DNA from: Modestobacter caceresii
Lineage (GTDB): Bacteria > Actinomycetota > Actinomycetes > Mycobacteriales > Geodermatophilaceae
NCBI RefSeq assembly: GCF_000761485.1
Contig: NZ_JPMX01000077.1
Location: 64,752-116,043 of the forward strand
DNA length: 51,292 nucleotides
Direction of reading: 5' to 3'
This document shows positions 1-51,292 of this stretch, piece by piece (position 1 is the stretch's first letter; every line of letters begins with the position of its first letter). The notes beneath the pieces were generated by a model that ran no database searches, had not been told where the DNA came from, and saw only the letters and a list, made by a program, of their open reading frames with translations. Position numbers and translations under genes: made by a program.

Positions 1-1
1 G

Positions 2-427
2 GGGACGTACTTCGCCGGCTACGACAAGACGCAGGTCAGTGCCCTGTCCTGCCCGGACAACCTGGAGTTCGACCCGGCCGGCAACCTGTGGATCTCCACC
101 GACGGGACCGTGCTCTCCACGAGGAACCGGGAGGTCGGCACGTACGCCGGGACGAACGACGGGCTCTTCGCCGTGCCGACGGCCGGGCCCGAGCGCGGGC
201 ACCTCAAGGCGTTCCTGACGGTGCCGATCGGTGCGGAGTGCAGCGGGCCGCTGATCACCCCGGACGTCCGCTCCGTGTTCGTCGCGGTGCAGCACCCCGG
301 CGAGACCCCCGGATCGACCCGGGAGGCACCGTCCAGCACCTGGCCGGACCGGTTGGCCGAGCGGCCGTTCCCCCGGCCCAGCGTGGCGGTCGTCTTCCGG
401 ACCGACGGCGGTCGGATCGGCAGCTGA
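2..427 (+). CDS. PhoX-family phosphatase, C-terminal part (upstream tandem copy, 5' end outside window)
   Basis: The frame is open from the window edge to TGA at 425-427 and encodes the last 141 residues of a PhoX/DUF839-type secreted alkaline phosphatase. It aligns without any gap to the last 141 residues of the full-length gene ending at 2957, with a constant offset of 2530 bp. Only a handful of substitutions are visible, for example PDVRS versus PDSRS and GETPG versus GETTG. The two genes are thus a tandem paralogous pair, probably both Tat-exported phosphoesterases for phosphate scavenging. The N-terminal signal and most of the metal-binding propeller lie outside the window, so activity of this copy cannot be judged. 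Confidence 0.9.
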   Translation, partial: GTYFAGYDKTQVSALSCPDNLEFDPAGNLWISTDGTVLSTRNREVGTYAGTNDGLFAVPTAGPERGHLKAFLTVPIGAECSGPLITPDVRSVFVAVQHPGETPGSTREAPSSTWPDRLAERPFPRPSVAVVFRTDGGRIGS

Positions 428-439
428 CCGGCTGACGCA

Positions 440-470
440 GGGGCCCGGCCGCACACGGCGGCCGGGCTCC
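440..470 (+). terminator. Rho-independent-type hairpin after first PhoX copy
   Basis: The core arms GCCCGGCCG (443-451) and CGGCCGGGC (459-467) pair perfectly around a 7-nt loop, and the stem extends through 440/470. It starts 13 bp after the stop codon and has no U-tract, as is usual in high-GC actinobacteria. The same hairpin, better conserved, follows the second PhoX gene. The rest of 428-725 shows no convincing gene and presumably carries the promoter of the next gene. Confidence 0.7.
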
Positions 471-725
471 TGCTGCGCTCTGGCCGCTGGACTCCCAGGC
501 CGCTGCGGCCCACGTCGACCCGGAGCCGGCCGGACGGTCGCTGTGGTCCGACGCGCTGATCGGCGGCCACCTCGGGTCGCCGGCGGGAGTGCCTCGGCGC
601 GACACGCCCGGTCGTCGCCGGGGCCCCCACCGGTCACCCTCGCTTCTGCTGCCGTTCACCGGCTGGGTGGGCCGCCCTTCCTAGCGTCCGGGTCGGACCG
701 TCCACCCGACCAGAGGACCCCTCCC

Positions 726-2957
726 ATGACGGACATCGTCCCCGCCCGCCGTCGTCTGCTGCTCCCGCTGCTGAACTCCGTCCGGCACGGCAGCCGCAGC
801 CACACGACGTGCTACTACAAGTGCGGCAACGCCTGCGACGCCCCCGTGCCGAACAAGACGGACAACCCGACCATCGGCGAGGTCGTCGAGGGCGCGTTCA
901 GCCGGCGGACCATGCTGAAGGCAGCCGGGGCCGGAGCCCTGGTCGTGGCGGCCGGTCCGCTGCAGGCCGCCCCGGCACGGGCCCATGAGACGGACCTGCT
1001 GAACTGGCGGCCGGCGCCCAACGCGCCGCTCACGTTCGAGCCGGTCGAGCAGAACCTCCTCGACGAACTGGTCACCGCCACCGGCTACACCTACGGCGTG
1101 GTGATGCGCTGGGGCGACCCGGTGCTCCCGGACGCCCCGGACTTCGACGTCGACGCCCAGACGCCGGAGGCCCAGGCCATGCAGTTCGGCTACAACTGCG
1201 ACTACATCGGGCTGCTGCCGCTGGACCGGAAGGGGCGGCGGGCGCTGCTGGTGGTCAACCACGAGTACACCGACGAGCAGCTGATGTTCGCCGGCGTGGC
1301 CGACGAGGAGGCGCCCACCACCGAGGCGCAGAAGCGCATCGCGATGATGGCCCACGGGATCTCGGTGGTGGAGCTCCGCCGGGAGGGCAACTCGGGCAAC
1401 TGGCAGCCCGACCGGAGGGGGAAGCGCAACCGCCGCATCACGGCGGTGACGACTTTCGAGCTGACCGGCCCGGTGGCCGGTTCGGAGTACGTGCAGACCA
1501 CTGCCGACCCGGCGGGCCGGCACGTCCTCGGGACGCTGAACAACTGCGCCGGCGGGATGACCCCGTGGGGCACGACCCTGCACGGTGAGGAGAACTTCAA
1601 CCAGTACTTCGGGACGTCGACGGTCATCACGGAGGACCCGCGGGAGCCCCGGTTGTCCCGTTACGGCATCTCCACCGACGAGCTCCCCGGCCGCCGCTGG
1701 GACGAGATCGACCCTCGCTTCGACCTCACCCAGGAGCCCAACGAGCCGAACCGCTTCGGCTACGTCGTGGAGCTCGACCCGTACGACCCCACGTCCACCC
1801 CGAAGAAGCGCACTGCCCTCGGTCGGTTCAAGCACGAGGGGGCCAACGTCCAGATCGCCGAGGACGGGCGGGTGGTCGCGTACTCCGGCGACGACGAGCG
1901 GTTCGACTACATCTACAAGTTCGTGTCCAAGGCGCGCTACCGGCCCGGCATCGACCGAGCGTCGCGGGCGCACAACATGACCCTCCTCGAGGAGGGCGAC
2001 CTCTACGTCGCGCGCTTCACCGGCGACTCGCCGCCCGAGCAGATCGACGGACTCGCGACGCTGCCCGCCGACGGTGAGTTCGACGGAACCGGCCAGTGGC
2101 TCCCGCTGGTGAAGGACGGGCAGTCGATGATCCCGGGCAAGTCCGTGCCCTGGGTGCTCACCTTCACCCGGCTGGCCGCCGACCGGCTGGGCAAGGAGCT
2201 GGACGCCAACGGCGACTTCCCCGACCCGGCCGCCCCGGTGGTCCTCGACCCGTCCCAGCTGCCGACCCGGATGGACCGGCCCGAGGACATCCAGGTCAAC
2301 CCGGTCAACGGCCGGGTCTACGCGGCGCTGACCAACAACTCCCAGCGTGAGGTCGCCGACGAGCCCAACCCGGTGTCCCGGTCCTTCGCCTTCGACCTCG
2401 AGGACGGCACCTACGAGGAGCGGGCCGGCAACCGGAACGGCCACGTCCTGGAGTGGCTGGAGACCGACGGGATCGCCGGGGACGACTTCTACTGGCGGGT
2501 GTTCATCGTGGCCGGTGACCCGGAGACCCCCGGGACGTACTTCGCCGGCTACGACAAGAGCCAGGTCAGTGCCCTGTCCTGTCCGGACAACCTGGAGTTC
2601 GACCTGTCCGGCAACCTGTGGATCTCCACCGACGGGAACGTGCTCTCCACCCGGAACCGGGAGGTCGGCACCTACGCCGGGACCAACGACGGGCTCTTCG
2701 CCGTACCGACGGCCGGACCGGAGCGCGGTCACCTCAAGGCGTTCCTCACGGTGCCGATCGGTGCGGAGTGCAGCGGGCCGCTGATCACCCCGGACTCCCG
2801 CTCGGTCTTCGTGTCGGTGCAGCACCCCGGCGAGACGACCGGGTCGACGCGTGAGTCGCCGTCCAGCACCTGGCCGGACCGGTTGGCCGAGCGGCCGTTC
2901 CCCCGGCCCAGCGTGGCGGTCGTCTTCCGGACCGACGGCGGTCGGATCGGCAGCTGA
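726..2957 (+). CDS. PhoX-family Tat-exported alkaline phosphatase (DUF839)
   Basis: This 743-aa protein belongs to the PhoX/DUF839 family of exported, metal-dependent phosphomonoesterases. An N-terminal segment with the family hallmark CYYKCGNACD (residues 29-38) precedes a twin-arginine signal, SRRTMLKAAGAGALVV (Arg60-Arg61). The propeller body follows, with motifs such as GGMTPWGTTLHGEENF and FKHEGANV. The ATG at 726 is preferred over the longer in-frame opening at 543 because it has an AGAGGA ribosome site upstream and gives the usual start of these proteins. The protein probably acts outside the membrane to release phosphate from organic esters. It is the downstream member of a tandem pair and is followed at 2968 by a strong terminator. 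No Pho box was identified. Confidence 0.93.
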   Translation: MTDIVPARRRLLLPLLNSVRHGSRSHTTCYYKCGNACDAPVPNKTDNPTIGEVVEGAFSRRTMLKAAGAGALVVAAGPLQAAPARAHETDLLNWRPAPNAPLTFEPVEQNLLDELVTATGYTYGVVMRWGDPVLPDAPDFDVDAQTPEAQAMQFGYNCDYIGLLPLDRKGRRALLVVNHEYTDEQLMFAGVADEEAPTTEAQKRIAMMAHGISVVELRREGNSGNWQPDRRGKRNRRITAVTTFELTGPVAGSEYVQTTADPAGRHVLGTLNNCAGGMTPWGTTLHGEENFNQYFGTSTVITEDPREPRLSRYGISTDELPGRRWDEIDPRFDLTQEPNEPNRFGYVVELDPYDPTSTPKKRTALGRFKHEGANVQIAEDGRVVAYSGDDERFDYIYKFVSKARYRPGIDRASRAHNMTLLEEGDLYVARFTGDSPPEQIDGLATLPADGEFDGTGQWLPLVKDGQSMIPGKSVPWVLTFTRLAADRLGKELDANGDFPDPAAPVVLDPSQLPTRMDRPEDIQVNPVNGRVYAALTNNSQREVADEPNPVSRSFAFDLEDGTYEERAGNRNGHVLEWLETDGIAGDDFYWRVFIVAGDPETPGTYFAGYDKSQVSALSCPDNLEFDLSGNLWISTDGNVLSTRNREVGTYAGTNDGLFAVPTAGPERGHLKAFLTVPIGAECSGPLITPDSRSVFVSVQHPGETTGSTRESPSSTWPDRLAERPFPRPSVAVVFRTDGGRIGS

Positions 2958-2967
2958 CCAGCTGACG

Positions 2968-3000
2968 CAGGAGCCCGGCCGTACAGCGGCCGGGCTCCTG
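2968..3000. terminator. Bidirectional terminator between phoX copy 2 and the pterin dehydratase gene
   Basis: Perfect 14-bp inverted repeat (2968-2981 and 2987-3000, arm CAGGAGCCCGGCCG) with a 5-nt loop. It lies between two convergent genes ending at 2957 and 3013, so it can serve both. Confidence 0.85.
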
Positions 3001-3012
3001 GTGCGTCACGCC

Positions 3013-3321
3013 CTACGCGGTCTCGCCCGCGTCGTCGAGGTGCACATCGGCTCGGCGGGCGAACTCGACGTCGAGCTCGGTGACGCCGTCCACCGAGTGG
3101 GTGATCAGGTGGACGGTGAGGTTGCCGTAGCTGATCTCGACGTCGGGGTGGTGGTCCAGCTCCTCGGCGACGTCGGCCAGGGCTGTCACGCACCGGGCTG
3201 CGCTGCGGAAGTCGATCCCCTTCACCCGGCGGTGGATGCCGTGGACGTCCCCCGCCCACTCGGGCAGCTCCTCCAGGGCGTCGGAGAGCTCGTCAGGGTT
3301 CAGCAGGATGCGGCGGGCCAT
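3013..3321 (-). CDS. 4a-hydroxytetrahydrobiopterin dehydratase (PCD/DCoH family)
   Basis: A 102-aa protein of normal length for pterin-4a-carbinolamine dehydratases. The family core is visible as EELDHHPDVEISYGNLTVHL, with the HHP pair that forms the active site, followed by ITHSVDGVTELDVEFA. These enzymes dehydrate 4a-hydroxytetrahydropterin and are small soluble proteins. In bacteria without aromatic amino-acid hydroxylases they are thought to work in molybdopterin or pterin salvage. The ATG at 3321 lies 31 bp after the cysH stop on the same strand, so it may be the last gene of the sulfur operon, although no functional link is obvious. The ORF is open further upstream, but that part overlaps cysH in another frame. 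Confidence 0.9.
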   Translation of the reverse strand: MARRILLNPDELSDALEELPEWAGDVHGIHRRVKGIDFRSAARCVTALADVAEELDHHPDVEISYGNLTVHLITHSVDGVTELDVEFARRADVHLDDAGETA

Positions 3322-3352
3322 GTCGGCAGTGTGCTCGCCGGGTCCGACAGGA

Positions 3353-4066
3353 TCAGGTGTGCAGCCCGCACTCGACCTTGTTCTTGCCGGCCCAGCGGCC
3401 GGCGCGCGGGTCCTCGCCCGGGGCGACCGGGCGGGTGCAGGGCGCGCAGCCGATCGAGGCGTAGCCGATCTCCGACAACGGGTTGACCGGCACCTGGTGC
3501 TCGGCGACGTAGCGGTCGACGTCGTCCTGGGTCCAGGCGGCCAACGGGTTGACCTTGACCATGCCGCGCTTGGCGTCCCAGTCGACGACCCGGGTGCCCG
3601 TCCGGGTGGCCGACTCGTCGCGGCGCACGCCCGACCCCCAGGCGGTGAAGCCGGCCAGCGCCTGCGCCAGCGGCTGCACCTTGCGCATCGAGCAGCAGAG
3701 ATCGGGGTCGCGCTCGAAGAGCTTCGGCCCGTGCTCGGCGTCCTGCTCGGCAACGGTCAGCAGCGGCTGGACGTTGTGCAGGGTGATCGGCAGGACGCCG
3801 GTGATCCAGTCGCGGGTGCCGATCGTCTCGGCGAAGTGGTAGCCGGTGTCGAGGAAGACGACGTTCACGCCCGGGACGGCGCGGCTGGCCAGGTGCGCCA
3901 GCAGCCCGTCGGCCATCGAGGAGGTGATGGCGAAGGAGTCGCCGAACGTCTCGCCGGCCCAGGTGAGCACGGCCAGCGCCTGCTCGACCGGGTCGCTGAT
4001 GCCCTCGAAGCGCGCATCGGCCTCGGCCGCGAGCTCCGGCGTCGGCGTGGTGATCGCGATCGTCAT
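3353..4066 (-). CDS. cysH: Adenylyl-sulfate (APS) reductase, thioredoxin-dependent, [4Fe-4S]
   Basis: A 237-aa CysH-family enzyme that reduces adenylyl sulfate to sulfite with thioredoxin in assimilatory sulfate reduction. The PAPS-reductase fold motifs FAITSSMADGLLAHL (SSMxD loop) and VFLDTGYHFAET are present. It carries the cysteines of the APS-type iron-sulfur cluster (CCSMRK and GCAPC) and the catalytic C-terminal ECGLH. The cluster cysteines argue for APS rather than PAPS as substrate. The start ATG at 4066 overlaps the stop of the small zinc-ribbon gene by 4 nt (ATGA), which implies translational coupling in one operon with sulfite reductase. Confidence 0.95.
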   Translation of the reverse strand: MTIAITTPTPELAAEADARFEGISDPVEQALAVLTWAGETFGDSFAITSSMADGLLAHLASRAVPGVNVVFLDTGYHFAETIGTRDWITGVLPITLHNVQPLLTVAEQDAEHGPKLFERDPDLCCSMRKVQPLAQALAGFTAWGSGVRRDESATRTGTRVVDWDAKRGMVKVNPLAAWTQDDVDRYVAEHQVPVNPLSEIGYASIGCAPCTRPVAPGEDPRAGRWAGKNKVECGLHT

Positions 4067-4233
4067 GGGTGCTGCACCCCCGTTCCGGTCAGGCGCAGGG
4101 TGAAGGTCCGCAGGCAGGCACCGCAGTGCCAGCCGGTCGCGTCGTCACCGTGCGGGGTGAGGTCTTCTTCGCCGCAGTACGGACAGTGGAACGGTGGCAG
4201 CTGTCGCGTCCTTCCGGACGTGCTGTCTGTCAC
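4063..4233 (-). CDS. 56-aa zinc-ribbon protein wedged between sulfite reductase and cysH
   Basis: A short gene found by reading the 164-bp gap between the two larger genes. The GTG at 4233 overlaps the upstream sulfite reductase stop as GTGA, and its TGA overlaps the cysH ATG as ATGA. The 56-residue product has two CxxC knuckles, HCPYCGEEDLTP and WHCGACLRTFTL, spaced about 15 residues apart, which is a typical zinc-ribbon or rubredoxin-like metal site. I recall a similarly placed small conserved protein in Streptomyces sulfur operons. The double 4-nt overlap strongly supports translation. A role as accessory or iron/zinc-binding partner of the sulfite/APS reductases is inference. Confidence 0.85.
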   Translation of the reverse strand: MTDSTSGRTRQLPPFHCPYCGEEDLTPHGDDATGWHCGACLRTFTLRLTGTGVQHP

Positions 4234-5909
4234 ACCAGCCACTCGTCGTCGGCCCGCGCCACGTAGGCGGCGAACCGCTCGCCGGGCTCGCGGCGGTCGA
4301 GGTAGCCGCGGAGCACCCGCTCGCAGTAGTCCGCGGTCTCCTCCTTGGTGATCTTGTGGCCGCGGAACTTCCGGCCGAACGAGGCGTCGACACCGAGGTG
4401 GCCGCCCAGGTGGACCTGGAAGCCCTCGACGCTCTCACCTGCGGCGTTGCGGACGATCATGCCCTTGAAGCCGATGTCGGCCGTCTGGAACCGGGCGCAG
4501 CTGTTCGGGCAGCCGTTGACGTTGATCCCGATCGGTTCGTCGAACTCCGGCAGCCGGCGCTCCAGCTCGGCGTAGAGCTCCTGGGCGTGCTGCTTGGTCT
4601 CGACGATCGCGAGCTTGCAGAACTCCAGCCCGGTGCAGGCCATGGTGCCGCGCCGGAAGGCGCTCGGGCGCACCAGCAGGTCGTGCTCGGCCAGCGCGGC
4701 GACCAGGTCCTCGACGCGGGCGTCGGGGACGTCGAGGATGACCAGCTTCTGCTGGGTCGTGGTCCGGATGCGCCCGCCCTGGGTGCCGTACTCCTCGGCG
4801 AGGTCGGCGATCCGGGTGAGCAGCGTGCCGCTGATCCGGCCGGTGCGCAGCGCGAAGCCCAGCGCGTTGGTGCCGTCCTTCTGCTTGCTGACCCCGACGT
4901 GGTCGCGCTGGTCGTGCTTCGCCGGGGCCGGGGCCGGGCCGTCGGGCAGCTCGGCGTGCAGGTACTCGTCCTGCAGCACCTGGCGGAACTTCTCCGGGCC
5001 CCAGTCGGCCATCAGGAACTTGATCCGGGCGTGGTTGCGGGACCGGCGGTAACCGTAGTCGCGGAAGATCGAGGTGCAGCCGGCCCAGACGTCGGTGACC
5101 TGGTCGGGGCGGACGAAGACGCCGATCCGCTTGGCGAACATCGGGTTGGTGGACAGACCGCCGCCGACCCACAGGTCGTAACCGGCCTCGCCGGCCTCGT
5201 TCACCACGCCGACGAAGGAGACGTCGTCGATCTCGGGCTCGGTGCAGTGGTCGACGCAGCCGGACATCGACGTCTTCCACTTGCGCGGCAGGTTGCTGAA
5301 CGCCGGGTCGCCCAGGTACTTCGCGACCGTCTCGGCCAGCACCTCGGAGGCATCGATCACCTCGTCGGCGAGGATCCCCGCCATCGGGCAGTTCAGCATC
5401 ACGCGCGGGACGTCCCCGCAGGCCTCCATCGTGCTCAGGCCGACCGACTCGAGCCGCCGCCAGATCTCCGGCACGTCCTCGATCCGGATCCAGTGGTACT
5501 GGACGTTCTGGCGGTCGGTGACGTCGGCGACGTCCCGGCCGAACTCGGTGCTGATCCCGCCGAGGACGCGCAGCGCCTCACTGGTCAGCGCACCGCCGTC
5601 GATGCGGGCCCGCATCATGAAGTAGGAGTCCTCGAGCTCCTCGGCCTCCAGCACGGCGGTCTTGCCGCCGGGGATGCCCTGGGCCCGCTGGGTGTACAGC
5701 CCCATCCAGCGCATCCGCCCGCGCAGGTCGCCGGGGTCGATGCCGTCGAAACCGGTGTGCGCGTAGATGTCCAGGATCCGCTGGCGTACGTCCAACCCGT
5801 CGGAGTCCTTCTTCATCCGCTCGTTCGGGTTCAGCGGCTCGCGGTAGCCCAGGGCCCACTGACCCTGTCCGCGGACGGGGCGGTTGCTGCTGCGGGTGGG
5901 GGTCGACAC
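4230..5909 (-). CDS. sirA: Ferredoxin-dependent assimilatory sulfite reductase (NirA/SirA family)
   Basis: A 559-aa siroheme/[4Fe-4S] reductase that takes sulfite to sulfide with electrons from ferredoxin. It has two ferrodoxin-like/siroheme half-domains. The cluster cysteines are MACTGLEFCKLA (C-x5-C) and NGCPNSCAR (C-x3-C) in the C-terminal half. The N-terminal half has MGLYTQRAQGIPGGKTA and SMSGCVDHCTEPE. Nitrite reductases are close relatives, but position directly ahead of APS reductase makes sulfite the likely substrate. The GTG at 5909 was chosen because AGGAG lies about 10 nt upstream; the frame stays open beyond it without homology. A leader peptide gene sits 90 bp upstream. A possible electron donor, FdxA, is encoded at 19330. 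Confidence 0.95.
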   Translation of the reverse strand: MSTPTRSSNRPVRGQGQWALGYREPLNPNERMKKDSDGLDVRQRILDIYAHTGFDGIDPGDLRGRMRWMGLYTQRAQGIPGGKTAVLEAEELEDSYFMMRARIDGGALTSEALRVLGGISTEFGRDVADVTDRQNVQYHWIRIEDVPEIWRRLESVGLSTMEACGDVPRVMLNCPMAGILADEVIDASEVLAETVAKYLGDPAFSNLPRKWKTSMSGCVDHCTEPEIDDVSFVGVVNEAGEAGYDLWVGGGLSTNPMFAKRIGVFVRPDQVTDVWAGCTSIFRDYGYRRSRNHARIKFLMADWGPEKFRQVLQDEYLHAELPDGPAPAPAKHDQRDHVGVSKQKDGTNALGFALRTGRISGTLLTRIADLAEEYGTQGGRIRTTTQQKLVILDVPDARVEDLVAALAEHDLLVRPSAFRRGTMACTGLEFCKLAIVETKQHAQELYAELERRLPEFDEPIGINVNGCPNSCARFQTADIGFKGMIVRNAAGESVEGFQVHLGGHLGVDASFGRKFRGHKITKEETADYCERVLRGYLDRREPGERFAAYVARADDEWLV

Positions 5910-6001
5910 GTCAGTCGTTCTCCTCTGCGCCGGCACGCCGAGCGTGCGCGACGCGGCCGGGTGTGGGTGCAGCAGGGAGGCTGCGGGGGAGCGGGCCGTG
6001 G

Positions 6002-6088
6002 TCAGCGCGCGGCGCGACACGCGGCGCTGGAGACCCGCGCCAGGTCGACGTGCAGGCGCTCCACGAGGAGCGCGCCGCAGTCCGTCAC
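6002..6088 (-). CDS. Putative cysteine-attenuator leader peptide of the sulfur operon
   Basis: A 28-codon reading frame on the minus strand, GTG at 6088 and TGA at 6002-6004, 92 bp ahead of the sulfite reductase start. The peptide contains VERLHVDLARVSSAAC. This fits the R(L/R)HVDLxRVSSAxC pattern of short actinobacterial leader peptides found before sulfur-metabolism genes, where a cysteine codon near the end is proposed to sense cysteinyl-tRNA supply. Cysteine codons are at positions 4 and 24. No good ribosome site is seen, so translation may be leaderless. Regulation of sirA/cysH by this peptide is inferred from family precedent. Confidence 0.75.
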   Translation of the reverse strand: MTDCGALLVERLHVDLARVSSAACRAAR

Positions 6089-6139
6089 GGCTCGATCGTG
6101 CCACACCCAGCCGACTCGTGTTCCCGTCCGCACTCGCGG

Positions 6140-6622
6140 TCAGTCCGCGGCCGGGACGCCGAAGGAACGCCACGCACTGTCCAGCTCGATCATCTCGGCC
6201 ACGTGCGGCGGCATGGTGCCGGCGACGACGTCGGCCAGGGTCACGTTCTCCAGCACCCGGCGGTAGGACTCCCGGGCCGCCACCCACACCGAGGCGAGCG
6301 GCCCGGCGGCGCCCGGGTACTCGACGTCCTCGGGGCGCTGCCCGTGCACCTCGGCGAGGAAGCCCTGCTCCACCCGCATGACCCGGGCGACGGAGATCTC
6401 CGACGGCGGCATCGCCAGCCGGTAGCCGCCCTCCCGGCCGCGCTGGCTGGTCACCAGCCGGGCGTGCTGGAGGTCACCGAGGATGGCCTGCAGGAAGCGG
6501 GCCGGGATGCCCTGTGCCTGGGCGATCCGCTCGGAGGTCAGCGAGTCGGGTGCCACGGCAGCCAGTTCGACGGCGGCGCGGACTGCGTAGTCGACCCGGG
6601 CGGAGATGCGCACGACGTCCAT
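6140..6622 (-). CDS. Rrf2-family transcriptional regulator (CymR-like, no cluster cysteines)
   Basis: A 160-aa winged-helix regulator of the Rrf2 family, starting VRISARVDYAVRAAVELA with the recognition helix around GIPARFLQAILGDLQHARLV and the wing SQRGREGGYRLA. It contains no cysteine at all. It therefore cannot hold the Fe-S cluster of IscR or NsrR, and resembles the CymR class tied to cysteine metabolism. It lies directly upstream of the leader peptide and sulfite reductase operon on the same strand, so control of sulfur assimilation is the natural hypothesis. The ATG is at 6622, only 6 bp from the start of the divergent Nudix gene. Confidence 0.9.
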   Translation of the reverse strand: MDVVRISARVDYAVRAAVELAAVAPDSLTSERIAQAQGIPARFLQAILGDLQHARLVTSQRGREGGYRLAMPPSEISVARVMRVEQGFLAEVHGQRPEDVEYPGAAGPLASVWVAARESYRRVLENVTLADVVAGTMPPHVAEMIELDSAWRSFGVPAAD

Positions 6623-6628
6623 CCTGCC

Positions 6629-7402
6629 GTGTCTGCGACGCTGCTCCCCGTGTTCCAGCTGCGGTTCACCACCTTGGTGGAGGCGCCCCTGACCGTCGCC
6701 TTCGACGTCGCCCGGTCCCTGGGGCGGCCGTGGCCGCACCCGTTGCAGGAGGTCGTCTCCGAGCGGCCCTGGCGCGACGTGCACGTGGTGGCGCCCGGCC
6801 GCGGCTGGCGGACCCTGGTCCACACCCGTTCCTTCACCGCCACCGCGGCCGGCACGCTCGTCGAGGAGCAGGTCGACGCGGAGGCCGCGCTGCCGGGGTG
6901 GCTGGGTCGGCTGGTGCCGCGGCGCCGGGTCGCGCGGGCGATGCAGGCGCACCTGGACGCCTACGCAGCGGCGGCAGCCCGCCGGGCGCAGGAGGTCACC
7001 CAGGTCGTCGGTGCCGCACTGGTCGACGACCGGCAGCGGGTGCTGGTCGCCCAGCGGGGCTCGGGGCCGCTGGCCGGGCTGTGGGAGTTCCCCGGCGGCA
7101 AGGTCGAGCCGGGGGAGTCCGAGGTGTCGGCGCTGGTCCGGGAGTGCCGGGAGGAGCTCGGTGTCGGGATCGCACCCGAGGCGTTCCTCGGGGAGGTGCC
7201 GCTGGACGGCGTGGTCGCCGGCGGCGTGCCGGGGGCCTCGACCCTGCGCCTGTACGGGGGTCGGATCATCGCAGGTGAGCTGGTCGCCCACGAGCACAGC
7301 GAGCTGCGCTGGCTGGGGCCCGACGAGCTGGAGGGCCTGGCCTGGATCCCGGCCGACCGCCCGCTGCTCCCCGCCGTCCGCGACCTCCTCGCCCGCGGGT
7401 GA
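6629..7402 (+). CDS. SRPBCC-like domain fused to a MutT-type Nudix hydrolase
   Basis: A 257-aa protein if the GTG at 6629 is used; the frame is open further upstream, but that would overlap the Rrf2 gene. The C-terminal half is a Nudix hydrolase with the complete box GGKVEPGE...RECREELGV and a preceding QRGSGPLAGLWEFPGG, typical of (8-oxo-)dGTPase MutT proteins. The N-terminal ~125 residues (FRFTTLVEAPLTVAFDVARS-like start, then HTRSFTATAAGTLVEEQVDAEA) look like a SRPBCC/START ligand-binding fold (DUF2505-like). MutT enzymes are normally about 130 aa, so this is a real fusion or a start-site artefact. No stop separates the two parts. Confidence 0.8.
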   Translation: MSATLLPVFQLRFTTLVEAPLTVAFDVARSLGRPWPHPLQEVVSERPWRDVHVVAPGRGWRTLVHTRSFTATAAGTLVEEQVDAEAALPGWLGRLVPRRRVARAMQAHLDAYAAAAARRAQEVTQVVGAALVDDRQRVLVAQRGSGPLAGLWEFPGGKVEPGESEVSALVRECREELGVGIAPEAFLGEVPLDGVVAGGVPGASTLRLYGGRIIAGELVAHEHSELRWLGPDELEGLAWIPADRPLLPAVRDLLARG

Positions 7403-7767
7403 CCCTCCGGCCCCGGGTGGGGCCGTCGGCAGCGGCGCGCACGCTGCGTGACCACGGCAGAACAGCACCATGATCACGTTGTCCGGGATGCACCGAGGAC
7501 GGCCGGAAAGACTGCGGCGGAGGGCGCCGTATTGCCACGATGTTCCAGGTCCTCAGCGATGGTCGTTCGCACAGGTCACAAAATGATGACGGCCGTGGAC
7601 GGCCTCTTCCAGCTCTGCCTAGGGTCTGGCCGTTGCGCTCGTCCGAAAGCGTCCCGACAGCTGGATGACAGTGCGTGTTCATGTAGGTGCCCAGTCCGCC
7701 GGGCGATCCCCGGTCGGTCAGACCTGATCGTTCCCCCCGCTCCTGCGGGTCGAGGAGGCAAGCGAAC
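7403..7767. other. Intergenic region upstream of the peptide transporter operon
   Basis: No credible gene is seen in these 365 bp. Composition drops noticeably in GC around 7460-7600 (for example CACAAAATGATG), as expected for a promoter region. A GAGGAGG ribosome site at 7752-7758 belongs to the next gene. Confidence 0.6.
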
Positions 7768-9489
7768 GTGAAGTTGAGCAAGCGCACTTCCATGCTCATC
7801 GCGACCGGGCTCACCGGTGCGATGGCGCTCTCGGCGTGTGGTGGTGGCAGCGACGACGGCGAGGGCGGCGGCGAGGCCAGCGGCGGCTCGGGTCGCGTCG
7901 TCTTCGGCGAGTCCACCGACTTCCCGGAGAACCTCTACCCCAACATCGCCGCGGGCAACGCCACCTCGGTGGCCAACGTCCTCATCAAGGTGCTGCCCTC
8001 GGCCTACCAGGTCCAGCCCGACTTCACCGTCGAGTACAACGACGAGCTGTTCACCAGCGAGCCGGCCCTCGAGGAGACCGACGGTCAGCAGGTGAACACC
8101 TACGAGATCAACCCGGACGCGGTCTGGAGCGACGGCACGCCGATCACCGCCGACGACTTCGAGTTCACCTGGCGGGCCAACCGCAGCGGTGACCCGGCCG
8201 ACGACGGCTGCCCCGCGGTCCTGTCGACCACCGGCTACGAGCTGATCTCCTCGGTCGAGGCGGGCGAGGACGAGAACACCGTCGTCGTCACCTACGAGAC
8301 CCCGTACGCCGACTGGCAGGGCCTCTTCGAGAACATCCTGCCGGCCCACCTCATGGACGCCGAGGACGCGGCTGCGGTGTGCGAGACGATCACGGCGGGA
8401 TGGCCGATCGCGGAGGGCCTCCCGGAGAACATCTCCGGTGGTCCGTGGCAGGTGTCGAACGTCGACGCCGGCGCGCAGGTCATCGTGCTGACCCCCAACC
8501 CGGAGTGGTGGGGCGACGGGCCGAACCTCGAGCAGCTGATCATCCAGAACATCGGCAACGACCCGACGACCGCCGTCCAGGGCCTCTCGTCCGGTGAGCT
8601 CGGGGTCATCTACCCGCAGCCGCAGCTCGACCTCGTCGAGCAGGTCCAGGCCCTCGAGCCGAACGTCGAGAGCGAGATCAACTTCGGTCTCACCTTCGAG
8701 CACGTCGACCTCAACACCCAGGACCCGCACCTCGCGGACCCGCTGGTGCGCCAGGCGTTCGCGATGGCCCTGGACCGCGAGGAGATCGTGGACCAGACCG
8801 TCGGGCAGTTCTCGTCCGACGCGCAGGTGCTCAACAACCGGATCTGGCTGAACACCCAGCCGGAGTACGAGGACACCGCGCCGGACGAGGTCAAGAGCCA
8901 GAACGTCGAGATGGCCCGCCAGCTGCTGGAGCAGGCCGGGTACACCGCCGGGCCGGACGGGTTCTACACCCACCCCGAGCGCGGGCCGCTGAACATCCAG
9001 ATCGACACCACGGAGAACAACCCGCTGCGGCAGACCACGATCGAGGTCATGATCCCGCAGCTGGCCGAGGCCGGGATCAACGCGTCGTTCAACGCCAACC
9101 CGGACATCTTCGCCGGTGCCGAGCAGCCGACCTCCCTGGAGGGCGGCGGCTTCCAGGCGGCGCTCTTCGCCTGGGTCGGCAACCCGTTCGTCAGCTCGAC
9201 ACAGTCGATCTACGGGTCCCCGCAGGGTGACAACATCCAGCAGAACTACAGCCGGATCGGCAACCCCGAGATCGACGCGCTCTTCGCGGAGCTGGCCACC
9301 GAGCCGGACCGTGAGCGGCAGGCCGAGCTGGGCAACCAGATCGACGCCCTCCTCTGGGAGCAGATGGCCACCATCCCGCTCTACCAGAAGCCGACCTTCA
9401 TCGCGTACCAGTCCTCGATCGAGGGTGTGCAGGACAACCCCACCGAGGCCGGTCCGCTGTGGAACTCGGAGACCTGGACGATCGAGTGA
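7768..9489 (+). CDS. Peptide ABC transporter substrate-binding lipoprotein (SBP family 5)
   Basis: A 573-aa extracytoplasmic binding protein for an oligo/dipeptide ABC importer. The signal sequence ends in the lipobox LSAC (Cys at about residue 24), followed by a Gly/Ser/Asp-rich linker, so it is a membrane-anchored lipoprotein. The mature part has family-5 features: YEINPDAVWSDGTPITADDF, then LVRQAFAMALDREEIV and the C-terminal ERQAELGNQIDALLWEQMATIPLYQ. The GTG start is preceded by GAGGAGG at proper distance. It heads an operon with two permeases and two ATPases. A family-5 lipoprotein (LpqW) also sits near mshB in mycobacteria, so a cell-envelope role instead of uptake is a weaker alternative. 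Confidence 0.93.
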   Translation: MKLSKRTSMLIATGLTGAMALSACGGGSDDGEGGGEASGGSGRVVFGESTDFPENLYPNIAAGNATSVANVLIKVLPSAYQVQPDFTVEYNDELFTSEPALEETDGQQVNTYEINPDAVWSDGTPITADDFEFTWRANRSGDPADDGCPAVLSTTGYELISSVEAGEDENTVVVTYETPYADWQGLFENILPAHLMDAEDAAAVCETITAGWPIAEGLPENISGGPWQVSNVDAGAQVIVLTPNPEWWGDGPNLEQLIIQNIGNDPTTAVQGLSSGELGVIYPQPQLDLVEQVQALEPNVESEINFGLTFEHVDLNTQDPHLADPLVRQAFAMALDREEIVDQTVGQFSSDAQVLNNRIWLNTQPEYEDTAPDEVKSQNVEMARQLLEQAGYTAGPDGFYTHPERGPLNIQIDTTENNPLRQTTIEVMIPQLAEAGINASFNANPDIFAGAEQPTSLEGGGFQAALFAWVGNPFVSSTQSIYGSPQGDNIQQNYSRIGNPEIDALFAELATEPDRERQAELGNQIDALLWEQMATIPLYQKPTFIAYQSSIEGVQDNPTEAGPLWNSETWTIE

Positions 9490-9605
9490 CCTGCAGCGTC
9501 ACCCAGTACGGCTGAGCACGACGCAGCACGGCTGAGCTCCACCTGAGCACGACCGCACCACCCGGACCGGCGCCGCCCTCGGCGGCGCCGGCCACCGGCT
9601 GCCGT

Positions 9606-9634
9606 GGCCCCCGGGGAGACCGTTCCCGGGGGTC
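9606..9634 (+). terminator. Hairpin between binding-protein gene and permease genes
   Basis: The arms CCCCCGGG (9608-9615) and CCCGGGGG (9625-9632) pair around a 9-nt loop, with extra wobble pairs outside. It lies 116 bp after the binding-protein stop and may attenuate rather than end transcription. That would give more binding protein than permease, a common arrangement in ABC importer operons. Confidence 0.5.
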
Positions 9635-9735
9635 GCGGTGCGTCCGGACCCAGCACGACCTGCGCGGGTCCGGTGAAGGCACGCTGAACTGGTCGTTCGA
9701 CCGGACGGCTTCCGCTCTCGGCGTAAGGTCACCAC

Positions 9736-10725
9736 ATGTTCTTCTTCACGATCCGGCGTCTGCTCGCGTCGGTCCTCGTGTTGCTGGTCAGCTCGTTCCT
9801 GGTGTTCGCGCTGTGCGCGGCGAGCTTCGACCCGCTGGAGAGGTACTACACGCAGAACCCCCGGCCGCCGGAGTCGTTCTTCAACAACCTCCGCGAGACG
9901 CTGGGCCTGAACGACAACTTCTTCGTCCGGTACTGGCGCTGGCTCTCCGGGGCGGTCACCGGCGACTTCGGCGAGACGATCAACGGCACACCGGTCGTCG
10001 ACCAGCTCTGGCCGCGGCTGCTGGTGACCGGCCGGATGATCATCGGGGCCATCGTGATCGCCATCCTGCTGGCGATCATCGTGGGGGTCATCGGCGCGGT
10101 GCGGCAGTACAAGGCGTCGGACTACACCTTCACCTTCATCGCGTACATCCTCATCGCCCTGCCGACCTTCTGGTTCGCCGCGCTGCTCAAGGAGTACGTC
10201 GCCGGCGGCGTCAACGACCTGTTCGGGCAACAGCTCCTGTACACGATCGGTGAGGAGACCCCGGGGTTGTCGCTGTACGCCTCCGGCTGGGAACTCTGGT
10301 CCGACCGGCTCGGGCACCTGGTGCTGCCCACGGTCAGCCTGGCCGCGCTGTCCTTCGCCGCGTGGAGCCGGTTCCAGCGGGCGGCCATGCTGGACGTGCT
10401 GGGGTCGGACTACATCCGCCTGGCCCGGGCCAAGGGGCTCACCTACCGCCGCACCGTGGTCAAGCACGGGCTGCGCAACGCGCTGATCCCGCTGACCACA
10501 GTGGTCGCGCTGGGCATCGGCACGCTGTTCGGCGGCGCGGTCATCACCGAGACGGTCTTCGTCTGGCACGGCATGGGCGAGTACCTGATCAGCAACGGCA
10601 TCCGCCAGGAGGACATCAACGTGGTGCTGGGCTGGCTGCTGGTCAGCGCCGTCTTCATCGTCGTCTTCAACCTGGTCGCCGACCTCCTGTACGCGGTGCT
10701 CGACCCGCGCATCCGGCTGTCCTGA
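9736..10725 (+). CDS. Peptide ABC transporter permease, DppB/OppB type
   Basis: A 329-aa integral membrane subunit. The N-terminal transmembrane helix (FTIRRLLASVLVLLVSSFLVF) is followed by the typical periplasmic segment with LGLNDNFFVRYWRWLSG and GDFG. The ATPase-coupling EAA loop is at SDYIRLARAKGLTYRRTVVK, then HGLRNALIPL. It forms the channel heterodimer with the product of the next gene, 27 bp downstream. A 246-bp gap with a hairpin separates it from the binding protein. Confidence 0.93.
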   Translation: MFFFTIRRLLASVLVLLVSSFLVFALCAASFDPLERYYTQNPRPPESFFNNLRETLGLNDNFFVRYWRWLSGAVTGDFGETINGTPVVDQLWPRLLVTGRMIIGAIVIAILLAIIVGVIGAVRQYKASDYTFTFIAYILIALPTFWFAALLKEYVAGGVNDLFGQQLLYTIGEETPGLSLYASGWELWSDRLGHLVLPTVSLAALSFAAWSRFQRAAMLDVLGSDYIRLARAKGLTYRRTVVKHGLRNALIPLTTVVALGIGTLFGGAVITETVFVWHGMGEYLISNGIRQEDINVVLGWLLVSAVFIVVFNLVADLLYAVLDPRIRLS

Positions 10726-10752
10726 CCCGGCCCCGCGAGAAGGAACGAGCCC

Positions 10753-11709
10753 ATGGCCACCACTCAGACCACCACCGGACCCGTGGTCCCGGCGACACCC
10801 GGCACCCCCGAGGGCGGCGGGGTCGAGCGCGAGTTCACCGTCAAGGCGCGCAGCCAGCGCCAGCAGATCTTCGGCCGCTTCCTGCGCAACAAGGTGGGCA
10901 TGACCGGGCTGGTCATCTTCCTGCTGCTGCTGGCCTTCGGATTCCTCGGCCCGCTGGTCACCGGTGTCGACTACGCCGACCAGGACAGGGACTTCCAGTC
11001 GGTGCCCCCGGGCACCGCGGGCTACCTGCTGGGCAGCGATGCGATCGGCCGTGACCTGATGGCCGGGATCATGACCGGGGTCCAGCGCTCGCTGTTCATC
11101 GTCCTGCTCTTCGTGGCGATCGCGCTCCCGCTCGGCCTGCTGGTCGGGGCGCTGGCCGGGTACTTCGGCAAGTGGGTGGACAGCGTCCTGATGCGGCTGG
11201 TCGACCTGATCCTCACCGTGCCGCTGCTGGTCGTGCTGATCGTCGTGGCCAGCAACTTCCCGGGCTCCCGCACCCCGCTGGGCGTCGGGATCATCCTGGG
11301 GCTGTTCGGCTGGCTCGACCTCGCCCGGATCGTCCGCAGCCAGTTCCTCTCCCTGCGCGAGAAGGAGTACGTGGAGGCCGCGCACGCGATGGGCGCCTCG
11401 AACGTGCGGATCATCTTCAAGCACCTGATCCCCAACGCGCTGGGGTCGCTGATCGTCTGGACGACGCTGGCCGCCGCCACGGCGATCATCCTCGAGGCCT
11501 CGCTGACCTACCTGGGCTTCGGCGTCAACGGCGCCAACCAGACCTCGCTGGGGCGGCTGGTGTCCGACGGTGTCCAGGCGGCGAGCACCCGCCCCTGGCT
11601 CTTCTACTTCCCCGGCATCACCCTGCTGATCATCGTGCTGTCGATCAACCTGATCGGCGACGGGATCCGCGATGCCTTCGACCCGAGCAACCGCCGCGTG
11701 CGGGCCTGA
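10753..11709 (+). CDS. Peptide ABC transporter permease, DppC/OppC type
   Basis: A 318-aa permease with a cytoplasmic N-terminal tail of about 45 residues and then helices beginning [20 protein letters not shown]. The DppC hallmark [20 protein letters not shown] precedes the core, and the EAA loop is at [20 protein letters not shown]. It partners with the DppB-type permease. The ATG at 10753 has AGAAGGA 9 nt upstream, and the gene ends 8 bp before the next ATPase gene. Confidence 0.93.
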
Positions 11710-11717
11710 GGAGCTCC

Positions 11718-13016
11718 ATGTCCACGATCGGGACCACGGGCCCCACCACGTCCGGTGCCACCTCCACGGGCACCATGAACCAGGGCCGGACCACCAGCCT
11801 CCCCGGCTTCGACCCGAACGCGCCGCTGCTGGAGGTCACCGACCTCAACGTCCGGTTCCCCACCGAGGACGGCCTGGTCCACGCCGTCCGCGGCGTCGAC
11901 TACGCGCTGCGCTCCGGTGAGGTGCTCGGCATCGTCGGCGAGTCCGGCTCCGGCAAGTCGGTGACGTCGCTGACGGTGATGGGGCTGCTGCCCGGCTCCG
12001 CCCGGGTCACCGGCTCGATCAAGTACCGCGGTCAGGAGCTGCTCGGGCAGAGCGACCGCAGCATGTCGCGGATCCGCGGCAAGGGCGTCTCGATGATCTT
12101 CCAGGACCCGATGACGTCGCTGGACCCGGTCTACAAGGTCGGCGTGCAGATCGAGGAGACGCTGCGCATCCACGACAAGTCGCTGTCGTCCAAGGCCGCG
12201 GAGGCACGGGCGGTCGAGCTGCTGGAGTTGGTCGGCATCCCCAACGCCGGCGACCGCGTGGACGCCTACCCGCACGAGTTCTCCGGCGGCATGCGCCAGC
12301 GGGTGGTCATCGCGATCGCCATGGCCAACCAGCCCGAGGTGATCATCGCCGACGAGCCGACCACGGCTCTCGACGTCACCGTCCAGGCGCAGATCCTCGA
12401 GGTGCTGCAGACCGCCCTCCAGGAGACCGGCGCCGCGATGGTCATGATCACCCACGACCTGGGTGTCGTGGCCGGGATCGCCGACCGCGTGCTGGTCATG
12501 TACGCCGGGCGGCCGGTGGAGATCGGCAGCGTCGAGGACATCTACTACGAGCCCCGGATGCCGTACACGCTCGGCCTCCTCGGCTCGCTGCCGCGACTGG
12601 ACTCCTCGACCCGTGAGCGGCTCACCCCGATCCAGGGTGCGCCGCCCTCCGTGGTGAACATGCCACCAGGCTGCCCGTTCGCGCCGCGCTGCCCGCTGCA
12701 CATCGCCGAGTGCGACGAGGCCGAGCCCGAGCGCTTCCAGGTCGGCCCCGGTCACACCGCCGCCTGCATCCGCACCGAGCAGGTCGCCGCCGCCCACGGG
12801 CGGGCCGCCGACATCTTCAGCGAGTCCGCCGCCGACGCCACCATGGCGGGCGTACCCGCCCCGGCCGGAGTCGCCGACGCCCAGAGCGACCTGGACGACG
12901 ACGGTCCCGCCGTCCCGCCCGGCGACCAGACCGCGCCCCGGGCGGGTCTGAGCGACGCCGGCACCCAGAGCGTCGTCAGCGCCCCGCCACGCCCCACGAA
13001 CGGAGACCGGGCATGA
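11718..13016 (+). CDS. Peptide ABC transporter ATP-binding protein, DppD/OppD type
   Basis: A 432-aa ATPase that drives peptide import. Walker A is [11 protein letters not shown], the signature is [15 protein letters not shown], and Walker B is [12 protein letters not shown]. The C-terminal oligopeptide-transporter domain has the cysteine pattern [18 protein letters not shown]. The protein has a Thr/Ser/Gly-rich N-terminal tail of about 35 residues and an unusual Ala/Pro-rich C-terminal extension of about 70 residues not needed for the family fold. The start ATG at 11718 has GAGGAG upstream. Its TGA overlaps the next ATG by 4 nt (ATGA). Confidence 0.93.
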
Positions 13017-14077
13017 CCGCCCCCACCACCCAGCGGCCTGCCGACGGCGCGCCCGACCGCGGCGAGCCGATCCTGTCGGTGCGCGGCCTGGAGAAGCACT
13101 TCCCGATCAAGGGCGGTGGCCTGATCAAGCGGACCGTCGGCGCCGTGCGTGCCGTCGACGGCGTCGACCTGGACCTCTACCCCGGTGAGGTGCTCGGCCT
13201 GGTCGGTGAGTCCGGGTGCGGCAAGTCCACGACCGGGCGCGCCATCCTCAACCTCCAGCCGGCGACCGGCGGTTCGGTGGTCTTCGAGGGCCGGGAGATC
13301 GTCGGGCTCAACCGCAAGCAGATGCGCCCGCTGCGCCGGGACATCCAGCTGGTCTTCCAGGACCCCTACGCCTCGCTGAACCCGCGGCTGCCGGTCTTCG
13401 ACATCGTCGCCGAGCCCATGATCATCCACGGGCTCACCAAGGACGAGGCCGACCTGCGCTCCCGGGTGAAGGAGCTGGTGGAGACCGTCGGGCTGAACCC
13501 GGAGCACACCAACCGGTACCCGGCCGAGTTCTCCGGCGGGCAGCGGCAGCGCATCGGGATTGCCCGTGCGCTGGCCCTGCAGCCCAAGGTGCTGGTCCTC
13601 GACGAGCCGGTGTCGGCGCTGGACGTCTCGATCCAGGCCGGCGTCATCAACCTGCTCGAGGACCTGAAGAGCAGCCTGGGGCTGAGCTACCTGTTCATCG
13701 CCCACGACCTGTCGGTGGTCCGGCACATCTCCGACCGGGTCGCGGTCATGTACCTGGGGCGGATCATCGAGATCGCCGACCAGGAGGAGCTGTTCAACCG
13801 CCCGGCGCACCCGTACACGCAGGCGCTGCTGTCGGCGATCCCGCTGCCCGACCCGCGCCGCGAGCGCGCCCGGCAGCGGATCATCATCACCGGCGACGTC
13901 CCGAGCCCGGCCAACCCGCCCTCGGGGTGCCGGTTCCGCACCCGCTGTCAGAAGTTCGCCAACGAGCTCACCGACGGCCAGCGCGAGCTGTGCCTGACCG
14001 TCGACCCGAAGCTCGAGGACCGCGGCGCCGGCCACCTCAACGCCTGCCACTACGCCGAGGTCAAGGCCGTGTTGTGA
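13013..14077 (+). CDS. Peptide ABC transporter ATP-binding protein, DppF/OppF type
   Basis: A 354-aa second ATPase subunit of the importer. It has Walker [16 protein letters not shown], signature [17 protein letters not shown] and Walker [18 protein letters not shown]. The C-terminal domain keeps the paired-cysteine motif GCRFRTRC. It is translationally coupled to the upstream ATPase (ATGA overlap at 13013) and is the last gene of the operon. A strong terminator follows at 14134. Confidence 0.94.
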
Positions 14078-14133
14078 GGTCGCGGTCCGGGGAGATCACA
14101 CCGCGGCCAGCTGCCGTCCTCCCGCAGCACTGA

Positions 14134-14169
14134 CTGTCCCCCCGCACCAACGCTGGTGCGGGGGGACAG
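14134..14169 (+). terminator. Strong terminator ending the peptide transporter operon
   Basis: A perfect 16-bp stem, CTGTCCCCCCGCACCA (14134-14149) with its complement at 14154-14169 and a 4-nt ACGC loop, lies 57 bp after the last ATPase stop. Confidence 0.85.
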
Positions 14170-14170
14170 C

Positions 14171-14195
14171 CAGTGATCAGGTCACCTGATCACTG
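14171..14195. promoter_or_regulatory. Perfect 25-bp palindrome upstream of mshB, candidate operator
   Basis: Two 12-nt arms, CAGTGATCAGGT and its exact complement, flank a single central C. Each arm contains the self-complementary hexamer TGATCA. The local sequence is AT-richer than its surroundings and ends 40 bp before the mshB start, abutting the terminator stem. A dimeric repressor site is the simplest reading; a second hairpin of the terminator is the alternative. Confidence 0.5.
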
Positions 14196-14235
14196 CTGGG
14201 CGGGCCGTGTCGGGGCGGGCGGGCCCTCCGGGAAG

Positions 14236-15141
14236 ATGACACCCGTGACTGCTCCACGCCGGCTGATGCTCGTGCACGCCCATCCCGACGACGAGACGAT
14301 CAACAACGGGGCCACGATGGCCCGGTACGTCGCCGAGGGGGTGCACGTCACCCTGCTCACCTGCACGCTGGGGGAGGAGGGGGAGGTGCTGGTGCCCGAG
14401 CTCGCCCAGCTGGCCGCCGACCAGGCCGACCAGCTCGGTGGCTACCGGATCGGTGAGCTGGCCGCGGCGATGGCTGCCCTCGGCGTCACCGACTGGCGGT
14501 TCCTCGGCGGGGCGGGCCGGTACCGCGACTCCGGGATGATGGGGACGGCGGCCAACGACGCGCCCCGCGCCTTCTGGCGGGCCGACCTGGACGAGGCGGT
14601 CGCGCACGCGGTCGCCGTCGTCCGTGAGGTGCGCCCGCAGGTGTTGGTCACCTACGACGAGGACGGCGGCTACGGGCACCCCGACCACATCCAGGCGCAC
14701 CGGGTCGCGATGGGCGCGGTGGAGGCGGCCGCCGACCCGGGCTACCGGGCCGACCTCGGGCCGGCCTGGCAGGTCGCGAAGGTCTACTGGAACGCCATGC
14801 CCCGCTCGGTGGTGCAGCGGGGGATCAAAGCGATGGCCGCCCTGGGGGAGGAGTCGCCGTTCGCCGCGCTGGGCGACCTGGACGAGGTGCCGTTCGCCGT
14901 CGCCGACGACGTCGTCACCACCGAGGTCGACGCGCGCGCCCACGCCGCGCGCAAGGAGGCCGCGATGCGCGCCCACCCGACCCAGATGACCGTGGACGGC
15001 CCGTTCTTCGCACTGTCGAACAACCTGGGCCAGGAGGTGCTGGCCACCGAGCACTACCGGCTCGTCCGCGGGGAGCGGGGCCCGGCCGGGTCGAGCCCGC
15101 AGGGCTGGGAGGACGACCTGTTCGCCGGGCTGCCGGGGTGA
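14236..15141 (+). CDS. mshB: N-acetyl-1-D-myo-inositol-2-amino-2-deoxy-alpha-D-glucopyranoside deacetylase (mycothiol synthesis)
   Basis: A 301-aa zinc deacetylase that removes acetate from GlcNAc-inositol in mycothiol biosynthesis. The LmbE-type metal site is complete, with [13 protein letters not shown] near the N-terminus (Asp and Glu base) and [12 protein letters not shown] around residue 155. Length matches MshB rather than the shorter generic LmbE proteins. The ATG at 14236 is chosen; GTG at 14245 is an alternative that removes three residues. Its stop overlaps the next gene's GTG by 4 nt, the same partner arrangement as mshB and its small neighbour in mycobacteria. A 25-bp palindrome lies 40 bp upstream. 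Confidence 0.92.
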
Positions 15142-15554
15142 GGCTGCTCCGGCTGCTGGGCTGGTCGGTCGTGGCGGTGGTCGTGTCCGCCTGGCTCGCG
15201 CTGGTCGAGGTGTTCTGGCTGCCCTGGCGGGTCGGCGGGGTGCCGGTGCCGATCTCCCTGCTCGTGGCCGTGGTCGGCAACCTGCTGCTGGTCGACGCGG
15301 CCCGCCGGCTGTCGGGCTCGCGGCTGGTCGCCGTCCTGCCCGCGGTGGTCTGGTTGGCCGTCGCGCTGACCGGCACGATGCGCCGGCCGGAGGGCGACCT
15401 GCTGCTCCCCGGCGGCGGCGCCGCCACGCAGGCGATCACGCTCGGGTTCCTGCTGGTCGGCGTGGTCGCTGCCGCCTTCGCCGTCGGCCGGGCGCTGGGC
15501 GCTGCGCCGGTCAGGCCGGCCGGTGCCGGTAGTGGTAGCGGTGGTGCTCGATGA
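15138..15554 (+). CDS. Small integral membrane protein coupled to mshB
   Basis: A 138-aa hydrophobic protein with about four transmembrane helices ([52 protein letters not shown] and [16 protein letters not shown]). The GTG start overlaps the mshB stop as GTGA. A comparably sized conserved membrane protein follows mshB in other actinobacteria (DUF6113-like; Rv1171 in M. tuberculosis), but its function is unknown to me. Its 3' end overlaps the convergent acetyltransferase gene by 44 bp. Confidence 0.8.
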
Positions 15555-16263
15555 ACCCCGCCTGCCGGTAGAGCGCCCGGGCTGGGGCGTTCCCCGCGGT
15601 GACCTGCAGGTAGACCGAGTGCGCGCCCCGTTCGGCCGCCCACCGCCCCAGCGCGGCCATCACGGCGGTGGCCAGCCCGCGACGCCGGTGCTCCTCGGCC
15701 ACGGTGACCGCGGTGACCCCCAGCCAGCCGTCGGACAGTGCACCCCGGGCGACCGCCGCCAGCGGGGCCGGGGCCGGGGCGAGCCGCACCGAGGCGAAGA
15801 CGGCGTCCGCGGCGGAGGTGAGCACCTGGCGGGCGACCGGCGGCAGCGCCGCCCCCCGGTGCCGGTAGCCGGCCAGCCAGGCGTCGTCCGGCGTGGGGGA
15901 GAGGTCGACCGGGACGGCGGGCTCGGCCGGCCGGCCGACCGGTGCGGTGAGCACCAGCACGTCCTCGTCCCGGGTCCATCCGGCCGCGTCGAAGGCCGCG
16001 TCGGCGCGCCGGGACTGCACGCCGGGCAGTTGGGCGGACGGCCGGAGCCCTCGGTCGTCGTACCAGCGGGTGACGGCGGCGACCGCCTCCGGCAGCGGCA
16101 GCCCGGGGTCACCGACGACCAGCGCCGAGTTGGCCCGCCCGGTGAAGCCGCCACCGGCGCGCAGCAGCCAGTCGCCCAACCGCTCCTCCGCCAGCGCCTG
16201 CCAGCCACGGGCGGCCAGCAGCTCCAGCTCCGGTACCCCCAGGGGTGAGCGCCGCTGTCCCAT
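15511..16263 (-). CDS. GNAT-family N-acetyltransferase
   Basis: A 250-aa protein with a C-terminal GNAT domain. The acetyl-CoA binding motif A is clear as VTAVTVAEEHRRRGLATAVM, followed by [20 protein letters not shown] typical of motif B. The N-terminal half is a second, degenerate GNAT-like or accessory domain seen in actinobacterial proteins encoded near fdxA. The substrate is unknown. The gene is convergent with, and overlaps by 44 bp, the small membrane protein gene. Confidence 0.88.
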   Translation of the reverse strand: MGQRRSPLGVPELELLAARGWQALAEERLGDWLLRAGGGFTGRANSALVVGDPGLPLPEAVAAVTRWYDDRGLRPSAQLPGVQSRRADAAFDAAGWTRDEDVLVLTAPVGRPAEPAVPVDLSPTPDDAWLAGYRHRGAALPPVARQVLTSAADAVFASVRLAPAPAPLAAVARGALSDGWLGVTAVTVAEEHRRRGLATAVMAALGRWAAERGAHSVYLQVTAGNAPARALYRQAGFIEHHRYHYRHRPA

Positions 16264-16281
16264 GGGGTCGATCCTGCGGTC

Positions 16282-19131
16282 TCAGGTGGGCGGGGCCGTC
16301 ACCGGGGTCGGCAGCCGCTCGGCGAGCCAGTCGAGGAGGTGCTCGGCCGCCATCGGCCGGGCCACGTGGTAGCCCTGGGCGACGTCGCACCCCCACTGCC
16401 GCAGTGCGGCCAGCGCGGCGGCGTCCTCGACGCCCTCCACCACGATCGTCATCCCCAGGTCCCGGCCCAGCTGGAGCGTGCTCCGCACGATGGCCGCGGC
16501 CCGGACGTCGGAGGTGAGCTGGCCGACGAAGCTCCGGTCCAGCTTCAGCTCGTGCACCGGCAGGGCGCGCAGGTACGTCAGGGACGAGTAGCCGGTGCCG
16601 TAGTCGTCGATCGAGAGCCGGACGCCGAGGGCCCGCAGCCCGGCGAGCACCTGGGAGCTGCGCGCCGCGTCGGCCATCAGCACGTCCTCGGTGATCTCCA
16701 GGGTGAGCGCGGCGGCGGGCACCTCGGTCGCCTCCAGCAGCATGGCGACCTGGTCGGGCAGGGCGACGTCGGCGAGGTTGGACACCGACAGGTTCACCGC
16801 CACCGACAGGTCGTGACCGGCGGCGCGCCAGCCCTGCAGGTCGCGGAGGGAGCGCTCCAGCACCCGCAGTGCGAGCCGGCGCATCAGGCCAGCCTGCTCG
16901 GCGAGCCCGAGGAAGGCGTCCGGGGCGAGCAGGCCACGCTCGGGGTGCTCCCAGCGCACCAGCGCCTCCACGCCGGTGACCTGGCCGCTGCGCAGGTCCA
17001 GTTGGGGCTGGTAGTGCGGCACGAGCTGGTCGGAGTCCAGTGCGCCGCGCAGCTCCTCGAGGGTCTGCAGCCGGTCGCGGGGGTCCGTGGCGCCGTCCGG
17101 CGTCCAGACCTGGGAGCCGTCCCGGGCCCGCTTGGCCGAGTACATGGCGGTGTCGGCGCGGGCGAGCAGCAGCGAGCGGTCCCGGCCGTGGTCGGGGCAC
17201 ACCGCGATGCCGATGCTGGCGTCGACGTGCAGTGACATGCCGTCGAGCACGAAGGCCTCGCGCAGGGCGGCGCCGAGCCGGTCGGCGACCTCCTGGGCCC
17301 GGGCGGCGTCGGCGTCGGGCAGCAGGACGGCGAACTCGTCGCCCCCCATCCGGGCCAGCAGGTCCGCCGGCCCCAGTGGTTGCTCGAGGCGGGGGCCGAC
17401 CAGGCGGAGCAGTTCGTCGCCGACGCTGTGCCCGAAGCTGTCGTTGACCTCCTTGAAGCGGTCCAGGTCGATCATCAGCACCGCACAGGACCGGCCCGGC
17501 GTCGCGTAGACGGTGCGCTCCAGCTCCTCGGTGAAGCGCCGTCGGTTGGCCAGTCCGGTGAGCGGGTCGTTGTGCGCCTCGAGCGCCAGCTGCTGGACGC
17601 GCAGCTGCTCCACCGCCCGCAGCTCGGCGTTCTGCACGACCAGGGCACCTTCGAGGACCACCTGCTGGACGGCCTGGCGCTGCGCCGGGGACCACTCGCC
17701 GGCCCCGCTGGAGGAGCCGGTGACGACCATGCCGAGCAGCCGGTCGCCGGACAGCAGCGGCACGCTGAGGTAGGAGGTGAGACCCAGCGCCTGCACCAGC
17801 TTTGGGTCCAGCAGGTCGCTGGCGACGGCGTCGGGGACGAAGACCGGGCGCCGGTCGCGGACGGTCAGCTGCCACAACCGGACGTCGCTGACGTCCTGGC
17901 CGACCAGCCGGTCGCGGATCACCTGGATGTTCTGCTCGGGCCACCCGACGTGGCGGACCTCGCCCAGCCGGCCGGCGTCGTCGAGCAGGTAGGCGGCGCT
18001 GCGCTCGGTGCCGGCCAGTCCCCGCACCACGGTGGCCAGCACCTCGGCGGCCTCGGCCACCCCGGTCGCCGACGCCCCGTCGACGAGCAGCTGGCGGACG
18101 GCGCGGGCGGTGCTGAGCGACGCGGCGCGGGCCTCGGTGGCGCGCGCCTGCTCGATGACCCCACCCAGGTGTGCGCCGGCGGCCGAGGCGAGCCGGCGGA
18201 CGTCCTCGGAGAAGGGCTGGATGGAAGGGCTGTCCAGGGTCAGCACGCCGGACAGCTGGGGGCTGCGGCCCAGGGGCACGGCCAGCCCCGAGGCGATGCC
18301 GAACGCGTCGACCCACCAGCCGGCCAGCAGGTCGGAGTCCCGGTCGGCGGACATCGGGCGACCGGTGCGCAGCACCTCGTCGGCCAGCCGGAGCGGCTCC
18401 GGTGCCTGGCGGAACTGCGTCCAGGAGCCGACGTCGCGCCGGCCGTCGGCGTAGCTGGCCATCCGCGGCACCAGGACGCCGTCCTCCAGGAGGAAGACGC
18501 AGGCGCGGTGGACCTCGCCCAGCGCGGCGAGCTGCTCGCAGGCCGAGCCGAGGAGCTGGTCCATCGACCGGGCGAGGGCCGCGCTCTCGATCAGGCCGAG
18601 CAGCACCTCGGCCTGGGCCAGCCGACGCTGCTCCGACCGGCGCGTCCAGGCCGCCTGCAGGGCCACCGCCAGCCGCGGGGTGGCGTGCCGCAGCTGCGAC
18701 GCCGAGGCCGCCGCGGCCGGCTCGATGACGAGGGCACCGACGACCTCGTCGCCCACCAGGAGCGGTTCGCCGTGGGCGGAGCGGACGCCGTACCGGCCTG
18801 CCTCGTCGGCGAGCGACCGCGGGGCGTCGTCGAGGGTCATGTTCAGGGTGCGGCGCTCGCCGATCACCGCGGAGAGCACCGGTGAACGCTGCAGGGACAG
18901 CGGCACCCGTTCGCTGGGCGGCACCTGGCCGACCGGTCCACCGGAGCGGACCTGGCGGAAGGGGACGGCGACGCCGGTGCTGGCCTCGTGCACCCAGACG
19001 GCGACCCGGCTGGCGCCGGAGCTGCGCTGCAGCCGGAGCAGGAGCTGTTCGAGGGCGGCGACGGCGTCGTACGGAGAGGGTGGGCGCTCGTCTGCCGGCG
19101 CACCTGCACCGGACGTCCGGACCTCTGACAC
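16282..19131 (-). CDS. GAF-GAF-GAF-GGDEF-EAL cyclic-di-GMP signalling protein
   Basis: A cytoplasmic protein of about 949 aa with three predicted GAF-type sensor segments (residues ~20-170, ~190-350 and ~370-520), a GGDEF cyclase domain and an EAL phosphodiesterase domain. The cyclase motif is intact (LARMGGDEFAVLL). The inhibitory RxxD site, expected just before it, reads GPAD, so product inhibition is probably lost. The EAL domain keeps EALVRW, VNLSVSNLAD, LEITEDVL, SIDDYGTGYSS, LKLDRSF and VVEGVEDA, so hydrolysis should be possible. It has no transmembrane segment. GTG 19131 is preferred; GTG 19182 would add 17 residues. No operon partner. Confidence 0.92.
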   Translation of the reverse strand: MSEVRTSGAGAPADERPPSPYDAVAALEQLLLRLQRSSGASRVAVWVHEASTGVAVPFRQVRSGGPVGQVPPSERVPLSLQRSPVLSAVIGERRTLNMTLDDAPRSLADEAGRYGVRSAHGEPLLVGDEVVGALVIEPAAAASASQLRHATPRLAVALQAAWTRRSEQRRLAQAEVLLGLIESAALARSMDQLLGSACEQLAALGEVHRACVFLLEDGVLVPRMASYADGRRDVGSWTQFRQAPEPLRLADEVLRTGRPMSADRDSDLLAGWWVDAFGIASGLAVPLGRSPQLSGVLTLDSPSIQPFSEDVRRLASAAGAHLGGVIEQARATEARAASLSTARAVRQLLVDGASATGVAEAAEVLATVVRGLAGTERSAAYLLDDAGRLGEVRHVGWPEQNIQVIRDRLVGQDVSDVRLWQLTVRDRRPVFVPDAVASDLLDPKLVQALGLTSYLSVPLLSGDRLLGMVVTGSSSGAGEWSPAQRQAVQQVVLEGALVVQNAELRAVEQLRVQQLALEAHNDPLTGLANRRRFTEELERTVYATPGRSCAVLMIDLDRFKEVNDSFGHSVGDELLRLVGPRLEQPLGPADLLARMGGDEFAVLLPDADAARAQEVADRLGAALREAFVLDGMSLHVDASIGIAVCPDHGRDRSLLLARADTAMYSAKRARDGSQVWTPDGATDPRDRLQTLEELRGALDSDQLVPHYQPQLDLRSGQVTGVEALVRWEHPERGLLAPDAFLGLAEQAGLMRRLALRVLERSLRDLQGWRAAGHDLSVAVNLSVSNLADVALPDQVAMLLEATEVPAAALTLEITEDVLMADAARSSQVLAGLRALGVRLSIDDYGTGYSSLTYLRALPVHELKLDRSFVGQLTSDVRAAAIVRSTLQLGRDLGMTIVVEGVEDAAALAALRQWGCDVAQGYHVARPMAAEHLLDWLAERLPTPVTAPPT

Positions 19132-19329
19132 ACCACTCCATCGGCGGGACGGGACGGTCCTGGAGGGTGTGCACCAGGTCACCCCCCGATCGGGTGGCGC
19201 GGTCCGGCGGCGCGTCGGCGGCCCACCCGTCGCGCTGAGCGGGCAGGCCTCGGGTGATACTGGACATGATCCACCGCAGTCCCTGGCCTGCCAGGGAGCT
19301 CACCGCCCCGCACGTCCCGGAGGAACCCC

Positions 19330-19650
19330 GTGACCTACGTCATCACCCAGGCCTGTGTCGACGTCCTCGACAAGGCGTGCATCGACGAGTGTCCGGTGGA
19401 CTGCATCTACGAGGGCGACCGGATGCTCTACATCCACCCCGACGAGTGCGTGGACTGCGGCGCCTGCGAGCCGGTCTGCCCGGTGGAGGCCATCTACTAC
19501 GAGGACGACGTCCCGGACAAGTGGAAGGACTTCTACAACGCCAACGTGGAGTTCTTCTCCGACCTGGGCAGCCCCGGTGGTGCCGCCAAGACCGGCAAGA
19601 TCGACAAGGACCACCCGCTGGTGGCCGCGCTCCCGCCCCAGGGCGAGTGA
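19330..19650 (+). CDS. fdxA: 7Fe ferredoxin (3Fe-4S/4Fe-4S)
   Basis: A 106-aa soluble ferredoxin. The cysteines are arranged as C9, C17, C21, C25 and C40-x2-C43-x2-C46-x3-C50, the pattern of 3Fe-4S plus 4Fe-4S FdxA proteins, and the C-terminal tail of about 50 residues is usual for actinobacteria. It can feed electrons to enzymes such as the ferredoxin-dependent sulfite reductase encoded at 4230, though that pairing is an inference. GTG start with GGAGGA upstream. Its stop overlaps the dapC GTG start by 4 nt, a conserved fdxA-dapC coupling in actinobacteria. Confidence 0.95.
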   Translation: MTYVITQACVDVLDKACIDECPVDCIYEGDRMLYIHPDECVDCGACEPVCPVEAIYYEDDVPDKWKDFYNANVEFFSDLGSPGGAAKTGKIDKDHPLVAALPPQGE

Positions 19651-20750
19651 GCGCGGTCCGGCTGCCGGACTTCCCCTGGGACTCGCTGGGCCCCGCCCGC
19701 GCCCGCGCCGCTGAGCACCCCGGTGGGGCGGTCGACCTGTCGATCGGCACGCCGGTGGACCCGACCCCGACCCTGCTGGGGGAGGCGCTGGCCGCGGCCG
19801 CAGACGCTCCCGGGTACCCGACGGCGTTGGGCACCGTGGACGCGCGGCGGGCGGCGGCCGGCTGGCTCTCCCGCCGGCTCGGCGTCCAGTTGGCCGACCC
19901 GCTGGGGGCCGTGCCCTCGGTGATCCCCACGGTGGGCTCCAAGGAGCTCGTCGCGCTGCTGCCGACGCTGCTGGGGCTCTCCGGCACCGGGACGGTGCTG
20001 ATCCCCGAGGTCGCCTACCCGACCTATGAGGTGGGGGCGGTGGTCGCGGGACTGCAGGTGCTGCGCACCGACACCCCGCCGGCCGACCCCGGCGATGCTG
20101 TTCTGGTCTGGCTGAACTCGCCGGGCAACCCGCACGGCCGGGTGCTGACCGACGACGAGCTGCGCGCCTGGGCGGCCTGGGGCCGCACGCACGGCGTGCC
20201 CGTGGTGGCCGACGAGTGCTACGTCGAGCTGGGCTGGGACGGCGTCCGGCCCAGGTCGGTGCTGCACCCCGACGTCGCCGGGCCGGACCACACCGGTCTG
20301 CTGGCCGTCCACTCGCTGTCCAAGCAGTCGACCGCCGCCGGCTACCGCGCCGGCCTGCTGTCCGGTGACCCGGCGCTGGTCCGCCGGGTGTGGGAGGTGC
20401 GCCGCCACCTCGGTCTGCTGGTGCCCACGCCGGTGCAGGCGGCGATGGCCGCCGCGCTGGCCGACGACGGCCACGTGGACGCCCAGCGGGAGCGCTACCG
20501 GTCCCGCCGGGACCGGCTGGCCCCGGCCGTGCGGGCCGCTGGTGCCCGGATCGACCACTCCGAGGCCGGCCTGTACCTCTGGGTCACCCGCGACGAGGAC
20601 TGCTGGGCGACGATCGACTGGCTCGCCGGGCTGGGCATCGTGGCCGCACCCGGCAGCTTCTACGGTCCGGCCGGGAGCCGGCACGTCCGGCTGGCGCTCA
20701 CCGCCACCGACGAGCGGATCGACGCCGCCGTGGAGCGCCTCACCAGCTAG
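19647..20750 (+). CDS. dapC: Succinyldiaminopimelate transaminase
   Basis: A 367-aa PLP-dependent fold-type I aminotransferase that makes N-succinyl-LL-2,6-diaminopimelate in the succinylase branch of lysine/peptidoglycan precursor synthesis. The PLP lysine lies in HSLSKQSTAAGYRAG. VWLNSPGNPHG holds the Asn that contacts the cofactor, and VVADECYVELGW holds its Asp. The partner genes dapD and dapE lie at 30604-32829, with about 10 kb of accessory DNA between. The GTG at 19647 overlaps the fdxA stop. The gene's TAG stop lies within a CTAG that marks the edge of a MITE-like element. Confidence 0.9.
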   Translation: MSAVRLPDFPWDSLGPARARAAEHPGGAVDLSIGTPVDPTPTLLGEALAAAADAPGYPTALGTVDARRAAAGWLSRRLGVQLADPLGAVPSVIPTVGSKELVALLPTLLGLSGTGTVLIPEVAYPTYEVGAVVAGLQVLRTDTPPADPGDAVLVWLNSPGNPHGRVLTDDELRAWAAWGRTHGVPVVADECYVELGWDGVRPRSVLHPDVAGPDHTGLLAVHSLSKQSTAAGYRAGLLSGDPALVRRVWEVRRHLGLLVPTPVQAAMAAALADDGHVDAQRERYRSRRDRLAPAVRAAGARIDHSEAGLYLWVTRDEDCWATIDWLAGLGIVAAPGSFYGPAGSRHVRLALTATDERIDAAVERLTS

Positions 20751-21121
20751 TACCCCGGCCGCCAACGTTCGCCCCCTGCCCGATGCGGCGCCGACTGTAG
20801 ACGCAAGATGCCGAATGGCGAAAGGTGATGGTCATGACAGCACCGGACGATGCTCGTACACGCTGGCCTGACAGCGGCAGCCCCGACTATCAGCACTTGC
20901 CGGAGCCCGTAGCGCTCGAAGAGACGATCGCTCTTCACCCAGCCGGGCCAGCGGAGCCCCCGCCAGACGGGAGCACTGGCTTCGGTGACTCGGGGGACGA
21001 CGGCGACGGCGAGGGCTAACGGGCACTACCGGAACCCCTCACTCGGTGTGACAGGTCGCGACGCGCGTGGCGCTGTCTCCGGAGCCGCCGTTGGGGCGAA
21101 CGTTGCCGGGTGCGGCACTAG
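20747..21121. mobile_element. MITE-like element with ~25-bp terminal inverted repeats and CTAG target duplication
   Basis: CTAG at 20747-20750 and CTAG at 21118-21121 flank a 367-bp segment whose ends are inverted repeats. Comparing 20747-20775 with the complement of 21093-21121 gives 24 of 29 matches, including a perfect 13-nt block CAACGTTCGCCCC. GC content inside is visibly lower than in the neighbours. If the segment and one CTAG are removed, dapC and the convergent AraC gene would end on the same CTAG, each keeping its TAG stop; this is what a target duplication would produce. No transposase is present, so it would be non-autonomous. CTAG-type duplications are known for IS5-like elements. 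Confidence 0.5.
20834..21019 (+). CDS. Small acidic hypothetical protein inside the MITE-like element
   Basis: A 61-aa reading frame from ATG 20834 with an AAAGG ribosome site 8 nt upstream; GTG 20825 and ATG 20828 are also in frame. The product begins MTAPDDARTRWPDS and ends in a Gly/Asp-rich tail (FGDSGDDGDGEG). It has no hydrophobic segment, cysteine or motif that I recognise. Codon use is less GC-biased than in neighbouring genes. It is wholly contained between the terminal inverted repeats, so it is either a passenger gene or a chance ORF in a mobile element. Confidence 0.4.
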   Translation: MTAPDDARTRWPDSGSPDYQHLPEPVALEETIALHPAGPAEPPPDGSTGFGDSGDDGDGEG

Positions 21122-22050
21122 CTCGCGAGAGTGGCGCGGTGGGCAGCCGGGCTGACCCCGGTGGCCCGCTTGAACGCGGTGCTCAGCGCGAAGGGGCTGG
21201 TGTAGCCCACCCTGCGGGCGATGCCGGAGAGGGTCAGGCTGCGGTCGCGGAGCAGGTCGGTGGCGAGCGCGATCCGCCAGCTGGTCAGGTAGCTCATCGG
21301 CGGCTCGCCGACGAGCTCGGTGAACCGCCGCGCCAGCGTCGCCCGGGCGACCCCCACCGCGTCGGCGAGCGAGGCGACGGTCCACGGCTCCGCCGGGCGG
21401 TCGTGGAGCAGGGTCAGCGCGGGCCCGACGACCGGGTCGCCGGCGGCCACGTACCAGCCGGGCGCGCGTGCCTCCGGGCTGGCGGCCCAGACCCGCAGGG
21501 CGGACACGAGGGTGACGTCCAGCAGTCGGTCCAGCACGGCCTCCTGGCCGGGCGCCTCCCGGGCCACCTCCGCGGCGAGCAGCCGGGTCACCGCGGACGT
21601 GCCCTCGTCGGCGGGGACGACCACCAGTGGCGGGAGCGCCCGCACCAGCCGCTCGCCCACCGCGCCGGGCCGGGGGTAGGTGCCGGTGAGCAGCACGGTG
21701 CCCCCGGCGGCGTCGTTGCCCCACGCGCGGGTGCCCAGCTCGGCCATCCCGGTGCCCGACCCGACGGGGGTGCACTGCTGCCCTGGGCCGACGGACACCT
21801 GCGGCGGTGTCGACGGCTCGTCGGCCACCGTGTAGTGCTGCGGGCCGCGGACCAGGGCGACGTCGCCGGCGCCGATGTGCTCGGTGCGCCCGCCGGCGAG
21901 CACCACCCACGCCGAGCCGTGCAGGACGGCGAGCAGGGTCAGTGGCGCCTCGTCGGCGATCCGCATCGACCAGGGCGGGCTGAGCAGGGAGCGCAGCAGG
22001 AACGCCCCGCGCGCGTACGGGCCGTCGAGCAGGGCGGAGACGGCGTCCAT
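21118..22050 (-). CDS. AraC-family transcriptional regulator with cupin sensor domain
   Basis: A 310-aa regulator. The N-terminal half is an AraC-type cupin (SMRIADEAPLTLLAVLHGSAW and GDVALVRGPQHYTVAD). The C-terminal HTH pair is clear: VASLADAVGVARATLARRF for the first helix-turn-helix and LSGIARRVGYTSPFALSTAF for the second. Start ATG 22050. It is divergent from the NmrA-like reductase gene starting at 22132, with an 81-bp shared promoter region, so control of that reductase operon is the obvious hypothesis. Its TAG stop lies in the CTAG bounding the MITE-like element. Confidence 0.92.
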   Translation of the reverse strand: MDAVSALLDGPYARGAFLLRSLLSPPWSMRIADEAPLTLLAVLHGSAWVVLAGGRTEHIGAGDVALVRGPQHYTVADEPSTPPQVSVGPGQQCTPVGSGTGMAELGTRAWGNDAAGGTVLLTGTYPRPGAVGERLVRALPPLVVVPADEGTSAVTRLLAAEVAREAPGQEAVLDRLLDVTLVSALRVWAASPEARAPGWYVAAGDPVVGPALTLLHDRPAEPWTVASLADAVGVARATLARRFTELVGEPPMSYLTSWRIALATDLLRDRSLTLSGIARRVGYTSPFALSTAFKRATGVSPAAHRATLAS

Positions 22051-22131
22051 GCGGCGCAGCGTAGACGCTGACGCATGTGATCGCGCTCCTCGGCGATGGA
22101 TCGTCTCGATCCGCCTCGCTGTACTGACGTC

Positions 22132-22965
22132 ATGACCGAACAGCTGATCCTCGTGACCGGCGGCACCGGGACGACCGGTGGCCGCATCGCCCATCGACTG
22201 CGGGCCCGTGGCGTGCCCGTGCGGGTCGCTTCCCGGCGCGCTGCCTGCCGGCTCGACTGGGCCGACCCCACCACCTGGGACGCCGCCCTGGCCGGCACCT
22301 CCGCGGTGTACCTGGCGTACGCGCCGGACCTCGCCGTCCCGGGGGCGGACGACGTCCTGGCCGCCTTCACCGACCGGGCCGCCCGGGCCGGGGTCGGCCG
22401 GGTGGTGCTGTTGTCCGGGCGCGGCGAGCCCGCCGCGCAGCGGGCGGAGCAGGCGGTACGGGAGACCGCCAGCAGCGCCGGGCTGGACTGGACCGTGGTG
22501 CGCTGCAGCTGGTTCGCGCAGAACTTCACCGAGGGGCAGTTCGCCGATGCGGTGCGCGCCGGTGAGCTGGCGCTGCCCGTGGACGACGTGGTCGAGCCGT
22601 TCGTGGACGCCGACGACATCGCCGACGTGGCCGTCGCCGCACTGCTCGACGACGGGCACGCCGGGCTCACCCACGAGCTGACCGGGCCGCGGGCGCTGAC
22701 CTTCGCCGCGGCGGTGGCCGAGCTGGCCGCGGCGACGGGCCGGCCGGTGGCCTTCCGGTCGGTGCCGCTGGCGGAGTTCACCGCTGCCCTGGCAGGGGAC
22801 GGCGTGCCGCCGGAGGTGGTCGAGCTGATGACCCACCTGTTCACCGAGGTCCTGGACGGCCGCAACGCCGCGCCTGCACACGGGGTGCAGCAGGCGCTGG
22901 GCCGCCCGGCCACCGACTTCACCGACGCAGTGCGGCGCAGCACGCTCGCCGGGAGCCGGGCGTGA
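22132..22965 (+). CDS. NmrA-like NAD(P)-binding atypical SDR oxidoreductase
   Basis: A 277-aa Rossmann protein of the NmrA/QOR2 type. The dinucleotide motif LVTGGTGTTGGRIAHRL starts at residue 7. WTVVRCSWFAQNF and EPFVDADDIADVAVAAL are typical of NAD(P)H:quinone reductases and redox sensors of this family. No YxxxK catalytic pair is evident, as expected for atypical SDRs. It is divergent from the AraC regulator and translationally coupled (GTGA) to the following DUF1772 gene, so the pair may act on the same small-molecule substrate. Confidence 0.88.
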   Translation: MTEQLILVTGGTGTTGGRIAHRLRARGVPVRVASRRAACRLDWADPTTWDAALAGTSAVYLAYAPDLAVPGADDVLAAFTDRAARAGVGRVVLLSGRGEPAAQRAEQAVRETASSAGLDWTVVRCSWFAQNFTEGQFADAVRAGELALPVDDVVEPFVDADDIADVAVAALLDDGHAGLTHELTGPRALTFAAAVAELAAATGRPVAFRSVPLAEFTAALAGDGVPPEVVELMTHLFTEVLDGRNAAPAHGVQQALGRPATDFTDAVRRSTLAGSRA

Positions 22966-23429
22966 GCGCGCGCCCACCCGTGCTGGTGGTCGCGACGGTC
23001 GGTTCAGGGCTGGTCGCCGGCGCCTTCGCCGTCTTCAGCCTGATGGTGGTGCCGGCCCTGACCGCCCTGCCCGGCGCCGCCGGTGCGACGGCGATGCAGT
23101 CGGTCAACCGCACGGCGGTCCGCCCGGGCTTCATGACGCTGCTGTTCGGCATCGCGCTGGTCTGCCTGGTGCTGGGCGGGGCCGAGCTGGCCGGGTCGCG
23201 CCGGCCGGCCGTGCTGACCGGCGTCGCGCTGTACCTGTTCGGGGTCGTCGGGGTCACCGTGCTGGCTAACGTCCCGCTCAACGACGCGTTGGCCCGGCTG
23301 GACGCCGCGGCGCCGGGTGCCGCGGAGGCGTGGCGGGAGAACGCCGGCCGCTGGACCCGGTGGAACACCGTGCGCTCGCTCGCCGCGACGGGCGCGGCGA
23401 CCGCCTTCCTGCTCGGGTCGGCCGACTGA
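22962..23429 (+). CDS. DUF1772 integral membrane protein (anthrone oxygenase-like)
   Basis: A 155-aa membrane protein with four helices and the DUF1772 hallmarks: FSLMVVPALTALPGAAG, AMQSVNRTAVRPGFM, then ANVPLNDALA and the WTRWNTVRS near the end. Some family members are oxygenase-like enzymes for anthrones, but bacterial members are mostly uncharacterised. Its GTG overlaps the stop of the NmrA-like gene. A decayed partial copy of this gene lies at 29393-29596, on the far side of the inserted module. Confidence 0.88.
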   Translation: MSARPPVLVVATVGSGLVAGAFAVFSLMVVPALTALPGAAGATAMQSVNRTAVRPGFMTLLFGIALVCLVLGGAELAGSRRPAVLTGVALYLFGVVGVTVLANVPLNDALARLDAAAPGAAEAWRENAGRWTRWNTVRSLAATGAATAFLLGSAD

Positions 23430-23436
23430 CCGCCGG

Positions 23437-23577
23437 TCAGTCCAGGCGGAGCCGGAGCGGGAGCTCGAGGGTGCTCGGGGTGCTCTCCCAGCCGAGCGCG
23501 GGGGTCCAGCGCCAGCCGTCCATCGCCACCTCGGTGAGGCCGAAGCGCTCGGCGTACGCCACCGCCCAGGTGGCCTC
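23437..23577 (-). pseudogene. Truncated 3' remnant of the lysozyme-like gene at 29614
   Basis: These 141 bp on the minus strand reproduce the last codons and stop of the gene at 29614-30534 with a fixed offset of 6177 bp. Identity is about 94% over 23436-23577 and 29613-29754. The encoded tail reads [20 protein letters not shown] and then ELPLRLRLD. Homology ends abruptly at 23577, where the module with its direct-repeat box begins. There is no start or upstream part, so this is a remnant left by duplication or insertion. Confidence 0.88.
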
Positions 23578-23588
23578 ATGGGGCCCGC

Positions 23589-23605
23589 CTTCAGCAGTCC
23601 TTCAA
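23589..23605 (+). promoter_or_regulatory. Phased direct repeat CTTCAG-N5-CTTCAA before the pseudo-receiver gene
   Basis: CTTCAG at 23589 and CTTCAA at 23600 are 11 bp apart, the spacing of tandem OmpR/PhoB-type half-sites. GGCTGGACCG follows 12 bp later and directly abuts the GTG start at 23628. The same half-sites and the same GGCTGGACCG occur at 26523-26570 before the coiled-coil gene. Binding by the regulator at 25783 is inferred. Confidence 0.65.
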
Positions 23606-23627
23606 CCGCCGCTGGGAGGCTGGACCG

Positions 23628-24107
23628 GTGGCACCAGTGAGGGGCGGTCCCAGCGGCGTCGTCTGTGACGACCGCGTCGCCATGCAGACCGCCGTGGCAG
23701 CGCTGTTCGACCGGAGCGGTGTCCGCTTGCTGCAGGTCACGCCTTCGTTCGCGGACCTGATGGCGCTGCTGGTGGCCACCTCTCCCGACGTGGTGGTCCT
23801 GGCGCTGCCCACTCCTGGGGCGGACGGTGTGGCTGCGGTACGGCAGGTGCGGCTCGCCGCACCCCGGGCACAGCTGGTCGTACTGTCCTCGTTCACCGAG
23901 CTGGAGGATGCTGCACTGCACGCCGGCGCGCATGCCCTGGTGCGGGACGAGGACCTGCGGGACCTTCGAGCAGTCCTGCTCGGCATCGCCTCCAGTGAGG
24001 TGCCGCCGGGGGACGCCGTTCAGCCGATCCGCGAGGCACCGGTCGACTCCGCGCCTCGGTCGCTCGTCGCGACGGCCGGCAGAGTCAGCTCGAACCCGGC
24101 GTCGTAG
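23628..24107 (+). CDS. Stand-alone pseudo-receiver domain protein (no phospho-acceptor Asp)
   Basis: A 159-aa protein with the fold pattern of a response-regulator receiver: GVVCDDRVAMQTAV for strand 1 and the acidic pair, VVVLALPTPGADG for strand 3, LVVLSSFTE for strand 4 and HAGAHALVRDEDLRDL for strand 5. The phosphorylated Asp of strand 3 is Ala59, and the conserved Lys of strand 5 is Arg, so normal phosphorylation is impossible. There is no DNA-binding domain. The C-terminal ~40 residues are unstructured-looking, and their codons overlap the 3' end of the convergent sensor kinase gene by 88 bp. GTG 23628 is preceded by GGGAGG. A role as a non-phosphorylated modulator of the neighbouring kinase/regulator is inference. 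Confidence 0.78.
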   Translation: MAPVRGGPSGVVCDDRVAMQTAVAALFDRSGVRLLQVTPSFADLMALLVATSPDVVVLALPTPGADGVAAVRQVRLAAPRAQLVVLSSFTELEDAALHAGAHALVRDEDLRDLRAVLLGIASSEVPPGDAVQPIREAPVDSAPRSLVATAGRVSSNPAS

Positions 24108-25786
24108 CGGAGGTCGCCGTTCATGGCCCGGGCGAGGCCGCGGGCCACGGGCAGACCGAGCCCTGAGCCGCCACGCCCGTCCAGGCTGACGAAGCGATCG
24201 AAGATCAGATCGCGGTCCTCGATCGGAACACCGCCGCCGTCGTCGGTCACCCGGATGACCAGCTGGGGTGGCTGGACGTCGAGGACGACGTGCAGCTCGG
24301 TGGAGGCGTGCCGGCGCCCGTTGTCCAGCAGGTTGCTCAGTACCTCCCGGACTGCGGCCCCGTCCAGCAGCCAGCGGCCCTGGGGAGTGCCGCGGAGAGT
24401 GAGCCGGACGTCGAGGTCCGGTGAGAGCAGGTCGACCCGGTCGACCTCGTCGGCGCACAACGCGACCAGGTCCACCGGCTCGGCAGCCAGTGGTCTGCCC
24501 TGGTCGAGACGGGCGATCTGCAGAAGTGAGCTCACCAGCCGCCCGGCGCGCGACGTCTCCCGCACCATGGTCGCCAGCAGACGGTGCCGGTCCTCCTCCG
24601 AAGGGCTTCGCAGCAGCGTCTCCGCACACGCCCGGATCCCGGTGACCGGCGTACGCAACTGGTGGGCTGCGTCTGCCAGGAACCGACGGGTCGCCTCCTC
24701 GGACGTCTGGGCCTCGTCCAGCGCGTCCTGCAGAGCAACGAGCGTCCTGTCCAAGGCGGTGGTCATCGTCCGCTGCGCAGTCAGGTCGTGGGCGATGCCG
24801 GAGAGCGCGACGACGCGGCCATCGGAGTTGCGCACCGGAGAGATCGCCACCGAGACCTCCACCGTGTCCCCGCCCCGGGTGAACCGCACGGTCTCGTGGC
24901 CGCTGACCCGCTCACCGGCGGCGGCCCGCCGCCGCAGCTCGTCGGTCTCCGACAGGCGGTCAACGGGCACGATCAACGAACTCTGCTGCCCGAGCGCGTC
25001 CCCGGCGCGGTACCCGTACAGCCGTTCCGCGCCTTGGTTCCAGGAGAGGATGACCCCGTCGAGACTCTCGGTGACGATGGCGTCCGCCGACCCCTCGACG
25101 ACAGCCGCGAGCAGCGCGGAGTTCTGCTGAGCGGCCGTTGCCTCCGCCAGCGCTGCCTCGAGCGCGTCCAACATGGCGTCGTAGGCCGTGGCCATCCGCC
25201 CGAGCTCGGTGGCCGGACGGTCCGGACGCAGTCGTTCCGCCATCCCGCCCTCAGCTGTGCGGGTGGCGGCTGCGGTGACCTGCCGGACCGGACGCAGGGC
25301 GACTCGGGACACCTGGCCCAGCAGGAGCGCGGCCAGGGCGACCGCCACCGCGGAGCCTGCCACCTCCAGCAGGACCAGCCTGCGGAGGGCCTCGGTGACC
25401 CCCGAGGTCCGGGCGAACACCTCGACCTGGCCACCGTCGGGGAGCACCACGACGCGGGAGATCGCGGTGCCGGCGTCGGTGGCGAGCGGCAAGTTGCCGT
25501 TCAGCTGCGGGGAGGGCGGTTCGGCACGTCGGACGGTGCCGTCGGGACTGCGGACGACGGCCCGCAGACCGAGCTCCTGCAACCGTCCGGCCAGGGCATC
25601 GGGGGGCACGTCGTCCGCTTGGGCCCGGGCGATCGCCGCACGGTCGGCCAGCAGGTCCTGCAACGACTGCTCGAGACCTGACCGGAGCGCGACGTACAGG
25701 AAGACGTCGACCAGGAGCAGCACGACGACCACGACCGCCGTTCCCCATCCCACGATGCGGCGACCGAGGGCCGGGGTGGCCGTCAT
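24020..25786 (-). CDS. Membrane sensor histidine kinase (HAMP-PAS-HisKA-HATPase)
   Basis: A 588-aa kinase. TM1 (residues ~11-34) and TM2 (~136-157) enclose an extracytoplasmic sensor of about 100 residues. HAMP (~158-212) and a PAS domain (~224-340, with ADAIVTESLDGVILSWNQGA) follow. The phospho-accepting His375 is in LADAAHQLRTPVTG. The ATPase has the N box NLLDNGRRHA, G1 DDGGGVP and G2 GGSGLGLPVARG. The Gln after the His-box histidine, instead of Glu, is unusual but occurs in this type. ATG 25786 overlaps the stop of the regulator gene (ATGA), so both are translated from one mRNA. Confidence 0.94.
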   Translation of the reverse strand: MTATPALGRRIVGWGTAVVVVVLLLVDVFLYVALRSGLEQSLQDLLADRAAIARAQADDVPPDALAGRLQELGLRAVVRSPDGTVRRAEPPSPQLNGNLPLATDAGTAISRVVVLPDGGQVEVFARTSGVTEALRRLVLLEVAGSAVAVALAALLLGQVSRVALRPVRQVTAAATRTAEGGMAERLRPDRPATELGRMATAYDAMLDALEAALAEATAAQQNSALLAAVVEGSADAIVTESLDGVILSWNQGAERLYGYRAGDALGQQSSLIVPVDRLSETDELRRRAAAGERVSGHETVRFTRGGDTVEVSVAISPVRNSDGRVVALSGIAHDLTAQRTMTTALDRTLVALQDALDEAQTSEEATRRFLADAAHQLRTPVTGIRACAETLLRSPSEEDRHRLLATMVRETSRAGRLVSSLLQIARLDQGRPLAAEPVDLVALCADEVDRVDLLSPDLDVRLTLRGTPQGRWLLDGAAVREVLSNLLDNGRRHASTELHVVLDVQPPQLVIRVTDDGGGVPIEDRDLIFDRFVSLDGRGGSGLGLPVARGLARAMNGDLRYDAGFELTLPAVATSDRGAESTGASRIG

Positions 25787-26460
25787 GCCCGGAGCACGTA
25801 GCCGGCGCCACGGACGGTGTGCACCAGGCGCGGCCCCGCGGCCTCGAGCTTGCGGCGGAGCGCGCTCATGTGGACCTCGACCAGGTTCGTGTCGTAGGCG
25901 TCGAAGCCCCACACCTGGGTGAGCAGCTGGGTCTTGGACAGCACCCTGCCGACCTGCTGGACCAGCATGACCAGCAGGTCGTACTCGGTGCGGGTCAGCT
26001 CGAGCGGGACGCCGGCGCGCACGACGATGCGAGCCGCGTCGTCGACGAGCAAGTCGCCGACCTGCCAGGAGGCGGAGGCCAGTCGGCCGGACCGGCGCAG
26101 CAGCGCCTGTACCCGGGCCAGCAGCTCGGCCATCGAGAAGGGCTTGGCCAGGTAGTCGTCAGCGCCGGCCTGGAACCCGGCCAGCCGGTCGTCCACGGAA
26201 TCCGCCGCAGTGAGAAACAGGATGGGGAGGCTGCTGGCGCGCCGGATCAGACGGCCCATGGCGTACCCGTCGGGGCCGACCGGGAGCCGCACGTCCAAGA
26301 CGGCGAGGTCCGGCCGGAAGTCCGCCACCACCTGCTGCAAGCCGGTCCCGTCCGGCTCCGCCCTCACCTCGTAGCCCTCCCCGCGAAGGGCGACCTCCAG
26401 CGCCGAGCGGATCACGGCGTCGTCCTCGACGACCAGCACCCGCGGCCTGTTCGCGGCCAC
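25783..26460 (-). CDS. OmpR/PhoB-family response regulator
   Basis: A 225-aa regulator. The receiver has the acidic pair VEDD (residues 11-14), phospho-acceptor Asp56 in LAVLDVRLP, Thr in LFLTAADS and Lys in YLAKPFS. The C-terminal winged helix includes LTRTEYDLLVMLVQQVGRVL, and the recognition region NLVEVHMSALRRKL, ending VRGAGYVLRA. It pairs with the kinase encoded immediately downstream with a 4-nt overlap. The GTG at 26460 is 40 bp from a TAAAGT -10-like hexamer on the minus strand, and the phased repeats at 26523-26550 lie just upstream of that. Autoregulation is therefore likely. Confidence 0.94.
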   Translation of the reverse strand: MAANRPRVLVVEDDAVIRSALEVALRGEGYEVRAEPDGTGLQQVVADFRPDLAVLDVRLPVGPDGYAMGRLIRRASSLPILFLTAADSVDDRLAGFQAGADDYLAKPFSMAELLARVQALLRRSGRLASASWQVGDLLVDDAARIVVRAGVPLELTRTEYDLLVMLVQQVGRVLSKTQLLTQVWGFDAYDTNLVEVHMSALRRKLEAAGPRLVHTVRGAGYVLRA

Positions 26461-26500
26461 GTCTCCCCCGTTTCAAGCCCCCCCGACAGCTGGCGTCGAA

Positions 26501-26506
26501 ACTTTA
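26501..26506 (-). promoter_or_regulatory. -10 element (TAAAGT) for the regulator/kinase operon
   Basis: Read on the minus strand, TAAAGT matches the actinobacterial TANNNT -10 consensus. It lies about 16 bp downstream of the nearest CTGAAG half-site, so the -35 position falls on the direct-repeat box, as in activator-dependent OmpR-type promoters. Confidence 0.5.
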
Positions 26507-26522
26507 GCCGCACAGGCGGTTC

Positions 26523-26550
26523 TTCAGGAGAGCTTCAGAAGTGCTTCAAC
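26523..26550. promoter_or_regulatory. Three phased direct repeats (CTTCAG, CTTCAG, CTTCAA) in the regulator/coiled-coil intergenic region
   Basis: Half-sites start at 26523, 26534 and 26545, exactly 11 bp apart, that is one helical turn. This is the geometry of OmpR/PhoB-family regulator binding. The box is shared by two divergent transcription units: the regulator/kinase operon on the left and the coiled-coil gene on the right. The last two half-sites plus GGCTGGACCG at 26561-26570 recur in front of the pseudo-receiver gene at 23589-23627. Confidence 0.7.
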
Positions 26551-26653
26551 CCATCCACAGGCTGGACCGTGAGTGTCTTCCCCAGGAAGTTCGGCAGCGG
26601 AAGTCATCCGCGCCCGCCGGACGAACACGCCGACGCCACACCGGGAGAAGCAC

Positions 26654-28978
26654 GTGACCGCACCGAAGTACATCAAGCGCAGCGCCGCCGGCGCTGTCAT
26701 GATCCCCGCGCTCCTCGCGGGCATGGTCGCCTTCGGCGGGCCGGCTGCCGCCGCTCCCGCCGCGTCCGCCGCATCCGCCGGAATCTGCAACGGCGTGACC
26801 AACCAGATGGCGCACCGCGGCACGGTGCAGGAGAACCTGCTGAGGGCAGCGGCCAAGAAGAACGCCGAGCTGATCACCAAGCTGCAGGCCGAGCGTGCGG
26901 CCCTCCAGGGCAGTGCGGCCACCCTCACCAAGCAGATCGCCGACGGCCGGGCGGCGATTGCGGCGCTCGAGGCGCAGGACAAGCAGCTGGACACCGACAT
27001 CACGGCCGCCACCACCGAGCTCGCCGGCCTCGAGGCCAAGCGGACCGCCGCGCTTACGGCCGCCGCGGACGCCACGAAGGCGCTCGCCGACCTGACGGAG
27101 CAGCGGGACACCGTGGAAGCGCAGCTCCAGCCGCTGCAGACCCAGCTGGCCGCGGCCCAGGCCGTGTCGGCCGCGCTGACCGAGCAGGCCGAGGCCGTGG
27201 AGGCCGACCGCGCCGCCAAGCAGCTGCAGGTCGACGTCGCGAACCAGCAGCTGGCCACGCTCGAGGCCGCCGCCACCAAGGCTGCCGACGACCTGGCCGG
27301 GACGAAGGAGCTGATCGCCGCCGGCGATGCGCAGCTGGCGACGCTGACCGCAACGGCGGAGCAGGCCGAGGCTGCCGCGGCGACGGCGGCTGAGGTGGTC
27401 ACCGAAGCCGAGGCCGAACTGCAGCGGCTGGTGGCGAGCGGCACCGCCGCGCAGGCCGAGCTGGACGCGCAGCAGGTGAAGATCACCGCGGCCAAGGCCA
27501 CCCTGAGCACGCTGGAGGGCGATGCCGAGAAGGCCGCCGCCGCCGTCACCGCGAAGCAGGCGGGAATCACCAAGGCGCAGGGCGAGCTGAGCACGCTGCA
27601 GGCCAACGCGAATACCGCCGCGGATGCACTCACGGCGAAGACCGCCGAGATCACCAAGGCGCAGAGCGAGCTGACCACCCTGCAGGCCGACGCCAAGAAG
27701 GCCGCGGACGCCGTCGCCGCCAACACCGCGAAGACCGCAGCGGTCAACGCGGAGGTCACCGCGCTGGAGAAGCAGATCGCCGACAAGAACGCGGCGATCA
27801 CCGCCAAGAAGGCCGAGCAGAAGAAGGCCGAGGACGAGCTGGCCGCGCTCCAGGCGCGCAAGACCTTCCTGGATGGCGAGATCACCCGGCTCAAGGCGAT
27901 CAACGGCGGCAGCAAGGGGGAGAGGGAGGCGCGGGCGGCGCAGATTGCCGCGTACGAGGCCGAGCTGAACACGGTGAACACGCAGATCACCGACAAGACC
28001 ACGCAGATCTCCGGGCTGTCCGGCGACCTGAAGACGCTGCAGGCGCAGGTCGACAGCTTGAACGGCCAGCTGGCGACCAAGAAGGCGGAGAGCGCTGCGC
28101 TGCAGGTGCAGGCCGCTCCGCTGCAGGCGACGCTGACCGCCGCCAACGACGCGGTGACCGCCAAGCAGGGGCAGGTGGCCACCCTGCAGGGTCAGCTCCC
28201 CGCGCTGCAGGCCGCGGTGGACCAGGCGAACGCGGCAGTCACAGCCAAGCAGGCCGAGCTGGACACCCTCCAGGGTCAGCTCCCAGGCCTGCAGGCCACG
28301 GCGGCCGAGGCCGCTGACGCGGTGGCGGCGCAGCAGCAGACGATCAGGGACCTGGAGGCGGCCCTGCCGGGGCTGACCGACGGCGTGGCCGCGGCCCAGC
28401 AGCAGATCGCCGACCAGAAGACCGTGCTCGAGGAACTCCGCGGCACGCTGGCGGAGGCCAACAAGGCCCTCGCCGTCGCCAACCAGGCGGTGCTGGACAA
28501 GGCGACCCAGGTGGCCGACCTGCGCAGCCAGCTGCCGGCGCTGCAGAAGGCGCTGGACGATGCGAAGGCCGCGGTGACCGCTCAGCAGGGCGAGGTCACC
28601 AAGCTCACCGGCGACCTGGACGCGGTGGTCAGCAAGCTGACCGGGATCAACACCCAGATCACCGCCAAGGAGGCCGAGATCCTGTCGCTGCAGAGCCGGG
28701 TCGCTCCGCTGCTGACCCAGCTGGACAAGCTGAGCGGTGAGGTCAGCGCCACCGAAGCCCAGCTCAAGGCCCTGCAGGCGCAGGTGATCACGCTGGACGG
28801 GCAGGTCACCGCCGCGCAGAAGGTGCTCCGCGACCTCCAGGCGCAGAAGAAGCAGAACAAGGAAGCGATCGCCGCGCAGGTCGTCACCGTCGCCGCGCTG
28901 GAGGACAAGCTCGGCGCCGTCCAGAACCAGATCAAGGCCATCGACGGCACGATCGCCCTCGGCGGTTGCGTCGCCTGA
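26654..28978 (+). CDS. Secreted alanine/glutamine-rich coiled-coil protein, 774 aa
   Basis: GTG 26654 with GGGAGA upstream gives a 774-aa product with a classical signal peptide (positively charged KYIKR, hydrophobic core AVMIPALLAGMVAFGG, Ala-rich cleavage region to about residue 42). Almost all the rest is heptad-like Ala/Leu/Gln/Lys/Asp/Glu-rich coiled coil. It includes diverged repeats such as AVTAKQAGITKAQGELSTLQ and ALTAKTAEITKAQSELTTLQ, and repeated LQGQLPALQ-type segments. There is no tryptophan. The only two cysteines are Cys45, just after the signal peptide, and Cys772 in the C-terminal GGCVA. No anchor, LPXTG or enzymatic domain is seen. I do not recognise a characterised homologue. 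A long antisense ORF is a composition artefact. Confidence 0.88.
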   Translation: MTAPKYIKRSAAGAVMIPALLAGMVAFGGPAAAAPAASAASAGICNGVTNQMAHRGTVQENLLRAAAKKNAELITKLQAERAALQGSAATLTKQIADGRAAIAALEAQDKQLDTDITAATTELAGLEAKRTAALTAAADATKALADLTEQRDTVEAQLQPLQTQLAAAQAVSAALTEQAEAVEADRAAKQLQVDVANQQLATLEAAATKAADDLAGTKELIAAGDAQLATLTATAEQAEAAAATAAEVVTEAEAELQRLVASGTAAQAELDAQQVKITAAKATLSTLEGDAEKAAAAVTAKQAGITKAQGELSTLQANANTAADALTAKTAEITKAQSELTTLQADAKKAADAVAANTAKTAAVNAEVTALEKQIADKNAAITAKKAEQKKAEDELAALQARKTFLDGEITRLKAINGGSKGEREARAAQIAAYEAELNTVNTQITDKTTQISGLSGDLKTLQAQVDSLNGQLATKKAESAALQVQAAPLQATLTAANDAVTAKQGQVATLQGQLPALQAAVDQANAAVTAKQAELDTLQGQLPGLQATAAEAADAVAAQQQTIRDLEAALPGLTDGVAAAQQQIADQKTVLEELRGTLAEANKALAVANQAVLDKATQVADLRSQLPALQKALDDAKAAVTAQQGEVTKLTGDLDAVVSKLTGINTQITAKEAEILSLQSRVAPLLTQLDKLSGEVSATEAQLKALQAQVITLDGQVTAAQKVLRDLQAQKKQNKEAIAAQVVTVAALEDKLGAVQNQIKAIDGTIALGGCVA

Positions 28979-28990
28979 TCCAGCCGGACG

Positions 28991-29025
28991 GGTGCGGGGC
29001 GGAGCCGGCGGCTCCGCCCCGCACC
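28991..29025 (+). terminator. Strong terminator after the coiled-coil gene
   Basis: A perfect 15-bp stem (28991-29005, GGTGCGGGGCGGAGC, with 29011-29025) and a 5-nt loop begin 13 bp after the stop codon. Confidence 0.88.
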
Positions 29026-29392
29026 TGTCTGTGCGTCTCCGCCCACGCGAGAGCCGCGGCGGTGCCGGAGCTCCGCCGACCAACCGGAGGGTGAGCGGCG
29101 AATCCGCGGCCCGCCGAGCCGCCGTCCACCGCCTGCTGGCCCGGACCACCTCGGTCCACTGCAGCCGCTCGGCCTGCGCCACCGTCCACCTGGCCCCCGG
29201 CAACCCGGCCGAGGACCGCAATGACATCGGCGGGCCGGACGGTCGGCGCCGGCCTCCCGACGGACGACGTGGGCGACCGGGCCGCCCGGTCGTCGACCGG
29301 ACCGGTCGCCTGGGTCGGGTGGAAGGTGCACGACAGCTGCGCGAGAGCGTCCGGGATGGAGGCGCCGGACAGTGTTCGGGCCAGGGAGTCCC
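29026..29392. other. Gene-free right part of the inserted module
   Basis: No ORF here has recognisable protein features. Long frames on the minus strand are run-ons of the antisense frames of the coiled-coil gene. Fragments of coding-like sequence on the minus strand (for example around 29100-29230) could be further decayed genes, but I cannot assign them. Confidence 0.5.
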
Positions 29393-29596
29393 AGTCGGTC
29401 GACCGGACCGCGATCCGTCCGGGGCTCATGACGTTGCTCTTCGGCCTCGCGGTGCTCGGTCTGGTGCTGAGTGGCGCCGAGTCGGCCGGTCAGCGCCGGC
29501 CGGCCGTGCTCCCCGGTGCCGCCCTGGAGCGAGACCCGGTGGGACCGCGCGCTCGCCCGCTGCTGCGGGCGCGGCGACGGCCTTCGGGCTCGTAGC
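29393..29596 (+). pseudogene. Decayed DUF1772 gene fragment
   Basis: Bases 29393-29512 match 23099-23218 of the intact DUF1772 gene at roughly 80% identity. They encode QSVDRTAIRPGLMTLLFG and GQRRPAVL. After that about 140 bp are missing and the frame shifts; the last ~70 bp (CTGGAGCGAGACCCGGTGG onward) match the 3' end of the intact gene again. There is no start region. It directly faces the intact lysozyme-like gene, mirroring the arrangement on the left side of the module. Confidence 0.8.
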
Positions 29597-29613
29597 GGCG
29601 GATTGAGCTCGGG

Positions 29614-30534
29614 TCAGCCCAGTCGCAGCCGGAGCGGGAGCTCGAACGTGCTCGGGGTGCTCTCCCAGCCGACCGCGGGGGTCCAGCGCCAGCCGTCCAT
29701 CACCACCTCGGTGAGGCCGAAGCGCTCGGCGTGCGCCACCGCCCAGGTGGCCTCCGGCCAGCCGGCGCCGGCGATGGAGACGGTGCCGTCGGTCTCGACC
29801 GTGGGCGGGCCGGCCTCCCGCCGGGCGGCCTCGGTGACCACGGCCGTCCGGTCGGCCAGGGTGGCCGGACCGGCGCCCGGCGCCGCGCCGCAGGTCAGGG
29901 CCTCCGGGGAGGTGGCGAGCAGGGCACCGCTCAGCGCGCTCGCCATCGGTTCCCACTGCTGGTACAGCTCCGGGTAGCCGCTGCGCTGGACCGCCTGGGC
30001 CACCTCGGTGAGCCGTCCGGTCTCCCAGCCGGGCACCTCCACCAGGCCGTCGAAGAACTTGCCGGCCGAGTAGACCGGGTCCCGCACCTGCGCCTCGCTG
30101 CCCCAGCCCTGCGAGGGTCGCTGCTGGAACAGACCGAGGGAGTCGCGGTCGCCGTAGTCGAGGTTGCGCAGCCGGGACTCCTGCTGCGCGGTCGCCAGCG
30201 CGATGACGGTGGCCCGCGGCGGCAGGCCACGCGAGCGGGCGACCGCCGCGATCGTCGCCGCGTTGGCCGCCTGCTCGGCGGTGACGCTGACGTCCGAGCC
30301 GGGGACCGTGCACCCGGCGAGCACCGACGGCGTGCCCTCCTCCTCCCGCCAGAGCAGCGCGACGGCGGCGAGGAGGGCGGCGACGAGCACCAGCGGCCAC
30401 AGCGTCCGTGCGCGACTCGTCCGGCGGGCACGGCGCCGCGGGGCGGGTCGGGCCGGGGGACGGCGCGCCGGACGTGCCGCGGGGCGGGCGGCCCGCGGCG
30501 GGGGCCGTCGGCCCGCGACCGGGGGGCTCACCAT
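29614..30534 (-). CDS. Lysozyme/transglycosylase-like membrane-anchored protein
   Basis: A 306-aa protein with a basic, Pro/Arg-rich cytoplasmic tail (~45 residues), one transmembrane helix ([18 protein letters not shown]) and an exported domain. The segment [20 protein letters not shown], followed by [14 protein letters not shown], has the Glu and the NxxY/GLFQ pattern of soluble lytic transglycosylase-like folds. Relatives in databases are often misnamed heavy-metal transporters. A peptidoglycan-cleaving role is plausible but unproven. The C-terminal ~60 residues form a separate conserved tail, and a duplicate of it lies at 23437-23577. Confidence 0.82.
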
Positions 30535-30603
30535 CGCGCCGATCGTAGGTCGCCGAACTGTCAGGTACCTGGAAGGCGAGGGCCCGCGCGGCGGCCCCCG
30601 ACC

Positions 30604-31587
30604 TCAGTTGGCGTGCAGTGCGGCGTTGAGGGCGCCCCAGTCGCCGTCACGGGGCAGGGCCTCGAGCGCGCCGCTGAGGGAGTTGCGGCGGAACAGCAGG
30701 CCGTCGCGACCGGAGAGCTCGCCGGCCTTGATCGACGTCCCGTCGGGGAGCGCCACCTTCGACCCGGCGGTGACGTAGCAGCCGGCCTCGACCACGCAGC
30801 CGTCGCCGAGGGAGATGCCGATGCCGGCGTTGGCGCCCAGCAGGCAGCCCTTGCCGATCGAGATGACCTGCTTGCCGCCACCGGAGAGCGTGCCCATGAT
30901 CGAGGCGCCGCCGCCGACGTCGGAGTCGGCACCGACGACGACCCCCGCGCTGATCCGGCCCTCCACCATCGAGGGGCCCAGCGTGCCGGCGTTGAAGTTG
31001 ACGAAGCCCTCGTGCATCACCGTGGTGCCCTCGGCGAGGTGCGCGCCCAGCCGCACCCGGTCGGCGTCGGCGATCCGCACGCCCGAGGGGACGACGTAGT
31101 CGACCATCCGCGGGAACTTGTCGACCCCGAAGACGGTCAGGTGCCCGGCGTCCGAGCGCAGCCGGGCGCGCGCCGCGTCCAGTTCGGTGGCGAGCACCGG
31201 GCCCGCGCTGGTCCAGGCCACGTTGGCCAGCAGCCCGAAGACGCCGTCCATGTTGACCCCGTGCGGCCGCACCAGCCGGGCGGAGAGCAGGTGCAGGCGC
31301 AGGTAGACGTCGTGGGCGTCGACCGGCGGGGCGGAGAGGTCGGCGATGGTGGTGGAGACGGCGACCGACTGCACGCCGCGGGCCTCGTCGGTGCGGACCA
31401 GCCCGGAGAAGTCGGGCCCGAGCAGCCCCTCCAGCTCCAGCACCCCGATCGGCTGGGTGCCGCTCTCGCCCTGGTCGGCGCTGCTGAGCGTCGGGGAGGG
31501 GAACCAGGTGTCGAGCACCGTCCCGTCGGAGGTGAGGGTGGCGATGCCGACGCCGTTCGCGCCGATGGTCTCTGCAGCGGTCGTCAC
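30604..31587 (-). CDS. dapD: 2,3,4,5-tetrahydropyridine-2,6-dicarboxylate N-succinyltransferase
   Basis: A 327-aa enzyme that transfers succinyl from succinyl-CoA to tetrahydrodipicolinate, the step before DapC. The left-handed beta-helix shows as hexapeptide repeats ([20 protein letters not shown] and [20 protein letters not shown]). [20 protein letters not shown] is the active-site region of actinobacterial DapD. Length matches the actinobacterial type rather than the ~274-aa E. coli type. It is divergent from dapE with 111 bp between them, as in M. tuberculosis (Rv1201c/Rv1202). Confidence 0.95.
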
Positions 31588-31698
31588 GGGCAGTCAGGCT
31601 ACCCAGGGTGTCGCAGCGCGGCCTGGCTGCAGGGGCACGGCCTGGCGTCGGCGAGGGGCGGGGGGCAGCCAGGTCCTCCCTCACTACCCTCGGCGGTC

Positions 31699-32829
31699 GT
31701 GAGCCCCGCCGACCAGCCGCTGCCCCCGCTCGACCTGAGCGCCGACGTCCTCACCCTGACCCGGGCCCTGGTCGACGCGCCCTCGGTCTCGGGCACCGAG
31801 GGGCCACTGGCCGACGCCGTCGAGGCGGCGCTGCGCGGGCTGGGCGGCCTGGAGGTCGAGCGGGTGGGGGACACGGTGCTGGCCCGCACGAACCTGGACC
31901 GGCCCACCCGGATCGTGCTCGCCGGGCACCTGGACACCGTGCCGATCGCCGACAACCTGCCCAGTCGGATCGAGGTCGTCGACGGCGAGGAACGGCTCTA
32001 CGGCTGCGGTACCAGCGACATGAAGGCCGGCGACGCGGTGATGCTGCGGCTGGCCGGGATGTTCGGCGTCCCCGGGGCGCAGCCGGCCCGCGACCTCACG
32101 TTCGTCTTCTACGACAACGAGGAGGTCGAGGCGGTCCGCAACGGCCTGGGCCGGGTGGCCCGGGAGCGCCGCGGCTGGCTGTACGGCGACCTGGCGGTGC
32201 TGCTGGAGCCCACCGACGGGGTGGTCGAGGGCGGCTGCCAGGGCACGCTGCGCGTCGTCCTCACCGTGCCCGGGACCCGTGCGCACAGCGCCCGCTCCTG
32301 GCTCGGCGTCAACGCCGTGCACGGCGCCGCCGGCATCCTCGCCACCCTGGCCGCCCACCAGGCGCGGGAGGTCGAGATCGACGGTCTCCGCTACCGCGAG
32401 GGGCTCAACGCCGTGCGGATCGAGGGCGGGGTCGCCGGCAACGTCGTCCCCGACGTCTGCCGGGTGACCGTGAACTTCCGGTTCGCCCCGGACCGGGACG
32501 AGGACCAGGCCCTGGCGTACGTGCGCGAGGTGTTCGCCGACGCGCTGGCCGCCGGGGTCACCCTGGAGCTCACCGACACCTCCGGCGGCGCGCTGCCCGG
32601 CCTGTCGGAGCCGGCCGCCGCGGCCTTCGTCGCCGCGGTCGGGCAGCCGGCCCGGGCGAAGCTGGGCTGGACCGACGTGGCCCGCTTCGCCGCGTTCGGC
32701 ATCCCGGCGGTGAACTACGGCCCGGGTGACCCGAACCTGGCCCACACCGTCGAGGAGCACGTCCGGGTCGACCGGCTGCAGCCGGCCGAGGACGCCTTGA
32801 TCGCCTATCTGAGCGGGAGTGACGCATGA
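31699..32829 (+). CDS. dapE: Succinyl-diaminopimelate desuccinylase
   Basis: A 376-aa M20-family di-zinc hydrolase that removes succinate to give LL-diaminopimelate. Metal ligands are recognisable in [10 protein letters not shown] (His, Asp), [12 protein letters not shown] (bridging Asp), FYDNEEVEA (catalytic Glu pair), LLEPTDG and the final [10 protein letters not shown] (His). The GTG at 31699 is preferred to the very long in-frame opening upstream, which runs antisense through dapD. The stop overlaps the ATG of the next gene (ATGA). It completes the dapC/dapD/dapE set in the window. Confidence 0.95.
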
Positions 32830-33674
32830 GCCAGACCGACGACGGTGCCCGGCGGCGGCCGATCCGGCACCGCGGGCCGATCACCCTGCGCGGCGGCGAG
32901 CCCGACCCGCAGATGGCGGGGACGACGACCGACCAGCGCCTGCTGGACCGGCGCGGCAGCAGCGACTGGGTGCACACCGACCCGTGGCGCGTGCTCCGGA
33001 TCCAGGCCGAGTTCGTCGAGGGCTTCGGCCTGCTGGCCGACCTGCCGCGCGCGGTGAGCGTCTTCGGCAGCGCCCGCACCCCACGGGACTCCGAGTACTA
33101 CGCCACCGGGGTGCAGCTGGGCGCAGCGCTGGCCGACGCCGGCTACGCGGTGATCACCGGCGGCGGCCCGGGCGCGATGGAGGCGGCGAACAAGGGCGCC
33201 TGCGACGCGGGGGGCACGTCGGTCGGGCTGGGCATCGAGCTGCCGTTCGAGCAGGAGCTCAACGAGTGGGTCGACGTCGGCGTGCTGTTCCGCTACTTCT
33301 TCGTGCGCAAGACGATGTTCGTCAAGTACGCCCAGGCGTTCGTCATCCTGCCCGGCGGTTTCGGCACGCTCGACGAGCTCTTCGAGGCGCTCACCCTGGT
33401 GCAGACCCGCAAGGTGACCCGGTTCCCGGTCATCCTGTTCGGCAGCGAGTACTGGTCCGGGCTGGTCGACTGGATCCGGCAGACGATGGTGGTGCAGGGC
33501 ACGGTGAGCCCGGGGGACCTCGACCTGCTGCACGTCACCGACGACGTCGCCGAGGCGGTCGCGATCATCCAGGCCGCGGACGCCACCCGCGCCGAGCACG
33601 AGTCGGAGCCGCCCGCCGGGGAGGCGGTCCCCGACTCTGCTCCCGTCCCCGGCTCGGCCCCGGTCGACGACTGA
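32826..33674 (+). CDS. LOG-family (TIGR00730) nucleoside 5'-monophosphate phosphoribohydrolase
   Basis: A 282-aa Rossmann-like protein. The family motifs [16 protein letters not shown] and [18 protein letters not shown] (PGGxGTxxE) are intact, including the catalytic Arg/Glu region. Family members cleave cytokinin-type or other nucleoside monophosphates to base and ribose 5-phosphate. It is translationally coupled to dapE, as in mycobacteria (Rv1205 is nearby), and its physiological link to lysine synthesis is unknown. The acidic, Pro-rich tail of ~30 residues looks disordered. Confidence 0.92.
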
Positions 33675-33676
33675 GC

Positions 33677-34069
33677 ATGGCCGGACTCGTCTTCGTCGTC
33701 AGCCTGCTGCTGGTCGGCGGGCTGCTGTTCCTCGGCGCCTCGCTGCTGCTCGGCCGGGGCGAGACGCAGCCCCCGGCCGAGCCCGAGCGCTCCCCGGTGC
33801 AGCTGCCGGAGGGGCGGGCGGTGGTCGCCGACGACGTCCGGGCGCTGCGCATCTCGGTGGCCGTGCGGGGGTACCGGATGACCGAGGTCGACTGGCTGCT
33901 GGACCAGCTGGCCTCGGTGCTGGACGACCGGGACGCGGAGATCGCGGCCCTGCGCGCACAGCTGCCGGGCGTCCAGTGTCCGGTCGACCAGCGAGACACC
34001 GACCCCGGAGGCCTCCCCGTCCTGGAGGACGGCCCCGGGAGTGACGAGGAGAGGCGGGCCGATGCCTGA
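33677..34069 (+). CDS. Short membrane-anchored DivIVA-domain protein
   Basis: A 130-aa protein with an N-terminal transmembrane helix (GLVFVVSLLLVGGLLFLGAS) and a DivIVA-like segment: VRALRISVAVRGYRMTEVDW, then LLDQLASVLDDRDAEIAAL (a short coiled coil). The Arg-Gly-Tyr turn is the DivIVA membrane-binding signature. Unlike full DivIVA/Wag31, the coiled coil is very short. It matches the position of Rv1209 in M. tuberculosis. It starts 2 bp after the LOG gene and overlaps the next start by 8 bp. Confidence 0.85.
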   Translation: MAGLVFVVSLLLVGGLLFLGASLLLGRGETQPPAEPERSPVQLPEGRAVVADDVRALRISVAVRGYRMTEVDWLLDQLASVLDDRDAEIAALRAQLPGVQCPVDQRDTDPGGLPVLEDGPGSDEERRADA

Positions 34070-34532
34070 ACTGGTGGAGCAGGTGGAGGTGGACGCACCA
34101 CCGGAGCAGGTGTGGGCGGCGCTGGTCGACTGGGACCGGCAGGGTGAGTGGATGCTGCTCACCGACGTGCGGGCCGGTGCCCACGACGGGCAGGGCGTGG
34201 GCGGGGAGCTCGCGGCCACCACCGGCGTCCGGCTGCCCGGTCCGCTCGGGGGCCGCCGGCTGGGGGTGCTGGACACCATGCTGATCACCGGCTGGGAGCC
34301 GCCCCGCCGGGTCGACGTGCGGCACACCGGGCGGGTGGTGCGCGGCACCGGCACCTTCGAGGTGCGGCCCCGGGACGGCGGCGGGTCGACGTTCGTCTGG
34401 ACCGAGGGGCTGGACCTCCCGCTGGGCGCGCTGGGCCGGGCCGGCTGGCCGCTGGTTCGCCCGGTGATGGCCGCCGGGGTCCGGCTGTCGCTGCGCCGGT
34501 TCGCCGCCTACGCGCGGGCCCACCCCGCCTGA
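34062..34532 (+). CDS. SRPBCC-fold (polyketide cyclase-like) protein
   Basis: A 156-aa START/SRPBCC protein, beginning VEQVEVDAPPEQVWAALVDW, which is the classical N-terminal strand and helix of Polyketide_cyc2 proteins. RPVMAAGVRLSLRRFAAYA is the C-terminal long helix lining the cavity. The ligand is unknown. ATG 34062 overlaps the DivIVA-like gene's end by 8 bp, so they form an operon with dapE and LOG. Confidence 0.88.
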   Translation: MPELVEQVEVDAPPEQVWAALVDWDRQGEWMLLTDVRAGAHDGQGVGGELAATTGVRLPGPLGGRRLGVLDTMLITGWEPPRRVDVRHTGRVVRGTGTFEVRPRDGGGSTFVWTEGLDLPLGALGRAGWPLVRPVMAAGVRLSLRRFAAYARAHPA

Positions 34533-34551
34533 CCCGCCGCGGCCCCGGTCG

Positions 34552-34606
34552 CGCTCTGCACGTTCTTCGTCCGCTCTGCACGTGCCGCAGCACGTGCAGA
34601 GCGGAC
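34552..34606. repeat. Intergenic palindromic repeat / bidirectional terminator
   Basis: A 17-bp perfect inverted repeat, GTCCGCTCTGCACGTGC (34569-34585) and its complement (34590-34606), with a 4-nt loop. The pairing continues outward to CGTTCT after a small bulge. The block CGCTCTGCACGT also occurs directly repeated at 34552 and 34572. It lies between convergent genes ending at 34532 and 34644, so it can terminate both. The repeated block suggests a REP-like dispersed intergenic element. Confidence 0.75.
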
Positions 34607-34643
34607 AGAACGCGCGCAAAGGGGCAGGGGAGGGGCGGCGCGC

Positions 34644-35390
34644 TCAGGCAGGTGTGGGCAGGGCGGCGCGTTCGGCGTCCCGGACCGTCGCCCGCGACCG
34701 GTACCACTGCCGCCACAGCAGGGCGGCCACCAGCACGTGCACGACCGTGCCGCCGTGGTACATCAGCTGGGCGCCGGCCTCGGCTCCGGTCACCCCGGCC
34801 GGCGGGGCTGCGTACAGCGCCTTGGCCAGCACGTCGTGGGCGGCTGCTCCCGCCGCCAGCGCCACCGCGCGGGCGACCACGCCGCGGCGGTGCCCGATCG
34901 GGTCCAGGGCCAGGACGGCGGCCGTGGCCAGCCAGCCGGTGAGCAGCACGTGCACCGAGACCAGCAGGTGCAGCCCCGGCGAGTGCAGCATCGCCGTCAG
35001 CAGGCCGGTGCCGTAGAGCAGCCAGAGCCCGGCGGCGTTCAGCCCGGTGGCCACGAACGGGTCGGTGAGCACCCGGACCGGTGCCGTCCGGAGCCCTCGG
35101 CTGACCCGCCGGGCGGCGGGCGCCGGCAGGGCGCGCAGCAGCAGGGTCGACGGGCGGGCGAGCACGAGCAGCACCGGGGCGACCATCCCCAGCAGCAGGT
35201 GGGCGGCCATGTGCGCACGCAGGTCGCCGTGGGTCGCGGCGAGCGGCCCGGTGAGCGCGACGGCCAGGCAGCCCAGCCCGGCCAGCCAGGCCGCCGTCCG
35301 GCCCACCGGCCACGGCGAGCGTGAGCGGGCCACCCCGGCCAGGTAGAGCGCAGCCGGCACCAGCACGAGGGTCCACACGGCCTGCGTCAC
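34644..35390 (-). CDS. CtaG/DUF1404-like cytochrome c oxidase assembly membrane protein
   Basis: A 248-aa polytopic protein with about seven helices. The hallmark of the actinobacterial CtaG_Cox (caa3-type assembly) family is visible as HGDLRAHMAAHLLLGMVAP, with the conserved histidines that may bind copper; LLVSVHVLLTGWLATA follows. The GTG at 35390 overlaps the stop of the DUF2243 gene (GTGA). Members of these two families are commonly neighbours. A role in copper delivery to an oxidase is the family proposal, not shown here, and no oxidase subunit is in the window. Confidence 0.85.
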   Translation of the reverse strand: MTQAVWTLVLVPAALYLAGVARSRSPWPVGRTAAWLAGLGCLAVALTGPLAATHGDLRAHMAAHLLLGMVAPVLLVLARPSTLLLRALPAPAARRVSRGLRTAPVRVLTDPFVATGLNAAGLWLLYGTGLLTAMLHSPGLHLLVSVHVLLTGWLATAAVLALDPIGHRRGVVARAVALAAGAAAHDVLAKALYAAPPAGVTGAEAGAQLMYHGGTVVHVLVAALLWRQWYRSRATVRDAERAALPTPA

Positions 35391-35863
35391 GGTGCCGGGG
35401 CTCCCGGGGCGCTGCGGGTGCGGGCCCGCCGGAGCAGCAGCACACCGGCCACCAGCACCAGGGCACCGGCGCCGATCCAGGCCAGGTCGTAGCCGGTGAG
35501 GTCGACGCCGTAGCGGACCTGGTGCAGCCGCAGCAGCTTGTGGTGGACGACGCCGTCCCAGACCTGGAACGCCCCGGCGGCCACCAGCACCGCGCCCCAC
35601 CAGGTGTCCGCGGCGAACGACCGCCGCCGGCGGACGTCGGCGAGCAGCGCCAGGCCGGCCACGGTCGCCGACCAGGTGGCGGCGTGCAGCAGCCCGTCGG
35701 AGACGAGCCCGGCGGCTCCGCTGGCCCGGTCGTAGAAGTGGTGCCAGTGCAGCAGCTGGTGGAAGACGATCTCGTCGATCGCCCCGGCGGCGCCGAGACC
35801 GAACAGCAGGCCGGAGACGAGCAGCCGCCGACGGTCGGGCCGCCCGGGATCGGCTGCGGTCAC
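35387..35863 (-). CDS. DUF2243 membrane protein
   Basis: A 158-aa protein with four helices. DUF2243 features are LLFGLGAAGAIDEIVFHQLL, then HWHHFYD with several histidines, and AFQVWDGVVHHKLLRLHQVR. These histidines suggest metal handling. GTG 35863 is preferred; the frame stays open upstream to 36043 but that part overlaps the divergent ABC gene. It is transcribed with the CtaG-like gene. Confidence 0.85.
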   Translation of the reverse strand: MTAADPGRPDRRRLLVSGLLFGLGAAGAIDEIVFHQLLHWHHFYDRASGAAGLVSDGLLHAATWSATVAGLALLADVRRRRSFAADTWWGAVLVAAGAFQVWDGVVHHKLLRLHQVRYGVDLTGYDLAWIGAGALVLVAGVLLLRRARTRSAPGAPAP

Positions 35864-36023
35864 GGGACCTCCGTCGTCCGGCTGCGGGTGGTGCCCGGTC
35901 GCTGCCCGGCCGCCGACCGGGGGAAACCCCCAGCCGGTCGTACGACCCAGGGCTGAGCCGGCTCTCCGGGCTTCCGTCCCCAGGGCGACGCGGTGCGCCG
36001 GGGCGGCGGCCGACGATCGGTCC

Positions 36024-36737
36024 ATGACCGCGACCCTCTCCACCCGGGACCTCCGGATGACCTACGGCGACGGCCCGGCCGCCGCCCACGCCCTGGCCGG
36101 GGTCGACCTCGACGTCGGCGCTGAGTCGCTGGCCGTGATGGGGCCCTCCGGCTCCGGCAAGACCACCCTGCTGCACTGCCTGGCCGGGATCGTCCGGCCG
36201 ACCTCCGGGTCGGTCACCTGGCAGGGGCAGGACCTCGCCCGGCTGTCCGACGCGCGGCGCACGGTGCTGCGCCGGTCGGACTTCGGGTTCGTCTTCCAGT
36301 CCGGTCAGCTGCTGCCCGAGCTGCCCGCGGTGGAGAACGCGGCGCTGCCGCTGATGCTGGCCGGGGTCGACCGCCGGACGGCGACCGAGCGGGCGGCCCG
36401 CTGGCTGGACCACCTGGGGCTGGCCGGGCTGGAGCAGCGCCGGCCCGGTGAGCTCTCCGGCGGGCAGGGGCAGCGCGTGGCGATCGCCCGAGCCCTGGTC
36501 ACCGCGCCGGGCTTCGTCTTCGCCGACGAGCCCACCGGTGCCCTCGACGCCGCCACCGGGCAGGAGGTGATGAGCCTGCTGGTCCGCTCCACCTCGGCGG
36601 CCGGGGCGGCGCTCGTCGTCGTCACCCACGACGAGGGGGTCGCCGCCTGGTGCGGGCGGGTGGTCACCATGGGCGACGGCCAGCTGGTCGACGACCGACG
36701 GACGCCGGCCGCGGCGCCGGGCGGTGGCGTCCGATGA
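36024..36737 (+). CDS. ABC exporter ATP-binding protein (MacB/LolD type)
   Basis: A 237-aa ATPase. Walker A is GPSGSGKTTLLHCLAG, the Q-loop lies in FGFVFQSGQLLPELPAVEN, the signature is LSGGQGQRVAIARAL and Walker B is FVFADEPTGALD. The family powers FtsX/MacB-like permeases for peptide or lipoprotein export or resistance. Its TGA overlaps the permease ATG (ATGA). It is divergent from the DUF2243 gene with 160 bp between. Confidence 0.93.
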   Translation: MTATLSTRDLRMTYGDGPAAAHALAGVDLDVGAESLAVMGPSGSGKTTLLHCLAGIVRPTSGSVTWQGQDLARLSDARRTVLRRSDFGFVFQSGQLLPELPAVENAALPLMLAGVDRRTATERAARWLDHLGLAGLEQRRPGELSGGQGQRVAIARALVTAPGFVFADEPTGALDAATGQEVMSLLVRSTSAAGAALVVVTHDEGVAAWCGRVVTMGDGQLVDDRRTPAAAPGGGVR

Positions 36738-38071
36738 GGGCCGCCCTGCGGTTGTGGTGGGCGCTGGCCCGCAGGCAGGGGCCCGACCGGCTGACCACCG
36801 GCCTGGCCGTGCTCGCCTTCACCGCGGTGACCTGGGCGCTGCTGACCACCCTGGGCGGGCTGCGCGCCTTCGTCGACCGCGCCGCCGTCGAGCGGGCCGA
36901 GCCGGAGCCCTCGGGCATGGCCGAGGTCTACGTCGTCCTCGCCGTCGTCGCGGCTGCCCTCATCCTGGTGCCGCTGGTCACGCTCGGCGGTGCGGCGGCC
37001 CGGCTGGCCGTCGCGCGGCGCAACGCCCGGATGGCGGCGCTGCGGCTGGCCGGGGCGACCACCGGGCAGGTCGCGGGGATGGCGGTCGCGGACGCGCTGG
37101 CCCAGGCGGTCGCCGGCGCGCTGGCCGGTGCGGTGCTCTACGGGGCGACCCTGCCGCTGGTGGCGCTGCTGCACTTCCAGGGCCGGGCCTTCGCGGTGGG
37201 GGAGCTGTGGGTCGGCTCCTGGGGTGCGCTCGCCCTGCCGGCGGTGCCGCTGGTGGCCCTGGTCTCGGCGCTGGCGGCGCTGCGCCGGGTGGCGGTCACA
37301 CCGCTGGGCGTGGCCGCGCGCACCGGGGTGAAGCCGCTGTCCTGGACCCGGCTGCTCCCGCTGTTCGTGCTGGTCGGGGTGTTCCTGCTCGCCGCCAACG
37401 GGCTGCTCCGGCTCGACGCGATCGTGGTGCTGGCGATCCTCGTCGGGACGCTGGCCGGCGCGATGTGGGTGTTCAACCTGGTCGGCCCGTGGCTGATCTC
37501 GGTGCTGGGCCGGGTGGTCGCCCGGCGGGCGCGCAGCGTGCCGACCCTGCTGGCCGGCCGTCGGATCGTCGACGACCCGAAGGCGGCCTGGCGCAGCGTG
37601 GGCGGGGTGGCGCTGGTCGCCTTCGTCGCCGGCGTGCTGAGCGTCAGCCCGGGCCTGGCGGCGACCGGCGCGGAGGAGGACCACCTCGGGGTGGACATCG
37701 CGACCGGGACGGCGATCACGCTGGTGATCGCGTCGCTGCTGGCCGCGGTCTCCACCGGGGTCACCCAGGCCGGCCGGGTGCTCGACCACGCCGGGGAGTA
37801 CCGCGCCCTGCACCTGGCCGGGACCGAGGTGGCCACCCTGCACGCGGCCCGGATGCGGGAGACCTGGATCCCGCTGGCGGTCTGCGTGGGCGGCGCGAGC
37901 GTCACGGCGCTGGCGCTGATCACCCCCTTCATCGACGTGCTGGCCGACGAGCCGATCGGGGTGGTGCTCTTCCTCGGCTCCGTGGTGGCCGGCTGCGCGC
38001 TGGTGCTCGGCGGCACGGCGGCCAGCCGGCGGATGGTCGACCGGGCCGCCGGGGCGGCGGTCGCGGCCTGA
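36734..38071 (+). CDS. FtsX-like ABC transporter permease
   Basis: A 445-aa membrane subunit with about eight helices. The FtsX domain shows as LGGAAARLAVARRNARMAAL and RLAGATTGQVAGMAVADALA, a pattern typical of actinobacterial permeases paired with MacB-type ATPases. It is coupled to the ATPase by a 4-nt overlap. The substrate is unknown. No dedicated two-component system lies beside it. Confidence 0.88.
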   Translation: MRAALRLWWALARRQGPDRLTTGLAVLAFTAVTWALLTTLGGLRAFVDRAAVERAEPEPSGMAEVYVVLAVVAAALILVPLVTLGGAAARLAVARRNARMAALRLAGATTGQVAGMAVADALAQAVAGALAGAVLYGATLPLVALLHFQGRAFAVGELWVGSWGALALPAVPLVALVSALAALRRVAVTPLGVAARTGVKPLSWTRLLPLFVLVGVFLLAANGLLRLDAIVVLAILVGTLAGAMWVFNLVGPWLISVLGRVVARRARSVPTLLAGRRIVDDPKAAWRSVGGVALVAFVAGVLSVSPGLAATGAEEDHLGVDIATGTAITLVIASLLAAVSTGVTQAGRVLDHAGEYRALHLAGTEVATLHAARMRETWIPLAVCVGGASVTALALITPFIDVLADEPIGVVLFLGSVVAGCALVLGGTAASRRMVDRAAGAAVAA

Positions 38072-38166
38072 CCGGGCGCGGCCTGCGGCCATGGGTCCGC
38101 CGCCGTCGGGACCGTCGTACCCGGGAGCCATGATGACCCGGTGACGGCGGCGGCTGGGGGACGAGG

Positions 38167-39075
38167 ATGAGTCGGCGGGGCTGGGCGCTGTTCGTGGCGA
38201 TGTCGCTGATCTGGGGTCTGCCGTACCTGCTGATCAAGGTGGCGGTGGAGGACTTCTCCCCGGTCGTGGTGGTCTTCCTGCGCTGCGCGATCGGCGCGGC
38301 GCTGCTCGTGCCGTGGACCCTCGCCAGAGGACATCTGGGCACCGCACTGCGCCGGCACTGGCGGGCCCTGCTGCTGTTCACCGTGCTGGAGATGACCGGC
38401 CCCTGGCTGCTGCTGCCGTACGCCGAGCAGTCGCTGTCCAGTTCACTGACCGGGCTGCTCGTCGCGGCGGTGCCGTTCGTGGCCGCGGTGGCGGCCCTGC
38501 TCGCCGGGGACGAGGACCGGCTCTCCCCGCTGCGGGTGGTCGGGATGCTGATCGGGGTGGTGGGCATCGTCGCCCTGCTGGGGCTGGACGTCGGCGGGGC
38601 CCAGCTCAGCGCGATCGGGGCGGTCGCGCTGGTGGTGGTCGGCTACGCCGTCGCCCCGATCGTGATCAGCCACAAGCTGCCCGACGTGCCGGGCGTGACG
38701 GCGGCGTCCTTCGCGCTGCTGTTCACCGCGCTGGTCTACGCCCCGTTCGCGGTGCCCCGGCTCGGCGACGCCGTCGAGGCACCGACACGGGCCTGGCTCG
38801 CACTCCTCGCGCTGGGCACGGTCTGCACCGCGCTGGCCCTCGCGCTGTTCTTCGCGCTGATCCGGGAGGCCGGCCCGCAACGGGCGCTGGTGATCACCTT
38901 CGTCAACCCGGCGGTCGCCGTGCTGCTGGGCGTCCTGGTGCTCGACGAGCCGTTCACCCTGGGCCTGGCGCTCGGGCTGCCGCTGGTGCTCCTCGGCTGC
39001 GTGCTGGCCACCCGGCGCAGCCCCGTCCGCACCGCGCGGTCGGAGTTCGACGACGTCGACACCGCCGTCCCGTGA
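38167..39075 (+). CDS. EamA/DMT-superfamily transporter
   Basis: A 302-aa protein with ten predicted helices in two EamA repeats, starting WALFVAMSLIWGLPYLLIKV, and with the second repeat from about residue 155 (AIGAVALVVVGYAVAPIVI). Such proteins export amino acids or other small metabolites; specificity cannot be read from sequence. Its stop overlaps the GTG start of the tag gene by 4 nt. Confidence 0.9.
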   Translation: MSRRGWALFVAMSLIWGLPYLLIKVAVEDFSPVVVVFLRCAIGAALLVPWTLARGHLGTALRRHWRALLLFTVLEMTGPWLLLPYAEQSLSSSLTGLLVAAVPFVAAVAALLAGDEDRLSPLRVVGMLIGVVGIVALLGLDVGGAQLSAIGAVALVVVGYAVAPIVISHKLPDVPGVTAASFALLFTALVYAPFAVPRLGDAVEAPTRAWLALLALGTVCTALALALFFALIREAGPQRALVITFVNPAVAVLLGVLVLDEPFTLGLALGLPLVLLGCVLATRRSPVRTARSEFDDVDTAVP

Positions 39076-39665
39076 CCGGCCGGACGCCGGACCCCGTGGA
39101 GATGGCCGTGGTCGAGAGGTGCGGCTGGGCGACGAGTGCGCCCGAGTACGTCCGTTACCACGACGAGGAGTGGGGGGTGCCGCTGCACGGCGACGACGCG
39201 TTGTTCGAGCGGGTCACCCTGGAGGCCTTCCAGTCGGGCCTGTCCTGGATCACCATCCTGCGCAAGCGTCCCGCCTTCCGGGCCGCGTTCGCCGGCTTCT
39301 CGATCCCGGCGGTGGCCGCCTTCACCGGCGACGACGTCGAGCGGCTGATGGCCGATGCGGCGATCGTCCGCAACCGCGCCAAGGTGACGGCCGCAGTGCG
39401 CAACGCCCGGGCTGCGCTCGACCTGCCGGAGGGGTTGTCGGCCCTGTTGTGGTCCTTCGCCCCGACCGCGCCGCGTCCGCGGCCACAGGTCCTCGCCGAC
39501 GTCCCGGCGACCACCCCCGAGTCGGTTGCGCTGGCCAAGGAGCTGAAGCGGCGGGGGTTCTCCTTCGTCGGACCGACCACCTCCTACGCCTTGATGCAGG
39601 CCACCGGGATGGTCGACGACCACGTCGCGACCTGCTTCCGGGCAGGGGCGACGCACCCGGACTGA
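39072..39665 (+). CDS. tag: DNA-3-methyladenine glycosylase I
   Basis: A 197-aa base-excision enzyme that removes 3-methyladenine from alkylated DNA. The family motifs RCGWATSAPEYVRYHDEEWG (with the catalytic acidic residues and zinc Cys), TLEAFQSGLSWITILRKR and FVGPTTSYALMQATGMVDDH are all present. GTG 39072 overlaps the EamA stop; ATG 39102 is a possible shorter start nearer the conserved domain. The order tag then DUF3117 matches Rv1210-Rv1211 in M. tuberculosis. Confidence 0.95.
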   Translation: MTGRTPDPVEMAVVERCGWATSAPEYVRYHDEEWGVPLHGDDALFERVTLEAFQSGLSWITILRKRPAFRAAFAGFSIPAVAAFTGDDVERLMADAAIVRNRAKVTAAVRNARAALDLPEGLSALLWSFAPTAPRPRPQVLADVPATTPESVALAKELKRRGFSFVGPTTSYALMQATGMVDDHVATCFRAGATHPD

Positions 39666-39781
39666 GGGGTCCGGCTTGGTCGATGGCCGGGGATACGGGA
39701 TCATGGACCGCACAGCTCTGCACGAACAGTCGCCACACCACGGTCCAGCCGGGCCGTGGGTGGCCGGTGAAGGAGGCACGC

Positions 39782-39949
39782 ATGGCGGCCATGAAGCCGC
39801 GTACGGGTGAAGGTCCCCTCGAGGTCACCAAGGAGGGCCGCGGCCTGGTCATGCGCGTCCCGCTGGAGGGTGGCGGCCGGCTGGTCGTCGAGCTGTCCCC
39901 CGACGAGGCGAGCGCCCTCTCCGAGGCCCTGAAGGGCGCGATCAGCTGA
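39782..39949 (+). CDS. DUF3117 small protein
   Basis: A 55-aa conserved actinobacterial protein, MAAMKPRTGEGPLEVTKEGR, ending LSPDEASALSEALK. It has a very good GGAGG ribosome site 9 nt before ATG 39782. The function is unknown. It follows tag, as in M. tuberculosis. Its stop overlaps a possible CTG start of the aminopeptidase gene. Confidence 0.9.
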   Translation: MAAMKPRTGEGPLEVTKEGRGLVMRVPLEGGGRLVVELSPDEASALSEALKGAIS

Positions 39950-40038
39950 ACACCGACGCGAGTCTGCCCCCGGGCAGCCCCGCGACAGACGACGCGGCCC
40001 CGGCCGTCGGCAGCACGCCGGCGACCGGGGCCGCGCCG

Positions 40039-41571
40039 TTGCCGCGGGTCGAGGTGGTCCCGGCGCTGCCGGTGCTGGGTCCCGACGACGTCCTGGCCGT
40101 GCCGGTGGGTGCCCGCGGTTCCCTGCCCGACTGGCTCACCGCGGCTGCCCAGCCGCCGGTCGACCCGGAGTTCCTCGCTGCGGCCCTGGCCGACACCGGC
40201 AACGGCGGCAAGCCCGGCGGGATCACCAACGTGCCGCTGGAGAGCCGGCACCCGCGCAGTGTGCTGGCGGTCGGGGTGGGCGATGCGACCCTGCCGCACC
40301 TGCGCTCCTACGTGGCGGTCGCCGTCCGGCGGGCCCAGACGCTCGCCGAGTCCGGCGCCCGCCGGCTCGTCCTGCCGCTGGACACCGCCGTCGCCCCGGC
40401 CGGGGCCGACGAGGTCCGTACCGCGGTGGAGACGGCGCTGCTGGCCGGCTACCGCTTCCGGGACACCTCCACCCCGCACCCGCCCCGGCTCGCCGAGGTC
40501 CTCGTGGTGGTCGCCGGTGCCGACGACCCGGCGGTGGCCGCCGGTGAGCTCGCCGGCCGGGTCGCTGCCGAGTCGGTGGTGTGGGCCCGCGACCTGGTCA
40601 ACACGCCCAGCAGCACCAAGGACCCGGCCTGGCTCGCCGACCAGGCGCTCGGGCGGCTGGGCGCGGTCGACGGCGTGACGGTCACCGTGCTGGGGCCCGA
40701 CGAGCTGCAGGCCGGCGGCTTCGGCGGCGTGCTCGCCGTCGGCGGGGGATCGGCCTCCCCACCGCGCGTGGTGATCGCCACCTACCGGCCGCACGGGGCC
40801 GGTCCGGCGCACCCGGTGCTGGTCGGCAAGGGCATCACCTTCGACACCGGTGGCATCTCGATCAAGAAGAACGCGGGCATGCGCGAGATGAAGACCGACA
40901 TGGCCGGCGCCGCCGCGGTCCTCGCCGCCGTCGACGCCGCGGCCCGGCTGCAGCTCCCGGGTGCCGTCACCGCCGTCGTCGCGCTCTGCGAGAACGCCGT
41001 CTCCGGTGCCGCCTACCGACCGGCCGACGTCGTGCGGCACGTGGGCGGCCGCACCACCGAGGTGCGCAACACCGACGCCGAGGGCCGGCTGGTGCTCGCC
41101 GACGTCCTGGCGCACGCCCGGCTGGCGCTGGGCGCGACTGTGCTGGTCGACGTGGCCACCCTCACCGGGGCGATGAGGACGGCGCTGGGGGCCCGCACGG
41201 CCGGGCTGTACGCGACCGCCGACGGGCTCGCCGACGCCCTGCGCACCGCCGGCGGGCACGCCGGCGAGGCGTTCTGGCGGATGCCGCTGAGCGAGGAGCA
41301 CGTCGGGCACCTGCGCGCGCAGCTCGACTCCGCGGTGGCCGATGCGAACAACGCCCCGGGCGACCCCGGGTCGACCACGGCGGCGCTGTTCCTGCAGCCC
41401 TTCGCCGGGGGCCTGCCGTGGGCCCACCTGGACATCGCCGGCCCGGCGCGCGCCGGACGCGACGAGGCGGAGGTGGTCAAGGGCGGCTCGGGGTTCGCCG
41501 TCCGCACACTGCTGCGCTGGCTGGAGGCCGGTGCACCGGCCGACCTGCCGGAACCGGTCGTGCGCGACTGA
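40039..41571 (+). CDS. Leucyl aminopeptidase, M17 family
   Basis: A 510-aa di-metal aminopeptidase from TTG 40039. The catalytic region is complete: VLVGKGITFDTGGISIK (metal Lys and Asp), MKTDMAGAAAVLAA and the invariant NTDAEGRLVLAD. It releases N-terminal amino acids from peptides in the cytosol. There is no ATG, GTG or other TTG upstream in frame. The frame is open back to CTG 39946, which overlaps the DUF3117 stop as CTGA and would add a Pro/Ala-rich 31 residues; GTG 40054 is a shorter choice. The true start is therefore uncertain. Confidence 0.92.
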   Translation: MPRVEVVPALPVLGPDDVLAVPVGARGSLPDWLTAAAQPPVDPEFLAAALADTGNGGKPGGITNVPLESRHPRSVLAVGVGDATLPHLRSYVAVAVRRAQTLAESGARRLVLPLDTAVAPAGADEVRTAVETALLAGYRFRDTSTPHPPRLAEVLVVVAGADDPAVAAGELAGRVAAESVVWARDLVNTPSSTKDPAWLADQALGRLGAVDGVTVTVLGPDELQAGGFGGVLAVGGGSASPPRVVIATYRPHGAGPAHPVLVGKGITFDTGGISIKKNAGMREMKTDMAGAAAVLAAVDAAARLQLPGAVTAVVALCENAVSGAAYRPADVVRHVGGRTTEVRNTDAEGRLVLADVLAHARLALGATVLVDVATLTGAMRTALGARTAGLYATADGLADALRTAGGHAGEAFWRMPLSEEHVGHLRAQLDSAVADANNAPGDPGSTTAALFLQPFAGGLPWAHLDIAGPARAGRDEAEVVKGGSGFAVRTLLRWLEAGAPADLPEPVVRD

Positions 41572-41651
41572 GCGGTTGGCGCCGCAGGTCGGTGGGCACT
41601 GCCGGGGTCGAGCCGCGCCGTCGGGCGCGACCGCATCCGAGGGGGATCCCC

Positions 41652-41825
41652 ATGAGCATGATGGACAAGGCCAAGGGCGCGCTGAACAGCGACAAGGGCG
41701 AGCAGATGAGCGACAAGGGCCTCGACAAGGGCGAGCAGTTCGCGGACAAGAAGACCGGGGGCACGCACGACGCCCAGATCGACAAGGGCCGGGACGCCGC
41801 CGACGGCAAGATCGGCAACCAGTAA
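41652..41825 (+). CDS. Rv0909/MT0933-like small antitoxin-family protein
   Basis: A 57-aa hydrophilic protein, MMDKAKGALNSDKGEQMSDK and then GGTHDAQIDKGRDAADGK, with the repeated DK(A/G) pattern of the MT0933-like antitoxin family. The ATG is preceded by GAGGGGGATC. No toxin gene is next to it, as is frequent for this family, so an antitoxin role is doubtful and a stress-related small protein is as likely. A terminator follows at 41836. Confidence 0.8.
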   Translation: MSMMDKAKGALNSDKGEQMSDKGLDKGEQFADKKTGGTHDAQIDKGRDAADGKIGNQ

Positions 41826-41835
41826 CCGACGGTGC

Positions 41836-41867
41836 CGGCGGCTGGGGCCTGAGCGCCCCAGCCGCCG
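41836..41867 (+). terminator. Terminator after the small antitoxin-like gene
   Basis: A perfect 13-bp stem, CGGCGGCTGGGGC (41836-41848) with 41855-41867, and a 6-nt loop, 10 bp after the stop. Confidence 0.82.
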
Positions 41868-41897
41868 CCGGTCGGCCGGGTCGGGCAGGATCGGTCC

Positions 41898-43346
41898 GTG
41901 ACCGAGGAACAGCGCGGAGTCGTCTTCCCAGCCGGGCCCGACGGCCGGCGCAGCACCGCCACGCTCGGCCGGGCGGTCGTCGCCGACGCGCTGCGGCCGG
42001 TCGACCCGACCGGGGCGCGGGCAGCTGAGCAGGAGACCAACTGGCGGGCCGGCTACCTGCCCCACCTGCGCCGCACGGTGGAGGCGGGGCTGAGCTCCCG
42101 CGACGCGGCGCTGCAGATCGCCGGTGCGGGGCTGGACTCGCTGCACGCCCGGATGCGGGTGGCCGGGCCGGACGGCGAGACCGACCTCGACGCGCTGCAG
42201 ACCGCGCCGACCGCTCGCCGGCTGCGCACCGTCGAGGTGACCGGGGACGCCGAACCCGAGCGCGAGCTGTCGTTGCCCTACCGCGGCACCCGGCTGCGCG
42301 GTGACGACCTGCACCGCCGGCTGGTCGCCTGGGTCGACGCCGGGGTGGTCGAGCCCAGCTGCGCCGACGCCGTGCGCACCGTGGCCGACCATCCCGAGTG
42401 GCTCGCGCTGCCCGACCGCACGGTCGCGGTGCTGGGTGCAGGCGCAGAGATGGGGCCGCTGACCGCCCTGCTGCGCTGGGGTGCCCGGGTCGCCGCCGTC
42501 GACCTGCCCCGGCCGGCACTGTGGCAGCGGGTGCGCGAGACCGCCCAGCGCGGCGCGGGCACGCTGCTGCTGCCGGTCGCCGACGACGACACGGCCGGCG
42601 CCGACCTGATCACCGAGGTGCCCGAGGTCGCCGACTGGCTCGCGGCCCTGCCCGGCTCGCCGGTGCTCGGCAACTACGTCTACGCCGACGGCGCCACCAA
42701 CGTCCGGGTCTCCACCGCTGTCGACGCCCTCACCCGGCGGCTGACCGGGGCCCGCCCCGAACTCGCGCTGGCGTTCCTCGCCACCCCGACCGACGTCTTC
42801 GCGGTGCCCGGCGAGGCGGTCGACCACTCCGTCGCCGCCTACGCCGCCCGGCCGCGGACGGCGAAGCTGGTGGGCCGGCCGCTGCGCACGCTGTCGGCCG
42901 GGCGGTTGCTGCGCCGGGCGTACGTGCCGGGTGCCGACCCGGGCATCGCCGACAGCCTGGTGCCGCAGCAGGGCCCGAACTACGCGCTGGCCAAGCGGCT
43001 GCAGCGCTGGCGTGCCTCGGTCGCCCGGGCGGCGGGCAGCACGGTGTCGATGAACGTCGCCCCGCCCACCCGCACCCGCTCGGTGGTCAAGAACCGCGCC
43101 CTGGCCGCCGCCTATGCCGGGGCCCACCGCTTCGGCGTGGAGGTGTTCGAGCCGGCGACGTCGAACGTGCTGATGGCGGCGCTGCTCGTGCACGACCTGC
43201 ACACCGGTGGCGGCCCCGCGCAGCAGCACCCCTGGCAGGACGAGGCACACGCCGCCGCGCACGGCGGCCTGTGGCGCACCCCGTACGCCCCGCGCAGCGC
43301 GCTGGGGCTGGCGGCGGTGCTGGGCCTGGGCGCCGCGCGCAGCTGA
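41898..43346 (+). CDS. Unrecognised 482-aa protein with a Rossmann-like motif
   Basis: A full-length, well-biased gene from GTG 41898 that I cannot assign to a family. A glycine-rich turn, TVAVLGAGAEMGPLTALLRW followed by GARVAAVDLP, near residues 175-205 looks like a nucleotide-binding Rossmann strand-turn-helix. Other notable segments are NYVYADGATNVRVSTAVDAL and MNVAPPTRTRSVVKNRALA. The C-terminal part contains His-rich LLVHDLHTGGGPAQQHPWQD. There is no signal peptide and no convincing transmembrane helix. It stands alone between two terminators or gaps. An NAD(P)- or SAM-dependent enzyme is possible but unproven. Confidence 0.85.
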   Translation: MTEEQRGVVFPAGPDGRRSTATLGRAVVADALRPVDPTGARAAEQETNWRAGYLPHLRRTVEAGLSSRDAALQIAGAGLDSLHARMRVAGPDGETDLDALQTAPTARRLRTVEVTGDAEPERELSLPYRGTRLRGDDLHRRLVAWVDAGVVEPSCADAVRTVADHPEWLALPDRTVAVLGAGAEMGPLTALLRWGARVAAVDLPRPALWQRVRETAQRGAGTLLLPVADDDTAGADLITEVPEVADWLAALPGSPVLGNYVYADGATNVRVSTAVDALTRRLTGARPELALAFLATPTDVFAVPGEAVDHSVAAYAARPRTAKLVGRPLRTLSAGRLLRRAYVPGADPGIADSLVPQQGPNYALAKRLQRWRASVARAAGSTVSMNVAPPTRTRSVVKNRALAAAYAGAHRFGVEVFEPATSNVLMAALLVHDLHTGGGPAQQHPWQDEAHAAAHGGLWRTPYAPRSALGLAAVLGLGAARS

Positions 43347-43383
43347 ACCGGCCGATGTCGTCCCGCTGACGGCCGGTCACCTC

Positions 43384-43700
43384 TTGCGCGTCGTCCCGCT
43401 GGTGGAGCCGTCCTCCTGGTCGGAGGTGCTCGGCTGGCGGCTGTCGAACTGGGCCGGCGCGATGCTGTTGGCGCACGGCCTGGCGGTGGTGCTCCTGCTC
43501 GTCGGCGGTCCACCCCCGGCCCGGGCCAGCCGCTGGGCCTGGTTCTGGCTGAGCTGGCCCCCGATCGGCAGCCTGGCGTTCCTGCTGCTGTCCGGGCCGT
43601 TCCCCGGTGTCCCGGCTCCCGCTTCGGAGCCCGCCGGCTGACCGGCGGCTGGGCGTTCCTGCTCAGCTGCGTCCTCGGCGCCCTGCTCAGCGGCGGCTGA
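43384..43700 (+). pseudogene. Frameshifted remnant of a small membrane protein gene
   Basis: One frame encodes LVEPSSWSEVLGWRLSNWAG and two hydrophobic helices (MLLAHGLAVVLLLVGG and WAWFWLSWPPIGSLAFLLLS), ending at TGA 43639-43641. The helix-rich continuation RLTGGWAFLLSCVLGALLSG is in a different frame and ends at 43698-43700. One frameshift around 43590-43635 would join them into a single membrane protein. No good start or ribosome site is present at the 5' side, only TTG 43384. The remainder of 43347-43775 has no other gene. Confidence 0.6.
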
Positions 43701-43775
43701 TCCGGTCGCCCTCGGGGGCATGCAACCTCCCGGCCCCGGATCCCGTCTCCAGGGCATGAACAGATCGGACACCAC

Positions 43776-44354
43776 GTGAGGCCGGGGCGCGACGAGGAGT
43801 TCTCCACGTTCGTCGTCGCGAGGCGGGGCGACCTGCTGCGCTCGGCGACGCTGCTGGCGGCCGGTGACCGGCACCTGGCCGAGGACCTCGTGCAGGTCGG
43901 CCTCACCCGGCTCTACGTCGCCTGGGGTCGGCTGCGCGCACCGGAGGCGCGGTACGCCTACGCCCGCCGGGCGCTGGTGACCACGCTCATCGACGAGACC
44001 CGCCGGCCCTGGCGGCGTCGGGAGCACTCCCGCGCCGAGCTCCCCGACACCGCCGTCGACACCGCCGACGACCGGGACGACGAGATGCTGGCCCGGCTGC
44101 GACCGGCGCTGGCGCAGTTGCCGCCGCGGATGCGGGCGGCGGTGGTCTTCCGGCACCTGCACGAGCTGAGCGTCGCCGAGACCGCCGACGTCCTGAACTG
44201 CTCGCAGGGCACCGTGAAGAGCCAGACCGCCCGCGGCCTGGACCACCTCCGCCGGGCGCTCGGCGTCCCCCTGGAGGAGCCGTCGTCGGCCCCGCCGCCC
44301 GCCCGCACCGCCGTCGACCACCGCACCACCGTGACCACCTGGAGCGCCTCGTGA
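43776..44354 (+). CDS. SigE-family ECF RNA polymerase sigma factor
   Basis: A 192-aa sigma-70 family protein of the actinobacterial SigE-like ECF group. Region 2 includes LLRSATLLAAGDRHLAEDLV and QVGLTRLYVAWGRL; region 4 is LPPRMRAAVVFRHLHELSVA, then ETADVLNCSQGTVKSQTARG. GTG 43776. Its TGA overlaps the start of the next gene (GTGA), which has the layout of a membrane-bound anti-sigma factor. Confidence 0.92.
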   Translation: MRPGRDEEFSTFVVARRGDLLRSATLLAAGDRHLAEDLVQVGLTRLYVAWGRLRAPEARYAYARRALVTTLIDETRRPWRRREHSRAELPDTAVDTADDRDDEMLARLRPALAQLPPRMRAAVVFRHLHELSVAETADVLNCSQGTVKSQTARGLDHLRRALGVPLEEPSSAPPPARTAVDHRTTVTTWSAS

Positions 44355-45049
44355 ACGTCCACACCCTCCTGTCCGACGCCGCCGCCGAGGTCGACACCAC
44401 CGTCGCCGACAAGACCGTGCAGGCGGACCTGCTCCGTGGCCGCCGTGCGCTCAGCCGCCGCCGGGCACAGCGCACGGGGGTGGCCGGCCTCGTCGTCGCC
44501 GGTGCAGCCGTCGGCGCGCTGGTCCTCGGTGGGGCGACCCCCACCCCGGTCAGCCCGGAGGCAGGGGGCAGCAGCGACACCGTCCTGGCGCCCGGGGCGA
44601 TCGCGCTCGTCGACTTCACCGGCGACCAGCTGGCGGGGTACTCCGTCGACGAGGTCCCCGAGAGCTGGACGCTGCTGCACTCCGATCAGTACGCGCTCAC
44701 CGTCGGGCCACGGTCCATGGTCGACACCGACCCGGACTCCTACGTGGGCAAGCTGACCGTGATGCTGCTGTCCGCCGACGCGACCCTGCCGACCGAGGGC
44801 ACCACGGTCCCGGTCGGCGCCGGTGAGGGCGTCTACGTCGAGTCGGCGGACCAGGTGGACGTCGACCGGCCGGCGGCCGGGGGCCTGGGCGTCGACCCGT
44901 TCGCCGGCTCGCTGTTCTACGTCGACCAGGCGTCGGGTCTGCCGGTCGTCGTCCAGGTGCCGGCCGAGCTGGACTGGACGGCGGCGCAGGCCGCCGAGTT
45001 CGCGGCGGGCGTGCACGTGACCGACGCCGCCGAGCGCAGCGTCGGCTGA
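44351..45049 (+). CDS. Single-pass membrane protein, probable anti-sigma partner
   Basis: A 232-aa protein with a cytoplasmic basic N-terminus (LRGRRALSRRRAQR), one transmembrane helix (GVAGLVVAGAAVGALVLGG) and an exported domain of about 170 residues rich in Asp/Val. There is no zinc-binding HxxxCxxC motif, so it is not a ZAS anti-sigma factor. Coupling to the sigma gene by a 4-nt overlap and the topology suggest it regulates that sigma factor. The function is inferred only from context. Confidence 0.8.
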   Translation: MNVHTLLSDAAAEVDTTVADKTVQADLLRGRRALSRRRAQRTGVAGLVVAGAAVGALVLGGATPTPVSPEAGGSSDTVLAPGAIALVDFTGDQLAGYSVDEVPESWTLLHSDQYALTVGPRSMVDTDPDSYVGKLTVMLLSADATLPTEGTTVPVGAGEGVYVESADQVDVDRPAAGGLGVDPFAGSLFYVDQASGLPVVVQVPAELDWTAAQAAEFAAGVHVTDAAERSVG

Positions 45050-45054
45050 TCCGG

Positions 45055-45459
45055 TCAGGCGGGGCGTCGACCGTCGGCAGCGGGGCGGTCCGGCTGGCCG
45101 GTCGTCGTCGGGCGGGTCCGCCGGCCTCGGGCCACCTCGGTGGCCAGCGCGTCCAGCGGCTGGGCGAACTGCGCCAGCGGGTCGACGAGCCCGGACAACC
45201 ACGCGCGGGCGGCGTCCAGGCCGTCCGGGTCGAGTGCGTAGAACCGTCGGGACCCCTCGGCGCGCACCGTGACCAGCCCGGCGTCCCGCAGCACCCGGAG
45301 GTGCTGCGATACACCGGGCTGGGAGATGGGCGCCCGGGCCTGCAGCGCCGCGACGATCTCACCGGCCGGCCGCTCGCCTGCGGCGAGCAGTTCCAGGACG
45401 TGCCGCCGGACGGGGTCGCCCAGCGCCTCGAATGCTCCGGTCACTGGTGCTCGGGTCAC
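45055..45459 (-). CDS. ArsR-family transcriptional regulator
   Basis: A 134-aa winged-helix repressor: FEALGDPVRRHVLELLAAGE, then ISQPGVSQHLRVLRDAGLVT as recognition helix and AEGSRRFYALDP as wing. It has no metal-binding cysteines. GTG 45459 overlaps the stop of the SRPBCC gene (GTGA); GTG 45444 is an alternative. It is cotranscribed behind a SRPBCC/AHSA1 protein, a very common pairing. An inverted repeat upstream of the operon at 46125 is a candidate operator. Confidence 0.92.
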   Translation of the reverse strand: MTRAPVTGAFEALGDPVRRHVLELLAAGERPAGEIVAALQARAPISQPGVSQHLRVLRDAGLVTVRAEGSRRFYALDPDGLDAARAWLSGLVDPLAQFAQPLDALATEVARGRRTRPTTTGQPDRPAADGRRPA

Positions 45460-46112
45460 TGCGCTCCTGGCACGTCCTCGGGCGGGGTGGTGTAGAAGTC
45501 GACCGTACGGGCCGCCGCCTCCTGCGCCGGGCCCCGTTCGTCGCCGTCGGCGACCGCCGCGTCGGCCCAGCCGGTCGCCGCCCGCCGGACGAACTCGCGC
45601 CCCTCCGGCGACAGGGGGAACGCCAACGCCTCGGCCGGGTCGACCGCAGCGCCGCTCTCCAGGTGCAGGCCCAGCCCCATCAGGCCGAGGTCCCAGCCGA
45701 CGCCCACCGCGCCCGGCCCGAACTGGTCCCACATCTCGGGGTCGACCGGAGCCTCGTGCAGCAGCTCCAGCTCGGTGCCGGTGGAAGCCGGGGTCAACCG
45801 GACCTGCAGCCAGGACACCATCGGCCCGTACTCCCAGGTGACCGAGAAGGTCTCCGGCGCCGCGCAGTGCTCGACGGTGCCACCGGCGTTGCCCTCGAGC
45901 TGGTAGCGGCCGCCGACGCGCAGGTCACCGCTCACCGGCAGGAACCAGCGGGGGAGCCGGTCCGGGTCGGTCACGGCGGCCCAGAGGTCGGGCCGGTCGG
46001 TCGGGTAGGTGCGGCGGGCGACCGCGATCCGGGTGGGTGTGCCCCCGCGGGAGCCGGTGCGGACCTCTCGGGTCACCAGCCCGGCGGATGCGGCGGCGTC
46101 GGTGATGGTCAT
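45456..46112 (-). CDS. SRPBCC/AHSA1-like protein
   Basis: A 218-aa protein. The AHSA1-type domain spans about residues 28-140, with RRTYPTDRPDLWAAVTDPDR, LPRWFLPVSGDLRVGGRYQL and FSVTWEYGPMVSWLQVRLTP. The C-terminal extension to residue 218 is common in the actinobacterial version encoded with ArsR regulators. The ligand is unknown. ATG 46112 has GGAGG upstream. First gene of the two-gene operon. Confidence 0.92.
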   Translation of the reverse strand: MTITDAAASAGLVTREVRTGSRGGTPTRIAVARRTYPTDRPDLWAAVTDPDRLPRWFLPVSGDLRVGGRYQLEGNAGGTVEHCAAPETFSVTWEYGPMVSWLQVRLTPASTGTELELLHEAPVDPEMWDQFGPGAVGVGWDLGLMGLGLHLESGAAVDPAEALAFPLSPEGREFVRRAATGWADAAVADGDERGPAQEAAARTVDFYTTPPEDVPGAQ

Positions 46113-46124
46113 GAGCCCTCCTCC

Positions 46125-46140
46125 ATAAGCAGGAACTTAT
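46125..46140. promoter_or_regulatory. ATAAG-N6-CTTAT inverted repeat, candidate ArsR operator
   Basis: ATAAG (46125-46129) and CTTAT (46136-46140) form a perfect 5-bp inverted repeat in an otherwise very GC-rich setting, 13 bp before the SRPBCC start. AT-rich interrupted palindromes of this kind are typical ArsR-family sites, so autoregulation by the operon's ArsR product is likely. Confidence 0.55.
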
Positions 46141-46194
46141 AGGTCGACCGTAGCCCGGGGACCGGACTTGGACAAGGCCGTGCGGCGCCGCTGC

Positions 46195-46246
46195 TCAGGG
46201 GCCGCTCAGGGACGCCGGTCAGGGGTGGTTCAGGGTCGGTTCAGGG
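46195..46246 (+). promoter_or_regulatory. Five phased TCAGGG direct repeats upstream of the ABC-2 exporter
   Basis: TCAGGG starts at 46195, 46206, 46219, 46230 and 46241, with spacings of 11, 13, 11 and 11 bp. The last two copies extend to GGTTCAGGG. Helically phased direct repeats are the mark of OmpR/PhoB-type response-regulator boxes. The array ends 84 bp before the exporter ATPase gene. The motif differs from the CTTCAG boxes at 23589 and 26523, so a different regulator is implied. Confidence 0.65.
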
Positions 46247-46292
46247 CGCTCCCCGATGTCCCCGGTGCCGCGCCGCCGACAGGCTCGTCGGC

Positions 46293-46334
46293 ATGGACAC
46301 CACCTCTCCCGCCCACCCCGGGGGGACGCTGTGA
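46293..46334 (+). CDS. 13-codon upstream ORF coupled to the exporter ATPase gene
   Basis: ATG 46293 opens a frame encoding MDTTSPAHPGGTL whose TGA overlaps the GTG of the ATPase gene (GTGA). Its GGGGGA near the end doubles as the downstream ribosome site. It may serve for translational coupling. With such a short frame, chance cannot be excluded. Confidence 0.35.
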   Translation: MDTTSPAHPGGTL

Positions 46335-47257
46335 TCGTCGCCCGGGGACTCACCAAGACCTACGGCCCCAAGACCGCCGTCGACCACCTGAGCTTCACCG
46401 TCGGGCCCGGCCGGGTGACCGGCTTCCTCGGCCCGAACGGGGCCGGCAAGTCCACGACGATGCGGATGATCCTGGGGCTGGACCGCCCCACGTCGGGCAG
46501 CGTGACCGTGAACGGCCGGTCCTACGCCGCGTCGCCGGCGCCGCTGCGCGAGGTCGGTGCGCTGCTGGAGGCCCGGGCCCTGCACCCCGGCCGCAGCGCC
46601 CGCGACCACCTGCGCTGGCTGGCCGCCAGCAACGGCATCCCGCGCACCCGGATCGACGAGGTGCTCGACCTGGTCGGGCTGGAGGCGGTCGCCGAGCAGC
46701 GGGTGGGTCGTTTCTCCCTGGGCATGGGTCAGCGGCTCGGCATCGCGGTGGCGCTGCTCGGCGACCCGCCGGTCGTCGTCCTGGACGAACCGGTCAACGG
46801 GCTGGACCCGGAGGGCATCCGCTGGGTGCGCAACCTCGCCCGGGAGCTGGCCGGGCAGGGCCGCACCGTGCTGGTCTCCAGCCACCTGATGTCGGAGATG
46901 GCGCTCACCGCCGACCACCTGATCGTGGTCGGCCGCGGACGGATGCTGGCCGACTGCTCGATGGCCGACTTCATCACCGAGCACGCGTCCTCCTACGTCC
47001 GGGTGCGCAGTCCGCGGGTCTCCGACGCCGAGGCGCTGCTGCGCGGCAACGGCCTGGACGTCGACCGGCTGGACGACGAGCTGCGGGTGCGCGGCCGGAA
47101 CGCCGCCGAGATCGGTGAGCTGCTCGGCGGTGCCGGGCTGTACGTCCACGAGCTCGCCCTCGTCCAGTCCTCGCTGGAGGACGCCTTCATGACCCTGACC
47201 GCCGACAGCGTCGAGTACGCCACCCACCCGGCCGAGACCGCAGGAGCCGTGCGATGA
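46331..47257 (+). CDS. ABC-2 type exporter ATP-binding protein (DrrA/BcrA-like)
   Basis: A 308-aa ATPase. Walker A is GPNGAGKSTTMRMILG, the signature region is FSLGMGQRLGIAVALLG, and Walker B is VVVLDEPVNGLDPEG. The C-terminal ~90 residues form the typical regulatory domain of drug or lantibiotic exporters. The signature has LGMGQ instead of the usual SGGQ, as in BcrA-type proteins. It is followed, with a 4-nt overlap, by its permease. Control by phased TCAGGG repeats upstream is likely. Confidence 0.93.
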   Translation: MIVARGLTKTYGPKTAVDHLSFTVGPGRVTGFLGPNGAGKSTTMRMILGLDRPTSGSVTVNGRSYAASPAPLREVGALLEARALHPGRSARDHLRWLAASNGIPRTRIDEVLDLVGLEAVAEQRVGRFSLGMGQRLGIAVALLGDPPVVVLDEPVNGLDPEGIRWVRNLARELAGQGRTVLVSSHLMSEMALTADHLIVVGRGRMLADCSMADFITEHASSYVRVRSPRVSDAEALLRGNGLDVDRLDDELRVRGRNAAEIGELLGGAGLYVHELALVQSSLEDAFMTLTADSVEYATHPAETAGAVR

Positions 47258-48135
47258 GCGCCACCCCCACCATGAGCACCGCCCCGGCCCGACCCGGGAG
47301 CGGCTCCTCGTCCGCCGCCGACGTGGTGCGGCTCGACCCGAACCGGCACGTGCCCGGCGTCCGGCAGCCCGGCTTCGCGCAGGTGCTGCACGCGGAGTGG
47401 GTCAAGTTCTGGACCGTCCGCTCCACCCGCTGGTCGCTGGGCCTGCTGTTCGCACTCGGCGCCGGCCTGACGACGCTCGTCTGCTGGGCCGCGGCCACGG
47501 ACCTGGCCGCCGGCGACACCGGGGAGGCGCCGGCCGCCTTCCTCACCTGGGGGCTGCTGTTCTCCCAGCTCACCGCGCTGGCGCTGGGCACGCTGGTGGT
47601 CACCAGCGAGTACGGCACCGGGATGATGCGGGCCACCGTCACCGCGGTGCCCCGCCGCGGACGGGTGGTGGCGGCCAAGGTCGTGGTGCTCACCGTCGTG
47701 CTCTTCGTGGCCGGCGTGGTCACCGCGGTGGCCGGCTACCTCGGCGGCAACTGGTTCCTCGACCGGGAGGGCGTGGGCCTGGCGCTGTCGGACGACGGGG
47801 TGCTCCGCGCGCTGCTGGGCAACGGGCTGTACCTCGCCGGCCTCGGGGTGTTCGCGCTGGCCACCGGGCTGCTGATCCGGCACACCGCGGCGGCGCTGAC
47901 CGTCGGCATGGCGCTGGTGCTGGTGGTCGGCAACGTCGCCTACGCACTGCCGGGCACGTGGGGGGAGTGGGTGGCCAAGCTGCTGCCCGGCAACGCCGGC
48001 GGGGCGGTCGCGCAGGTCGCTCCCTTCAACGGCGGAGCGGTGCTCGCCCCGTGGACCGGCTTCGGGGTCTTCGTCGCCGAGGTGGCCGCGCTGCTGCTGG
48101 TGGCGGTCCTGGTCTTCCGCCGGCGCGACGCCTGA
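47254..48135 (+). CDS. ABC-2 type exporter permease
   Basis: A 293-aa membrane subunit with a soluble N-terminal tail of about 45 residues and six helices. Recognisable family features are QVLHAEWVKFWTVRSTRWSL at the first helix and TSEYGTGMMRATVTAVPRRG, the conserved SEY(xxG)T loop of BcrB-like permeases. ATG 47254 overlaps the ATPase stop. It probably exports a toxic peptide or lipid, but the substrate is unknown. Confidence 0.9.
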   Translation: MSATPTMSTAPARPGSGSSSAADVVRLDPNRHVPGVRQPGFAQVLHAEWVKFWTVRSTRWSLGLLFALGAGLTTLVCWAAATDLAAGDTGEAPAAFLTWGLLFSQLTALALGTLVVTSEYGTGMMRATVTAVPRRGRVVAAKVVVLTVVLFVAGVVTAVAGYLGGNWFLDREGVGLALSDDGVLRALLGNGLYLAGLGVFALATGLLIRHTAAALTVGMALVLVVGNVAYALPGTWGEWVAKLLPGNAGGAVAQVAPFNGGAVLAPWTGFGVFVAEVAALLLVAVLVFRRRDA

Positions 48136-48151
48136 CAGCCTCAGCTCCCCT

Positions 48152-48187
48152 CGACTCCCCCCTCACCCCGCGGTGAGGGGGGAGTCG
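48152..48187 (+). terminator. Terminator after the ABC-2 exporter operon
   Basis: A perfect 16-bp stem (48152-48167 with 48172-48187, arm core GACTCCCCCCTCACC) with a 4-nt loop, 16 bp after the permease stop. Confidence 0.87.
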
Positions 48188-48239
48188 CTGCGTCGACGGG
48201 GATGGACGGCGGGGCGCCGGGCACGGGAGGCTACCGGTC

Positions 48240-48992
48240 GTGCGCCAGCGTGTGCTCGACCTCGCCCGCCGCCGGCCGCTGACCCTCGCCGCGGGGGCCA
48301 CGGTGGTCTGGCACCTGGTGCTGTTCGCCGTCGAGGACCTGCTGCCGCCGTTGCGGCCGGGGTGGTTCCCCGACCTGGGGGCGGCGGTGGTCAACGTCGT
48401 GCTCGCCGGTCTCACCCTGGCGCTGATCGGCTGGCTCGGCTGGTGGCGCGAGACCGGGCTCGCCTGGCGGTGGCCGGACCGCTCGTGGTGGCTGCTGCTG
48501 CCGCTGCTGGGGGAAGGGCTGCTGCACCTCGTCGACGGGCTGGCCGGGTCGGCGACGGTGCTGGCCAGCGCGGCGGTGACCATGCTGGCGGTCGGGCTGG
48601 CCGAGGAGTCGCTCAGCCGGGGGCTGGTGCAGCGGCTGCTGAGCCCGCTGGGCCTGGCCCGGGCGGCGGTCCTGGTGGGCGTGCTGTTCGGCCTGGGACA
48701 CGCGATGAGCGGGCTCTGGTTCGGGCGTGCGCCGGACGAGATCGCCTTCCAGGTGGTCAACACCGCCGCCTTCGGGTTCTGCCTGGCGGCGCTGCGCTGG
48801 CACGTCGGCACGCTCTGGCCGCTGGTCGTGCTGCACGCGTGGGTGAACGTCGCCAGCATCCGGAGCCCGGGAGCGCTGCCCGACGTCGTCCAGGTGTCGA
48901 TCATCCTGGTGCTGATCGGCTACGGCTGGTGGTTGCTGCGGCTGCTCGACCGGCGACCGGAACGGACCCCGGACCCGGCCCGCACCGGCTGA
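48240..48992 (+). CDS. CPBP-family intramembrane metalloprotease (Rce1-like)
   Basis: A 250-aa polytopic protein. The three motif blocks of CPBP/Abi proteases are present: LAEESLSRGLVQ (EExxxR), VLFGLGHAMSG (FxxxH) and VLHAWVNVA (HxxxN). Members cleave prenylated or bacteriocin-related peptides or act in immunity; the target is unknown. GTG 48240 follows a terminator and no partner gene is coupled to it. Confidence 0.9.
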   Translation: MRQRVLDLARRRPLTLAAGATVVWHLVLFAVEDLLPPLRPGWFPDLGAAVVNVVLAGLTLALIGWLGWWRETGLAWRWPDRSWWLLLPLLGEGLLHLVDGLAGSATVLASAAVTMLAVGLAEESLSRGLVQRLLSPLGLARAAVLVGVLFGLGHAMSGLWFGRAPDEIAFQVVNTAAFGFCLAALRWHVGTLWPLVVLHAWVNVASIRSPGALPDVVQVSIILVLIGYGWWLLRLLDRRPERTPDPARTG

Positions 48993-49112
48993 CCAGGGCT
49001 CCGGCCCCGAGCCCGCGGCGGCCGGGCCTCGCGGTGCCGTCCGGTCGCCCCTCCCGCATCATCGGCTGGGCGGGGGCGGCGACGGAGCCGGCCCGGAGGA
49101 CGGGAGTCGTCG

Positions 49113-50127
49113 ATGCGCAGGTGCTGGACGGTGCTGGTCTGTGCGGTGGCGGTGCTGCTGGCCGGCCAGGGAACGGCGGCGGCGGCCCCGGTGGCCGGCG
49201 GGTACGCGGACCTGGACCAGCGCGGCCCCGCACTCGCTGTCCCGGCGGCGCAACTGGCCGCCTCGCTGCACTGCAACGGCCCGGTCACCAAGGGCGGGCG
49301 GGGCGCCGGTGCTGCTGCTGCCCGGCACCACGATGGACCCTGAGGTCGGCTTCGCCTGGAACTACGAGCGGGCGTTCGACCGCCTGGGCTGGCGCTGGTG
49401 TGCGGTGACCCTGCCGGACGACGCCACCGGCGACATCCAGGTGGCCGCCGAACACGTGGTCTCTGCGGTGCGCACGGTGAGCAAGCAGGCAGGCCAGCGC
49501 GTCGACGTGGTCGGCTGGAGCCAGGGCGGCATGATCGGACGCTGGGCGCTGCGGTTCTGGCCGGACACCCGGGCGATGGTGGACGACCTGGTCGGGCTGA
49601 GCCCGTCCAACCACGGGACGACGGTCGCCGACCTCGCCTGCCAGACCACCTGTACACCGGCGAACTGGCAGCAGCGGTCGATCTCCTCGTTCACCGCCGC
49701 GCTCAACAGCGGCGCGGAGACCTTCGCCGGCGTCTCGTACACGGTCGCCTACACCCGGGCCGACGAGGTGGTCGTCCCGAACGCCGGGCCCACCGCGAGC
49801 TCGGTGCTGCGGACCGGGGAGGGGCGGATCTCGAACATCGCCACCCAGGACGTCTGCCCGGCGAACGCGGCCGACCACTTCGCGATCGGCAGCTACGACC
49901 CGGTGGGCTACGCGATCGTGATCGACGCGCTGACCCACGACGGCCCGGCGGTGCGCGCCCGGGTCCCGGTGAGCACCTGCCTGCAGGTCTTCCAGCCCGG
50001 CGTCGACCCGGCGACCTTCGCGACCGACTACGCCGCGTTCGTCGCCTACGCCACGGACGGGGAGGGGGACGCCGCGGACGTCCCGGCTGAGCCCGCACTG
50101 CAGCCGTACGTGTTCGCCCGGCGCTGA
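49113..50127 (+). pseudogene. Secreted alpha/beta-hydrolase lipase gene with a -1 frame interruption
   Basis: ATG 49113 encodes a signal peptide (WTVLVCAVAVLLAGQGTAAAA) and the start of a class-2 type lipase up to LHCNGPVTKGGR. The rest of the enzyme, from APVLLLPGTTMDPEVGF onward, is in another frame and ends at 50127. It contains the nucleophile elbow VVGWSQGGMIG. Removing one G from the GGGG run at 49300-49303 restores KGGRAPVLLLPG and a single ~337-aa protein. The gene is therefore either recently inactivated, phase-variable at this run, or affected by a sequencing error. The downstream frame alone lacks a signal peptide. Confidence 0.8.
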
Positions 50128-50162
50128 GGGCCCGCCCGGCGCCGGGTCGGACCGCCGCTGGG

Positions 50163-51292
50163 TCAGGCCGGGCCGATGAGCCCGGAGACGATCTCAGCGG
50201 AGAGGGTGACCAGCGGGAGCCCGCCGCCGGGGTGCGCCGAGCCGCCGACCAGGAACAAACCCGGGAGGCGGGCCGCGTTGGCCGGCCGCAGGAAGGCCGC
50301 ACGGGCCCCGTTGCTGGACGTGCCGTAGATCGAGCCGCCGGGGCTGGCGGTCTCCCGCTCCAGGTCGGCCGGGGTGCGCACCACCCGCCAGCGGACCCGG
50401 TCGCGCACGTCGAGCCCGCGGGCGGCCATGGTCGCCAGCACCTGGTCGGCGTAGCGGTCGGCCAGCCCGGGGGCGGTCCAGTCGACGCCGGTGCCCGGCT
50501 CGTGCCGCGGCGCGTTGACCAGCACGAACCACGACTCGCTGTCGGCGTCGGGTCGGGTGGCCGGGTCGTCGGGGGCGCTCACGTAGACCGTCGGGTCGGC
50601 GACCGGCCGGCTGGGCCCGCCCCGTCCGAACCTGCCCCCTCCGAACAGGGCGTCGAACTCGGCGTCGTAGTCGGTGGGGAACAGCACGGAGTGGTGGGCC
50701 AGCCCGGGCGTGCGGCCGCGGAGGGCGAGCAGCAGCACGAACCCCGAGGACGACGGCGTCACCCGGCGCAGCGCGGCCCGGACCCGCCGCACCGGCGCGT
50801 GCGGCGGCAGCAGGCTGCCGTAGAGGCTCGTCGCGTCGGCGTTGCAGACGACGACGTCGGCCGGCACCACCTCGCCGTCGGCCAGTCGCACCCCGGTCGC
50901 CCGGCCCGCCGTCACCAGCACCTCGCTGACCGCAGCGCCGGTGCGCACGACCGCTCCTCGCTCGACCGCGCGCGCGGCCACCGCCTCGGGCAGCCGGCGC
51001 AGTCCGCCGGGGACGTACCAGGAACCGAAGGCCTGCTCGGCGTAGGGCACGGTGAGCAGCGCGGCGGGTGCCCGTCGGGGGTCCGAGCCGGAGTAGGTCG
51101 CGTACCGGTCCAGCAGCATCCGCAGCCGCGGGTCGGTCAGGTACCGGTGCCCCAGGCCGCGCAGCGTGCGGCCGGGCGCGACGGTGCGGAGGTCGGTGGT
51201 GTTGCGGGCGAGCCGGGCCAGGGTGGCCGCACCGGCCAGCGGGGTGCGCAGGAACGGCTGCTCGGTGGCCCGCCACATCGCCTCGGCGCGGG
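50163..51292 (-). CDS. Phytoene desaturase-like FAD-dependent oxidoreductase, C-terminal part (5' end outside window)
   Basis: The frame is open from the window edge to the stop at 50163; ATG 51278 is an internal Met. The product matches the C-terminal three quarters of CrtI/CrtN-type carotenoid desaturases, with YVPGGLRRLPEAVAARAVER, a substrate-domain middle part and the C-terminal FAD-contact motif GLFLVGGSAHPGGGLPLVTL. The N-terminal dinucleotide motif lies beyond the window. It probably belongs to a carotenoid cluster further right. A related carotenoid oxygenase or ketolase cannot be excluded. Confidence 0.85.
   Translation of the reverse strand, partial: RAEAMWRATEQPFLRTPLAGAATLARLARNTTDLRTVAPGRTLRGLGHRYLTDPRLRMLLDRYATYSGSDPRRAPAALLTVPYAEQAFGSWYVPGGLRRLPEAVAARAVERGAVVRTGAAVSEVLVTAGRATGVRLADGEVVPADVVVCNADATSLYGSLLPPHAPVRRVRAALRRVTPSSSGFVLLLALRGRTPGLAHHSVLFPTDYDAEFDALFGGGRFGRGGPSRPVADPTVYVSAPDDPATRPDADSESWFVLVNAPRHEPGTGVDWTAPGLADRYADQVLATMAARGLDVRDRVRWRVVRTPADLERETASPGGSIYGTSSNGARAAFLRPANAARLPGLFLVGGSAHPGGGLPLVTLSAEIVSGLIGPA

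Follow-up and report, generated by a model that had tools for sequence, protein, structure and literature searches.

Does the locus described here hold a self-contained signalling circuit, and which regulator reads the repeated CTTCAG/CTTCAA boxes found in it? The initial annotation of this 51,292-nucleotide stretch of Modestobacter caceresii DNA (hereafter the window) had proposed that the boxes define a mini-regulon in an inserted module composed of a kinase, an OmpR regulator, a pseudo-receiver and a secreted effector. Our preferred reading, to which we give a probability of about 0.8, sees here a two-component circuit that was acquired and whose operator is private to it; from this operator, the coiled-coil and pseudo-receiver genes would be activated in a PhoB-like manner.

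The first point to settle is the extent of the module, which is delimited by the following features.

23578..29532, no strand: acquired module (ends approximate), recognised from empty sites in the same genus
23354-23577 and 29533-29754: direct duplication of about 224 bp bounding the module, its copies 88% alike
29392..29526, no strand: divergent remnant of an anthrone-oxygenase-family gene (PF08592) at the right insert end

Compared with other loci of its genus, the module is an insert, and the word "inserted" holds at this level: all six same-genus loci examined, located with the DapD protein as the query, are devoid of it, with contiguous flanks at five and about 1.3 kb of other DNA between the flanks at the sixth (G105). 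The PF08592 remnant is 80% similar to the intact copy at 23097-23231 and 79-83% similar to five of the six same-genus relatives. In Geodermatophilus chilensis, too, the module lies between dapC and dapD, as it does here, and the doubt that this raised about an insertion was overruled by the same-genus empty sites. The same circuit is found in another genus (G. chilensis) and in another family (G144 and G581, near-identical loci that count as one lineage beside the window and G. chilensis), where the kinase, regulator and pseudo-receiver are as here and different secreted-looking proteins are present, boxed as well. The joint recurrence of kinase, OmpR regulator, boxed pseudo-receiver and boxed secreted-looking protein in another genus and another family supports the proposal of a mini-regulon under the resident regulator.

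Four genes make up this circuit in the window.

23628..24107, plus strand: stand-alone pseudo-receiver (Pfam Response_reg; GTG start; alignment; AlphaFold)
24020..25786, minus strand: membrane histidine kinase, HAMP-PAS-HisKA-HATPase (Pfam, with matches to 24041; reading frame)
25783..26460, minus strand: OmpR/PhoB-type response regulator (Pfam REC and Trans_reg_C)
26654..28978, plus strand: coiled-coil protein of 774 aa (Pfam and NCBIfam coiled-coil matches only)

The kinase is 75% identical in G. chilensis, and its gene shares a start/stop overlap with that of the regulator. The latter carries a receiver (PF00072) and a winged-helix Trans_reg_C domain (PF00486), the combination that places it in the OmpR/PhoB family, and scored below the cut-off in all NCBIfam families shown (25 of 87), including the named regulators MtrA, PhoB, CopR/CzcR, PmrA and CseB, the best score being that for MtrA (188.8 vs a cut-off of 300). 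Copper families were absent from the Pfam and NCBIfam matches of the module proteins, except for regulator and kinase models that scored below their cut-offs. The start of the coiled-coil protein, whose GTG is preceded by GGGAGAA, resembles a signal peptide when read by eye, and secretion is predicted from this start alone. Its N-terminal part occurs in 4 of 112 family genomes, its own included. Two family genomes possess the coiled-coil gene but neither the kinase-regulator system nor any box within one mismatch of the pattern, which counts against the preferred reading; in G038, the gene is preceded, at about 100 bp, by a repeat with two mismatches.

The boxes themselves form two sets.

23589..23605, plus strand: tandem operator CTTCAG-N5-CTTCAA before the pseudo-receiver gene (exact match; present in relatives)
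26522..26560, plus strand: array of four 11-bp-phased half-sites between the regulator and coiled-coil genes

The coordinates of the two and three half-sites initially reported at an exact 11-bp period were confirmed, namely CTTCAG (23589-23594) and CTTCAA (23600-23605) before the pseudo-receiver gene, and CTTCAG (26522-26527), CTTCAG (26533-26538) and CTTCAA (26544-26549) in the intergenic region, to which a fourth, degenerate half-site in phase must be added (CCACAG, 26555-26560), absent from the first list. All lie on the plus strand. In G. chilensis, the intergenic array also has four half-sites, the last being CTCCAG, and the pseudo-receiver operator is kept there and in G144/G581. This operator sits 11 bp from the left insert end. 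The pattern CTTCA-N6-CTTCA was observed three times in the window vs 0.02 expected, and the exact-match search for further boxes in the whole 4.95-Mb genome retrieved only these three, all inside the module; the mirrored control pattern gave no match in the same search. The sequence GGCTGGACCG does follow both sets (23618-23627 and 26560-26569), as previously pointed out. Nevertheless, its presence behind both is a coincidence: the sequence starts 12 bp past 23605 but 10 bp past 26549 and therefore occupies different positions relative to the predicted -10 hexamers, overlying the hexamer in one promoter and falling in the spacer of the other. Nor is it conserved in the relative compared (G. 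chilensis).

Activators of the PhoB type use tandem 11-bp repeats that replace the -35 element and lie about 10 bp ahead of the -10. Judged from the sequences, the spacing between array and hexamer at the regulator's orthologs is such a PhoB-like activator layout. Of 40 distinct divergent-facing arrays, 34 have a -10-like hexamer nAnnnT that begins exactly 10 bp past their last half-site, and no single offset outside 10-11 bp occurs in more than two of them; among 23 regulator-facing arrays, 19 have the hexamer 10-11 bp past that half-site (54 ortholog regions). These counts include an extension of the arrays by degenerate half-sites with at most two mismatches, a criterion picked after inspection of the data; without it, the spacing rule is followed by 30/42 divergent-facing and 17/21 regulator-facing arrays. 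The corresponding elements in the window are as follows.

23616..23621, plus strand: predicted -10 GAGGCT of the pseudo-receiver gene, 10 bp past the box and 6 bp ahead of the GTG
26571..26576, plus strand: GAGTGT, the -10 predicted for the coiled-coil gene, 10 bp past the fourth half-site
26558-26563, plus strand: alternative -10 CAGGCT of the coiled-coil gene, 8 bp past the third half-site
26501..26506, minus strand: predicted -10 TAAAGT of the regulator-kinase operon, conserved in G. chilensis

Both module genes fit the layout, the coiled-coil gene with four half-sites and GAGTGT and the pseudo-receiver gene with two and GAGGCT. For the former, we prefer GAGTGT over CAGGCT as the putative -10 because it falls at the common 10-bp spacing once the fourth half-site is counted as part of the array; the G. 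chilensis promoter has GAGCGT at equal spacing. At the pseudo-receiver gene, the succession of box, N10, hexamer, N6 and start codon is kept in all three lineages (the window, G. chilensis and G144/G581), and from this spacing a leaderless mRNA is predicted.

The promoter on the other strand does not share this layout. A TAAAGT hexamer had been proposed at the right distance for the regulator operon, and both its presence and its conservation in G. chilensis stand; the proposed distance does not, since the closest half-site is 15 bp away and, seen from the regulator gene, the half-sites run in inverted orientation. This geometry, together with a corresponding distance of about 29 bp (by eye) in G144, would suit a regulator that, bound to the array, blocks the regulator-kinase promoter while activating the coiled-coil gene. 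We regard such repression of its own operon as somewhat unlikely, given the activator spacing of most regulator-facing arrays noted above (19/23 in the 54 ortholog regions) and the activation of both divergent sides from one site by Corynebacterium glutamicum CopR (PMC3140484).

The preferred reading also gives the pseudo-receiver a role. Its gene, convergent to that of the kinase and overlapping it at the 3' end, encodes a protein matching PF00072 (E 3.1e-8), for which no output domain was found in Pfam. In the alignment, the phospho-accepting Asp is replaced by Ala and the catalytic Lys by Arg; across the three lineages these are Ala/Ala/Thr and Arg/Gly/Ser, respectively, so the loss is conserved, while D15 of the acidic pocket is invariant. 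AlphaFold places a receiver fold at residues 9-123 (five-row alignment), with pLDDT of at least 90 at 96 of 159 residues, and Foldseek searches of the PDB with this model retrieved Spo0F (E 2.3e-7) and NarL. The protein evolves fast (53.5% identity, dN/dS about 0.49) and was met in this analysis only in the window, G. chilensis and the G144/G581 loci, observations that, with the missing output domain, could indicate a decaying, functionless remnant that merely retained its promoter. This is unlikely in our view, as the open frame, the receiver core, the pattern of Asp replacement and the identical promoter spacing persist in the three lineages.

Whether the boxes belong to the resident regulator can be judged from its relatives. 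The matches counted as orthologs have identities of at least 52%, and they form a group in the tree (support of the ortholog/paralogue branch 94/79, slightly below the mark set for the tool). CTTCAR-N5-CTTCAR with at most one mismatch was found in 44 of 54 ortholog upstream regions vs 1 of 1080 shuffles, and a perfect box lies within 260 bp upstream in all ten family orthologs; the ten regions without such a one-mismatch box include L080, L167 and L168, which belong to the same subclade of eight rows as the window. None of 20 paralogous regulators had a box, their best matches having at least 4/12 mismatches. Within the family, 15 of 37 pattern matches fall at loci of orthologs, and the remaining 22 are comparable in number with the mirrored control (29). 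A mini-regulon under the resident regulator, as initially suggested, is thus favoured, since the boxes follow its orthologs, are not found at the 20 paralogues and keep a fixed distance to the putative -10. The boxes might instead be used by another response regulator of the cell, as at least one other subfamily also adjoins a CTTCAG box (L010, with the helix NIVEVYVGFLRRKVD; G033) and G107-G109, without a close ortholog, have boxes with the -10 spacing, that of G109 upstream of a gene with a signal-like start. However, exact boxes in this genome are confined to the module, and across families boxes track the resident regulator's ortholog group, which makes this quite improbable. Finally, a chance repeat or one without regulatory role, which the shortness of the arrays and the 22/37 background-level family matches might suggest, can largely be dismissed given the counts (3 vs 0.02; 44/54 vs 1/1080), the genome-wide rarity and the conservation of the boxes across families although the flanking DNA diverges.

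The nearest characterised system is CopRS of C. glutamicum, which is not an ortholog. Its OmpR-type regulator CopR recognises the direct repeat TGAAGATTT-N2-TGAAGATTT, reported as the sole genomic site and located between the regulator and a divergent secreted-protein gene (PMC3140484). On the opposite strand, this repeat reads CTTCA-N6-CTTCA, as in the module, and the placement between a regulator and a divergent, predicted-secreted gene is seen here as well. In contrast, the CopR regulon includes copper genes, and the portion of that report considered here mentions no pseudo-receiver (PMC3140484). A response regulator that adjoins an exact copy of the CopR site has 41.5% identity to the module regulator and a different recognition helix, RIVDVHIGNLRRKLG; on these grounds and that of the sub-cut-off NCBIfam score, orthology with CopR was rejected. 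Among the best 40 of 66 plasmid records, no CopR-like relative exceeded 47.8% identity. The PmrA/BasR box (CTTAAG-N5-NTTAAT), bound by an OmpR/PhoB-type regulator, shares the 6-5-6 head-to-tail geometry but not the half-site sequence (PMC3973317), and the module regulator scored 149.7 bits against the PmrA cut-off of 330. With PhoB-type activators, the geometry is alike but the operator differs (174.8 bits vs a cut-off of 296.2). MprAB and CutRS, actinobacterial systems linked to envelope or secretion stress, have published motifs (TKTTAAGAAM and TAWATAAA) that differ from the module box (PMC12113857, PMC12802291), and MprA and CutR were rejected or did not match as identities of the regulator on orthology or motif. 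In CmrRST, a receiver without catalytic residues is encoded alongside a complete two-component pair, and interaction with the kinase or regulator is one mode proposed for it (PMC12632262); unlike CmrT, termed an OmpR-family regulator (PMC12548384), the pseudo-receiver of the module is a stand-alone protein with the operator in its own promoter. Among the matches listed, with subscription literature mostly outside their scope, no publication on a CTTCAR operator for these orthologs was found.

The mechanism that we infer, from signal and binding through activation and autoregulation to secretion and feedback, would run as follows. The membrane kinase would phosphorylate the OmpR-type regulator, which would bind head-to-tail CTTCAR half-sites spaced one helical turn and, as a PhoB-like activator, recruit RNA polymerase to a -10 starting 10 bp downstream, with no recognisable -35. 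It would thereby turn on the secreted coiled-coil protein and, from a leaderless mRNA, the stand-alone pseudo-receiver, and probably also its own operon, for which that array would serve in the reverse direction. The most likely role of the pseudo-receiver would be feedback, exerted either by binding to the kinase or by forming a pair with the regulator. More tentatively, this feedback may be hard-wired, the dead receiver driven by the regulator tuning the kinase or heterodimerising with the regulator, and the circuit may be mobile as a unit in which the effector is swapped and the operator code kept.

For a regulator group below every NCBIfam cut-off shown (25 of 87 families), these results provide a rule by which operator and promoter can be read (CTTCAR half-sites at 11-bp intervals, N10, nAnnnT) and which can predict targets in Actinomycetes, several of which are secreted-looking proteins. 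A 2025 review describes the on/off switching mechanisms of pseudo-receivers as still a mystery (PMC12632262), and the module offers a small setting for studying the effect of a stand-alone pseudo-receiver on a kinase-regulator pair.

The phased CTTCAG/CTTCAA boxes described in the initial annotation are confirmed, as the window holds three CTTCA-N6-CTTCA sites against 0.02 expected, and an exact-match search of the whole genome (4,953,652 bases, 139 contigs) retrieves these three alone, all in the module, and no copy of a mirrored control pattern.

Boxes and insert in the window
23589-23605, + strand: tandem array CTTCAG-N5-CTTCAA, exact 11-bp period, 5' of the small receiver-like gene
26522-26549, + strand: tandem array CTTCAG-N5-CTTCAG-N5-CTTCAA, exact 11-bp period, between the OmpR-type regulator gene (-) and the coiled-coil gene (+)
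26555-26560, + strand: degenerate half-site CCACAG, in phase with and directly downstream of the preceding array
~23578-29532: insert, bounded by a direct duplication
23354-23577 and 29533-29754: the direct duplication, ~224 bp, 88% alike

According to Pfam, the small gene encodes a receiver domain, the kinase has the HAMP-PAS-HisKA-HATPase arrangement and the regulator combines a receiver with Trans_reg_C, falling under the cut-off in every NCBIfam family among the best 25 of 87. The 774-aa protein has coiled-coil matches only, and its N-terminus shows, by eye, a signal-peptide-like stretch. The regulator and kinase genes overlap start to stop, while those of the kinase and pseudo-receiver are convergent with overlapping 3' ends.

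The boxes follow the regulator across its relatives. Among 112 genomes of the Geodermatophilaceae, a perfect box (CTTCAR-N5-CTTCAR) lies within 260 bp upstream of all ten orthologs (60-100% identity). For the loci ranking next in the same search, 20 paralogous regulators at 47-54%, the best upstream box has at least four mismatches of 12. Of the 37 exact matches to the pattern, spread over 29 of the 112 genomes, 15 fall at ortholog loci and 22 elsewhere, the latter to be compared with 29 for the mirrored control. Searches at order level (E 1e-60; 57 of 298 genomes, including the ten family orthologs) and at class level (21 of 394 genomes, overlapping with the order set) added 54 matches from outside the family, and loci were available for 41. 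These 41, the ten family orthologs and three more loci (L080-L082) yielded 54 regions, each spanning about 300 bp of upstream sequence, a number that overstates the independent cases because it contains copies or near-copies (genome pairs G144/G581 and G186/G244). The box was perfect in 24, had one mismatch in 20 and more in 10, and 1 of 1080 Markov shuffles reached one mismatch. In the tree, a single branch splits the 54 orthologs from the 20 paralogues, with a support (94/79) just under the mark of the tool. The window regulator belongs to a subclade of eight (100/97) with Geodermatophilus chilensis and members of other families; three of the eight (L080, L167, L168) show no recognisable box in the ~300 bp scanned. 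Binding of the boxes by the regulator is likely.

The spacing of the boxes suggests how it would act. A first alignment took single boxes carrying no more than one mismatch from 51 regions and counted the overlapping boxes of an array separately. Of 42 divergent-facing boxes, 30 have an nAnnnT hexamer beginning 10 bp downstream, and of 21 regulator-facing ones, 17 have it at 10-11 bp. A second count, over the 54 regions, let each array continue through in-phase half-sites bearing as many as two mismatches, a rule chosen after the data had been seen. The hexamer then lay exactly 10 bp past the final half-site in 34 of 40 distinct divergent-facing arrays; in those facing the regulator it lay 10-11 bp past in 19 of 23, the remaining offsets gathering at most 2 and 1, respectively. 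Compared with the geometry of PhoB, this predicted layout is that of a PhoB-like activator replacing the -35 element, and the spacing makes activation by the regulator likely.

Predicted promoters
Coiled-coil gene, window (+ strand): four half-sites, 10 bp, GAGTGT (predicted -10)
Coiled-coil gene, G. chilensis: four half-sites, 10 bp, GAGCGT (predicted -10)
Pseudo-receiver gene, window (+ strand): box, 10 bp, GAGGCT, 6 bp, GTG
Pseudo-receiver gene, G. chilensis: box, 10 bp, CACACT, 6 bp, GTG
Pseudo-receiver gene, G144 and the near-identical G581: box, 10 bp, CACTTT, 6 bp, ATG

Since its -10 stands six bases ahead of the start codon, the pseudo-receiver mRNA is predicted to be leaderless. The TAAAGT previously proposed as the -10 of the regulator operon is kept in G. 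chilensis and lies 15 bp from a half-site that is inverted, so that autoregulation, which is plausible, would fall outside the common spacing rule. The 10-mer GGCTGGACCG noted after both boxes is a coincidence, as it overlaps the -10 at one promoter, falls mostly within the spacer at the second and has no conserved counterpart in G. chilensis.

AlphaFold predicts a receiver fold for the pseudo-receiver (elements at residues 9-123; 96 of 159 residues with pLDDT 90 or more) from a 5-row alignment that includes two ordinary regulators, and Spo0F and NarL are among the first PDB matches to the model. The phospho-acceptor Asp is replaced by Ala in the window and G. chilensis and by Thr in G144, and the catalytic Lys by Arg, Gly and Ser, respectively; all three retain one Asp of the acidic pocket together with the LP.PG and LS.F stretches. 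The protein evolves more quickly than its neighbours, with 53.5% identity to G. chilensis (dN 0.41, dS 0.84) versus 88.8% for the regulator. Published work on pseudo-receivers discusses action on a partner kinase or regulator, for example in CmrRST (PMC12632262); feedback of this kind is a guess here.

The view of the module as an insertion is borne out by its absence from all six same-genus loci examined, drawn from 20 other genus genomes with a dapD match. It sits in the interval from dapC to dapD, the former name coming from G. chilensis aligned to the window. In five of the six loci the flanking genes directly follow one another, and in the sixth (G105) ~1.3 kb of other DNA separates them. 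Family-wide searches found the kinase and coiled-coil genes in no other genome of the genus. With the ~224-bp duplication and, at the right end, a divergent remnant of an anthrone-oxygenase-family gene, integration looks like recombination with a donor bearing a related flank. G. chilensis itself is ruled out as a recent source, as nucleotide identity is ~78% over 23647-29068. On the left, the junction falls 11 bp ahead of the pseudo-receiver box, and thus the insert just takes in that promoter.

The nearest characterised system found is CopRS of Corynebacterium glutamicum. Its regulator, CopR, binds TGAAGATTT-N2-TGAAGATTT, the same CTTCA-N6-CTTCA. The site, presented as the sole one in the genome, separates copR from a divergent gene for a secreted protein, and CopR activates transcription on either side of it (PMC3140484). 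Nevertheless, a regulator adjoining an exact CopR site in another genome is only 41.5% identical to the window regulator and has another recognition helix; CopR therefore works alike but is rejected as an ortholog. The PmrA site differs in sequence (CTTAAG-N5-NTTAAT; PMC3973317). The -10 spacing occurs at 5 of 21 off-locus box matches examined. Three genomes, G107 (locus L030), G108 (L031) and G109 (L078, 5576-6361), have a box with the hexamer at 10 bp and lack a close regulator ortholog, so the operator may also serve another regulator. The G109 box stands ahead of a gene for an acidic repeat protein whose start is signal-like. Genome G033 has, at locus L010 (571-1299), an OmpR-type regulator distinct from this one (helix NIVEVYVGFLRRKVD), which adjoins CTTCAG-N5-CTTCAG, with TACCGT 10 bp on.

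The kinase is matched at E 1e-40 in two of the 112 family genomes, its own and G. chilensis, which has the full set of four genes with the same boxes. Outside the family, G144 and G581 have the regulator (79%), the kinase and the pseudo-receiver (45% over 114 aa); their divergent protein is a different one, of 667 aa, which by eye begins signal-like and has no match in Pfam; its gene is preceded by four phased half-sites and, 10 bp further on, the hexamer. An additional four-site array precedes a gene whose product combines a signal-like start with a bacterial Ig domain. These two genomes, assigned to different families, are 99.97% identical over 5.9 kb and 99.75% over 4.4 kb (stretches L206/L210), and one of them may therefore be contaminated or misassigned.

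Four of the 112 family genomes contain the N-terminal portion of the coiled-coil protein. In G007 and G038, its gene adjoins a dapC stretch, and neither this system nor a box of at most one mismatch accompanies it; G038 has a two-mismatch repeat ~100 bp upstream. By eye, a NarL-like regulator and an opposite-strand kinase-like gene follow it in G007 (L163, 5745-10698), replacing the OmpR-type pair. The coiled-coil protein may be a recurrent partner of two-component systems.

At eight loci of the family (g9), boxes point both ways, and the six divergent products examined have signal-like starts; two tested match DUF5666 under the cut-off, which is exceeded by the divergent products of two loci from outside the family. 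With two details corrected, the shared 10-mer and the regulator's own promoter, the initial reading of a self-contained signalling circuit is supported by the comparative evidence, in which boxes, kinase, regulator, pseudo-receiver and a secreted-looking protein recur together; as the boxed divergent products differ among loci, the operator and a secreted-looking partner recur and the product itself changes.
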